Shown here: one piece after another, positions 1 through 38,214 of the stretch
Position numbering within the stretch: position 1 is the stretch's first letter
How the letters are laid out: each line of letters opens with the position of its first letter
Origin: Spirochaetota bacterium
Lineage (GTDB): Bacteria; Spirochaetota; Brachyspiria; Brachyspirales; JACRPF01
Direction of reading: 5' to 3'
Assembly: GCA_038043445.1 (NCBI GenBank)
Contig: JBBTBY010000098.1
Location: 1 to 38,214 of the forward strand
Length of the DNA: 38,214 nt
Notes under the pieces: generated by a model
The model's input: the letters and a program-made list of their open reading frames with translations, nothing else
What the model was told of the DNA's origin: nothing
Databases searched by the model: none
Program-made: the position numbers and the translations under genes

Positions 1-1094
1 GCATTGCCTGCTATGCCCCGTATGGAACCGTACATCCCCGATGCGTTGCGCATGACCTTGTCTATCTGTTTCTCGCGCTCTTTCCAGAGCCGCTCCATCG
101 CGCGTTTCTCCTGATCTATCTCGGAGCGCATTTCGGTGAACCCCTCGACTATGGCCTCCATCTGCATGCGGAATTCATCGCCCGTGAGGAATTGATAAAG
201 AAGCGTCATCTTATCGCCGGTGTTCTCCTGAACGGCACGCACCGAATCGATGCGCACGAGCGATTCGCGCAGCACCATGGCAACGCCGTCCAATTCATGG
301 AAACTGCATACCCACACGCCTTCACGCAGACCGAATCGATGCATATCCTTCGGCATCGCCTCCGTTATCAGAACGGCGATCTCCGCCTTGGCGGCGCGCT
401 GGTCTTCGCGGACCTTCTCGAGCCACGAGTCGCTGAACGCCTTGGTGCGCTTGCTTTCATAGAGTATCTTTCCGCACGACGTCTGCGCCTCGGTGCGCAC
501 CGTCTGCAGCGCGTCCGCGCCTTTCGTGCCTTTGGGCACTTCATCGATGATATCGAACGGGAACAAACGGGCGAGCCTCTTCTCGACCTCTATCTCCATC
601 ACCTCGCCCTGCTGCTGCATCGACCCCTGCTCGGCGCGCCGTTTCATCTCCTCGATGAGCACCTTCTGGTCGTCGAGTTGTTTTCTCATATCGAGCATCC
701 GAAGCTCGTTCTTCTCCTGTTCCGCCAGACGCGCTTTTTCCTCGATGCCCTGCTGCTGTGCAAGGAGATCCTTCTGCATGGCAAGGGACATCTCCTCCTC
801 GCGTGCCTTGAGCGCCTGTTCTTTCGTGAGTATCTCTATCTCCTTCTTCTTGAGCTCGACGTTCTCTTTGCGCCGTTTCTCGTTCTCCTCCACGAGCTGC
901 GCTATCTTCGCCTCCTGTTCCTCCTCCGCCGTCTTCGCGGCCTTGAGCAGAAGCTCCTCCCGTTCCGCATCGAATTTCCGGCGGAATTGCGCTTCTATGT
1001 CCTTTGACGCCTCTTCGCGTATGCGCTTTTCCAGCGCCTCTTCGACGTTGAATTCATGCCCGCATTTGGGGCAGCTGACGCTCGGTGTGCTCAT
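1..1094 (-). CDS. DUF2130-family coiled-coil protein (3' end outside window)
   Basis: The frame starts at an ATG at 1094, preceded by GAGGAG eight bases upstream, and stays open to the window edge (about 364 codons seen). The first 16 residues carry a zinc-ribbon-like CPKCGHEF (C8, C11). Residues about 18-165 are a long charged coiled coil rich in Glu, Lys and Gln. Residues about 165-290 form a globular part with a YESK motif near 212-215 and a WLEKVREDQ motif, the usual pattern of DUF2130 and suggestive of a degenerate PD-(D/E)XK fold. A second coiled segment follows (about 310-345). The family's function is unknown; association with DNA or a nuclease-like role is inference. It has its own promoter of the shared dyad type (1131-1163) and runs in the same direction as the nuclease-helicase upstream of it. 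The C-terminal tail cannot be judged. Confidence 0.85.
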   Translation of the reverse strand, partial: MSTPSVSCPKCGHEFNVEEALEKRIREEASKDIEAQFRRKFDAEREELLLKAAKTAEEEQEAKIAQLVEENEKRRKENVELKKKEIEILTKEQALKAREEEMSLAMQKDLLAQQQGIEEKARLAEQEKNELRMLDMRKQLDDQKVLIEEMKRRAEQGSMQQQGEVMEIEVEKRLARLFPFDIIDEVPKGTKGADALQTVRTEAQTSCGKILYESKRTKAFSDSWLEKVREDQRAAKAEIAVLITEAMPKDMHRFGLREGVWVCSFHELDGVAMVLRESLVRIDSVRAVQENTGDKMTLLYQFLTGDEFRMQMEAIVEGFTEMRSEIDQEKRAMERLWKEREKQIDKVMRNASGMYGSIRGIAGN

Positions 1095-1130
1095 TGCGTG
1101 TACTCCTCGATGTTCTTCCTATGGGGGAAC

Positions 1131-1163
1131 AGTATACCATGGCCGGGCGACAAAAGCTGTCGT
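1131..1163 (-). promoter_or_regulatory. Dyad promoter of the DUF2130 gene (site 1)
   Basis: On the minus strand ACGACA-GCTTT-TGTCGC (1163-1147) is followed by exactly 10 bases and a TATACT -10 hexamer (1136-1131), which has an extended TGg. The ATG lies 36 bases further on. There is no TTGACA-like box 16-18 bp upstream of the -10. It matches the other seven sites of the class. Confidence 0.6.
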
Positions 1164-1175
1164 AAGGCACGGTCG

Positions 1176-4100
1176 TTACCGGTATGTTTTCACCCAGCAC
1201 AATGTATTCACCAGCGCCATCTGCTCGGGCGTTGTGCATTTTATCGCCGTGAGCAGCGGGTTCGCGACGACAATAGCAAGGCATTTCGCACGCGATATGG
1301 CGACATTCAGGCGATTTTTGCTGAAGAGGAATTCCAGATGGCGCGGGAGCTCGTTTTCGTCCGAAGTGGTCATGGATACGATGACCACCTCCGCCTCCTG
1401 ACCCTGGAATTTATCCACCGTTCCCACGCGTGCCTCTTTTCCGAGGGTTCGCTTAAGCAGGTTCACCTGCATATTGTACGGCGCCACGACAAGGATATTC
1501 CTCTCTGTCATACCGTGCACGACGCCGTCCTTGTCCGTATAGCGCTGCCTGAGCGCATTCGCATATATCTCCTTGATCACCGCGGCCTCTTCTTTGCTCA
1601 TCTGCGAGCAACCGGCATGCGTAATGGGATGGAACACGATGCCGCTTGGCCGAAGCGATGGATGCGCATCCTTCGAGAGCGTAAGCACACGCTTCACATT
1701 GTCCGGGTGCGGTTCTAGGCGTGAATCGTACACCGCATCCGATATGAATCGGCAGACGTCGGGATGCATGCGCCATGAATTTTCAAGGAATATTCCCCGC
1801 TCCGCCGGTATAACGGCCATTCCTTCGAGGAGATAATCGAGCGATGAATCCCCTGAGCGGCCCGGATGCACTCCTTGTATGGGCTGACCGAGCTGCATCT
1901 GATCACCGAGAAGAACGATGTTCTTCGCGCTCAAGCCAATGGCCGTGAGATACGCCAACGAGACCTGGCCGGCCTCATCGACGAAAAGATAGTCAAGATG
2001 CTGATCGGCATTCTCGTCGGAAAACAGCCATGCCGTTCCGGCGATGATATCATACTTCTCTTCCAGGGCCTCATCATTTTTGAAAACCGTGACGAAACTT
2101 CCCTTGTCATAATATGTTCCCTCATTCCCCTTAGTGCCCTTCTTTAACCCTCTGAACGATACACCTTCTTTCCCGGCGCATTCCACTACATCATCGAGGA
2201 TGTTGTGAATGGCCTTATGACTGTTCGATGTGACACCGATACGCTTCTTCGCCCGCAAGAGCGAGACGATGACATGCGAACCGGTATATGTCTTGCCGGA
2301 GCCCGGAGGCCCCTGGATGAAAAGATGACTGCTGTCAAGGCGCGATACCGCATCTATTGCCGCTCCCGGCATCGATGCATGAACGGGCACCACCGCACCC
2401 GTACCGCCGATAAGCGACGGCAGGGATCTCAGGAGGATGCTGTTCACCGCGGGGTATGCATTGCCGCCCTCGATGATATCATCAGCATACCGGAACAGCG
2501 CTTCGGTTATACACTTCGCGTCCGGAGGGACACCGGGACCGATATTCATACGCGCAGGCAGCGGATCCTGTGTCTCCCCGATCTTTATCTTTATAGTGCA
2601 TAATTCATCGTCCATGACGATAGCCCTCAATGGTCTCCCGGTCTCGACCTCTGAGCAGTTATCGCCATTCTTTATCTTCGTGTCCTGTCCGGGATACGTG
2701 TACGTATACACGAACGAACGTTTCACGGGTACGGGATCCCCTGACTGCACAAGCCCCGTAAGACATGCAATATCCTCGGCTATCTCCTCTTCGGTCATGG
2801 TCCTGCGGTCATAGAGCTCCCAGAACGCCGGCTTATTCATGCGGCGCACGAAATCAAGGAGATGGAAGACGAGTTCGCGCCTATGATGATCCGCTGTCCA
2901 TGTACTGCGGTCCTCAGGAAGTTCACCGGTCAATGCCTTTCGGTATCGCTCGATACGCGCTTCATGCTCTTTCATGAACTCTGATACGGGCGTATCTTCA
3001 CCATCCGTTCCTGCAGCGTCTCTCGTCCATGGCATGTCTCCCGGCCGAAGCGTGATCAGCCAATCGCGGAGAAGCTTTGTGGAATGAACATCGTCCTCGT
3101 TGTACCGCGCTATATCGTCGAGCAGCTTCTGGTCCTTCGTGACCCGCCATTTTTCATACCATACGATGCTGTCCACCGCGTTCGTAACACCGCCCTCGCG
3201 GCCGGAGAAATAGAAATGCTCGATGTTCTTTATGGAATATTTCGGCTCAGAGACGCGCATGGCCTCGCGCACCACGCGGTAGAGGTCGACGAATTTCTGC
3301 CGACGCAGGAAATCGTCCATCTCGGCCTCGCGGGAAGCGTGCATCGACATGAGGCTTTTAAGCGCGGTCGTCTCGTACGGGGCGTAATGGTAGATATGCG
3401 CAGCGGGATATTTTTCCAGTCTGTCGACGGCATAATCGATGAAGCCCTCGAAAGCGGTCTTTTCCTCGGCGCGTGAATGTCCCCAGAACGCCTTGAACGT
3501 CCATTTCCCGGCGTCTTTGTAATACACGCCGAACAGATATTCCAATCCGCCCTCTTCCCATGGGTCGCCTTCCATATCGAAGAACATGTCGCCGTCGTCG
3601 GGTTTCGGCATGCGGTAGAATCCACGCTTTCCGCCTTCATCCAACAGAAGTATTTCATGATCCGGTTTTCCCGTTACCCGCGCCTTCACCTGCAGAGCCG
3701 CCTGCGAACGAAGCTTCTCGAGCGTCTCCGGCGCCATCTTGTCGACCTTCCGATCCGCGGGGATGTCCGCGAGCTGTTTCATCGTCCTTATTCCTGCGGC
3801 TTCGAGCCTCGATGTCTGCAGCCGGGTGATGTTCGCCGTGAGCGAGAGATGATCATCATCAGCCCATTTCTTTTCACAGATGCCGCGCCATCGGCACATG
3901 CCGCAATGCTCGCAGGGGAGCGGATATGTCGGTTCCGATATTTTCATATGCGCAAAAAAGCGATCCATGAGCGATGTGCAGTAGTGTGAATAATCGGCGC
4001 AGCGGTAACGAACGGTCTCATTGCTCCCGAGCACGACATGCATCTCTGCGGGTGCCGCCCCCTGCAGTTTATCCAGCAAGGATGAATAGAACGCGAGCTG

Positions 4101-4538
4101 TACGATGAATTTCGCCTTAGTGCTGTGCGCAAGCTTGGTATCCGCCGCCTCGTAGCGCCATGCGCCGAAACTCGATGGGCCATCGACCCGTATGAGTAAG
4201 TCCGCGAAACCGAGCAGGTCGCCGTTCATGAGCGTCGCCTGATAGATGACATCCGCGCCGTTCTGCATTGCTTTCAGTGTCGCCGCGGCACGGGCTGCAT
4301 TGTCGCCGCCCATCGCCTGAACATCGATGACGGTCTTTTTCTCCTTTTTCACCCGGGCAAGATACGCCGCCTCATGCTCAATGCCCTTGCGCTGTATGAG
4401 CTCGACGGCATCATCGACGGGTGTTCTTGGAAGCGGCGTGTCGAGGTCCTGCCGATCGAGCGTAGAGATGTGCGTGCATTCGATGAAGTTGGCGATATCG
4501 GTCGCCGAATAGATGATCCTTCCCGCCGCTTTCTGCAT
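1176..4538 (-). CDS. TM0106-type RecB-like nuclease / RNase H-like / SF1 helicase fusion
   Basis: This 1120-residue protein has three enzyme modules. Residues 1-225 are a RecB-family PD-(D/E)XK nuclease (D113, E130-x2-D-x-K135, Q147). It has an iron-sulphur cysteine set like that of Cas4/AddB (C21 plus C212, C215, C221). A helix-hairpin-helix-like stretch lies near 240-260. Residues about 315-495 are an RNase H-like exonuclease (FFDMEGDP at 319-326, HYAPYE, YNEDD near 489-493). Residues about 700-1100 are a Dna2/Upf1-like superfamily 1 helicase: Walker A GPPGSGKT 743-750, DEAG 854-857, GDQMQLGQP, DKFQGQE near 1042, NVAISRAK near 1078. This matches TM0106-type proteins, presumed to process DNA or RNA ends; the substrate is unknown. 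GGAGG six bases before ATG 4538 supports the start. The coding region ends 82 bases before the DUF2130 gene. Confidence 0.9.
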   Translation of the reverse strand: MQKAAGRIIYSATDIANFIECTHISTLDRQDLDTPLPRTPVDDAVELIQRKGIEHEAAYLARVKKEKKTVIDVQAMGGDNAARAAATLKAMQNGADVIYQATLMNGDLLGFADLLIRVDGPSSFGAWRYEAADTKLAHSTKAKFIVQLAFYSSLLDKLQGAAPAEMHVVLGSNETVRYRCADYSHYCTSLMDRFFAHMKISEPTYPLPCEHCGMCRWRGICEKKWADDDHLSLTANITRLQTSRLEAAGIRTMKQLADIPADRKVDKMAPETLEKLRSQAALQVKARVTGKPDHEILLLDEGGKRGFYRMPKPDDGDMFFDMEGDPWEEGGLEYLFGVYYKDAGKWTFKAFWGHSRAEEKTAFEGFIDYAVDRLEKYPAAHIYHYAPYETTALKSLMSMHASREAEMDDFLRRQKFVDLYRVVREAMRVSEPKYSIKNIEHFYFSGREGGVTNAVDSIVWYEKWRVTKDQKLLDDIARYNEDDVHSTKLLRDWLITLRPGDMPWTRDAAGTDGEDTPVSEFMKEHEARIERYRKALTGELPEDRSTWTADHHRRELVFHLLDFVRRMNKPAFWELYDRRTMTEEEIAEDIACLTGLVQSGDPVPVKRSFVYTYTYPGQDTKIKNGDNCSEVETGRPLRAIVMDDELCTIKIKIGETQDPLPARMNIGPGVPPDAKCITEALFRYADDIIEGGNAYPAVNSILLRSLPSLIGGTGAVVPVHASMPGAAIDAVSRLDSSHLFIQGPPGSGKTYTGSHVIVSLLRAKKRIGVTSNSHKAIHNILDDVVECAGKEGVSFRGLKKGTKGNEGTYYDKGSFVTVFKNDEALEEKYDIIAGTAWLFSDENADQHLDYLFVDEAGQVSLAYLTAIGLSAKNIVLLGDQMQLGQPIQGVHPGRSGDSSLDYLLEGMAVIPAERGIFLENSWRMHPDVCRFISDAVYDSRLEPHPDNVKRVLTLSKDAHPSLRPSGIVFHPITHAGCSQMSKEEAAVIKEIYANALRQRYTDKDGVVHGMTERNILVVAPYNMQVNLLKRTLGKEARVGTVDKFQGQEAEVVIVSMTTSDENELPRHLEFLFSKNRLNVAISRAKCLAIVVANPLLTAIKCTTPEQMALVNTLCWVKTYR

Positions 4539-4568
4539 ATGATGCCTCCGCAGAGTTCCAACAGGATA

Positions 4569-4596
4569 AAGATACCATGGCGGATGTTTTCGTCAA
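4569..4596 (-). promoter_or_regulatory. Sigma70-type promoter of the nuclease-helicase gene
   Basis: TTGACG (4596-4591), a 16-bp spacer and TATCTT (4574-4569) lie about 30 bases before the ATG at 4538. This is an ordinary housekeeping promoter and lacks the dyad found at neighbouring genes. Confidence 0.5.
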
Positions 4597-4648
4597 TAGG
4601 AGATCATCAAAGGGACAATGCGATCGACACGGCTGTATATCCTTAAAC

Positions 4649-4674
4649 TATCACATGATATGCGGCCCCAAGAA
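4649..4674. repeat. 26-bp dispersed repeat, copy A
   Basis: This copy matches 6283-6308 at 24 of 26 positions, and similarity continues weakly into a shared AATAGGA about 25 bases further on. It contains a near-palindromic TATCACATGATA. The two copies are in the same orientation and flank the RhuM-Fic gene and the HExxH remnant. Confidence 0.6.
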
Positions 4675-4730
4675 TACATTGTAGGGCCGAAAATAGGAAA
4701 GAGAAGAAGTGTCTCACGGAGAATTCACCT

Positions 4731-4766
4731 CTATCCCCCAACCCCTTTCCCCTCTAAGAAGGGGAG
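4731..4766. repeat. C-rich hairpin repeat, short form
   Basis: A run of C-rich bases (CCCCCAACCCC) is followed by a small hairpin TCCCCT/AGGGGA. It resembles a short version of the larger hairpin elements at 34547-34608 and 38010-38070. It sits just beyond the stop codon of the small HExxH frame and could act as its terminator. Confidence 0.45.
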
Positions 4767-4770
4767 TTGT

Positions 4771-5046
4771 TTATATCAGGACATAGCGCAGAACGCTCAG
4801 CCATTTTCGGCGCTTCAGATAATCCACTTCATCCTGATGCGCATGCGCCTCGCGCTCGAATGACAGCGCCATGTATGCTCTTATAATATCCCGATAGTAT
4901 ATAAGCTTAATGACGAGCTTGACCACATAGAATATATATCCAACAATGAAGAGCATATCGAGCATTTGCCGGAAGTGTATCTTCTCATGACGTATAACGG
5001 TATATCGATATGGACCTTGTATATCCGTACGGACAAGAATGAAGAT
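4771..5046 (-). pseudogene. 5'-truncated small HExxH membrane protein
   Basis: An open frame of 91 codons runs from just after a TAG (5049-5047) to a stop at 4771. The first ATG is internal (4965). The frame upstream of it is clearly meaningful, because it encodes RHEKIHFRQ (HExxH zinc motif, frame residues 20-24), then a hydrophobic segment (about 30-50) and SFEREAHAHQ (about 62-71), whose E-x-x-A could be the third zinc ligand as in gluzincins. I recall a family of about 100-residue hypothetical proteins, common in Bacteroidetes, with this layout and about ten more N-terminal residues. No ATG, GTG or TTG start lies between the TAG and the motif. The gene is therefore probably a 5'-truncated remnant, or it uses an unusual start. 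It follows the RhuM-Fic gene on the same strand. Confidence 0.5.
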
Positions 5047-5088
5047 CTATACCGGACTGCTCCTGATCCAGTGGATTAAAACGCTCGT

Positions 5089-6135
5089 TCAATTGCTTTT
5101 ATTTATGAGATTCACTATCACCTTCATAATGACGTCCTTCTCCTCAGGCCTGCTCTCGGCGATGAGCAGTGTCAGCGCAACGAGCGCATTGTCCGCCAGC
5201 CGTTTTGATCCGTCATCACGATACAGCAGTCCGTTCTTTGCAAGAAAGTGAAGGAATACCGAAGCAGCGATACGCTTGTTCCCGTCGACAAAACAATGGT
5301 CCTTCACAACATAGTATAGAAGTGCTGCGGCTTTCTCCTCGACGGCCTGCAAAAGATCGGCACCCGCATAGGTCTGATATACCGCTTCAATGGCGGCCCT
5401 GAACGCATCCCCGCCGCCCATGGCAAAAAGATCTGAACCGCCGTAAGAATTTTTCAGCTCATCGATAATGACAATTGCCTCATCATACGTCAATCGATAG
5501 AGCTCTTTCTTCGACGTGTCCCGAATCTCCAATGTGCCATGATCATAGCGATCAAGGACCTCAAGCGCATACCAATAATCCGCCACAACACGCAACAGCG
5601 CCTGTGCTTCAGACCCTGTCAGTTCGCGATGTATCACCACATTCGTCAGTAAACGTACGCTCTTTTCAAGATCTTTCAGACGTGCATTCTCTGCCACAAG
5701 ACGTTTTTCGTTGATCGTATAACCCTCTATAAGATGCCTGCGAAGTACTTCGGTGGCCCAGATACGGAATTGCGTGCCGCGTCTGGTGTTTACCCTATAT
5801 CCGACAGCAATTATCATATCGAGATTGAAAACCTTTATCGTGCGTTTTACCTGCCGTTCTCCTTCCGTTCGAACTGCTAAGATATCCTTAGTAGTTGAGC
5901 TCCGACGCAATTCACGGGCTCGATAGATATTCTGAATATGCATAATGATATTTTCACTGGTAGTACCGAACAATCCCCCCATATCCATTTGAGAAAGCCA
6001 AACCGTATCATCTTCCAGACGAACATCGATAGCGGTTTTCCCGTCATTGCTTCTATAGATGATCACTTCGCCATGCTGCGGGCTTTCATGTTCCATTCCA
6101 CGAACAGGCTTACGTTTATTTCGTGCTTTTTTCAT
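5089..6135 (-). CDS. RhuM-family protein with C-terminal Fic/Doc domain
   Basis: This is a 348-residue fusion. Residues about 20-150 match RhuM virulence-type proteins (TVWLSQMDMGGLFGTTSENIIMHIQNIY, VFNLDMIIAVGYRVNTRRGTQFRIWATEVLR), a DNA-binding-like module common in phage and toxin-antitoxin settings. Residues about 210-340 are a Fic/Doc domain with HCFVDGNK at 280-287. The motif has GNKR rather than GNGR, which in the Doc branch goes with phosphorylation of a target such as EF-Tu rather than AMP transfer; that activity is inferred here. The residue after HxF is D, as usual. GAGAGGG upstream supports the start at 6135, and a second ATG 13 codons in is possible. No separate antitoxin gene is visible, so the N-terminal part may control the toxin domain in cis. 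Confidence 0.85.
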   Translation of the reverse strand: MKKARNKRKPVRGMEHESPQHGEVIIYRSNDGKTAIDVRLEDDTVWLSQMDMGGLFGTTSENIIMHIQNIYRARELRRSSTTKDILAVRTEGERQVKRTIKVFNLDMIIAVGYRVNTRRGTQFRIWATEVLRRHLIEGYTINEKRLVAENARLKDLEKSVRLLTNVVIHRELTGSEAQALLRVVADYWYALEVLDRYDHGTLEIRDTSKKELYRLTYDEAIVIIDELKNSYGGSDLFAMGGGDAFRAAIEAVYQTYAGADLLQAVEEKAAALLYYVVKDHCFVDGNKRIAASVFLHFLAKNGLLYRDDGSKRLADNALVALTLLIAESRPEEKDVIMKVIVNLINKSN

Positions 6136-6282
6136 CGGTCAACCCTCTCGCACGCTATTCTATTCCTGCCGGCAGTATATGCAAGTCCCCTATCCTCTAG
6201 CGGCGGTGCGGAAATAAGAATACTATTTTTATACGTATGACGCGGACAACAAGCCAGTCAATACATCTGCATATTCTTATGA

Positions 6283-6308
6283 TATCACATGATATACGGC
6301 CCCGAGAA
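6283..6308. repeat. 26-bp dispersed repeat, copy B
   Basis: This copy matches 4649-4674 at 24 of 26 positions in direct orientation. Together the copies bracket about 1.6 kb that contains the RhuM-Fic gene and the HExxH remnant. Confidence 0.6.
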
Positions 6309-6335
6309 GCCCCATCGTAATAAGAAATAGGATTG

Positions 6336-6368
6336 AATATACTGAAAGGCTGCGACAAATATTGACGT
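6336..6368 (-). promoter_or_regulatory. Dyad promoter, leftward, no adjacent gene (site 2)
   Basis: On the minus strand ACGTCA-ATATT-TGTCGC (6368-6352) is followed by 10 bases and TATATT (6341-6336). The nearest leftward gene, RhuM-Fic, starts about 200 bases away at 6135, so a long leader or a lost gene is implied. Confidence 0.5.
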
Positions 6369-6400
6369 AACAATGCCCGGACAGGGGCGTTCGCGTGCTA

Positions 6401-6446
6401 TTGACATTACTCAACATCTTGAGTATATTTACTCAGCACATTGAGT
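6401..6446 (+). promoter_or_regulatory. Promoter with two tandem operators before AAA_14 gene
   Basis: A perfect TTGACA (6401-6406), 17-bp spacer and TATATT (6424-6429) precede the ATG at 6464. Two 16-bp inverted repeats, ACTCAACATCTTGAGT (6409-6424) and ACTCAGCACATTGAGT (6431-6446), start 22 bp apart, or about two helical turns. The first fills the spacer and the second covers the expected transcription start. A dimeric repressor binding side by side on one DNA face is the likely reading. Confidence 0.7.
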
Positions 6447-6463
6447 AAAATAAGAAGGATAGT

Positions 6464-7657
6464 ATGTATACACGCCTGCAGTATAAGGCCGTGTCGGAGC
6501 GGCTTAGTGAGCCGCGTAGGTACATCCAAATACTCTTCGGGCCGCGCCAGACGGGGAAGACCACGCTCGTACAGCAGGTGCTGGAACGCATCGCAATGCC
6601 TTCGCTCTATGTTTCTGCGGACAGTGCCGGGGCGGAATCGAATGCCTGGATAGACCAGCAGTGGGAGACGGCCCGCATCCGTCTGCGTACCGAAGGCAGG
6701 GGAAAAGGGTTCATTCTCGTGATCGATGAAGTACAGAAAGTGCACGATTGGAGTACCGCGATAAAAAGGCAGTGGGATAGGGACACGAAGGATGATCTCG
6801 GCATCAGGGTGCTCCTGCTTGGTTCATCGCCGTTGCTTATACAGCACGGCCTGCGCGAGACACTGGCAGGAAGATTCGAGATGATGCGTCTTACGCACTG
6901 GTCATATCCCGAAATGAAAAAAGCGTTCGGGTGTACCGTAGAACAGTTCATGTATTTCGGCGGATACCCCGGCGCGGCGGCGTTCATGGGCGATGAGGAC
7001 CGCTTCAGGCACTATGTGAAGGATTCTCTCATCGAAACGAGCATTACCAGGGATGTGCTCATGATGACGAGGATAGACAAACCCGCCCTGCTCAAGCGCC
7101 TGTTCGAGCTCGGCTGCCTGTATTCGGGACAGATAATGTCATACACAAAAATGCTCGGACAATTGGCCGATGCGGGCAATACGACGACACTGTCGCATTA
7201 TCTGGACCTTCTTGCCGGCGCAGGGATGATAAGCGGCATGCAGAAGTTCTCGATGAAGGCGGTGTATGCACGCTCATCAAGTCCGAAATTCATGGTGCTC
7301 AATACGGCGCTCATGACGGTGCAGATGGGATCATCCTTCAAGGAAGCGCAGGCGGACCCTGATCGATGGGGACGTATTTGCGAGTCTGCTGTCGGCGCAC
7401 ATCTGTTGAACGCTTCGGCGGACGGTACTATCCGGGTGTGCTATTGGCGCGAAGGCGATCATGAAGTCGATTTTGTCCTGTCAAAAGGGAAGAGCATCAT
7501 CGCCATTGAGGTCAAGAGCGGACGTTCGAGAGGCATTCCGATCGGCATTGGACCGTTCAGAAAGCGGTACGCATCCGCAAAAGTACTGCAGATCGGTACC
7601 GGCGGTATATCATTCGATGAATTCCTGTCACTGCCGCTTCCCGCCTTGTTCGAATAG
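6464..7657 (+). CDS. AAA_14 / DUF4143 ATP-binding protein
   Basis: This 397-residue P-loop ATPase has Walker A GPRQTGKT at 26-33, Walker B FILVIDEVQK around 83-92 and a sensor-like LLLGSSP at 118-123. These mark the AAA_14 group of archaeal-type ATPases. The C-terminal third (about 200-397) is DUF4143-like, with a winged-helix-like middle. It ends in a restriction-nuclease-like fold (E334-V-D336-F, IAIEVKSG near 347-353). The family is very common in accessory regions and its role is not established. AGAAGG before the ATG is a fair ribosome site. It has an elaborate operator-covered promoter and faces a second member of the same family (7734-8957), with only about 75 bases between the two stop codons. 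Confidence 0.88.
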   Translation: MYTRLQYKAVSERLSEPRRYIQILFGPRQTGKTTLVQQVLERIAMPSLYVSADSAGAESNAWIDQQWETARIRLRTEGRGKGFILVIDEVQKVHDWSTAIKRQWDRDTKDDLGIRVLLLGSSPLLIQHGLRETLAGRFEMMRLTHWSYPEMKKAFGCTVEQFMYFGGYPGAAAFMGDEDRFRHYVKDSLIETSITRDVLMMTRIDKPALLKRLFELGCLYSGQIMSYTKMLGQLADAGNTTTLSHYLDLLAGAGMISGMQKFSMKAVYARSSSPKFMVLNTALMTVQMGSSFKEAQADPDRWGRICESAVGAHLLNASADGTIRVCYWREGDHEVDFVLSKGKSIIAIEVKSGRSRGIPIGIGPFRKRYASAKVLQIGTGGISFDEFLSLPLPALFE

Positions 7658-7733
7658 CACGTTACGATATGCCCGCATTAATTCATGTCGTCCCGGGCGC
7701 CGGAAAGTCATGGCATGTTTAAAGCGGTCGATA

Positions 7734-8957
7734 TCATGGCAGGGATGACAGCCATCGATGAGCAGACACAACCAGCGTATCATTCCCGCCCGTGCGTATG
7801 ATCTTGCGGATATTATCGCGCCGTGTCAGCTGAACCGCGGGGATATCGAGCACTTTCTGGAAATGCAGAAGACTTTTTGACGGGGATTCGTCGTTCATTT
7901 TCGCCTCTATGATAAGGAACGGCGTGCGTTCTTCAGCAAGGAGGAAATCGACCTCTTCCTTTTCCTTGTTCTTGAGATAGTGCAGCGAAAAACGCCCCCA
8001 TCCGAGATCATTCCAGAGCGTTACCGCCCGGTAAAGCTCAAGCGCGGCCATATTCTCAAAACGAAGCGAAGCGTCGCTTACCTCAGGGTAATTATAGAGA
8101 TATAGTTTTCTCTCTTTCAGAATGGAACGCGGTATCTTCGGCGTCCACGTACCGATGCTGAAGCTCACATAGAAATCCTCGAGGAGCTTTATCCAGCTTT
8201 TGACCGTATCGAAGCTTACCTGAAGTGCAGCGGCGATGTTGTTCACCGAGAACGGACTGCCGACCTTTGAAGGAAGCATCGACACGAGCAATTCCAGTGT
8301 ATCGAGGTCCTTAATTTCGGTAAGTGTGCGTATATCCTCCCGGACTATCTGCTGGGCGAAGGTTTCCGACCAGCGGCGCCAGAAAGAAGCATCGTTCTTG
8401 ACGAATGGTTCGGGGAAGCCGCCGTATGCGGACAGACGTTCCCAAAGCGCGCCGGTCTCCTTTGCAGGGTTCAGGTCCCAGTCATGCAGCAGATCGGCGC
8501 GGAACGCGTCAAGCCGCCGCCGCTTGCTGCAAAGCTCAGAAAGTGTGAACGGGAACAGGTTCATGGATACATATCGCCCGGTGAGCGCATCACCGCCGCG
8601 TTTGGAGAGATCGAGCCTGCCGCTCCCGGTAATCACGAACTGATAGGCATCTGCGAATTCGTCATAGACCCCTTTGAGATAATTCTTCCATCGCGAGTAT
8701 TTATGGATCTCATCAAGCATGATGAGCGGCGGCGTCTTATCGGTCCTGTTCAATTCCTGGAAGAACAGCGGGTTTGCGGTGAACTTCTTTTTGTCGGTTA
8801 TGCTGTCCCAGTTGAAATACAGCGTGTTCGCATATGCGTCCGCCAGTGACCGCGCGAACGTTGTTTTGCCGCATTGCCGCGGACCGCTTATGAATATGAG
8901 CTTTCTGTCCTCTGCCAGGGTCTGCAATGCGGCCCGGTATAATGCCCTTTTTACCAT
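7734..8957 (-). CDS. AAA_14 / DUF4143 ATP-binding protein (second copy type)
   Basis: This 407-residue protein has Walker A GPRQCGKT at 25-32, Walker B LIMLDEIHK at 78-86 and VITGSGRLDL as sensor. The DUF4143-type C-terminal half ends in EEVDFLLAEERTPFLIIEAKMND, a restriction-nuclease-like core. It is clearly diverged from the facing gene at 6464, so this is not a recent duplication. I chose the ATG at 8957. An ATG-ATG 21 bases upstream (8978) overlaps the predicted -10 hexamer and has no ribosome site. With TATTAT ending 6 bases before 8957, the mRNA is predicted to begin at the start codon, so the gene would be leaderless. Confidence 0.88.
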   Translation of the reverse strand: MVKRALYRAALQTLAEDRKLIFISGPRQCGKTTFARSLADAYANTLYFNWDSITDKKKFTANPLFFQELNRTDKTPPLIMLDEIHKYSRWKNYLKGVYDEFADAYQFVITGSGRLDLSKRGGDALTGRYVSMNLFPFTLSELCSKRRRLDAFRADLLHDWDLNPAKETGALWERLSAYGGFPEPFVKNDASFWRRWSETFAQQIVREDIRTLTEIKDLDTLELLVSMLPSKVGSPFSVNNIAAALQVSFDTVKSWIKLLEDFYVSFSIGTWTPKIPRSILKERKLYLYNYPEVSDASLRFENMAALELYRAVTLWNDLGWGRFSLHYLKNKEKEEVDFLLAEERTPFLIIEAKMNDESPSKSLLHFQKVLDIPAVQLTRRDNIRKIIRTGGNDTLVVSAHRWLSSLP

Positions 8958-8963
8958 ACGGCT

Positions 8964-8992
8964 ATAATACAGCATCACTTGGAATTAGTCAA
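8964..8992 (-). promoter_or_regulatory. Sigma70-type promoter giving a leaderless mRNA
   Basis: TTGACT (8992-8987), a 17-bp spacer and TATTAT (8969-8964) are followed by six bases and the ATG at 8957. The expected transcription start falls on the A of the ATG. Confidence 0.65.
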
Positions 8993-9031
8993 GACTATTT
9001 CCGAGTACCCTCGGATCCAGCCAGCCCATTG

Positions 9032-10513
9032 TTACAGTTTCGCCAGCGCCCTGAGCACATCCAACATCGCTACCGTATCCCGCTCGCAGTATTTGAGGAG
9101 CGCCGTGCGCGTGCGCTTCACCTCGTTCTTCGGCGCATCGTAATGGAGGCTTTCATACGCGCGGCTGGCCGAACTGCCGTCGGCAATATCCAGATCATCA
9201 TATCCGCCGCCTTTGACGATAGCGGGATATACGCACTTTATCGAGTATTTGCCTTTCATCGCCGGCGAATAATACGCATACGATGAGAACGGGTAAGAAA
9301 GATCGACGAGCCTCTTTACGATGGCGTTGATGCCAGCGCGGTATTTCGGCAGTTCATCGGCGAGCGCATTCAGCCGTGTCCGTTCATACGGCGTATACAT
9401 GAGGATATCGCCTTCTTTGCCCGCTTCATCGATAAGCTGCCTGACGAGCTTCTCGCGCGGGTCGTTCTTCCCGTCACCGAGGAAGACGAAATGCTCGGGC
9501 TTGGCTCCCGGCTTTTTGATCCGGTGCATGGAATACTGGAACGCTATCGTCTGATACGGATGCGTACCGTCGAATAACGGCACCGCGGGCATCATGGTCT
9601 CGAAGTCGAGGAAGTAGAGCGGATAGGTGAGCTTCGCGAGGAATTCCCGTATCTCCTCCTTTTCGATATGCGGCTTGCCGCTGCGGTAGCTCGCAAGCTC
9701 GATGGTGTTCTTGCCGCTGAGCGCGTAGTCCTTCGGTATATCGTCAAGGGCGACTATGTTCTTATCGAACAATTCCCATGCCTTCTTGCCGAAGCGTGAG
9801 AGCGTGAACACGCTGTCTTCCGGCATATCTTTCCAGCAATGACCGTAGAAAGAACATCGATACGGCGCTTCACAGTGCTGGCCGATGGCCACATCCGGCA
9901 TCTTCTTTGCCGCGAGCACTTTCTTGAGCTGCCTGACGGTATCGGCGATATCGTTTCGCATTTCCTTCGCGAGCGGCAGTACGGACTCGACGGTAAAAAG
10001 ATCCTTGATCCTTATATCGCCTTTGCGTACATACTCCTTGTTCAGGTGCACTATCGATACGTCCTTCACGTTCATCCCCGCCTCCGTGAGCACATAGTAC
10101 TGTATGGCGGCGTCAGTTGCATAGGTATCGTTGACGGCTCCGCCGCTCTTTACTTCGTAGATATGATACGCGCCGTTCCTGAGCACAAGAATATCCACCG
10201 CGGCGAGCACGCCGTTCGCTACGACTGCCGCTTCATAGATGATCTTTTTACCGTTCTTTATCGCATCCGATGTCTTCTGTATCGCCGGGCCGAAAAGCGG
10301 ACGTCCGTCTGCGTCGTGTTCCGGACTCATATCCGCTCCGCCGGGGAATATCCCCTGAGCAAGAGGGCCTATGTCATGCCCTTTGTCGAATATCGCCTGC
10401 TGCCCGTCGCTTATCTCGTCCTGCCAGTCATAGTGATGGCGATAGAGATAGAGCGACTTCTCGCATTGCATGCCGCGTACTACCGTGGATTTGCTCAGTT
10501 CGTATGCTCTCAT
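9032..10513 (-). CDS. DUF2779 RecB-like / RNase H-like nuclease
   Basis: This 493-residue protein joins a RecB-family nuclease domain to an RNase H-like domain. The nuclease part (about 1-230) shows D107, E120-V-K122, Q138 and four candidate iron-sulphur cysteines (C17, C214, C220, C226). The second part (about 297-493) shows FLDFET at 301-306, TPYER near 374-378 and LKYCERDT near 473-480, matching DUF2779. The order copies the first 500 residues of the helicase fusion at 1176-4538 but without a helicase. DNA or RNA end processing is inferred. GGAGG four bases before ATG 10513 supports the start. It is divergent from the PcfJ-like gene, and the two share one dyad promoter element in the 107-bp gap. 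Confidence 0.85.
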   Translation of the reverse strand: MRAYELSKSTVVRGMQCEKSLYLYRHHYDWQDEISDGQQAIFDKGHDIGPLAQGIFPGGADMSPEHDADGRPLFGPAIQKTSDAIKNGKKIIYEAAVVANGVLAAVDILVLRNGAYHIYEVKSGGAVNDTYATDAAIQYYVLTEAGMNVKDVSIVHLNKEYVRKGDIRIKDLFTVESVLPLAKEMRNDIADTVRQLKKVLAAKKMPDVAIGQHCEAPYRCSFYGHCWKDMPEDSVFTLSRFGKKAWELFDKNIVALDDIPKDYALSGKNTIELASYRSGKPHIEKEEIREFLAKLTYPLYFLDFETMMPAVPLFDGTHPYQTIAFQYSMHRIKKPGAKPEHFVFLGDGKNDPREKLVRQLIDEAGKEGDILMYTPYERTRLNALADELPKYRAGINAIVKRLVDLSYPFSSYAYYSPAMKGKYSIKCVYPAIVKGGGYDDLDIADGSSASRAYESLHYDAPKNEVKRTRTALLKYCERDTVAMLDVLRALAKL

Positions 10514-10566
10514 TCATCCTCCCTGTTCCGTGCGGTATATGCGAATCGAATATCCGCCTGTATTAC

Positions 10567-10614
10567 AGTATATCACATCCTGCGACAAATTCTGTCATTC
10601 CCGGATGCTATTGT
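10567..10614. promoter_or_regulatory. Shared dyad between divergent promoters (site 3)
   Basis: The dyad GCGACA-AATTC-TGTCAT (10582-10598) serves both directions. Rightward it is 10 bases from TATTGT (10609-10614), which ends six bases before the PcfJ-like ATG at 10621. Leftward it is 9 bases from TATACT (10572-10567), which precedes the DUF2779 gene. A single bound regulator could therefore control both genes. Confidence 0.6.
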
Positions 10615-10620
10615 ATCCCC

Positions 10621-12228
10621 ATGATAACAACCGAGCCGGAAGCGGCCGTCGATCGTATACGGCGGCATTTCGGGGCCGTACGCGAAGTCCCGGATATTGA
10701 GATAATGCTCCTGCCCAACGGCCACACGGTGCTCACCTGCAAGGCCGCACACGGCATCGGTGTAAGGGTGCTTCCGCACAGCGGCACTTCGTTCACGTTC
10801 ATGATGGACCTGGGATCCGACCCGCACATACTTTCGCACCCGCGGGCAGCGGATGAGCCCGATCTCTACTGGCTGCTTTCTGCGGGTGTGATCCCGATTA
10901 TGAAACAAGACTGCATGACCTCCATTACCGACTACATATGGCAGCACCTGAAAGGCGGCCGCACCGAGGACATCATTGAAACCGCAGCAGAGACGGCGAA
11001 CGACATCTGGCCCATGCATATCCCGGCCAAAGTAACGGACATCTCGGACTACCCTATCCCGGAGGCGATGAAGTTCATTCACAAAAGGCTCAGGGAATTG
11101 GCAATGTCCGCGGTTGAAATGTGCGATCCTGCCGCGCGAAAGACCGCTCTTCGCTTTCTCCCCCATGCCCGTTTCGATGTATACCGTATTCTCGTACGTC
11201 ATAATTCCGAGCGCCTGCGCGAGCTCAGCGAAACGGCCCCGGGCGTGCTGCTCTTCATAGTCGGCCTTACCCGCATAGGAGCAGGTGAAGAAGCGGAGAG
11301 AATGATACATGACGTTGAACGCGGGCGTCCGCTGAAACCCATGCTCGATGATGTTCTCCCCGCATGGCTGAGCAGGCTTATGACCTATCTCAGAAGCAAT
11401 GGCAGGGACCAGGGTTTTTTCTACGGCGGCGTTATGAACAGACTTATGAAGCTCTCGCCGGCAGAGGAAAAGCGCCTGCTGCTCGAAAAGCGGCTCCTCA
11501 TACTGCGCATGCGCCATCGTGTTCCCATCAATGCCGTCTGGCTCCCGCCGCCCATCGCCTTTTCGCCCGAGGATATACCTGTCACTACACGGGATAATGG
11601 CACATGGTACCGCGTCATGTACGGTTCACGTCTTTCCGTATGCGGCGACGAGAACGCTCCGCGCGCATCTTCGTTCATCGCCTTCATATCAAAAAATGCC
11701 GTAACGCTCGGAAGATACGCATCGAGGGGCAGCGGGAAAAAGATCGGGGAAATGTACGACTACACGGCCGCGCACGGCCTCGCGCCGGGCAGAAAGACAT
11801 CGCTCATGCGCCTTATCCGCGAGAGCAATCAATGGCACCGGACAGCGCTCGAGGTGGACAGGCTTCGCGCCGAGCTCAGAAGCGGCAATGCCGATGATGT
11901 AGCGCCGGATACGGTGCTCATGAACCCGTTCAGCGCGTGGGAACATGCGGGCTCGACCATTACGCCGATAACGACGGCGCAGCGGCTGTTCGATGAGACC
12001 GCTGCTATGAAGCACTGCGTTGCACGGTTTGTTCGGGACGCCGTTGCCGGGACGCGGTTCTTTTTCTCAGCCGTGCACGGCAAAAGCCGTCTTACCATCG
12101 AGGTCGTGAACGATAACGGCCGATACACGCTGGGCCAGGTGAAGGGTGTGAGGAATCGTGAGCCGAAGGAGAAAGAGGAAAAAATGGTGCGGCAATGGGC
12201 AGCGGAGCAAATGAAAATATCCGCATGA
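10621..12228 (+). CDS. PcfJ-like domain protein
   Basis: This 535-residue protein is of unknown function. The C-terminal region (about 440-520) looks like the PcfJ domain: TTAQRLFDETAAMKHCVARFVRDAVAGTRFFFSA, then a strand-rich LTIEVVNDNGRYTLGQVKGVRNR. PcfJ proteins take their name from a conjugative-plasmid gene and have no settled role. The N-terminal 430 residues have no motif I recognise and appear soluble and helical. No signal peptide or membrane segment is seen. The start at 10621 is preferred over far-upstream in-frame ATGs, which would overlap the divergent gene. It has no ribosome site, and its -10 hexamer ends six bases upstream, so the message is predicted leaderless. Confidence 0.75.
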   Translation: MITTEPEAAVDRIRRHFGAVREVPDIEIMLLPNGHTVLTCKAAHGIGVRVLPHSGTSFTFMMDLGSDPHILSHPRAADEPDLYWLLSAGVIPIMKQDCMTSITDYIWQHLKGGRTEDIIETAAETANDIWPMHIPAKVTDISDYPIPEAMKFIHKRLRELAMSAVEMCDPAARKTALRFLPHARFDVYRILVRHNSERLRELSETAPGVLLFIVGLTRIGAGEEAERMIHDVERGRPLKPMLDDVLPAWLSRLMTYLRSNGRDQGFFYGGVMNRLMKLSPAEEKRLLLEKRLLILRMRHRVPINAVWLPPPIAFSPEDIPVTTRDNGTWYRVMYGSRLSVCGDENAPRASSFIAFISKNAVTLGRYASRGSGKKIGEMYDYTAAHGLAPGRKTSLMRLIRESNQWHRTALEVDRLRAELRSGNADDVAPDTVLMNPFSAWEHAGSTITPITTAQRLFDETAAMKHCVARFVRDAVAGTRFFFSAVHGKSRLTIEVVNDNGRYTLGQVKGVRNREPKEKEEKMVRQWAAEQMKISA

Positions 12229-12401
12229 GGCTCAGACATGGCTCGTGATGGGGAAAAGGTGGGGATCGCGAAAATACCGGTCACTTGTTGCGACAGCATT
12301 GTGTGCATCATAACGTCATCTAGATAGTTGAGAACAAGGGGTCATGACCCCTTGTTCTCTCTTTTCGCGACTGGATCAATTGTTCAGATGGATCTGTATT
12401 T
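12229..12401. other. Convergent gap with palindrome
   Basis: No gene is seen between the convergent PcfJ-like and FlhA-like genes. In particular, no remnant of an FlhA cytoplasmic domain could be recognised here. The only structure is the 30-bp palindrome at 12330-12359. Confidence 0.5.
12330..12359. repeat. Perfect 30-bp palindrome (24-bp core repeated at 37292)
   Basis: The half-site GAGAACAAGGGGTCA is followed directly by its exact complement. The central 24 bp recur unchanged at 37292-37315. It lies between convergent genes and could fold as a bidirectional terminator, though T-tracts are poor (CTCTCTTTT to the right). A protein-binding or mobile palindromic element is equally possible. 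Confidence 0.6.
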
Positions 12402-13202
12402 TCAGCTTATGTCGCTTCTTGATCGGTTCGTCCATTCTCCGCCTGTGCTGATAGTATAGAGCGCAATCTGCGACAGCATCGAGGAGACCAACATATAAGC
12501 GGCAGATCCTGCAGCAAGCCCGCTGTATATATTTGCAGATGCGATGGGTGATGCACCGCGGAGGGATACATCGAGCAGGAATGCGGACACACACGTGAGC
12601 ATGATGAGCCCGGTGACCGTCATTATCTCGTATCTCAGTAACGTAGCCGCACCGTCAGCTGTCCCGTGCATGTCTACGATACGGCGAATTTCCTTACGCT
12701 GGGCAGTTGCTTCGTCCCATGATATCGTCTTGGCATTGAGTGCAGCATCGACCGCAAGCATTTTCGGCGGCATTGAATCCAATGCGAACTGTGCGGCAAC
12801 CTCCGATATCCTGGCCGTGCCGTGCGTGATGAGAAAGTAATTCACACCGGTGAGCACGAGGTATATGAGCATGCCGGCCGCGAAAATATGAGAAGATGCC
12901 AACACACCTGGTATTTGGATGATACGTATATCGAATGCTGTTCCTTCTGCAAGAATATGACGCATGATGGTAACTGCAAGCGTAAAACGAAATACGGTCA
13001 TCGCGAACACAACAGCCGGGAATCCATCGGCGGTGTTCCTTTTTACAGCATAATGCGCCGCAGCAAGTATGGATATGCCGAGGAATATATTCGCTGCGAG
13101 AAGTATATCGTTGATCATCGCCGGTATGGGGATGATGATGAGCGCAATGCAGGCGCATGCAAATACTGCGGACATTGCCGTGTCACATGTGTTTTTTCTC
13201 AT
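12402..13202 (-). CDS. FlhA/SctV-like export-gate protein, membrane domain only
   Basis: This 266-residue membrane protein resembles the N-terminal domain of FlhA/SctV, the export gate of flagellar and type III secretion systems. FRFTLAVTIMRHIL (71-84) matches the FlhA region after its third helix. GTARISEVAAQFALDSMPPKMLAVDAALN (128-156) matches the FHIPEP signature, with PPK in place of PGK. About six hydrophobic segments are visible (12-30, 32-50, 62-78, 105-127, 192-212, 224-250). FlhA proteins are near 690 residues with eight helices and a large cytoplasmic domain; here the last helices and the whole cytoplasmic domain are absent, and a clean stop follows. It could be a decayed paralogue or a specialised short protein. 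It has its own dyad promoter and AGGAG before the ATG, which suggests it is expressed. Confidence 0.75.
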   Translation of the reverse strand: MRKNTCDTAMSAVFACACIALIIIPIPAMINDILLAANIFLGISILAAAHYAVKRNTADGFPAVVFAMTVFRFTLAVTIMRHILAEGTAFDIRIIQIPGVLASSHIFAAGMLIYLVLTGVNYFLITHGTARISEVAAQFALDSMPPKMLAVDAALNAKTISWDEATAQRKEIRRIVDMHGTADGAATLLRYEIMTVTGLIMLTCVSAFLLDVSLRGASPIASANIYSGLAAGSAAYMLVSSMLSQIALYTISTGGEWTNRSRSDIS

Positions 13203-13221
13203 AATTCTGCTCCTTGTCCCT

Positions 13222-13254
13222 ATGGTACTGCATGGTCACGACATTATCTGCCGC
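13222..13254 (-). promoter_or_regulatory. Dyad promoter of the FlhA-like gene (site 8)
   Basis: On the minus strand GCGGCA-GATAA-TGTCGT (13254-13238) is followed by 10 bases and TACCAT (13227-13222). It overlaps the 3' end of the exonuclease gene. It is the weakest of the set, with one mismatch in the first half-site and a poor -10. Confidence 0.5.
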
Positions 13255-13732
13255 TGCGGTTTCGCCGCGTATATTTCAGGTACAGCTTTGCACATGCCGT
13301 CGCATCCGATAGCGCCTCGTGATGGTTGAGCTTTATCCCGTATTCCCTGCAGCAGTCCGCGAGCCCTTTATCATAGATCTTGTACGTGCACGCCGTCTCG
13401 TACTCCGGGACAGCGATGCCGAAATGCGCCAAGGTATGCCTGAGACAGCCGTCATCGAACGATATATTATGAGCGACAACAAGTTCGCCCTCGATGTACT
13501 TTTGTATCTCCGGCCAAACTCGATCGAACGTCCTTGCATCGGCGGTCATTGCCGCATCGATGCCGTGTATCTCGATGAAATCCGATCGGTAACTGTTCCC
13601 CGGCGGCTGTACGAGCGATGAATACGTGCGCTGTATCCTGCCGCGTACAACGCGCACAAGGCCGACCTGGCATATACTTGTTCTCCCGGTGCTGGCAGTC
13701 TCAAAATCAATGGCGGTGAATGTGTTTTTCAT
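13244..13732 (-). CDS. DEDDh 3'-5' exonuclease, DnaQ-like
   Basis: This 162-residue exonuclease is of the DnaQ/Pol III epsilon type. The motifs are FTAIDFETAS (D9, E11), AHNISFDD (D93 or D94) and NHHEALSDA (H138, D143), making a complete DEDDh set. It lacks any extra domain and is shorter than a replicative epsilon subunit. A repair, RNA-processing or small-exonuclease role is therefore more likely than the core proofreading one. Its ATG overlaps the TGA of the preceding DnaB-N-like gene (ATGA at 13729-13732), which implies translational coupling. It is the last gene of a three-gene operon headed by the dyad promoter at 14710-14742. Confidence 0.9.
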   Translation of the reverse strand: MKNTFTAIDFETASTGRTSICQVGLVRVVRGRIQRTYSSLVQPPGNSYRSDFIEIHGIDAAMTADARTFDRVWPEIQKYIEGELVVAHNISFDDGCLRHTLAHFGIAVPEYETACTYKIYDKGLADCCREYGIKLNHHEALSDATACAKLYLKYTRRNRSGR

Positions 13733-14202
13733 TTCTCATCCTTCATCGGCGGGAACGGATACCGTGTCTGTATGAATTCATGAAGCTCGGATATGCGCGC
13801 GGCAACGGATGCAACGGCGTGTTCGTCGCCGGGCGCCCTCATGCTGAGCATTATACTTATAAGCCGCTTCCATATCTTTCTGAGGAGCGAGACCTCAAGA
13901 AGCTTAATCGCGTAGTAGTATGTACGCGTAACATCCGGTATGACGTCGATAAGTTCGCGGATACGGGCCTGGCGTTCATCCGGGGTTTTCTCGTTAAGGT
14001 AGCGCTCAAATAATTTCTCAGCCGAGAATTTTTTCTTTTCTTTGAACGCATGCCGAAGATCGCGGTAAAGCTCGCGGTGGAGATCGTCGGCGAAGTCGTC
14101 CGGTTCCAGAAGGTCGATGGCGACCGCCGCCGCACCCGGCGACTGGAGCATGGAGCCGAGCACAAGCCGCTCCTCCTCTACGGGAATATCGTCATACTTC
14201 AT
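13729..14202 (-). CDS. Stand-alone DnaB N-terminal-domain protein
   Basis: This 157-residue protein resembles only the N-terminal helical domain of replicative DnaB helicase. The clearest part is residues 6-60, PVEEERLVLGSMLQSPGAAAVAIDLLEPDDFADDLHRELYRDLRHAF, which matches the usual DnaB opening of EAE-type start, LGA-like helix and F-x-x-x-H-x-x-I-Y. There is no P-loop or RecA-type helicase domain; DnaB is about 450 residues. In DnaB this domain forms the trimer-of-dimers collar and contacts primase. The start at 14202 is preferred over 14235, since GGGAAAG lies just upstream. The gene overlaps the end of the upstream gene and is coupled to the exonuclease gene. Interaction with the host helicase or primase is inference. 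Confidence 0.7.
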   Translation of the reverse strand: MKYDDIPVEEERLVLGSMLQSPGAAAVAIDLLEPDDFADDLHRELYRDLRHAFKEKKKFSAEKLFERYLNEKTPDERQARIRELIDVIPDVTRTYYYAIKLLEVSLLRKIWKRLISIMLSMRAPGDEHAVASVAARISELHEFIQTRYPFPPMKDEK

Positions 14203-14689
14203 GCTCTTTCCCTGCGGCGAACACCCGCGCCGCATCGAGCACGACGCGTATGGAAGCCGCGCTCATGAGCTCTTCGGGCTGATGCACGAGCGGATGGCGT
14301 TTGAGCCGCGCGATAAGGCCGTAGTCGAGCGTCTTGAAACGGAGCTCTACGAAAACACGCGCATCAAGCGTGAGCGTACGGAGAGCGGCCGCGAAACGCG
14401 TTTCCGCCTGCCTGAGCCCCTCCGCGAGCGACGCGCTGTCGCTTTTTTTCACGGATTCAGAAAGCCGCAGGAGCTCTTTCTTCAATTCGGACGCCCTTTG
14501 TTTTGCAGCATCATCGGCAAAGAAGGCCGGAAAATCATCAAAAATATGCGCGGCATCCAGCGTGATCTCGCATTGCCCTGCGGGGGAAGAATATACCGCA
14601 TACGCATTCCTGTCGGCTTCGGGCACATCGGCGCAGAGAGCCTTGAACCGTACCAGTGCCGCATCATAGAGTTTTTTCGTGTCAATCAT
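14192..14689 (-). CDS. Unknown soluble protein heading the DnaB-N/exonuclease operon
   Basis: This 165-residue protein matches no family I recognise. It appears soluble and mostly helical, with a charged central helix (about 66-100, SELKKELLRLSESVKKSDSASLAEGLRQAE) that may form a coiled coil. It has no signal peptide or membrane segment. An AGGAGG seven bases before ATG 14689 is the best ribosome site nearby. It is the first gene of the operon driven by the dyad promoter, and its 3' end overlaps the DnaB-N-like gene by 11 bases. The operon partners hint at nucleic-acid metabolism, which is inference from context only. Confidence 0.7.
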   Translation of the reverse strand: MIDTKKLYDAALVRFKALCADVPEADRNAYAVYSSPAGQCEITLDAAHIFDDFPAFFADDAAKQRASELKKELLRLSESVKKSDSASLAEGLRQAETRFAAALRTLTLDARVFVELRFKTLDYGLIARLKRHPLVHQPEELMSAASIRVVLDAARVFAAGKEHEV

Positions 14690-14709
14690 TGTTCGCCTCC
14701 TGTGCGCTC

Positions 14710-14742
14710 AATCTACTGCAAAGATGCGTCAGAATATGTCGC
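14710..14742 (-). promoter_or_regulatory. Dyad promoter of the three-gene operon (site 5)
   Basis: On the minus strand GCGACA-TATTC-TGACGC (14742-14726) is followed by 10 bases and TAGATT (14715-14710). The ATG is at 14689 with a strong AGGAGG. This site carries the flanking T and A that extend the dyad to 19 bp. Confidence 0.6.
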
Positions 14743-14908
14743 AGGCTGGAGAAAGACACAATGTCAATGCTCCCTGCGGGTATTGCTCTTGCGCTGATCG
14801 CTATCCCGCCGGTTGAATAAAACGTTGTTCAGTGATACCATGCACAGGCCGATAACACTGTGACGATATGTTATACTGATGGTTACGCTGATATGAAACG
14901 GTGGATAC

Positions 14909-15307
14909 ATGACACCCGATGATGCTGTTACACATTGGATAGAGATCGCTGCGCGCGATCATGACACGGCAAAGCTGCTTCACGAACACGGGAAATATCC
15001 CGAATCGGTGTTTTTCTGCCATCAAACCCTTGAGAAGATCATCAAAGGCTATTACTATTCTGTAAAACGATCCGCTCCGCCATATATACATAATCTGACC
15101 AGACTTATCAAGGAAGCGGGCATTTATGAACTGCTTTCAGAAGAGCAGAAGGATTTCATTGATTTCCTGAGTCCGCTCAATGTGCGTTCACGTTATCTTG
15201 ATGAGGAAGAACGGCTGCTTGCTGCAATGACCCCGGAACGCTGCGGGGAGATAGTGAAAAGAACGGAGGGACTGTATCAATGGATACTGACGTTATTGAA
15301 AAAGTAA
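14909..15307 (+). CDS. HEPN-domain toxin-like protein
   Basis: This 132-residue four-helix HEPN protein opens with AVTHWIEIAARDHDTAKLLHEHGKYPESVFFCHQTLEKIIKGYYY, the standard HEPN start. R54-x6-H61 (RSAPPYIH) fits the HEPN RX4-6H ribonuclease motif. Such proteins are usually the toxin partner of an MNT nucleotidyltransferase, which follows here with a 28-base overlap. In characterised pairs the MNT protein inactivates the HEPN toxin by adding nucleotides; that is family knowledge and not shown here. GGTGG precedes the ATG, and a TATACT hexamer at 14872-14877 could be its -10, but no good -35 was found. Confidence 0.88.
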   Translation: MTPDDAVTHWIEIAARDHDTAKLLHEHGKYPESVFFCHQTLEKIIKGYYYSVKRSAPPYIHNLTRLIKEAGIYELLSEEQKDFIDFLSPLNVRSRYLDEEERLLAAMTPERCGEIVKRTEGLYQWILTLLKK

Positions 15308-15582
15308 AGCAGTATGCAGAAGCTGTTCGTGCGGTAATGCCGGTAAAAATGATCATACTGTACGGATCATACGCACGCGGCACACAGAACAGGTACAGCG
15401 ATATCGATGTCGCTGTCGTTTGCGATAAGTTGAACGGGGATATCCTTGACATCAGCTTTCAGCTGTATAAGCTCCGCCGTCCGATCGATACCGATATAGA
15501 GCCGATACTGCTCGAGTCCGGTGATGATTTCTTACGCTCTATCCTTGAATATGGGACCGTGGTGTATCCATCCGCTGCATAG
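15280..15582 (+). CDS. MNT-type minimal nucleotidyltransferase (antitoxin)
   Basis: This 100-residue protein carries the polymerase-beta-type nucleotidyltransferase signature GSYARG (29-34) followed by D41-I-D43. A further acidic residue lies in DTDIEPILLE (about 71-80). Its length is normal for minimal MNT proteins. Overlap with the HEPN gene implies coupled translation, as usual for this module. It ends 18 bases before the end of the convergent MBL gene. Confidence 0.9.
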   Translation: MDTDVIEKVKQYAEAVRAVMPVKMIILYGSYARGTQNRYSDIDVAVVCDKLNGDILDISFQLYKLRRPIDTDIEPILLESGDDFLRSILEYGTVVYPSAA

Positions 15583-15600
15583 CGGTTCGATCATCTACGG

Positions 15601-16848
15601 TCACACTTCCCAATATTTACCGTCATTATGGAACTCCACATTATCGAACAGTTCTGAATATTTCTCCGGCGCGAATGTATGTATCGGAACTATCCTCCGC
15701 GGCTTTAATCCGTCCGCAAACCGTTTCAGATCTGCCGGGCTCGCATGCCCGGACGTATGAATGCTCACCTTCGGAATGGAATGTTTCTCCAGCCAGTTCC
15801 GTATATGATCATACGATCCCTGTTCCCAATACCCTTCCCGCAGCGAGTAGATATATGATGCTCCGCGAAGACATCCAGCCTGCTCAAGATCACTCATGTG
15901 CAGCGAGCGGAAAAGCAGGACAGATCTTTCCGATATTTCTTTCAAATCCTTGAGATAGATCCTGTTCGTGGAATGATGCTGTAAAAGCTCGAACCATTTT
16001 TCATTCTTTATCTGCACCCGCTGCCGCTGAGGAATATACACCGCCACCTCCGGCCAGTCCGACTGCGGTATATTTTCGTTCCCCGTTGCTTCAAGGATAA
16101 CGGCTGAATAGAGATCGATGACAAGCCTTCTGCCGGTCCTCTTGCACGCCCTGAATATCTTTACGATACGGTCTATATTCTGCGAAGACACCTGCACCAG
16201 CACCATTCCGGCCGTTCTTTCATATTCTTTGACGAACTGTTCTTCGATATCCTCTTCGCTCGGGAATGATGTCGCACTGTCAATGCGCCCGAGCGATGAA
16301 CCTTCCAATAAAAGCACATTGATGTTCTCCGGAGCATGCTCTATCATCCGTTCCGTCAATTTCGCCTTGGCTCCGTGCATACGGAGATCACCGCTGTAAA
16401 AAAGGCGTTTCCCGTCCGCTTCAATGAGCAGAGAGTATGCGTCGTATCCGGAATGGTCCGTCAGGAACGGCGTTATGGTGAACGGCCCGAGTACGAATGA
16501 CTTTTCCGACACCATATCCAACCCTGCATTCGGTACAGTCCATGCCCCCGGCATGAACGGCGCGGCCGCTGTCGCGATATTGCGCGCCGCTTTCCCCATG
16601 ATGACCGGGATCTTCTTATCAACATACGCAAGCAATCCAAAATGATCCAGATGTATGTGCGAGATGATTATTGCAAGCAGCAAATCGTCGTTGCCGTCCA
16701 ATCCTTTTACGTTTGGCAGAAGGCTGCTGTTATTTTCTTTTGCGTCAAGGAGCAGGCCGAGATCGATGATAATTCTTTTGCCGTTCGAGACAACTTCGAC
16801 GCAGCTGCCGCCGATCTCTTTACTGCCGCGATGGATGCATGCATTCAT
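15601..16848 (-). CDS. MBL-fold / beta-CASP-like hydrolase
   Basis: This 415-residue metallo-beta-lactamase-fold enzyme shows the zinc motif SHIHLDHFG (H64, H66, D68, H69), a further LTDHSGYDA and YSGDLRMHG. The C-terminal HTSGHASPADLKRFADGLKPRRIVPIHT is typical of RNase J-like and other beta-CASP nucleases. The protein is shorter than RNase J (about 550) and lacks its C-terminal domain, so it is probably a related accessory nuclease or hydrolase. It is the second gene of an operon, 22 bases behind the M48 peptidase gene, under the dyad promoter at 17856-17888. No strong ribosome site precedes the ATG at 16848. Confidence 0.85.
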   Translation of the reverse strand: MNACIHRGSKEIGGSCVEVVSNGKRIIIDLGLLLDAKENNSSLLPNVKGLDGNDDLLLAIIISHIHLDHFGLLAYVDKKIPVIMGKAARNIATAAAPFMPGAWTVPNAGLDMVSEKSFVLGPFTITPFLTDHSGYDAYSLLIEADGKRLFYSGDLRMHGAKAKLTERMIEHAPENINVLLLEGSSLGRIDSATSFPSEEDIEEQFVKEYERTAGMVLVQVSSQNIDRIVKIFRACKRTGRRLVIDLYSAVILEATGNENIPQSDWPEVAVYIPQRQRVQIKNEKWFELLQHHSTNRIYLKDLKEISERSVLLFRSLHMSDLEQAGCLRGASYIYSLREGYWEQGSYDHIRNWLEKHSIPKVSIHTSGHASPADLKRFADGLKPRRIVPIHTFAPEKYSELFDNVEFHNDGKYWEV

Positions 16849-16870
16849 TTCAAGCGATGAACCGCCAAGT

Positions 16871-17779
16871 TCATCCTCCCATCAGCCCTGTAACCTCAAA
16901 TGAATCCCTGAACAACCGTATCGGCAGCATTTCCAGCACAGCGGCGTTGACCTCATCGATAGTGTACCGACCCACACCGAGCCCGGCCGATCTGCATACA
17001 TCGGAATCAAAGAACAGCTCCATGCATTTTTTCCGGATAAGCGGATGCGGATGCGACATGTCGAGATCATCCATTTCCGGCGTCAGTCCATCCCTGCGCT
17101 TTACGCTGCTGTGAGGGTCATTGGCGATGACCCAATCCGCCGGTATTGCCGGGTCTTGCGATGCCAGCACCGCTATCCTGTCGGCATTCATCTCGTCCAT
17201 CTGGGAAATGATGTTCGCAAGAAAGATGCAGTGCCATACCGGGTCATCGGCGTTCTTTATAAGACGCCGTTCCTCTTCTGTGAGATACTGCTCGTCTTCA
17301 TTGAATAGCTTCTGCACAAACGCTTTTATCCACGTATCGAGCTCGGCAGCATGGTACACGATATGACCGATCTCATGACCAACGGCAGCGCGCATCTCAT
17401 CGATGGAGACATCGTCCGCGAGGAGCTCTTTGGTGAATTGAACGGCCGTTATCTTCTTATGGATAAAGGCGAAGCAGTTACGCATGCCGGGAGCATCCTC
17501 ATACGCCCGTCGGGATACCCAGAGCTCGGGCATTGCGATACCGAACATGTCCGCAATGGTTCGTACCATCGTATAGATATGACCGTATCGTTTTTCATTC
17601 ACCGGTTTTGCATCCAGAAGCCGGCCCTTGAGTATTTCCCTGGTGCTTATGCTGCTGCGCTCGACATCGGTCATGGAAATGAATCTCGTATACCCCGGCA
17701 GCGCGCTCAATGCGCGGATATAGGTGCCGGCAGGTGATCGTATAGCGCCCAAAGCCGCCTGTGATATCTTCGCGCCCAT
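16871..17779 (-). CDS. M48-type zinc metallopeptidase, soluble
   Basis: This 302-residue protein has HEIGH (135-139 from the chosen start), the third zinc ligand in EMNADR (E196, with D200), and SHPHPLIRKK (about 240-250), all typical of M48 peptidases. There are no obvious membrane segments, unlike HtpX. The N-terminal region has a MYTMVRTIADMFGIAMPELWV-like stretch that is also usual in soluble M48 proteins. The start at 17779 is preferred over the ATG two codons upstream, because GGAGG lies six bases before 17779 and directly abuts the other. It heads an operon with the MBL-fold gene. The substrate is unknown. Confidence 0.85.
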   Translation of the reverse strand: MGAKISQAALGAIRSPAGTYIRALSALPGYTRFISMTDVERSSISTREILKGRLLDAKPVNEKRYGHIYTMVRTIADMFGIAMPELWVSRRAYEDAPGMRNCFAFIHKKITAVQFTKELLADDVSIDEMRAAVGHEIGHIVYHAAELDTWIKAFVQKLFNEDEQYLTEEERRLIKNADDPVWHCIFLANIISQMDEMNADRIAVLASQDPAIPADWVIANDPHSSVKRRDGLTPEMDDLDMSHPHPLIRKKCMELFFDSDVCRSAGLGVGRYTIDEVNAAVLEMLPIRLFRDSFEVTGLMGG

Positions 17780-17855
17780 ATACATCCTCCGTTACGTGCC
17801 CGATCAGCCTGATCGCATAATGGTGTGCTTTATCGGCAGTTCATTCTTTCTCGAA

Positions 17856-17888
17856 ATAGTAACTCATTCATGCGACAAAATATGTCGT
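17856..17888 (-). promoter_or_regulatory. Dyad promoter of the M48/MBL operon (site 6)
   Basis: On the minus strand ACGACA-TATTT-TGTCGC (17888-17872) is followed by 10 bases and TACTAT (17861-17856). A leader of about 70 bases precedes the start codon. Confidence 0.6.
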
Positions 17889-17927
17889 CTCCCGGAAAAG
17901 CAGCAGATGCTGAACGGCGTCGTGTAG

Positions 17928-20099
17928 CTACTCGCGAGGCACGCGGAAGCCGATGCCGGGTTTTGCCGACCCCGTCCGCGAATCGGCCTCATGCCTGAGC
18001 AATGCCGCTATCTTCTCGGCGGTCGGATCCGGGTCGAACACTATCTGCTGATACACGTCCTTGAAATCCCCTATGGCAAGCATTTCCGCAAAGGCCACTG
18101 TTTTGACAAGCGCGCATAATTCGTGATCGGGAAGAATATCGCCGAATATCTTCTGTGCGGCGTCGATGCACTGCGCCCCGGAAAGATAATCGAAACGGAC
18201 CTTGAAGGCGAACCGACGAAGGCTCGCGCGGTCGAAATTATCGATGAAATTCGTCGTGCAGATGAGAATGCCCGTGAAACGCTCCATGGCGTTGAGGAGC
18301 TCATTGACCTGCGAGATCTCCCATGAACGTTGTGCATTCTCGCGCCGCTGGAAGAAGGAATCCGCCTCGTCAAAGAGGAGTATGCCGTTCTGCTGCTCGG
18401 TCTCATCGAAGGCCGCGCGTATGTTCTTCTCGCTCCCACCGACGTACATGTCGAAGATGTCCGAGGCGCGTTTTATGATGAGCGGTTTTCCCGCGCTCTC
18501 GGCGATGTAGCGCGCGAACTCGGATTTCCCCACCCCGGGTGCCCCGTGGAACAGCATATTGAGGTTCTTTACCGGCAATGCGAGCTTCTTTTTTTTTAGG
18601 TCGGTAAAACGTTCGACGGCGTCGATGATGCTCTCGGGCTTCGTATCGATGGAAAGGAAGGAGAGATCATAATGGCCTGATATCCTGTCGGCGGTGCTCA
18701 CCGTGCGTCCCTTCTCGAGCGAGCTCATACTGACAAGCACGCGCTCAAGGCGGCTTGAAAGTTCGGCAGCGGAAAGGCCTTTCATCTCCCCGACGCGTTT
18801 CAGCGCAAGCGTCGTCTGCCCCACCGTCATGCGGTTCTCCTTGATGAAGCTCTGTATCGTTTCGGTATATGCCTCTTCGGGAATGCCCTCGCGCTCAATG
18901 CCCTGCCGGCAGATACGCTCGTTCACGTCGTGCGGCATGGTGTCGAAACGCATCGAATAGCTGAAACGGCGGCGAACGGCCTCGTGCATATGGCGTATGC
19001 CGTTGACTATCCAGATGACGGGTATGTTCCCGCGGTCAAGCGCTTCTATAACGGGCGATTTATCGGTGCTGTTCTCGTTGAACATGGACATGGTATTGAG
19101 CACGGCATCGGCCTCGTCGAATATGATCGCGGATGATGCTGCCTCGCGGTGTATGCGCTGGCAGAGCGAAAAATAACCCAGACGCATCTCCTCCGGCGCC
19201 GGCGCCTTCCTGTCCTTGCCGTCCTCGTCGGTCTCTTTCTCGCGGAACTGCTCGATGGAAAGCGCGCGTATCTTGAGCGAAGACAGTATGCTCCGCGCAT
19301 ATTCGGTCTTCCCCGTGCCGGGCCTTCCGTAGAGGAGGATGTTCACTCCGCGCGTCCGCTGCCGTACAGCGTTCGTCAGTATATCGCGTACGATGACGCT
19401 GTCCTTATCGAGGTGGCGGAAATTCCGCATACCCATCCCCCGCGGGACTTCACGGAAAAAATGAGAGAATATTTCCGTGCCCTTGACGGCACTGCTCGTT
19501 ATCGCTGCGGCAATGCCGCTGTCGATGGCGATGTTATTGAACGGGTGATATCCCCCTGTTTTCCTGAGTATTTTCGACGCATGAAGCGTGCTGTCCGGCG
19601 AAAGTGCCTTGAGCAGGAACGGCACAGGGAGTCGGGTGACGATGTTCAGATAGCGCACGCTCGCCATGAAATTGTTCACGCCGAGACTGATATCGGAAAG
19701 ATCGAACATATAGGATATGATCGCTGTTATAAGGAGCGTTTTTTCCTTCCGGCCGAGCCCGAGCGAACGTATAATGCCGTCTATCTTCGTTTCCATCTGC
19801 GAGCCTTCGCGCGGCGGTTCTGCCGCCGTTGCCGCTATCAGCGACATTATCTTCTGAAGGAAGGCGCGTGTACGCTTTCTGTTCGCGGCATCGTTCTCCC
19901 CGTCGCGGCAGAGCTTCTTTTCCGCATAGAGCGATTTGATGAGGCGTTTATCGTCGTAGATGAACGAAAATGCGCTCAGGATGACCAGCCATTCATTATC
20001 GCTGATATAGAGCACGGTCTTTTCCGCGGAGAGCTTCAGGATGCGCTTGAGTATCTCGACCAGATTGCGCCGTATAAAAGCCTTATCGTTCAAGTCCAT
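17928..20099 (-). CDS. Double-AAA ATPase (SpoVK/CDC48-like class)
   Basis: This 723-residue protein carries two AAA+ modules. Module 1 has Walker A GRPGTGKT (258-265) and Walker B IIFDEAD (325-331). Module 2 has GAPGVGKS (519-526), LLFDEAD (574-580) and SLRRFAFKVRFDY near 627-638, with arginine-finger candidates. The first 240 residues are helical with no known domain. Both modules keep the catalytic residues, so it is probably an active unfoldase or remodelling ATPase; its targets are unknown. GGAGG lies five bases before ATG 20099. It is monocistronic under a dyad promoter. The leftward M48/MBL operon after it has its own dyad. Confidence 0.85.
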   Translation of the reverse strand: MDLNDKAFIRRNLVEILKRILKLSAEKTVLYISDNEWLVILSAFSFIYDDKRLIKSLYAEKKLCRDGENDAANRKRTRAFLQKIMSLIAATAAEPPREGSQMETKIDGIIRSLGLGRKEKTLLITAIISYMFDLSDISLGVNNFMASVRYLNIVTRLPVPFLLKALSPDSTLHASKILRKTGGYHPFNNIAIDSGIAAAITSSAVKGTEIFSHFFREVPRGMGMRNFRHLDKDSVIVRDILTNAVRQRTRGVNILLYGRPGTGKTEYARSILSSLKIRALSIEQFREKETDEDGKDRKAPAPEEMRLGYFSLCQRIHREAASSAIIFDEADAVLNTMSMFNENSTDKSPVIEALDRGNIPVIWIVNGIRHMHEAVRRRFSYSMRFDTMPHDVNERICRQGIEREGIPEEAYTETIQSFIKENRMTVGQTTLALKRVGEMKGLSAAELSSRLERVLVSMSSLEKGRTVSTADRISGHYDLSFLSIDTKPESIIDAVERFTDLKKKKLALPVKNLNMLFHGAPGVGKSEFARYIAESAGKPLIIKRASDIFDMYVGGSEKNIRAAFDETEQQNGILLFDEADSFFQRRENAQRSWEISQVNELLNAMERFTGILICTTNFIDNFDRASLRRFAFKVRFDYLSGAQCIDAAQKIFGDILPDHELCALVKTVAFAEMLAIGDFKDVYQQIVFDPDPTAEKIAALLRHEADSRTGSAKPGIGFRVPRE

Positions 20100-20129
20100 G
20101 CCGTCCTCCGTGACCGTGTTACGTTGAGG

Positions 20130-20162
20130 AATATAGCATGGGCATGCGTCATGTTCTGTCGT
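20130..20162 (-). promoter_or_regulatory. Dyad promoter of the double-AAA ATPase gene (site 7)
   Basis: On the minus strand ACGACA-GAACA-TGACGC (20162-20146) is followed by 10 bases and TATATT (20135-20130), with an extended TGc before the hexamer. The ATG lies 30 bases further with a good GGAGG. Confidence 0.6.
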
Positions 20163-20320
20163 TCGATCTCACCGGACAGGGTGTTCATTTTCCCGCCGTG
20201 AAATATGCGGGTCTGTGCCGGTATTCATAAAAGTCGATTTTATTCATCCCCGGCTATTCCATCCATTCCCTTTTCACCGCACATGCGCTATTATACAGCG
20301 GCAATCACAGGAGTATAACA

Positions 20321-21772
<1,452 letters not shown>

Positions 21773-21788
21773 CAAATTACCTGGATGT

Positions 21789-21833
21789 AAAAGACCGTCA
21801 TTCTCCTTCACGGGAGGGTGGCGGTCTTTTTTT
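21789..21833 (+). terminator. Intrinsic terminator after gnd
   Basis: AAAAGACCG (21789-21797) pairs with CGGTCTTTT (21822-21830), and the interior TTCTCC/GGGAGG extends the hairpin. A run of seven or more T follows. Confidence 0.85.
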
Positions 21834-22070
21834 ATACGCCCTTTGCGAGAACATCGCTCCGTAGTATAGTTCGTTATCACTGTGCCGGAGGGAACACTGC
21901 TCACTCGAAGTCTCGACAAAGTGCGCGATGCGTATTTAAGAAGAAAAGCGTCGAAGCGACAAAACGGCGCATAACGCCAGGGCGTGTGCGAACGAGCATC
22001 ACAGCACGGGCGGACAGTATAGTATGGATACGAACTCTATTTTTCACGCCCGATTCCCGATAATGGATAG

Positions 22071-22739
22071 ATGGCATATCAGCCGCTCACCGAACGGTAT
22101 TCGCCCGCCGTCGTAGCCGAGGCGGAGGCACGCAGGAAAAAGTTGGCGCACGGGCAGCTCCATGTCGGGGATGTGGCCGAAAGCCCGCGCGTGCGGCGCA
22201 TACTCGATCTCCTCTATCAGACGCATCAGACCTACTATTTCGCTCATTTCGAGGCCTCATGCGTGATGAGCGGCGTCCTGTTCGAGCAATGCATCATCTG
22301 CCTTCTTGAGGAAAAGATCGCCGACAGCGGATACATTACCTATAAAGAGGTCGGCGCCGTCAAAAAGGCGTCCTGCTCGGAAGACCTCGCCGATCTCAAT
22401 CTGAACACGCTTATCAATGCCGCATCGTGGTACTATATCATTCCGCCGTCGCGCTTCAACGAGGCGTCGTTCATACGGATACTCCGCAACCACATCATGC
22501 ATGACAGACTGCCGCCGTTCGTGCTTAAAGGCGGATCATATAACGGCGACGTGGTCCAGGACATGCACGGTGTGAACGTGATAAGCAACGCAGAACTTTC
22601 GAAGAGTGAAGTATCTGAGCGCTGTCTCCATGACGCACCGGAGGAGCTCTGGGCGTATTACATGCTCACCCGCGTGAGAAGTCTTATGGAAGATATGTTC
22701 GCCGAGCGCGTTCGCGAGCATCCGCCGCGGGAGATGTAA
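22071..22739 (+). CDS. Unknown protein with HEPN-like RNHxxH motif
   Basis: This 222-residue soluble protein matches no family I can name. The middle is helical (about 55-125) and RILRNHIMHDRLPPF (about 139-153) resembles the R-x-x-x-x-H core of HEPN or DUF4145-like proteins; that link is tentative. There is no signal peptide or membrane segment. Several Cys residues (about 64, 75, 77, 101) are scattered without a metal-site pattern. The ribosome site is weak (GGATAG directly before the ATG). It stands alone between the gnd terminator and tRNA-Thr. Confidence 0.65.
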   Translation: MAYQPLTERYSPAVVAEAEARRKKLAHGQLHVGDVAESPRVRRILDLLYQTHQTYYFAHFEASCVMSGVLFEQCIICLLEEKIADSGYITYKEVGAVKKASCSEDLADLNLNTLINAASWYYIIPPSRFNEASFIRILRNHIMHDRLPPFVLKGGSYNGDVVQDMHGVNVISNAELSKSEVSERCLHDAPEELWAYYMLTRVRSLMEDMFAERVREHPPREM

Positions 22740-22756
22740 GGTTCACTGCACGAATG

Positions 22757-22828
22757 AGCTGATGACAGGACTTGAACCTGCAACCCTCTGATTACAAATC
22801 AGATGCTCTACCATTGAGCTACATCAGC
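22757..22828 (-). tRNA. tRNA-Thr (anticodon TGT)
   Basis: The minus strand folds as a full cloverleaf. The acceptor stem is GCTGATG/CATCAGC (7 bp, perfect), the D stem GCTC/GAGC, and the anticodon stem TCTGA/TCAGA with loop TTTGTAA giving anticodon TGT. The T stem is GCAGG/CCTGT with loop TTCAAGT. CCA is not encoded. The body is 71 nt plus the discriminator base. Confidence 0.96.
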
Positions 22829-22847
22829 GTTGAAGGACAGTGCGGGG

Positions 22848-22875
22848 ATTCTAACACACCATTGTCATTTGTCAA
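22848..22875 (-). promoter_or_regulatory. tRNA-Thr promoter
   Basis: A perfect TTGACA (22875-22870), a 16-bp spacer and TAGAAT (22853-22848) are followed by a GC-rich start region (CCCCGC). Such a discriminator is typical of stringently controlled stable-RNA promoters. Confidence 0.75.
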
Positions 22876-23084
22876 TGAATTTGCTGAAAAGCATTGAACG
22901 CTGGATATAAATCGGACAAAGTACATATAATAAAGGAAAATGTAAAAAATTCGAAAAAGGAATAGCGATAATAATATGACGCATATGACAAGCGTGGAGC
23001 GAATGGCCGAGCATGTCCATCGTTAACCCTTCCGTCGGACGGATCAAATCATTATGAGAGACTTATTTTGAGAATGACGGCTTC

Positions 23085-24215
23085 TTACGCTCCTGCGGCG
23101 GCGCCGCTCGATCTTGCCTCTTCTTCGTTATACACCAACGCTGGCGGGAAGCCGTTCTCGCGGATACGCCTACCTGCTTCCCTGAGCACGGCCGCATCGC
23201 CTTCATGTATCGACCCGTCCGGGAGCGGACCCGTGTTCATGATGAGATTGCTGTTATGCGCCCGCGCATTGCCGAGCATGGCCATGACAAAGTCGGCATC
23301 TCTATGCGGCTCATCCTTTGCGTATCCCCATTTGTGCATTTGAAGCGTTGAGCATATCTCGTTCCATTTATCTTTGTTCTTTCCCCAGGCATTGCGCGCC
23401 ACCTCCACTGACGATGCCGGCGCGTTCATCTTCTCGAGCCGTTCTGCAAGCGAAGCCCCCTGTCGTTCCGGCGCAGCGAAATCCTCCATGCCGGTAGCAC
23501 CCTGCTTGAACGAGATGAGCGTCTGCGGCTGAAGTTTTCGCACGAGCGCGTATGTCTCTTCGATAGGGTAGAGCTCGTGAGCGAAATAGTAATCCATTAT
23601 CAGATCGAGCCATATCCCGGCGATGGGGCCGTACTTCGTGAGAAGCTCCCCTATCTGCGCGTGCACATAGTCCATGTATCTCCGGAAATCTTTTTTCTCA
23701 CGGTAGAGATACTCCGGCTGTGCCGAGGGATAATCCGGCCGTGCGGCGACGCTGCCATGCTCGCGGGAGTGGAAATACGGGTGCCGCCAGTCCGCGCCGT
23801 AGCTCACGTAGCAGAAAAGCCCGATGTTCTTTCTCGCGCATGCGTTCGCAAGCTCATACACGAGGTCGCGCTTGGCCGGTGAATTCGTGCTCTTGAAATC
23901 GGTGGTCTTCGTATCGAACAGGCAGAACGAATCGTGATGCCGTGTCGTGATGTTGATATATTTCATTCCCGCATCGACGGCAAGATCGACGAACGCATCG
24001 GCATCGAATTTCTCCGCCGTGAAATCATCCTTGAGTTTCGCATACTCGGTGACGGGTATCTTCTCGTGATACTGCACCCATTCACCGCGGCCGAGGAGCG
24101 AATAGAGGCCATAGTGGATGAACATGCCGAATGTGGCGTTGCGGAACCATGCGAGCGATGCCTGCTTCATGTCGCCGACGGATACGTACGGAGCAAGATA
24201 GGGAATGCTGTTCAT
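23085..24215 (-). CDS. Alpha-L-fucosidase, GH29 family
   Basis: This 376-residue glycoside hydrolase removes alpha-L-fucose from glycans. GH29 marks are WFRNATFGMFIHYGLYSLLGRGEW near the start, ITTRHHDSFCLFDTK, FCYVSYGADW, and YGPIAGIWLDLIMDYY with the likely nucleophile Asp after WL. The family ending LIMNTGPLPDGSIHEGDAAVLREAGRRIRENG is also present. It lacks a signal peptide, so it is probably cytoplasmic, and it stops soon after the catalytic domain with no carbohydrate-binding module. The start at 24215 is supported by GAGGT; upstream in-frame ATGs run back into the AraC region. It is divergent from an AraC regulator that probably controls it. Confidence 0.9.
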   Translation of the reverse strand: MNSIPYLAPYVSVGDMKQASLAWFRNATFGMFIHYGLYSLLGRGEWVQYHEKIPVTEYAKLKDDFTAEKFDADAFVDLAVDAGMKYINITTRHHDSFCLFDTKTTDFKSTNSPAKRDLVYELANACARKNIGLFCYVSYGADWRHPYFHSREHGSVAARPDYPSAQPEYLYREKKDFRRYMDYVHAQIGELLTKYGPIAGIWLDLIMDYYFAHELYPIEETYALVRKLQPQTLISFKQGATGMEDFAAPERQGASLAERLEKMNAPASSVEVARNAWGKNKDKWNEICSTLQMHKWGYAKDEPHRDADFVMAMLGNARAHNSNLIMNTGPLPDGSIHEGDAAVLREAGRRIRENGFPPALVYNEEEARSSGAAAGA

Positions 24216-24286
24216 AATGACCTCGGTTGAAATATACGGTGTTTCCCGTACAATTCGAGATAAAGATACTGCATTGATGATGCATA

Positions 24287-24317
24287 GTCCATGGACAAAA
24301 ATGGATTCTCCATGGAC
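24287..24317. promoter_or_regulatory. Two operator-like palindromes between fucosidase and araC-type gene
   Basis: GTCCATGGAC (24287-24296) and CTCCATGGAC (24308-24317) start 21 bp apart, two helical turns. A possible fucosidase promoter on the minus strand, TGGACT, 17 bp and TATCTT, begins inside the first palindrome. Binding by the divergent AraC-type regulator is the natural inference. Confidence 0.5.
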
Positions 24318-24336
24318 GGGCTTTTCAGGGAAATGG

Positions 24337-25155
24337 ATGATGATAAAAAAGATACAGCATCCCTTGTTCGCGAACATCATCGACCGAGTGACCATCAGCG
24401 TTCTTGTGCATGGCCATTATTACGGTGAGCGCGATTGGGGATTTACCGACGACCATGTGGCATACGATCGTTTATATTTCGTGCTCAACGGGAAGGGCTG
24501 GCTTTCTCACGGCAAACAGAAGATACCGCTGTCGAAAGGGAATATCTATCTGATACCGGTGAATACATCCTATACCGCCGGCACGGATTCGACGATAGAA
24601 AAGTTCTACATCCATTTTCGTTTCGAGTTGTATCCCGGGAAGGACGTTTTCGATGATCTCGGCGAGGTGCGATCGATGCCCATCGATGACATGTCCCGCC
24701 TGCGGGGGATGATCGCATTGACCGGGCGCAAAAAGCTCGGAGATATCATGCGCGTGAAGGCATTCCTTCTTTCATCGCTTGCCGGTTTCGCCGACATCGA
24801 TATCGATTCGCTTGCGAGGGATGCTGCCATAGCCGAGCGCTACCGCGCGCTATTTTCGCATCTTGAGCACGGCGCGTTCGATACCTTATCCATCGGCTCC
24901 ATCGCGCGTGCCATGGGGATGTCGGTGTCCGGACTTTCGCGGGCGTTCTTCCGCGATACCGGCGAGACGATACGCGCCTACCGCGACAGGAAGCTCATGC
25001 GCCGCGCGAAGGACCTCCTCGTGCTCACCGCGCGATCGGTGAAGGATGTGGCCCGCGAGCTCGGGTTCAACGACGAATTCTATTTCTCGCGCTATTTCAA
25101 GAAGCAGACGGGGTTTTCGCCGGCGGATTATCGGGTGAGGAATGCGGTGCGCTGA
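24337..25155 (+). CDS. AraC-family transcriptional regulator
   Basis: This is a protein of about 272 residues. The N-terminal half is a cupin-like sensor (YFVLNGKGWLSHGKQKIPLSKGNIYLIPVNTSYTAGTDSTIEKFYIHF). The C-terminal 100 residues form the double helix-turn-helix of the AraC family: IGSIARAMGMSVSGLSRAFFRDTGETIRAYRDRKLMRRAKDLL, then SVKDVARELGFNDEFYFSRYFKKQTGFSPADYR. Two adjacent ATGs (24337, 24340) follow AGGGA; either may be used. An in-frame ATG at 24205 would overlap the fucosidase gene and the palindromes and is unlikely. It probably senses a sugar and controls the divergent fucosidase gene. Confidence 0.92.
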   Translation: MMIKKIQHPLFANIIDRVTISVLVHGHYYGERDWGFTDDHVAYDRLYFVLNGKGWLSHGKQKIPLSKGNIYLIPVNTSYTAGTDSTIEKFYIHFRFELYPGKDVFDDLGEVRSMPIDDMSRLRGMIALTGRKKLGDIMRVKAFLLSSLAGFADIDIDSLARDAAIAERYRALFSHLEHGAFDTLSIGSIARAMGMSVSGLSRAFFRDTGETIRAYRDRKLMRRAKDLLVLTARSVKDVARELGFNDEFYFSRYFKKQTGFSPADYRVRNAVR

Positions 25156-25200
25156 TGTGATAGCATATTGGGAGGAATGAGCAGCAACTTGCGCTGAGCG

Positions 25201-26475
25201 TTACGCCTTGTGTACTATCTTCCCGCCGACGATGGTATACACGGCGAGTCCTTTGAGCTTTTTGCCGATGAACGGCGAGTTCTTGCTCCTGCTCACGATC
25301 TGTTCTTTCGTGTAGGTGTACTCGCGCCCCGTATCGATGATGGTCACGTCAGCGGTCCTGCCGACGGAGAGCGTGCCGCGGTCTATGCCGAGTATGCGTG
25401 CGGGGTTCGCTGATAGCACACGTGCGAGGAGCGGCATGCGCTCGCGTTTATACTCCACGATATGTTCGAGCACCACCGGCACCGCGGTCTCAAGCCCGAT
25501 GGCGCCGTTGGGGGCGATACCGAACTCGAGCGATTTCTCGAACTCGCTGTGCGGCGCATGGTCGGTGGCGATGGCATCCACGGTGCCGTCGAGCACGGCC
25601 GCTCTGAGTGCGGCGCGGTCCTCGTCGCAGCGCAAGGGCGGACGCATCTTCATGTTCGTATCATAATCGGCTATCATCTCGGTGGAGAGCGACAGATGAT
25701 GCGGTGTAACATCCGCGCTTACCCGAAGTCCCTTCGCTTTCGCCTCACGGACGAGGGCGATCGACCCGTCGCTTGAAATATGCGTGAAGTGAACACGTCC
25801 GCCGGTCAATTTCGCAAGATGTATATCGCGTGCGATGATTATCTCCTCCGCTTCCTTCGGTATGCCCTTAAGTCCCTTCTTCTGGCCGAACGCGCTTTCA
25901 TGCACGGTGCCGTTGCCGCAAAGATTGTCATCTTCCGCATGTACGATGATGGGCTTGTCGAACATACGCAGATACTCGAGCGCCCGGCGCATGACGTTCG
26001 CGTTCATTATCGTATGGCCGTCGTCGGAAAAACCGATGGCGCCCGCAGAGAGCATGTCGCCGAATTCGGTGAGCGATTGACCCGCAAGGTCCTTCGTCAC
26101 CGCGCCGTAGGGGAGTACGTTCACGGCGGCTTCCTTTTCCGCGGTCACGACGACGAACTTTATCTGGCTCGCCGTGTCCGTGGCCGGTTTCGTATTGGCC
26201 ATGCAGGCGATGGTGGTGAACCCGCCCGCGGCGGCCGCTTTGCTCCCCGAAGCTATCGTCTCCTTGTGCTCCTCGCCCGGCTCGCGCAGATGCACATGCA
26301 TATCGATGAGGCCCGGGAACACGTGCTTGCCGGAAGCGTCGATGACCTCGGCGCCGGAGGCGGTGATGGCCTTCTGCACTTTCGTGATGACTGCCCCGTC
26401 GATGAGTATATCGAGCTTCTCGTTCTCGATGCCGTTGGCCGGATCGGTAACGATGCCATTCTTAATCAACAGCAA
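25201..26475 (-). CDS. pyrC: Dihydroorotase
   Basis: This 424-residue type I dihydroorotase closes carbamoyl aspartate to dihydroorotate, the third step of de novo pyrimidine synthesis. The metal motif is [10 protein letters not shown], followed by [30 protein letters not shown] and the catalytic [10 protein letters not shown]. The length fits the PyrC form usual outside enterobacteria. Its start overlaps the end of pyrB by 14 bases, so the two are co-transcribed and probably coupled. Confidence 0.96.
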
Positions 26476-27394
26476 TGGTCGTCTCCTTTGCGCCGGATAC
26501 GAGATAGAGCACCGCCATGCGTATGGCGACCCCGTTCGTCACCTGCTCGGTGATCACCGAGTTCTCGGAATCGGCGACGGAGTGCGCTATCTCCACGCCG
26601 CGATTCATCGGCCCCGGATGCATTATCATGAGGTCCTTTCTCGCATGTTTGAGTTTCTCCTCAGTGAGGCCGAAGAGATTGGTGTACTCGCGGAGCGACG
26701 GGAAGTAATTGGCATCCATGCGTTCGCGCTGTATGCGGAGTATGTTGACGACGTCCGCATCCTTTATCGCCTTGGCAAGATCGTATTCAATGGTAAGCGG
26801 GAGGCCTTCGAATCGCGGGACGAGCGTCGGGGGGCCGCAGAGCGTCACATGCGCGCCCAGTGTAATGAGACCGAAGATGTTTGAGCGCGCCACGCGGGAG
26901 TGGAGTATGTCACCCACGATGACGACCTTAAGTCCCTCGATGCGCTTCTTGTGTTCGAGCATGGTGAACATGTCAAGAAGGCCCTGTGTGGGGTGTTCGT
27001 GCATGCCGTCGCCGGCATTGACGACGCTTGAGCGCACTTGTTTTGAGAGCATGCTCGCCGCACCCGATTCGCTGTGCCGCATGACGATGATATCGCAGGC
27101 AAGTGCTTCTATCGTTTTTACCGTATCGATGAGCGTTTCGCCCTTGGAGACCGAACTTGCCGAGGCGGTGAAATTGATGACGTCCGCGGAAAGACGTTTT
27201 GCGGCAAGCTCGAAGCTTGTGCGGGTGCGCGTGGAGTTCTCGAAGAAGAGATTAACGACGGTCTTGCCGATGAGCGCGGGGACCTTTTTCACCGAACGGG
27301 TGAATACGTCCCTGAACGGTTTTGCTGTTTCGAGTATATTCTCGATATCTCTGCGAGAGAGGTCTTCAAGACCGAGCAGATGTTTGACTGACAT
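26462..27394 (-). CDS. pyrB: Aspartate carbamoyltransferase catalytic subunit
   Basis: This 310-residue enzyme joins carbamoyl phosphate and aspartate, the committed step of pyrimidine synthesis. The carbamoyl-phosphate site [13 protein letters not shown], the SVSKGET loop, MRHSESGAA and [17 protein letters not shown] are all present. No regulatory pyrI gene is seen in the window. A sigma70 promoter lies just upstream, with no obvious PyrR-type attenuator in the short leader. Confidence 0.96.
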
Positions 27395-27432
27395 GCGATA
27401 TCCCGTAGTACGAAGCTTTGTACCGGGATTGC

Positions 27433-27460
27433 ATTATACCCTATTCGATATTTTTATCAA
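27433..27460 (-). promoter_or_regulatory. pyrBC promoter
   Basis: TTGATA (27460-27455), a 16-bp spacer and a perfect TATAAT (27438-27433) lie about 38 bases before the pyrB ATG. Confidence 0.7.
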
Positions 27461-27527
27461 TCGGCGGCGTGCGGTTTTCTCATGGCTCAGCATGCGCTTG
27501 CCAGTTTGCTTTTCCGCCGCGGTGCGA

Positions 27528-27540
27528 TATAATTTCCCCT
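27528..27540 (+). promoter_or_regulatory. -10 hexamer giving a leaderless lipoprotein mRNA
   Basis: TATAAT (27528-27533) is followed by seven bases and the ATG at 27541. TTGCTT 16 bp upstream is a weak -35. No Shine-Dalgarno sequence fits before the ATG. Confidence 0.55.
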
Positions 27541-28035
27541 ATGAAAGTCATGCCCGCAGTAGGGTTCCTCTGTGCACTCATGTTCTTCTCGTGCGCACGG
27601 TATGATGCGCCGCTCATGTCGCTTGCCGCATTCGAGACACGCCTCTCGCGGACCATCGTAACGCGCGATGCGCGGACGTTCTTCTCCTTCTTCATCCCGG
27701 CAAAGGCCGTCAAGGATGTTGCCGCCCTCCGTGCAATGCCCTTTCGCTTCGCCTTCGATCCCCGCGATGTGAAGGCCTCGATAGCCGATAAAGGCGTTTT
27801 TTTCCGCCGCATATTCTCCGATGATGCATCGTCCATGGCGTCAGAGCTCCCCGCAAGCGGCGCCTATCCGGTGCGTTACGATATCCACCGCAAGGCTGCC
27901 CGCGTTGTCGCCTGCATACGCTACGGCGGCGAGCGGTCGCATGCACATGCGCTCGAATACGTCGCGCTCTGGCAGGGCGGCGAGTGGCGGCTCCTGACCA
28001 TCAATATCGACGATGCATCGGCGGGGCAGCGATGA
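27541..28035 (+). CDS. Small lipoprotein of unknown function (first of pair)
   Basis: This 164-residue protein begins MKVMPAVGFLCALMFFSC, a signal peptide with Cys18 as the probable lipidation site. The FFS before Cys is a relaxed lipobox of the kind tolerated in spirochaetes. The mature part is about 145 residues with no family I recognise. Basic and hydrophobic segments alternate, and it ends in a WQGGEWRLLTINID stretch like small beta-rich or NTF2-like folds, which is only a guess. Its TGA overlaps the next ATG. It leads an operon with a second lipoprotein and a c-di-GMP enzyme, which suggests an envelope sensing or signalling role. Confidence 0.75.
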   Translation: MKVMPAVGFLCALMFFSCARYDAPLMSLAAFETRLSRTIVTRDARTFFSFFIPAKAVKDVAALRAMPFRFAFDPRDVKASIADKGVFFRRIFSDDASSMASELPASGAYPVRYDIHRKAARVVACIRYGGERSHAHALEYVALWQGGEWRLLTINIDDASAGQR

Positions 28036-28388
28036 GGCCGTACGCTGTTATCATCATCGTTCTCCTTGCCTGCGGCTGCACGAACGAGTCCCTGTCCCGC
28101 AAGCGTGCAATGATCGCGCTTTACAGTGAAGCGATCACTGCCGCGGCGGACGGCGACAGCGCCTGGTTCGCGTCGCGCTCGATAGACCCCGGCATACTCA
28201 CCAATGGCTTTCGTACCGCGGTCCGTTCCAATGAGTTCACGTCCTTCGCATACGATCCCGAGGTCGATGCCGACCGCGGCAGCGTCATCATGCCCGCCGC
28301 TGCCGGAGGATACTGGGTGCTGGCAATGAACTTCGATGAGTCCGTACATCGATGGCGCATCATCCGTATCGAGAAGAGCGGCCGATGA
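28032..28388 (+). CDS. Small lipoprotein of unknown function (second of pair)
   Basis: This 118-residue protein starts MRPYAVIIIVLLACGC, with lipidation at C14 (LLAC) or C16. The start at 28032 forms an ATGA overlap with the preceding stop, and its own stop overlaps the next ATG in the same way. The mature sequence has a YSEAITAAADGDSAWFASRSIDPGIL region and a C-terminal WVLAMNFDESVHRWRIIRIEK. This loosely parallels the end of the preceding lipoprotein (WRLLTINID), so the two may be distant paralogues. Confidence 0.75.
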   Translation: MRPYAVIIIVLLACGCTNESLSRKRAMIALYSEAITAAADGDSAWFASRSIDPGILTNGFRTAVRSNEFTSFAYDPEVDADRGSVIMPAAAGGYWVLAMNFDESVHRWRIIRIEKSGR

Positions 28389-31201
28389 AGCGCGTGCGTG
28401 TGCCTAGGCGAAGGACGGGAAGGACGTCCGCGGTCCGTTCCGATGATTTCAAGGCGCTGCGCACCGCGATATGGGAGACGGCGGACGACACGTCGCTTTC
28501 CGAAACGCAGATAATACAGAGGCTGCTCGATATCGTCGGGCCTGCGTTCGGCGTGAGCCGCGCCTGCTTCAATGTACGGCAGGGGAAGAATTTCGTCACG
28601 ACGCATGAGTGGCGTGAGGAGGGGGTACGCCCGTCAGTCGGCGCGCTCATCCCGGTATGGCTCATCAATCTATTCATCAAGGAAACGTATTTCGAGGTCA
28701 CGATCGAGGGACTGATAAAGAAGGCGCCGGTCTTTCTTCGGCGTACGATCCGTCGTTTTGTCGAGGGGCTCGTCGCGGAACAGAACGTGGATGCTGTTCT
28801 CGCCGTCCCGTACCGCACGTCAAAAAATCCGCTCGATACCATTATATCGTTCGATATGTGCCGCGAGAAGAAAGCGAAACCCGGGTGGTCGGAACGGTAT
28901 AAGGACATCATTCCCGACATGCTCCGGATAATCTCCATCGCCATTTCGCGCCGCCGTGTGCAGGAGGATCTCTCCGAGAGCGAGCTGCGCTATCGGACGC
29001 TGTTCAACAACATCAGCGATATCGTCCTCCTGTTCGAACGCACGGAAAATATGGCGGGGAAGATAATAGAAGCGAACGCCATGGCGGTCAACCGCCTCGG
29101 CATATCCCGTGAGGCGCTCGTGAAACGTTCGTTCGCCGACATCGTCGATAAAGGCTTTGATGAGATCATCTATCGTTCGCTCGCCAACGGCGGGCATGCC
29201 ATCTTCGAGACGAATCTGCGCGTGGCGGACGGGGAGACCGTTCCCGTGGAGGTGAAGGCGACCGCCGTGCTTTACGGGGAACGCCCGGCGATACTTGCCC
29301 TCGCGCGCGACATTTCTTCACGGCGTGCCGCGCAGAAAAAGGCCGATGAGGCGTACCGGAGCATCTCGCTCGTCAACGACATAAACAGCCGTTTCCTCGC
29401 CGGAGATTCCCTCGATGACATCATCGGTTTCACGTGCGAGCGTTTCAAATCGCTCTATGGGTTCACCGACGTCGATGTGAGCCTGCGCAAGGGCGCGGAC
29501 GCGTTCATCTACAAATACAGCACGATAGACAGGAATAAGATCGCCGCTGCCGAGCGCTTCACCGGGGCGTCAGTGATCGGCAAGACCGTCGCGCTGTTCC
29601 CGGGAAGCCGCATCACCGAATTCTACACCGACCGCAAACCGATCGAAATAGACGATCGCAAAGCGCTCTCTCGTTTTCTCGGCGACCTGTTCCCGCCCGA
29701 GAAGCGCATCATGCGCGCACTTTCCCCGCGGGCGGTGAGTCTGCTCGGCCTTTCGCGTCTCTATCTCGTGCCGTTCCTTTCCCGCGGAGAAATGGCGGGA
29801 CATTTCGGCTTTTTTCACGACAGCGCGATGAGCGCTGACGATCAGGCGGGCATAGCCCTTGTCGCCGGCAAGATCGGCGAGATCATAGAGAGGAAGCGTT
29901 TCGAGGAGGAGCTTGCGCACATGGCGCATCACGATACGCTTACCGGCCTCGGTAACCGCAAGGCGTTCTTCGAGGCGCTCGACGAGACGATCAAGCTCGC
30001 ATCACGCACGAAGAGCGAGAAACTGCGTGCGCTCCTCTTCATCGATCTTGATAATTTCAAGGAGATAAACGATATCGTCGGGCATCTCGTCGGCGATCAG
30101 CTCCTCGTATCGATAGCCGAGCGCATCGTCGGGACGCTGCGGAGCACCGATATGATATTCCGGCTCGCGGGCGATGAGTTCACTGTCATCCTTACGCACA
30201 TCGCCCACGAAGAGGACGCCGCCCAGGTGGCGGGGAAAGTAGTCGACGCCCTTCGTGCACCGTTCACGATAGCGGGGAACGAAGCGCATATATCGGCGAG
30301 TATCGGCATAAGCCTGTATCCGCGCGACGCGGAGGAGGGCGCCTCCCTCGTGAAGAACGCGGACATCGCGATGTATGAGGCGAAAAAGACGAAGACGCCG
30401 TACTCCTTCTATACGGAGGAGATGAACGAGCGTACGTATCGCCGGATCCAGGTGCTCAATGAATTGCGCGGTGCGGTCGGCAGGAACGAGCTTGAGCTCT
30501 ACTATCAGCCCATCGTCAATCGTGTCGGCTGCCTCGCCGGCGCCGAGGCGCTCATACGCTGGAAGAACCGCACCCTCGGGTCCGTGCCGCCCAACGATTT
30601 CATCCCCATCGCGGAGGATTCGGGCCTTATCAAGAGCATCGGCGCGTGGGTGATCGAGCGTGCGCTTGCCGACGTGTCGAGGCTCAACATCGGTGCGGTG
30701 AAGAATTTCTTCCTCGCCGTCAATATTTCCGGACGGCAGTTCGCCGATCCGCAGTTCGTGAGCGAGGTCACATCGATCGTGAAGAAGACGCCGCCGGGCG
30801 TCGATCTGAAATTCGAGATAACCGAGAATACGCTCATCGATGACCCCACGCGCGCGCAGGAGACCATGGACGCCATACGGGCGCTGGGCATCAGTTTCGC
30901 CATCGACGATTTCGGGACGGGGTATTCATCGCTCAATTATCTCACGCGCTTCCCGGTGAGCCATCTCAAGATAGACCGGTCGTTCGTGATGTCGCCGACC
31001 ATAGAAGCGAACATGGTCATCAAGGGCATCATCACGCTTGCGCATAATCTCGGCATGCAGGTCGTCGCCGAAGGCATCGAGACGGACGTACAGAAGACGC
31101 TCCTTACCGATATGCGATGCGATTATATGCAGGGGTATCTCTACAGCAAGCCCGTTGCGGTCCCGGATTTCACCTCACTGGTCGGGCACCTTACCCATTG
31201 A
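28385..31201 (+). CDS. PAS/GAF diguanylate cyclase-phosphodiesterase (GGDEF-EAL)
   Basis: This 938-residue signalling enzyme begins at 28385, in an ATGA overlap with the lipoprotein stop. Residues about 30-190 are GAF-like, about 200-315 a PAS domain (LRYRTLFNNISDIVLLFE to RDISSRRAAQ), about 330-505 a second GAF-like region. GGDEF spans about 515-685 (active-site AGDEF 595-599 with an RSTD inhibitory site at 586-589). EAL spans about 695-938 with all catalytic marks: AEALIRW, NISGRQF, FEITEN, IDDFGTGYSS, LKIDRSF, EGIET, QGYLYSKP. Both activities look possible on c-di-GMP. No transmembrane segment is seen, so it is cytoplasmic. Its 3' end overlaps the convergent IclR gene by 11 bases. Confidence 0.93.
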   Translation: MKRVRVPRRRTGRTSAVRSDDFKALRTAIWETADDTSLSETQIIQRLLDIVGPAFGVSRACFNVRQGKNFVTTHEWREEGVRPSVGALIPVWLINLFIKETYFEVTIEGLIKKAPVFLRRTIRRFVEGLVAEQNVDAVLAVPYRTSKNPLDTIISFDMCREKKAKPGWSERYKDIIPDMLRIISIAISRRRVQEDLSESELRYRTLFNNISDIVLLFERTENMAGKIIEANAMAVNRLGISREALVKRSFADIVDKGFDEIIYRSLANGGHAIFETNLRVADGETVPVEVKATAVLYGERPAILALARDISSRRAAQKKADEAYRSISLVNDINSRFLAGDSLDDIIGFTCERFKSLYGFTDVDVSLRKGADAFIYKYSTIDRNKIAAAERFTGASVIGKTVALFPGSRITEFYTDRKPIEIDDRKALSRFLGDLFPPEKRIMRALSPRAVSLLGLSRLYLVPFLSRGEMAGHFGFFHDSAMSADDQAGIALVAGKIGEIIERKRFEEELAHMAHHDTLTGLGNRKAFFEALDETIKLASRTKSEKLRALLFIDLDNFKEINDIVGHLVGDQLLVSIAERIVGTLRSTDMIFRLAGDEFTVILTHIAHEEDAAQVAGKVVDALRAPFTIAGNEAHISASIGISLYPRDAEEGASLVKNADIAMYEAKKTKTPYSFYTEEMNERTYRRIQVLNELRGAVGRNELELYYQPIVNRVGCLAGAEALIRWKNRTLGSVPPNDFIPIAEDSGLIKSIGAWVIERALADVSRLNIGAVKNFFLAVNISGRQFADPQFVSEVTSIVKKTPPGVDLKFEITENTLIDDPTRAQETMDAIRALGISFAIDDFGTGYSSLNYLTRFPVSHLKIDRSFVMSPTIEANMVIKGIITLAHNLGMQVVAEGIETDVQKTLLTDMRCDYMQGYLYSKPVAVPDFTSLVGHLTH

Positions 31202-31979
31202 TAAGCGATGTGCGGGCGTCACTGAGCGCAGCCGCATAGCGCGCCGCGATGGACGATTCATCGCCCGTCATGAGCGCCGCTTCGGCGATAGCGATGAGGC
31301 AGAGAAAGGCGCCGCGGGCGTCGAGCACGCGCGTCACGAAACGGCGTATGCCGTTGCTGTTGCCCCTGAGGTCGTATGCGAACAACGGGTCGGTCGACCG
31401 TATGATATCCGCCGCTTCGTCCCAGCGCAGTCTGCGGTGATCGCTTTTCTCGGGGCCGCTCGCGTGGAAATCGTTCCTGTCGAACCGGAGCGCCATTTCG
31501 TCTATGCCGATATGACGGAGATAGATGCGTGACGGCGCATCGAGCTCATAGAGCGTACGGCGGAACCCTTTCTTTGCGACGATGCGTATGGCGCTGTCAG
31601 GCGGCTCCGCCTTTGCATACCAGTAGAGGTCCGTGCTGTCGACGGTCATTATCTCGGCCGAGCGCGACGTCCGTGCGACGATGTCATTGATCACAGCATC
31701 GGCGCGATTGAGGTATACTGCTTGAGGCGGCTGACGGCGTTCGATGTGGAAATTCGCACGGTAGGAATGACCCTCCTTGATGACATATCCCCGTGCAACG
31801 AGCGTGGTAAGAATGCGGTAGAGCGTTGCTTTCGGTATCTGTGTTTTCGTGAAGAGGTCGTTGATCATGAGCGGCGTTCCGCTGTTCGCATCGATATGTT
31901 CGAGCACGGTGAGCGTTTTCTCCACTGGTTCGGAGACGGGCAGTGGTTTCTCGCCATATTGTGAAAACGGGCTTTTCAT
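31191..31979 (-). CDS. IclR-family transcriptional regulator
   Basis: This 262-residue regulator has an N-terminal winged helix (about 15-75: KTLTVLEHIDANSGTPLMINDLFTKTQIPKATLYRILTTLVARGYVIKEGHSYR) and an IclR-type effector domain (about 90-255). The start at 31979 is preferred over an ATG 13 codons upstream. That upstream ATG lies between the -35 and -10, while 31979 follows TATATT by six bases, implying a leaderless mRNA. Its target is unknown; IclR members often control sugar or aromatic catabolism. Confidence 0.9.
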   Translation of the reverse strand: MKSPFSQYGEKPLPVSEPVEKTLTVLEHIDANSGTPLMINDLFTKTQIPKATLYRILTTLVARGYVIKEGHSYRANFHIERRQPPQAVYLNRADAVINDIVARTSRSAEIMTVDSTDLYWYAKAEPPDSAIRIVAKKGFRRTLYELDAPSRIYLRHIGIDEMALRFDRNDFHASGPEKSDHRRLRWDEAADIIRSTDPLFAYDLRGNSNGIRRFVTRVLDARGAFLCLIAIAEAALMTGDESSIAARYAAALSDARTSLING

Positions 31980-31985
31980 ATATGA

Positions 31986-32014
31986 AATATACCCCGCACA
32001 CAGATGATTGTCAA
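31986..32014 (-). promoter_or_regulatory. Sigma70-type promoter giving a leaderless mRNA
   Basis: A perfect TTGACA (32014-32009), a 17-bp spacer and TATATT (31991-31986) end six bases before the ATG at 31979. No ribosome site is present. Confidence 0.7.
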
Positions 32015-32051
32015 ACACGGCACGCCAAAGCGAGGCCGCCGCGAAGCATCG

Positions 32052-32080
32052 TTTGCATTCGTCATATCACGGTGTATAAT
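32052..32080 (+). promoter_or_regulatory. nadE promoter
   Basis: TTTGCA (32052-32057), a 17-bp spacer and a perfect TATAAT (32075-32080) lie 28 bases before the ATG. Confidence 0.6.
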
Positions 32081-32108
32081 CGCGTGGCGAACACGTTACG
32101 GATGAACG

Positions 32109-33785
32109 ATGAAAGTATTCATAGGTCAGATGAACCCCATTGTCGGCGATATCGAAGGCAATTTCAATAAAGTGATATCGGCAGCACGCGAGGGCGATGC
32201 CGCGGGGGCCGATTGTATCTGCACGCCGGAACTCTGCCTCACCGGGTATCCGCCGCTCGATCTCCTTGAACGGCGCGATTTCCTCGAGCTTTCCGATTCG
32301 TTCATCAGCTATCTCAAGGGACGCTTGCCCAAGGAGCGCATGGTCATCGTCGGTGCGCCGCTGCGTGAGATGATACATGGCCAGGAACGCCTTTTTTCCG
32401 CAGCGTATGTGTTCCACAAGGGCGCCATCGTCGATGTAATAAAAAAAACGCTGCTCCCCACCTACGACGTCTTCGACGAATCGCGCTATTTCACGACGAA
32501 CAATGAAAAGCCGCGCGTGATGAAGTTCGGGAAGGAGCGCATCGGCATAACCATCTGCGAGGATATCTGGAACGACGAGCGGTTCAACAGGAAGCGCCGC
32601 TATGACAGCGACCCGCTCGAAGAGCTCATGAAGAAGAAGCCGACGGTCATCATCAATATCAGCGCCTCGCCCTGGGAGATGAACAAGCATCTCTACCGGC
32701 GTGAGCTCATACAGCATGCATCGAAGCGCTGGAAAACGACCATCGTCTATGTCAACCAGGTTGGCGCGAACGATTCGCTCATCTTCGACGGGGGATCGCT
32801 CGTCGTACGCAACGGCAAGATACTTTTCGCCGCACCGCGCTTCACGGAAGCATCATCTGCGTTCGATCTTGTCGCGTATGTGAAAAAACCGCCGGCGGAT
32901 CTCCCCAAGATAGCCGATCTCATGGATGCGCTTACCATCGGCATACGCGATTATTTCCACAAGCTCGGATTCTCCCGTGCGGTGGTGGGCCTTTCCGGCG
33001 GCATCGACAGCGCGGTGGTGGCCGTGCTCGCGGTACGTGCGCTCGGGGCCGAGAACGTCCTCGGCGTGCTCATGCCGAGCGAGTTCTCATCGGGCCATTC
33101 GGTGAGCGATGCACGCGCGCTCGTGAAAGCGCTCGGCATACGCGAACTTACGCTCCCGATACAGGGTCCCTTCGCCGCGATGAAAGATGTCCTTCGCACC
33201 GGGGTAGGCAGGAGCATGTTCACCGAAGCCGAGAAGGAACGCGCGATGAAGGATGATGTCACCGAGGAGAACCTGCAGTCGCGGATACGCGGCATGCTCC
33301 TCATGTCATTATCGAACAAGTACGGCTATCTCATGCTCGCTACCGGCAATAAATCGGAGATGTCGACAGGCTATGCCACGCTCTACGGCGATCTCTGCGG
33401 GGCGCTTGCTCCGATAGGCGATGTCCTTAAATCGGATGTCTACGCCCTTGCGCGGCATATCAATACGAGCATGAACAATGTCATCCCGGAGAACGTGCTC
33501 GTCAAGGCGCCGTCCGCGGAACTGAAGCCGGACCAGACCGATCAGGACACGCTCCCGCCGTACGATGTGCTCGATGATATACTGCATCTGTATCTCGAGG
33601 ACGGGAAAAGCATCGAGGAGATATCGAAGACGCATAAACGCGCGACGGTGATATGGGTGGTCTCCACGCTGCATAAGAACGAATACAAGCGCCGTCAGGC
33701 GCCGTGCATACTCAAGGTGAGCAGGAAGGCGCTTCGCCCCGGGCGCGTATTCCCCATCGTGCAGAAATATCATACAAGATTCTAG
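32109..33785 (+). CDS. nadE: Glutamine-dependent NAD+ synthetase
   Basis: This 558-residue enzyme converts deamido-NAD to NAD using glutamine. The nitrilase-type glutaminase domain (1-260) has its triad in CTPELCLTGYPPLDLL (Glu), KTLLPTYDVFDESRYF (Lys) and ITICEDIW (Cys). The synthetase domain (about 275-558) has the ATP pyrophosphatase loop VGLSGGIDSAVV, then TGNKSEMSTGYATLYGD and the ending APCILKVSRKALRPGRVFPIVQKY. Length is normal for the bacterial two-domain form. Its stop overlaps the convergent birA-type gene by four bases. Confidence 0.96.
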   Translation: MKVFIGQMNPIVGDIEGNFNKVISAAREGDAAGADCICTPELCLTGYPPLDLLERRDFLELSDSFISYLKGRLPKERMVIVGAPLREMIHGQERLFSAAYVFHKGAIVDVIKKTLLPTYDVFDESRYFTTNNEKPRVMKFGKERIGITICEDIWNDERFNRKRRYDSDPLEELMKKKPTVIINISASPWEMNKHLYRRELIQHASKRWKTTIVYVNQVGANDSLIFDGGSLVVRNGKILFAAPRFTEASSAFDLVAYVKKPPADLPKIADLMDALTIGIRDYFHKLGFSRAVVGLSGGIDSAVVAVLAVRALGAENVLGVLMPSEFSSGHSVSDARALVKALGIRELTLPIQGPFAAMKDVLRTGVGRSMFTEAEKERAMKDDVTEENLQSRIRGMLLMSLSNKYGYLMLATGNKSEMSTGYATLYGDLCGALAPIGDVLKSDVYALARHINTSMNNVIPENVLVKAPSAELKPDQTDQDTLPPYDVLDDILHLYLEDGKSIEEISKTHKRATVIWVVSTLHKNEYKRRQAPCILKVSRKALRPGRVFPIVQKYHTRF

Positions 33786-34546
33786 AGTATCTTTATGATC
33801 GATACATCGACGTATTCATGTGATACGCCGCCTTTTTCAAGCATTAGCCCGCCGCGGACGGTGATGTCCTTTGCCGTACAGGCGAACTCTTCGCCGTCGG
33901 CGATGACGCGTACGCGCTTGTCGTAGAGCATATGATAGCGCGCGAGCTTCTCGATGAAGAGCGGCGCATCGGCGGTCAGGAAACTCTGCTCCCCGAAGAA
34001 TCCGGAAAGGAATCGTTCGATGAGCACGTTCACATCGTCGAAGAAGCCGTATTCGGACAATGATGCGGCGGTAATGCCTTCGATGCGGAGCGGTGCCGTA
34101 TCGCCGAACACGTTCACTCCTATGCCGATGACGGTGCGTTCCAGTTCTTTGCCGCGATAGATGTGCTCGACGAGGATGCCTGCGCATTTCTTTCCGTCGA
34201 TATATATGTCGTTGGGGTATTTTATTGCAAGCGGCTTGTCGACATAGCCTTCCATCGCCTTCAAGAGCTCAAAGCCGGCATAGAGCGAGACCATGGCCCC
34301 GGGTGCGGCGGTGGGACGGACAAGGAGAAGCGACATCATGATATCAGTTCGCGTACCGCTTTTCCATGCGCGCTGGAAGCGGCCGTAGCCGGCTGTCTGT
34401 TCGTAGGCGAGGATGAGGGTGTTACGGTCGGCGGCGATCGTTTTTGCGTAGGTATTCGTTGAATCGATGGTGTCGAGTATGGTGACGTTGAGCGAGGGGT
34501 TGCCGCGGGTGAGAGTGTCCGGGGAATATAGAATGCTATTTGACAC
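33782..34546 (-). CDS. birA: Biotin-[acetyl-CoA-carboxylase] ligase
   Basis: This 254-residue ligase attaches biotin to carboxylase carrier proteins. The biotinyl-AMP region is DSTNTYAK, TAGYGRFQRAW (the usual GRGRxGRxW in variant form), IKYPNDIYIDGKKCAGILVE and VIGIGVNV. It lacks the N-terminal DNA-binding domain of bifunctional BirA, so it is a monofunctional group I ligase. The start is a GTG at 34546 with an in-frame TGA directly before it. The C-rich hairpin repeat begins one base upstream, so the element may supply the ribosome-binding sequence (GGGGTGA). Confidence 0.93.
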   Translation of the reverse strand: MSNSILYSPDTLTRGNPSLNVTILDTIDSTNTYAKTIAADRNTLILAYEQTAGYGRFQRAWKSGTRTDIMMSLLLVRPTAAPGAMVSLYAGFELLKAMEGYVDKPLAIKYPNDIYIDGKKCAGILVEHIYRGKELERTVIGIGVNVFGDTAPLRIEGITAASLSEYGFFDDVNVLIERFLSGFFGEQSFLTADAPLFIEKLARYHMLYDKRVRVIADGEEFACTAKDITVRGGLMLEKGGVSHEYVDVSIIKIL

Positions 34547-34608
34547 TCACCCCATCCCCCAGCCCCTTCCCCTCTCTCACGGAAAAGTGAGAGAGGGGAA
34601 GGGGAGTG
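34547..34608. repeat. Hairpin repeat element, copy 1
   Basis: A C-rich lead (CTCACCCCATCCCCCAG) is followed by a perfect 18-bp inverted repeat: 34563-34580 pairs with 34587-34604, loop GGAAAA. The same arms and almost the same loop recur at 38010-38070. Confidence 0.8.
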
Positions 34609-34840
34609 TTTAGTGTCTGTTTGTTTGAATTATTTTTGCAGTATAAATAAAATCTCAACTGTCAATATCCTCAACTGATATTAAGCCCCCTTCCCTCTCT
34701 CACATCTCGGCGAGAGAGGGAAGGGGGTGCCGCGTATTTCGCGGCGGGGGATGGGTGAGTGTTTAGTATATCCGGGTGCAGTATACCGTCAATCCCCGTG
34801 TCTGAAGTCTCGCGAAAAAAACGAGCAAGGGCGTCAGTGT
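34609..34840. other. Intergenic stretch between hairpin repeats
   Basis: No gene is seen. An AT-rich segment (34609-34680) lies between two hairpin elements, and the second hairpin is followed by a remnant of the same C/G-rich lead in reverse (GGGGGATGGGTGAGTG at 34746-34761). Confidence 0.5.
34686..34727. repeat. Hairpin repeat element, variant
   Basis: A perfect 16-bp inverted repeat pairs 34686-34701 with 34712-34727 around a 10-base loop. The arms (CCCCCTTCCCTCTCTC) are a variant of the elements at 34547 and 38010. Confidence 0.75.
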
Positions 34841-35644
34841 TTATCTATTGATATATTCTGCGATCCGTCTTCGTACTGCCGCCTGTGCGGCATGATCTGT
34901 GGGGGATACATTGGTCATCTGTTCATATAAACTTCTTCCGGCAGCGTCTTTCGAAAGATATCCTGGTTCCGGAACAACATACGCGGTATTTGACGAGACG
35001 AGAAGATAGGAATACTTCCACAACGCGGCACCGGTCTCGAACTCCTGTGGATATTTCGCCCGCACCTGCATGATATCCCTTTCCTGCACTGAGATAGTAT
35101 TCGTCATGCGCACACCCGCACAGCGCACATTATCAGCGAGCATATCGGCGAGGAAGGAGCGGTCATCTGCACTGAGCGATCTGTCCATATATGCCGCATA
35201 ATAGCCGACACGAAGCGCGCATTTTGAGGCGGCGATTATCGGCGTCTGCCCGCGCGAGCGTATGCTTTCCTGCGTGTAAAGGTCGGCGGTGAACATCGAT
35301 GCGATGACGGCTGTATCGTAGCGCGGTGCGCGTACTATGGGAAGGATAAGCGCGAACAATAATACCGCGGCGGCGGGAAGGGCGACATAGATCGTTCTCC
35401 GCAGGGAGAATCGCAGCGCATTCCCTGACGCAGGGACAGATCTCTTATCCATTCGCTTCAGCGCCCTGCGAAGCAGCGGACCATCACTTTTCGACGAGTT
35501 GTATGCCGATACCGTATCATGGAGCTCGCGGAGCTTCGCCCGGCATGCGTCGCAGGAGGCGAGATGCGCCTCGACCGCGGATCGTTCTTTTGCGGAGAGC
35601 ATATTATCGTGATATGCGGGAATGAGCGTATCAACGTGTTTCAT
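34841..35644 (-). CDS. Anti-sigma factor with zinc-finger (zf-HC2) domain
   Basis: This 267-residue protein starts with a ZAS-like zinc motif, HLASCDAC (H27, C31, C34), as in RsrA-type anti-sigma factors. One transmembrane helix follows near 87-107 (TIYVALPAAAVLLFALILPIV), then a periplasmic domain of about 155 residues with no family I recognise. It overlaps the sigma factor gene by 14 bases, so the two are translated together and probably interact. The outer domain presumably senses envelope conditions. Confidence 0.82.
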   Translation of the reverse strand: MKHVDTLIPAYHDNMLSAKERSAVEAHLASCDACRAKLRELHDTVSAYNSSKSDGPLLRRALKRMDKRSVPASGNALRFSLRRTIYVALPAAAVLLFALILPIVRAPRYDTAVIASMFTADLYTQESIRSRGQTPIIAASKCALRVGYYAAYMDRSLSADDRSFLADMLADNVRCAGVRMTNTISVQERDIMQVRAKYPQEFETGAALWKYSYLLVSSNTAYVVPEPGYLSKDAAGRSLYEQMTNVSPTDHAAQAAVRRRIAEYINR

Positions 35645-36497
35645 AGGATATGCCTTTTCTCTTTAATTCTTTACGGATAAACGCTCGTATCGTCCATAAC
35701 TTTTTTGCCGTGCCGGCGATATGCATCATCGCTTCTATCTCTTTGTGCGAAAGCCCGTCCGTGTAGAACAACGTGAACATGAGCCTGTCACGGGGATCCA
35801 TTGCATCCAGGATGCGCTGTATGTGCCTGATCATCCCCTCATCCTTCGTGCGCGTTTCGTTCTTCAGTAATGCCCTTTCGGGGTTCGTGCTCATGCCAAG
35901 CAGCACATCGATGTCGCCGCTGTGCTCGCCGTCAAGCGGTACGCTCTTTTTCACCGCATGAGCCGCTTTTCGGCGTTTATTCGCATTGAGCGCGGTGAGC
36001 GGGGCCATCTCTTTCATGAAGGCCGGATAGTCGGCAAAAACACCGGGGTATTCCGCCGATATCATGCCGTAGATCTCGGTGTAGGTATGACCGCGCATAT
36101 GATGCCGATACATCTTCTGAAAATGCTCAGGCTTTCTCTTGAGCGCCCGGGGATAGTAGAACCGCCCATCCTTTTTCCGGAAATAGTCGCGCAGAAGATT
36201 GAGCGTGATCGATGACAGGAAAGTACCGAACAGTGACCGTTCATCGCGATACATCCGTATCCGTTTCATATCGTCGGACTTCAGTCTTTCAAGAACATAT
36301 ACCAAAGCGTCACAGGCGGCATCGCGTCCCTTTACGTTATACTCGACCGCCTGCGCTACTCTCGATGCATAGTGCTGTGTGAAGTGATCCCAGGCCTTCT
36401 CGCTGTCTTTGGTCTTGAGCAATTGGAACAGCGCGTATTCAGGATCGATGGCCGTCTGCAGAGTGGGATCATGCCGGTTCGGCGAAAAAGCGCTCAT
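35631..36497 (-). CDS. ECF-like sigma factor with long linker
   Basis: This 288-residue sigma70-family protein has region 2 at about 33-107 (AWDHFTQHYASRVAQAV, DALVYVLERL, RSLFGTFLSSITLNLLRDYFRKK). Region 4 is at about 220-280 (IQRILDAMDPRDRLMFTLFYTDGLSHKEIEAMM). ECF sigma factors are usually 170-210 residues. Here a linker of about 110 residues separates the two regions and contains HMRGHTYTEIYGMISAEYPG, a possible extra helical unit. Its ATG overlaps the upstream small gene's stop (36494-36497). The promoters it recognises are unknown. Confidence 0.85.
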   Translation of the reverse strand: MSAFSPNRHDPTLQTAIDPEYALFQLLKTKDSEKAWDHFTQHYASRVAQAVEYNVKGRDAACDALVYVLERLKSDDMKRIRMYRDERSLFGTFLSSITLNLLRDYFRKKDGRFYYPRALKRKPEHFQKMYRHHMRGHTYTEIYGMISAEYPGVFADYPAFMKEMAPLTALNANKRRKAAHAVKKSVPLDGEHSGDIDVLLGMSTNPERALLKNETRTKDEGMIRHIQRILDAMDPRDRLMFTLFYTDGLSHKEIEAMMHIAGTAKKLWTIRAFIRKELKRKGISYETR

Positions 36498-36676
36498 TTA
36501 TTATTGAGCGTCAACTCGTCTTTTCTGGGTTTACTCTGAAACCCCAATGCCTCGACTTTTTGATGGCTGTGTTCGAGTATTGTCCGAAGCGCGTCACGGA
36601 CAGAGACAGTTTTTACTTCTTCGTAAGACCGCTCTTTGGCTTCGCGAATCATCGTCAACATTTTACTCTCGTTCAT
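36494..36676 (-). CDS. Small protein heading the sigma/anti-sigma operon
   Basis: This 60-residue, charged, soluble protein (MNESKMLTMIREAKERSYEEVKTVSVRDALRTILEHSH...) has no family I recognise. The ATG at 36676 has GGAGG six bases upstream; another ATG 5 codons earlier is less likely. Its TAA/ATG overlap with the sigma gene implies coupling. It may be a third regulator of the sigma factor, which is inference from position. Confidence 0.65.
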   Translation of the reverse strand: MNESKMLTMIREAKERSYEEVKTVSVRDALRTILEHSHQKVEALGFQSKPRKDELTLNNK

Positions 36677-36697
36677 CGATAACCTCCGCATAGCAAT

Positions 36698-36725
36698 AGA
36701 ATATCATATTTATTTAAAATTGTAA
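36698..36725 (-). promoter_or_regulatory. Promoter of the sigma/anti-sigma operon
   Basis: TTACAA (36725-36720), a 16-bp AT-rich spacer and TATTCT (36703-36698) lie 21 bases before the small gene's ATG. It does not resemble an ECF promoter with GGAAC. Confidence 0.5.
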
Positions 36726-36806
36726 GCGGCTCGCAGTTGACAATACGCTGGAATAAACACCGGGTCTATCCGTACATACTCTTCAGCCAATGGCGAGGAG
36801 GGCGTT

Positions 36807-37232
36807 ATGAACAACAGCATACAGTATACCGCAAAAACCGCCGCTTTTACGCTCATTTTTCTCTGCGTATCCGCCGCGGCGTTCGGCCAGGTCTTCAACA
36901 GGCAGATCGACTCGGTAAGTCAGAAAATGGAACGGAACGGCACGTGGACGGAATGGATCGAGTGGGTGGATATCGACATCGCGGTGAACATCGACCTTGC
37001 GAATATGGTGTTCAGAATGTCAGGGAATAAGGCGCATGATAATATATTTAAAAGCATCGATGCCCCGGAAAAGATGGATGCAGATGACAGCACCTATTTC
37101 ATCTTCCGCTGCACCGATTCGAATAACGAGAAGTGCAAGTTCGTCATCGGGACGTACAAGGACGGGGGTATGCGCATCATCGTAGAATATGAACATTCGA
37201 TAACGATGTACAACATGGTGAAGGAGGAATAA
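36807..37232 (+). CDS. Secreted protein of unknown function
   Basis: This 141-residue protein has a Sec signal peptide (hydrophobic 13-24, cleavage probably after AAAFG or FGQ near 27-28) and no lipobox Cys. The mature part is acidic and probably beta-rich (WTEWIEWVDIDIAVNIDLANMVFRMSGN, FIFRCTDSNNEKCKFVIGTYKDGGMRIIVEYE). It has two Cys residues that could pair. GAGGAGGG before the ATG is a strong ribosome site. No family recognised. Confidence 0.78.
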   Translation: MNNSIQYTAKTAAFTLIFLCVSAAAFGQVFNRQIDSVSQKMERNGTWTEWIEWVDIDIAVNIDLANMVFRMSGNKAHDNIFKSIDAPEKMDADDSTYFIFRCTDSNNEKCKFVIGTYKDGGMRIIVEYEHSITMYNMVKEE

Positions 37233-37291
37233 CCTCTTTTTCGTCCCAATTCCGATATGTGCTGCGCGGATAAGTATCCGTCATGACAGAA

Positions 37292-37315
37292 AACAAGGGG
37301 TCATGACCCCTTGTT
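37292..37315. repeat. Perfect 24-bp palindrome (second copy)
   Basis: AACAAGGGGTCA is followed directly by its exact complement, identical to the core of 12330-12359, about 25 kb away. It lies between the secreted-protein gene and the P13-like gene, with no T-tract after it. Confidence 0.65.
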
Positions 37316-37437
37316 CCGTCAGCACAATGAAATCCGCAGTATATCAATATCCCATCCCGCGCAGTGATATTTTTATTATGGAATGATCATCGATATTATC
37401 CGTACAAGATATCCATACACGCTCAAAGGAGTTCCCC

Positions 37438-37995
37438 ATGAAAAATCTCATCACGCTCGCCGTCATCGCTGCAATAGGCATCCTGCCGCTCACACCGGCA
37501 GAGAACAACAGCATGTTCGAAGTATCCTATCTCATCGATCAGGGGCTCGACAGGACATTCCTCATGGTCAGGCAGAAAGCGTTCAAGCTCTCGTCCGAGG
37601 ACCGCATCAATCTCTACGAGATGAAAAAGAAAAAGGACACGGGCGGGCCGTTCGCGCTCAATTTCTTCATCGGCTTCGGCATCGGCTCATACGTGCAGGG
37701 CGACGGCTTCGGCGGGACGATGGGATTATGCGGAGAGCTCGGCAGTCTCGCGCTTATCGGCGCAAGTGCGGGTTCCGATGTGCCTGCACTTGCCATTCTC
37801 GGGCTTGCGGTTTTTTTCGGCTTCCGGATCTTTGAATGGATACGCCCGTTCGCGTATGAGGGGGAGTATAATGCGAAGCTCGGGAATGCGCTCATCATCG
37901 GGGGAATGTCATACACGCCCATTCGGTCGACGATAGGAGCTATCGCAGCGGCAGAAGATCATCGGGTGAGCGTTTCGTTCGCGGTGGGGTACTGA
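37438..37995 (+). CDS. P13-family-like membrane protein
   Basis: This 185-residue protein has an N-terminal signal (MKNLITLAVIAAIGILPLTPAE). A membrane region follows: ALNFFIGFGIGSYVQGDGFGGTMGLCGELGSLALIG (about 73-108), LAILGLAVFFGFRIFEWIRPFAY (about 117-140) and a last segment NALIIGGMSYTP (about 149-160). The GFGIGSYVQGD stretch recalls the Borrelia P13 porin family and its relatives in other spirochaetes. In Borrelia P13 is an outer-membrane channel protein; a like role here is inference. AAGGAG six bases before the ATG supports the start. Confidence 0.7.
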   Translation: MKNLITLAVIAAIGILPLTPAENNSMFEVSYLIDQGLDRTFLMVRQKAFKLSSEDRINLYEMKKKKDTGGPFALNFFIGFGIGSYVQGDGFGGTMGLCGELGSLALIGASAGSDVPALAILGLAVFFGFRIFEWIRPFAYEGEYNAKLGNALIIGGMSYTPIRSTIGAIAAAEDHRVSVSFAVGY

Positions 37996-38009
37996 GGATG
38001 AGGCACACT

Positions 38010-38070
38010 CACCCCAACCCCCGACCCCTTCCCCTCTCTCACGGAAATGTGAGAGAGGGGAAGGGGAGAG
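38010..38070. repeat. Hairpin repeat element, copy 2
   Basis: The C-rich lead CTCACCCCAACCCCCGA is followed by an 18-bp perfect inverted repeat (38025-38042 with 38049-38066), loop GGAAAT. The arms are identical to those at 34563-34604 and the orientation is the same. Confidence 0.8.
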
Positions 38071-38120
38071 TTTCATGCTCGCATCGACTAAGCATATCCT
38101 GAACAACAAGTAACCCCTTG

Positions 38121-38214
38121 CGGGGAATGTTTCGACCTTTGCAGGGAATGTTTCGACCCTTGCGGAGAATGTTTCGACCTTTGCGGAGAATGTTTCGACC
38201 TTTGCGGAGAATGT
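38121..38214. repeat. 21-bp tandem repeat (at least 4.5 units)
   Basis: Units start at 38121, 38142, 38163, 38184 and 38205 (partial). The third and fourth are identical (CGGAGAATGTTTCGACCTTT plus G) and the first two differ at two to three positions. The array runs off the window. Unit length is a multiple of three, so frames stay open. On the minus strand one frame reads repeated KVETFSA; on the plus strand one reads repeated AENVSTF. Confidence 0.85.

Follow-up and report, generated by a model that had tools for sequence, protein, structure and literature searches.

A truncated and diverged FlhA paralogue in a Spirochaetota genome that retains the FHIPEP loop and may act as a gate modifier

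The short FHIPEP gene and its surroundings

This analysis dealt with a short gene of the FHIPEP family in a Spirochaetota bacterium (GenBank assembly GCA_038043445.1). The window, that is, the whole stretch of DNA analysed (38,214 nt), is an entire contig (C98) from a draft genome of 5.13 Mb in 178 contigs, which is 97% complete and has an estimated contamination of 1.95%. The gene lies on the minus strand (12402..13202) and was delimited from the frame list, a profile match and an alignment. It specifies a protein of 266 aa comprising TM1-TM6 and a cytoplasmic FHIPEP loop, and its 266 codons run from an ATG without an internal stop; start, ribosome-binding site and stop are all intact. An earlier note on this DNA, made from the letters alone, had described the ribosome site as good, and the printed sequence bears this out, with AAGGAG (13210..13215, minus strand) placed 7 nt ahead of the ATG.

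A single Pfam family, PF00771 (FHIPEP), was found in the protein, with residues 19-247 corresponding to positions 2-230 of the 657-position profile. At an E-value of 3.9e-43 and 148.3 bits, against a curated cut-off of 29.1, the FHIPEP homology reported in the earlier note, the lack of which would have overturned its reading, is certain. Among the NCBIfam models, FlhA (TIGR01398) scored higher than HrcV/SctV (TIGR01399), with 139.9 and 126.9 bits, respectively, both far under the equivalog cut-offs of 772.1 and 692.25 bits. Five distinct sequences of solved structures matched, the best of them an FlhA chain over residues 15-244. A profile with no assigned function, phrog_12657, covered residues 112-241 (E-value 3.9e-20), although the profile itself is 579 positions long.

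When the short protein was aligned with 19 FlhA proteins, namely that of E. coli K-12, that of its own genome and 17 from other members of the phylum, it corresponded to the first third of FlhA only. It spans TM1-TM4 and, beyond the cytoplasmic loop, TM5 and TM6, and terminates just past TM6, so that the estimate of about six helices was right. An AlphaFold2 model from a two-sequence alignment gave low-confidence helices for the six (mean pLDDT 45.8), in a pattern that agrees with TM1-6. TM7, TM8, the linker and the entire cytoplasmic domain are missing. In FlhA, the cytoplasmic domain builds the nonameric ring and binds chaperone-substrate complexes. The description of the protein as an FHIPEP family member reduced to its membrane domain therefore stands for the family and for the loss of the cytoplasmic part, but not for the membrane part, since TM7 and TM8 are gone as well. 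No C-terminal remnant of FlhA was found in the window by tblastn with two FlhA C-terminal parts (best E-value 0.77), as had been noted earlier, which rules out a once complete gene whose remainder lies further downstream. Judged by homology, the short gene is a real, diverged and truncated FlhA paralogue, and not a complete membrane domain.

Three genes precede it on the minus strand. A DnaQ/RNase T-like 3'-5' exonuclease (13244..13732), identified by profile matches, is separated from the short gene by 41 nt. Its start is overlapped by 4 nt by the gene of a stand-alone DnaB N-terminal-domain protein of 168 aa (13729..14235, profile match), which is itself overlapped by the gene of a 165-aa protein (14192..14689; frame list and profile search) to which no family was assigned and which opens the probable transcription unit. 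These three frames overlap, the 41-nt gap follows, and the short gene probably closes a four-gene run that begins at 14689. The DnaB N-terminal domain, without its helicase domain, is a second 'domain only' gene in this run. Matches to the 165-aa protein were found in two of 392 genomes of the phylum, one of them the genome studied here; the other match, in G160, was weak, and the neighbouring frames listed there looked unlike FlhA by eye.

The suggestion that the short gene has its own promoter of a shared dyad class was dropped. The minus strand of the 41-nt gap held no sigma-70-like site, the scan printed no inverted repeat of at least 6 bp in the 100 nt before the ATG, and two stretches of the upstream region had no second copy anywhere in the window when as many as 3 mismatches were allowed. 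The only strong dyad beside the gene lies past its stop, a perfect palindrome (12330..12359, no strand assigned) forming a terminator-like hairpin of 13 pairs (fold z -3.4 in the repeat and fold scan), which looks like a terminator or a repeat element. Its 22-bp core, ACAAGGGGTCATGACCCCTTGT, occurs at 12334-12355 and again at 37293-37314, with 13 exact copies in the genome and a further three with one mismatch, and parts of it also match G001, a relative, at several places; it may be a terminator or a binding site that is repeated.

Other genes in the window include one for a PcfJ-like protein (10495-12228, plus strand; PF14284 at residues 462-564), which converges on the short gene, and one for an AAA ATPase-like protein (17928-20099, minus strand) resembling the PADLOC IetA models (E-value 3.3e-34). 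On the plus strand at 14909-15582, a HEPN-domain protein is followed by a frame that by eye looks like a nucleotidyltransferase, a probable toxin-antitoxin-like pair.

The intact flagellar gate and the distribution of the short form

Two FHIPEP matches were found in this genome, the short gene and, on another contig (C80), a full-length FlhA that is 694 aa long. There, FliP-, FliR- and FlhB-like frames are followed by flhA and then by FlhF-, FlhG- and FliA-like frames; names other than FlhA, FlhB and FliP were assigned from sequence by eye. Since the full-length FlhA is part of an intact fliP-fliR-flhB-flhA cluster, the short gene, which has neither flhB nor other flagellar genes beside it, represents an extra paralogue rather than the broken remains of a sole copy. 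Searches for the FlhB/SctU and FliP/SctR families gave one match each, both in the flagellar cluster, which rules out a second export gate as far as these two families are concerned. In the injectisome export gate protein SctV/HrcV the homology covers the same part of the short protein, but the match is weaker than that to FlhA, and the genome has no separate FlhB or FliP family partners for an injectisome.

A contaminating or mis-assembled sequence might be suspected in a draft of 178 contigs with some estimated contamination. However, stretches of the contig carrying pyrB/pyrC and gnd (names by eye) share 77 and 81% DNA identity with G001, the only other genome of the same family among those examined, indicating that the contig belongs to the lineage. 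The core of the short gene itself is 82% identical to G001 flhA DNA over 72 bp, and the neighbouring frames are intact, making an artefact scarcely credible.

The short form appears to be confined to this genome. FHIPEP matches were present in 97 of 100 relatives and in 343 of 392 genomes of the phylum, the latter ordered by their E-value to the short protein, which should place an orthologue at the top. Among the matches listed for the 100 relatives, all frames were at least 637 aa long except those of G053 (340 aa), G070 (243 aa), G061 (183 aa) and the short gene, and the matches listed for the 392 genomes added frames of less than 500 aa in G206, G136, G215 and G104. Six of these seven frames run off contig ends, while the seventh, in G104, stops after 477 aa and is much longer than the short gene. 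No comparable six-helix FHIPEP form was thus seen outside this genome among the matches listed for the 392 genomes, nor in G001.

Sequence collections were also scanned. No relative was confirmed among 105 pattern matches in one scan of viral contigs, leaving a viral origin unsupported. A single locus, a full-length gene of the G001 type, came out of one scan of named genome contigs. Of 10 records in a phage collection with FlhA/SctV-like stretches at less than 60% identity, nine lacked annotation, and a plasmid collection held 463 records with a match at less than 60% identity. No truncated or membrane-only FlhA was recognised in the literature, as judged on brief descriptions.

Uneven divergence, and the question of selection or decay

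The short protein shares 34% identity with the FlhA of its own genome, compared with 82% between that FlhA and the one of G001, and the divergence is unevenly distributed. The best conserved part is the FHIPEP loop between TM4 and TM5 (residues 124-187; 12642..12833, minus strand), in which 38 of 64 residues (59%) are identical to the genome's own FlhA. For TM1-4 the figure is 39/115, and for the TM5-TM6 part (residues 188-252; 12447..12641, minus strand), which is still hydrophobic, it falls to 9/65 (14%). The gap between loop and TM5-6 is significant (Fisher p 6.5e-8), and no such gap separates E. coli FlhA from the same reference (42/64 in the loop and 35/65 in TM5-6, p 0.21). Residues invariant in the 19 FlhA proteins follow the same order, with 19/28 kept in the loop, 16/29 in TM1-4 and 3/19 in TM5-6. 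Segment FALDSMPPKMLAVDA of the short protein agrees best with the FlhA of its own family.

Synonymous differences from flhA at shared residues are, on the other hand, even (21/36 in the loop, 27/47 in the rest, p 1.0), which means that the loop has not been renewed by gene conversion, and conversion by flhA is accordingly not supported as a cause of the pattern. Overall, synonymous divergence is near saturation (0.58, where 0.67 is expected with a 95% range of 0.57-0.76) and exceeds the level between flhA and its G001 counterpart (83/204; p 0.009), which suggests either that the copy predates the separation of the two genera or that it changes more rapidly. In the protein tree, the short branch measured 3.45 substitutions per site; in AU tests, a position as sister to the genome's own FlhA was not rejected (p 0.469 with the G001 protein included, 0.469 with the own protein alone), and neither were many other branches. 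The earlier note had allowed that relatives might carry a full-length gene at this place and that the copy might be a recent deletion, but by its divergence the copy is old, and flhA lies elsewhere in the genome.

The main rival to a functional protein is a truncated flhA duplicate that is decaying slowly, has so far been spared stops and frameshifts, and has no function or a vanishing one. Its chances are appreciable, if well short of even. The very long branch and the restriction to one genome suit this explanation, as does the GC content by codon position, which is flat in the short gene (0.51/0.47/0.55), compared with 0.56/0.37/0.75 in the first 780 nt of flhA. The codon-position contrast of the whole gene is weak, being reached by 30/500 and 4/500 neutral simulations, and the pattern region by region is compatible with neutral change. 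An open frame survived neutral drift to the present identity in 4/200, 3/200 and 17/200 simulations, one figure for each of three GC settings, with indels ignored, and this stop-codon simulation alone is weak evidence.

Several results speak against decay. With each of two GC settings, 500 neutral simulations were run, and not one produced a contrast between loop and TM5-6 as large as that observed. Neutral change that took TM5-6 to its present divergence would have had to carry the loop with it, and a retained function is favoured for this reason. The hydropathy of TM5 was rare under neutrality (3/154 simulations) and the loss of charged residues from TM6 was matched in 0/146, while the hydropathies of TM4 and TM6 were unremarkable (60/188 and 27/146). 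The intact start, ribosome site and stop also sit poorly with decay. In a codon model on the short branch, the check that had been proposed for constraint, omega=1 was rejected for the whole gene with two outgroups (2dlnL 13.2 and 10.8) and, by region, for TM1-4 and TM5-6 but not for the loop (2dlnL 2.3 and 2.6), in estimates for which synonymous sites are near saturation and some of the purifying signal may predate the truncation. The proposal of a functional short form thus gains indirect support, from the uneven amino-acid divergence set against even synonymous divergence and from the kept hydropathy. On this pattern, the short protein has probably been kept by selection, with no great confidence, and two readings of it compete, a selected protein that carries the FHIPEP loop and may modify the gate, and a slowly decaying duplicate.

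Proton-path residues and a possible role at the export gate

The functional meaning of the changes can be considered against published work on the Salmonella FlhA membrane ring. In the portion of a preprint drawn on here (PMC13308203, 2026), the core of the ring is formed by TM2-6, with TM1 and TM7-8 packing on neighbours, and the segment between TM4 and TM5 forms a cytoplasmic FHIPEP cup crossed by the FlhB linker helix. A proton path is described there from R94, the R85-D208 salt bridge, D249, N137 and Q254 to R147, R154, D158 and D199; D249 and Q254 are reported as essential, and N137 likewise in Salmonella. From an earlier study (PMC3139655, 2011), also cited in part, R94, D208 and D249 are critical, and their alanine mutants are dominant over wild type, while D208E is partly functional; genetic suppression in the same study ties the TM4-TM5 loop to FliR.

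In E. coli K-12 numbering, in which all 14 checked residues named in the papers had the expected letter, the short protein is the same as E. coli FlhA at D45, R85, R94, N137, R147, D158, P161, D199 and R206. It differs by R154Q, K203T, D208E, D249S, Q254L and R270G, with the alignment of positions 203 to 270 being less certain, as TM5-6 is very diverged and a second alignment put a gap there. Of the residues reported as essential for proton-driven export in FlhA, R94 and N137 are kept and D208, D249 and Q254 are changed. Judging from these substitutions, the upper part of the proton path is most likely interrupted within TM5-6, and the protein is very probably a diverged paralogue that could not act alone as an export engine.

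The earlier idea of a proton or ion channel is affected directly. An autonomous channel would be consistent with the retention of R85, R94, N at position 137, D158 and D199, and with an acidic residue (E) at 208. However, D249S and Q254L take away residues reported as essential in the preprint, K203T, R154Q and R270G alter further positions, TM7-8 is absent, and the part of the preprint used here makes the case that a stable FlhA ring needs the export gate at its centre. Together, the path changes and the loss of TM7-8 make an autonomous channel or export engine unlikely, and the channel in particular very improbable.

Another explanation is that a former piece of FlhA has become a membrane protein with an unrelated role, such as anchoring the proteins encoded in its operon (the exonuclease and the DnaB-N-like protein), without contact with the flagellum. 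The operon-like place behind DNA-metabolism genes, outside the flagellar cluster, would fit, as would the re-evolution of TM5-6 into plain hydrophobic helices. Retention of a loop with the gate-facing residues R147, D158, P161 and D199 would be unexpected if all old partners had been lost, and the operon is not conserved elsewhere, the 165-aa gene being nearly restricted to this genome among the 392. This explanation is unlikely.

The best reading of the sequence comparisons, to which a probability of about 0.4 is given, is that the short protein has been repurposed to carry the FHIPEP loop in the membrane and may modify the gate. The gene is an old, fast-evolving, C-terminally truncated FlhA paralogue, in which selection, to go by the pattern of change, maintains a membrane-inserted protein that shows the loop to the cytoplasm and does not maintain an export engine. 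The loop may engage the partners of the FHIPEP cup in the gate, whether the FlhB linker, the FliR loop or neighbouring FlhA subunits, and as a regulatory or decoy subunit the protein could lower or tune flagellar export. A decoy or brake is made plausible by the dominance of mutant FlhA subunits (PMC3139655, cited in part). The earlier note had suggested that the protein might modify a complete export gate, and the organism does have one. The flagellar gate as target can be put forward tentatively, and the full proposal, in which selection maintains a stand-alone cup carrier that has shed proton-path residues and ring domain and serves as a brake or adaptor on the export gate, is doubtful.

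Against the loop-carrier reading stand the occurrence of the gene in a single genome, with no orthologue by which present-day constraint could be gauged, the signs of relaxed constraint and near-neutral codon patterns already described, the codon-model result for the loop, and the position outside the flagellar cluster. In addition, TM5-6 is diverged and TM7-8 absent, though both contribute to the nonamer.

FlhA is currently viewed as one machine, made up of a proton-driven membrane ring, a cytoplasmic FHIPEP cup and a docking ring. If the loop-carrier reading is true, a stand-alone cup carrier would separate the function of the cup from proton conduction and substrate docking. A natural protein with the cup and six helices, lacking several key proton-path residues and the docking ring, would be a ready reagent for what the cup does alone, and would also allow the question of whether mixed rings can tune export to be asked, albeit from one genome.

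A minor observation concerns FlhA position 137, which is Q in all 18 aligned FlhA proteins of the phylum and N in E. coli FlhA and in the short protein.

Follow-up and report, generated by a model that had tools for sequence, protein, structure and literature searches.

A stand-alone DnaB N-terminal domain encoded with a DEDDh exonuclease and an orphan protein in one spirochaete genome

Described relatives of the encoded proteins

The C-terminal domains of DnaG primases resemble the N-terminal domains (NTDs) of the replicative helicase DnaB. The helicase-binding domain of DnaG (PF08278; 2lzn) is a structural relative of the DnaB NTD and, like the protein described here, a helical partner module without a motor. 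In H. pylori, a construct of the DnaB globe and helices 7 and 8 suffices to bind the C-terminal domain of primase, the globe with helix 7 alone shows much weaker primase binding, and DnaB lacking the NTD shows none (PMC2761005); these data are used here qualitatively, the KD values printed in that paper being inconsistent with their wording. Residues I119 and I125 of Bst DnaB are reported to have a role in primase binding, I119 as a primase-contact residue (PMC2761005). The open-access literature searched held no description of a naturally occurring, stand-alone DnaB NTD.

The locus studied here encodes such a domain on the window, which is the whole stretch analysed (38,214 bp) and at the same time the entire contig C98 of genome G000 (5.13 Mb in 178 contigs, estimated to be 97% complete). 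The solo domain has the fold and helix order of the DnaB NTD (PF00772; 2r5u, Bst DnaB 2r6a), covers the same extent as isolated NTD-plus-hairpin DnaB constructs and keeps invariant core residues; unlike DnaB, it is a separate short gene lacking the linker helix and motor, with 20-30% identity. Unlike the helicase-binding domain of DnaG, its matches in PDB and Pfam favour DnaB. The neighbouring exonuclease shares its domain and all catalytic motifs with stand-alone DnaQ-like DEDDh exonucleases (RNase_T; PRK06195-like, PHROG 192) and shares 40-54% identity with exonucleases encoded as single genes in spirochaetes and on Bacteroidota plasmids. It differs from PRK06195 and PDC-S48 proteins in lacking their C-terminal part, and from the lone DnaQ-like enzymes in being co-encoded with a DnaB-type domain. 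The gene downstream, compared with the FlhA/SctV export gate (PF00771), keeps the membrane half without the cytoplasmic domain. The parts of the unit are confirmed, and their combination is unusual and comes from one genome only.

Organization and products of the unit

Table 1. Features of the locus (positions in the window) and the evidence for each
Feature	Position	Strand	Evidence
First gene of the unit: orphan protein of 165 residues, without family match	14192..14689	-	coding score, GGAGG before ATG
Stand-alone DnaB N-terminal (collar) domain, 157 residues	13729..14202	-	PF00772, alignment, model
DEDDh 3'-5' exonuclease of 162 residues with no domain but the exonuclease	13244..13732	-	RNase_T and DEDDh profiles, motifs
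Possible fourth gene, FlhA membrane half (FlhA-N), 266 residues	12402..13202	-	PF00771, spacing
Terminator-like perfect palindrome of 30 bp in the gap that follows the unit	12330..12359		further copy in the window, stretches in G001

The initial annotation had read the first three genes as an operon, and this is borne out by their common strand, their overlapping frames (11 bp between the orphan and the solo domain, ATGA between the solo domain and the exonuclease) and their coding scores. Under a codon model built from 16 of the window's genes, the claimed frame scored best for each gene, with 0.17 nats per codon for the orphan, 0.24 for the solo domain (the strongest of the unit) and 0.08 for the exonuclease, and an antisense ORF of 226 codons scored negative. 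A Shine-Dalgarno-like sequence precedes all four starts, among them a GGAGG shortly before the orphan ATG. Judged by sequence criteria, the three frames are real genes, presumably expressed. The dyad promoter that had been proposed ahead of them was not supported: all that is visible is an imperfect 7-nt dyad (6/7 pairs, 14725-14743), no better than chance, one or two dyads of such quality being expected by chance in the 219-bp gap by a hand estimate. The promoter-like total of the region upstream of the unit equals that of shuffles, and no sigma-70-like site was found there on the minus strand.

The FlhA-N gene follows the exonuclease after 41 bp and, from this spacing, may be a fourth member of the operon. 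It matches PF00771 with E=3.9e-43 (profile 2-230 of 657) and encodes the membrane half, in which the FHIPEP signature loop is kept, the cytoplasmic domain being wholly absent; a full FlhA, 38% identical to it, is encoded elsewhere in the genome (contig C80). Its ATG is preceded by AAGGAG, and its coding score is weak (0.02) and best in its own frame. Two genes lie side by side here of which each has kept no more than the N-terminal half of a large machine protein; this may reflect a shared truncation history, or coincidence. The palindrome behind these genes (GAGAACAAGGGGTCATGACCCCTTGTTCTC, 30 bp, perfect) has at least two copies in the window, the one of Table 1 and another at about 37290-37320, and recurs as near-identical stretches of 25-31 bp in G001, which belongs to another genus of the family; it is a dispersed terminator-like repeat.

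The window between 5 and 15.6 kb is island-like and rich in Fic/RhuM, DUF4143 ATPase, HEPN/MNT and PcfJ genes. Positions 5089-12228 encode a RhuM-Fic protein, two AAA_14/DUF4143 ATPases, a DUF2779 protein with a Cas4-like domain and a PcfJ-like protein, and an overlapping HEPN gene and MNT nucleotidyltransferase gene, a toxin-antitoxin-like pair, lie divergent from the three-gene unit at 14909-15582 (+). Relatives of the same order have a low GC content of 26-30%; by this, their size and their dnaG-rpoD arrangement they resemble Brachyspira, which marks the present genome as that of a spirochaete. A Borrelia_P13-type protein encoded on the contig is in line with this.

The solo domain matched PF00772 with E=6.8e-13 (49 bits, cut-off 23), the phage_DnaB and DnaB profiles with 1.9e-9 and 5.7e-8, respectively, in their N-terminal parts only, and DnaB chains of the PDB in a phmmer search; the DnaB-binding model of DnaG, PF08278, gave E 0.13 (13.1 bits, below the cut-off of 29.1). 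It comprises a globe (about residues 8-90) and a helical hairpin (91-121, 127-147), and alignment with 14 spirochaete DnaB NTDs places its end before the linker helix. Neither the linker helix nor a RecA-type ATPase (DnaB_C, Walker A/B) is present in the 157-residue protein, and the next frames are those of the exonuclease and FlhA-N. In the structure model (pLDDT 79) the protein consists of helices throughout, with a long pair at the C-terminus, and resembles the M. tuberculosis DnaB NTD (2r5u) with TM 0.7-0.79; full DnaBs in the PDB were matched as well. The alignment used by the structure model contained viral DnaB NTDs; because DnaB sequences were part of that input, the fold match confirms the assignment but is no independent proof of it. 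Profile match, alignment and model all agree on the earlier proposal of a DnaB N-terminal domain alone, without a motor, and the similarity to DnaB survived both profile and fold comparison of the gene.

The exonuclease matched RNase_T with E=2.4e-22 (80.7 bits, cut-off 24) and the PADLOC DEDDh profile with 6.9e-27, and its translation contains DFETA (Exo I, DxE), HNISFDDG (Exo II, D) and HHEALSDA (Exo III, H....D). With both profiles matched and all motifs intact, the assignment made in the initial annotation stands, and the protein is by its sequence a complete DEDDh 3'-5' enzyme, predicted to trim DNA or RNA. The profile of the phage-defence candidate PDC-S48 was matched over positions 1-171 of 411 only, the full architecture of 411-512 residues being absent. 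The first protein of the unit, which had been called novel, indeed had no match in Pfam, NCBIfam or PADLOC and none better than E 0.22 in PHROGs. No relatives of it were found in 99 other genomes, genome contigs, viral contigs, phages or plasmids and nothing credible among PDB sequences, and its AlphaFold model, made without homologues, reached a pLDDT of 51 and was unusable.

Distribution and divergence of the solo domain

No orthologue of the solo domain was detectable in G001 (the only same-family genome among those searched), phages, plasmids, viral contigs or genome contigs, and none in about 100 relatives among the matches listed, which were full-length DnaB save for one fragment at a contig end. 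Among the matches listed, 45 genomes stood out by additional or suspect PF00772 matches, and after a check of these, stand-alone DnaB NTDs in other spirochaetes were rejected. The short frames lay mostly at contig ends (G056, G066, G145, G387), G242 carries a broken dnaB copy, and the matches in G298 and G302 were partial or contained stops; matches in frames of about 580-625 codons would, from their length, be DnaG C-termini. Relatives of the exonuclease are widespread single genes, with 54% identity in the spirochaete G070, 40% in G001 and 52% on a Chryseobacterium plasmid, and no DnaB-type or orphan-like gene stood beside them in the neighbourhoods examined, those on plasmids being judged by annotation. 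The initial annotation had named a lack of adjacency in any other genome as one of two refuting outcomes, and the three genes were indeed seen together nowhere else in the genomes, phages, plasmids and viral contigs searched. The unit is known from one genome, which makes a conserved functional system less likely.

The host DnaB is a normal helicase of 474 residues, encoded in a ribosomal-protein operon, 30% identical to the solo domain and the only other source of PF00772 matches in the genome. The solo domain keeps 16 of the 34 positions that are conserved in at least 80% of 14 DnaBs, and true DnaBs keep between 25/42 and 34/34. By hand count, 10/16 conserved positions are kept in the globe versus 6/17 between residues 93 and 144, a contrast that is suggestive and statistically not firm. 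The core residues E11, G16, F37, Y96, Y97 and R108 are retained; five hairpin positions invariant in the 14 DnaBs (N93, I100, K104, I111, E135) are all changed, and a W and an I align to I119 and I125 of Bst DnaB, respectively. The divergence of the hairpin, including the W at the position of I119, speaks against the solo domain simply inserting into the collar of a normal DnaB. The terminal branch of the solo domain is the longest of the tree (3.5, median 0.67). A recent duplication of the host dnaB was rejected as its origin, with identity at only 30%; a branch of this length could not be placed by the tree. A viral source was likewise rejected, the 10 viral loci from an alignment-based search being all full-length or near full-length helicases.

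Possible roles of the solo domain

As candidate roles, the initial annotation had offered pairing with DnaB or poisoning it, binding of primase, and a part in fork handling, DNA uptake or defence. The best reading of the unit is that of a genuine, lineage-specific small operon that is presumably translated. Tentatively, we regard the solo collar as an adaptor or a competitor for DnaB/primase contacts that is expressed, specific to the lineage and made together with the exonuclease. A collar without a motor would act, if at all, by protein-protein contact, with either primase (at its helicase-binding domain) or the host DnaB (at its collar) as docking partner, or it might self-associate through its own hairpin. 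The co-translated DEDDh exonuclease would then be brought to primers or 3' ends, or kept close to them, where DNA is replicated or repaired; alternatively, the solo domain may compete with DnaB for primase. We infer expression of the unit as well as complex formation, partner and effect. The H. pylori construct is of equal extent and binds primase, which implies that a motor-less protein of this extent can act, and makes the role of an adaptor or competitor feasible. In favour of this role are the three intact frames with coding signal, Shine-Dalgarno-like sequences and translational overlaps, the cut at a domain boundary that keeps the globe and both hairpin helices and removes linker helix and motor, and the preserved core residues and complete set of DEDDh motifs. 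The extreme divergence of the solo domain, with a W at the position of Bst I119, and exonuclease relatives that do not lie beside DnaB-type genes speak against it. Moreover, no second genome carries the unit, so that conservation offers no sign of the association being under selection.

Nearly as likely as an adaptor or competitor, given the diverged hairpin and the lack of a second genome, is a relic that is still translated. It would be what remains of the N-terminus of a DnaB-type helicase, acquired or duplicated, after loss of the motor, would lie by chance between an orphan and a mobile exonuclease and would yield a protein without specific function. This would fit the missing orthologues and the longest branch, the many altered invariant DnaB positions, the island-like setting (contig 5-15.6 kb), the next gene, FlhA-N, also an N-terminal-half-only paralogue, and the existence of broken dnaB copies in other spirochaetes such as G242. 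A relic is, however, harder to reconcile with 157 codons free of frameshifts and stops, with a coding score above those of the other genes of the unit, with the ATGA that couples the frame to the exonuclease and the good Shine-Dalgarno-like sequence before its start, and with the core fold residues that were kept.

It is unlikely that the solo collar serves as a replication poison or anti-invader switch, joining or blocking the DnaB ring of host or phage so that forks stall and the exonuclease degrades the exposed ends. The hydrophobic hairpin helices are kept and are of the type that forms DnaB collar dimers (PMC2761005), and the neighbours include the HEPN/MNT pair and other island genes; yet the changes at all five invariant hairpin positions make mixing with DnaB less likely, no PADLOC defence match was obtained for the unit beyond the generic exonuclease domain, and the unit is absent from the phages, plasmids and other genomes searched. 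Less probable again is that the motor-less collar constitutes an independent adaptor recruiting the exonuclease, and with it the orphan, to primase or the fork as a new replisome accessory or interference module.

DnaG was not found in G000 or G001 by PF08275, TIGR01391 or PF01807. In relatives dnaG lies directly upstream of rpoD; in G000 no RpoD match reached the cut-off, and in G001 the rpoD contig starts inside rpoD. The absence of DnaG is best explained by these interruptions, so that the missing dnaG-rpoD locus is probably an assembly gap in both family assemblies, and a genome without DnaG, hence a split primase, was rejected. That the solo domain supplies the helicase-binding domain in trans to a primase is accordingly very improbable: the likeness of DnaG C-terminal domains to DnaB NTDs and the failure to find DnaG here, when Brachyspira-like relatives have it, would favour this, but neither assembly seems to contain the dnaG-rpoD locus and the solo domain is far closer to the DnaB NTD than to PF08278.

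If the solo collar binds primase or DnaB, the docking platform between helicase and primase would be detachable from the motor and reusable to direct other enzymes, and fork control in spirochaetes, which are little studied, would gain a small handle. As a relic, the solo collar would exemplify how a domain fragment can persist as a translated gene.
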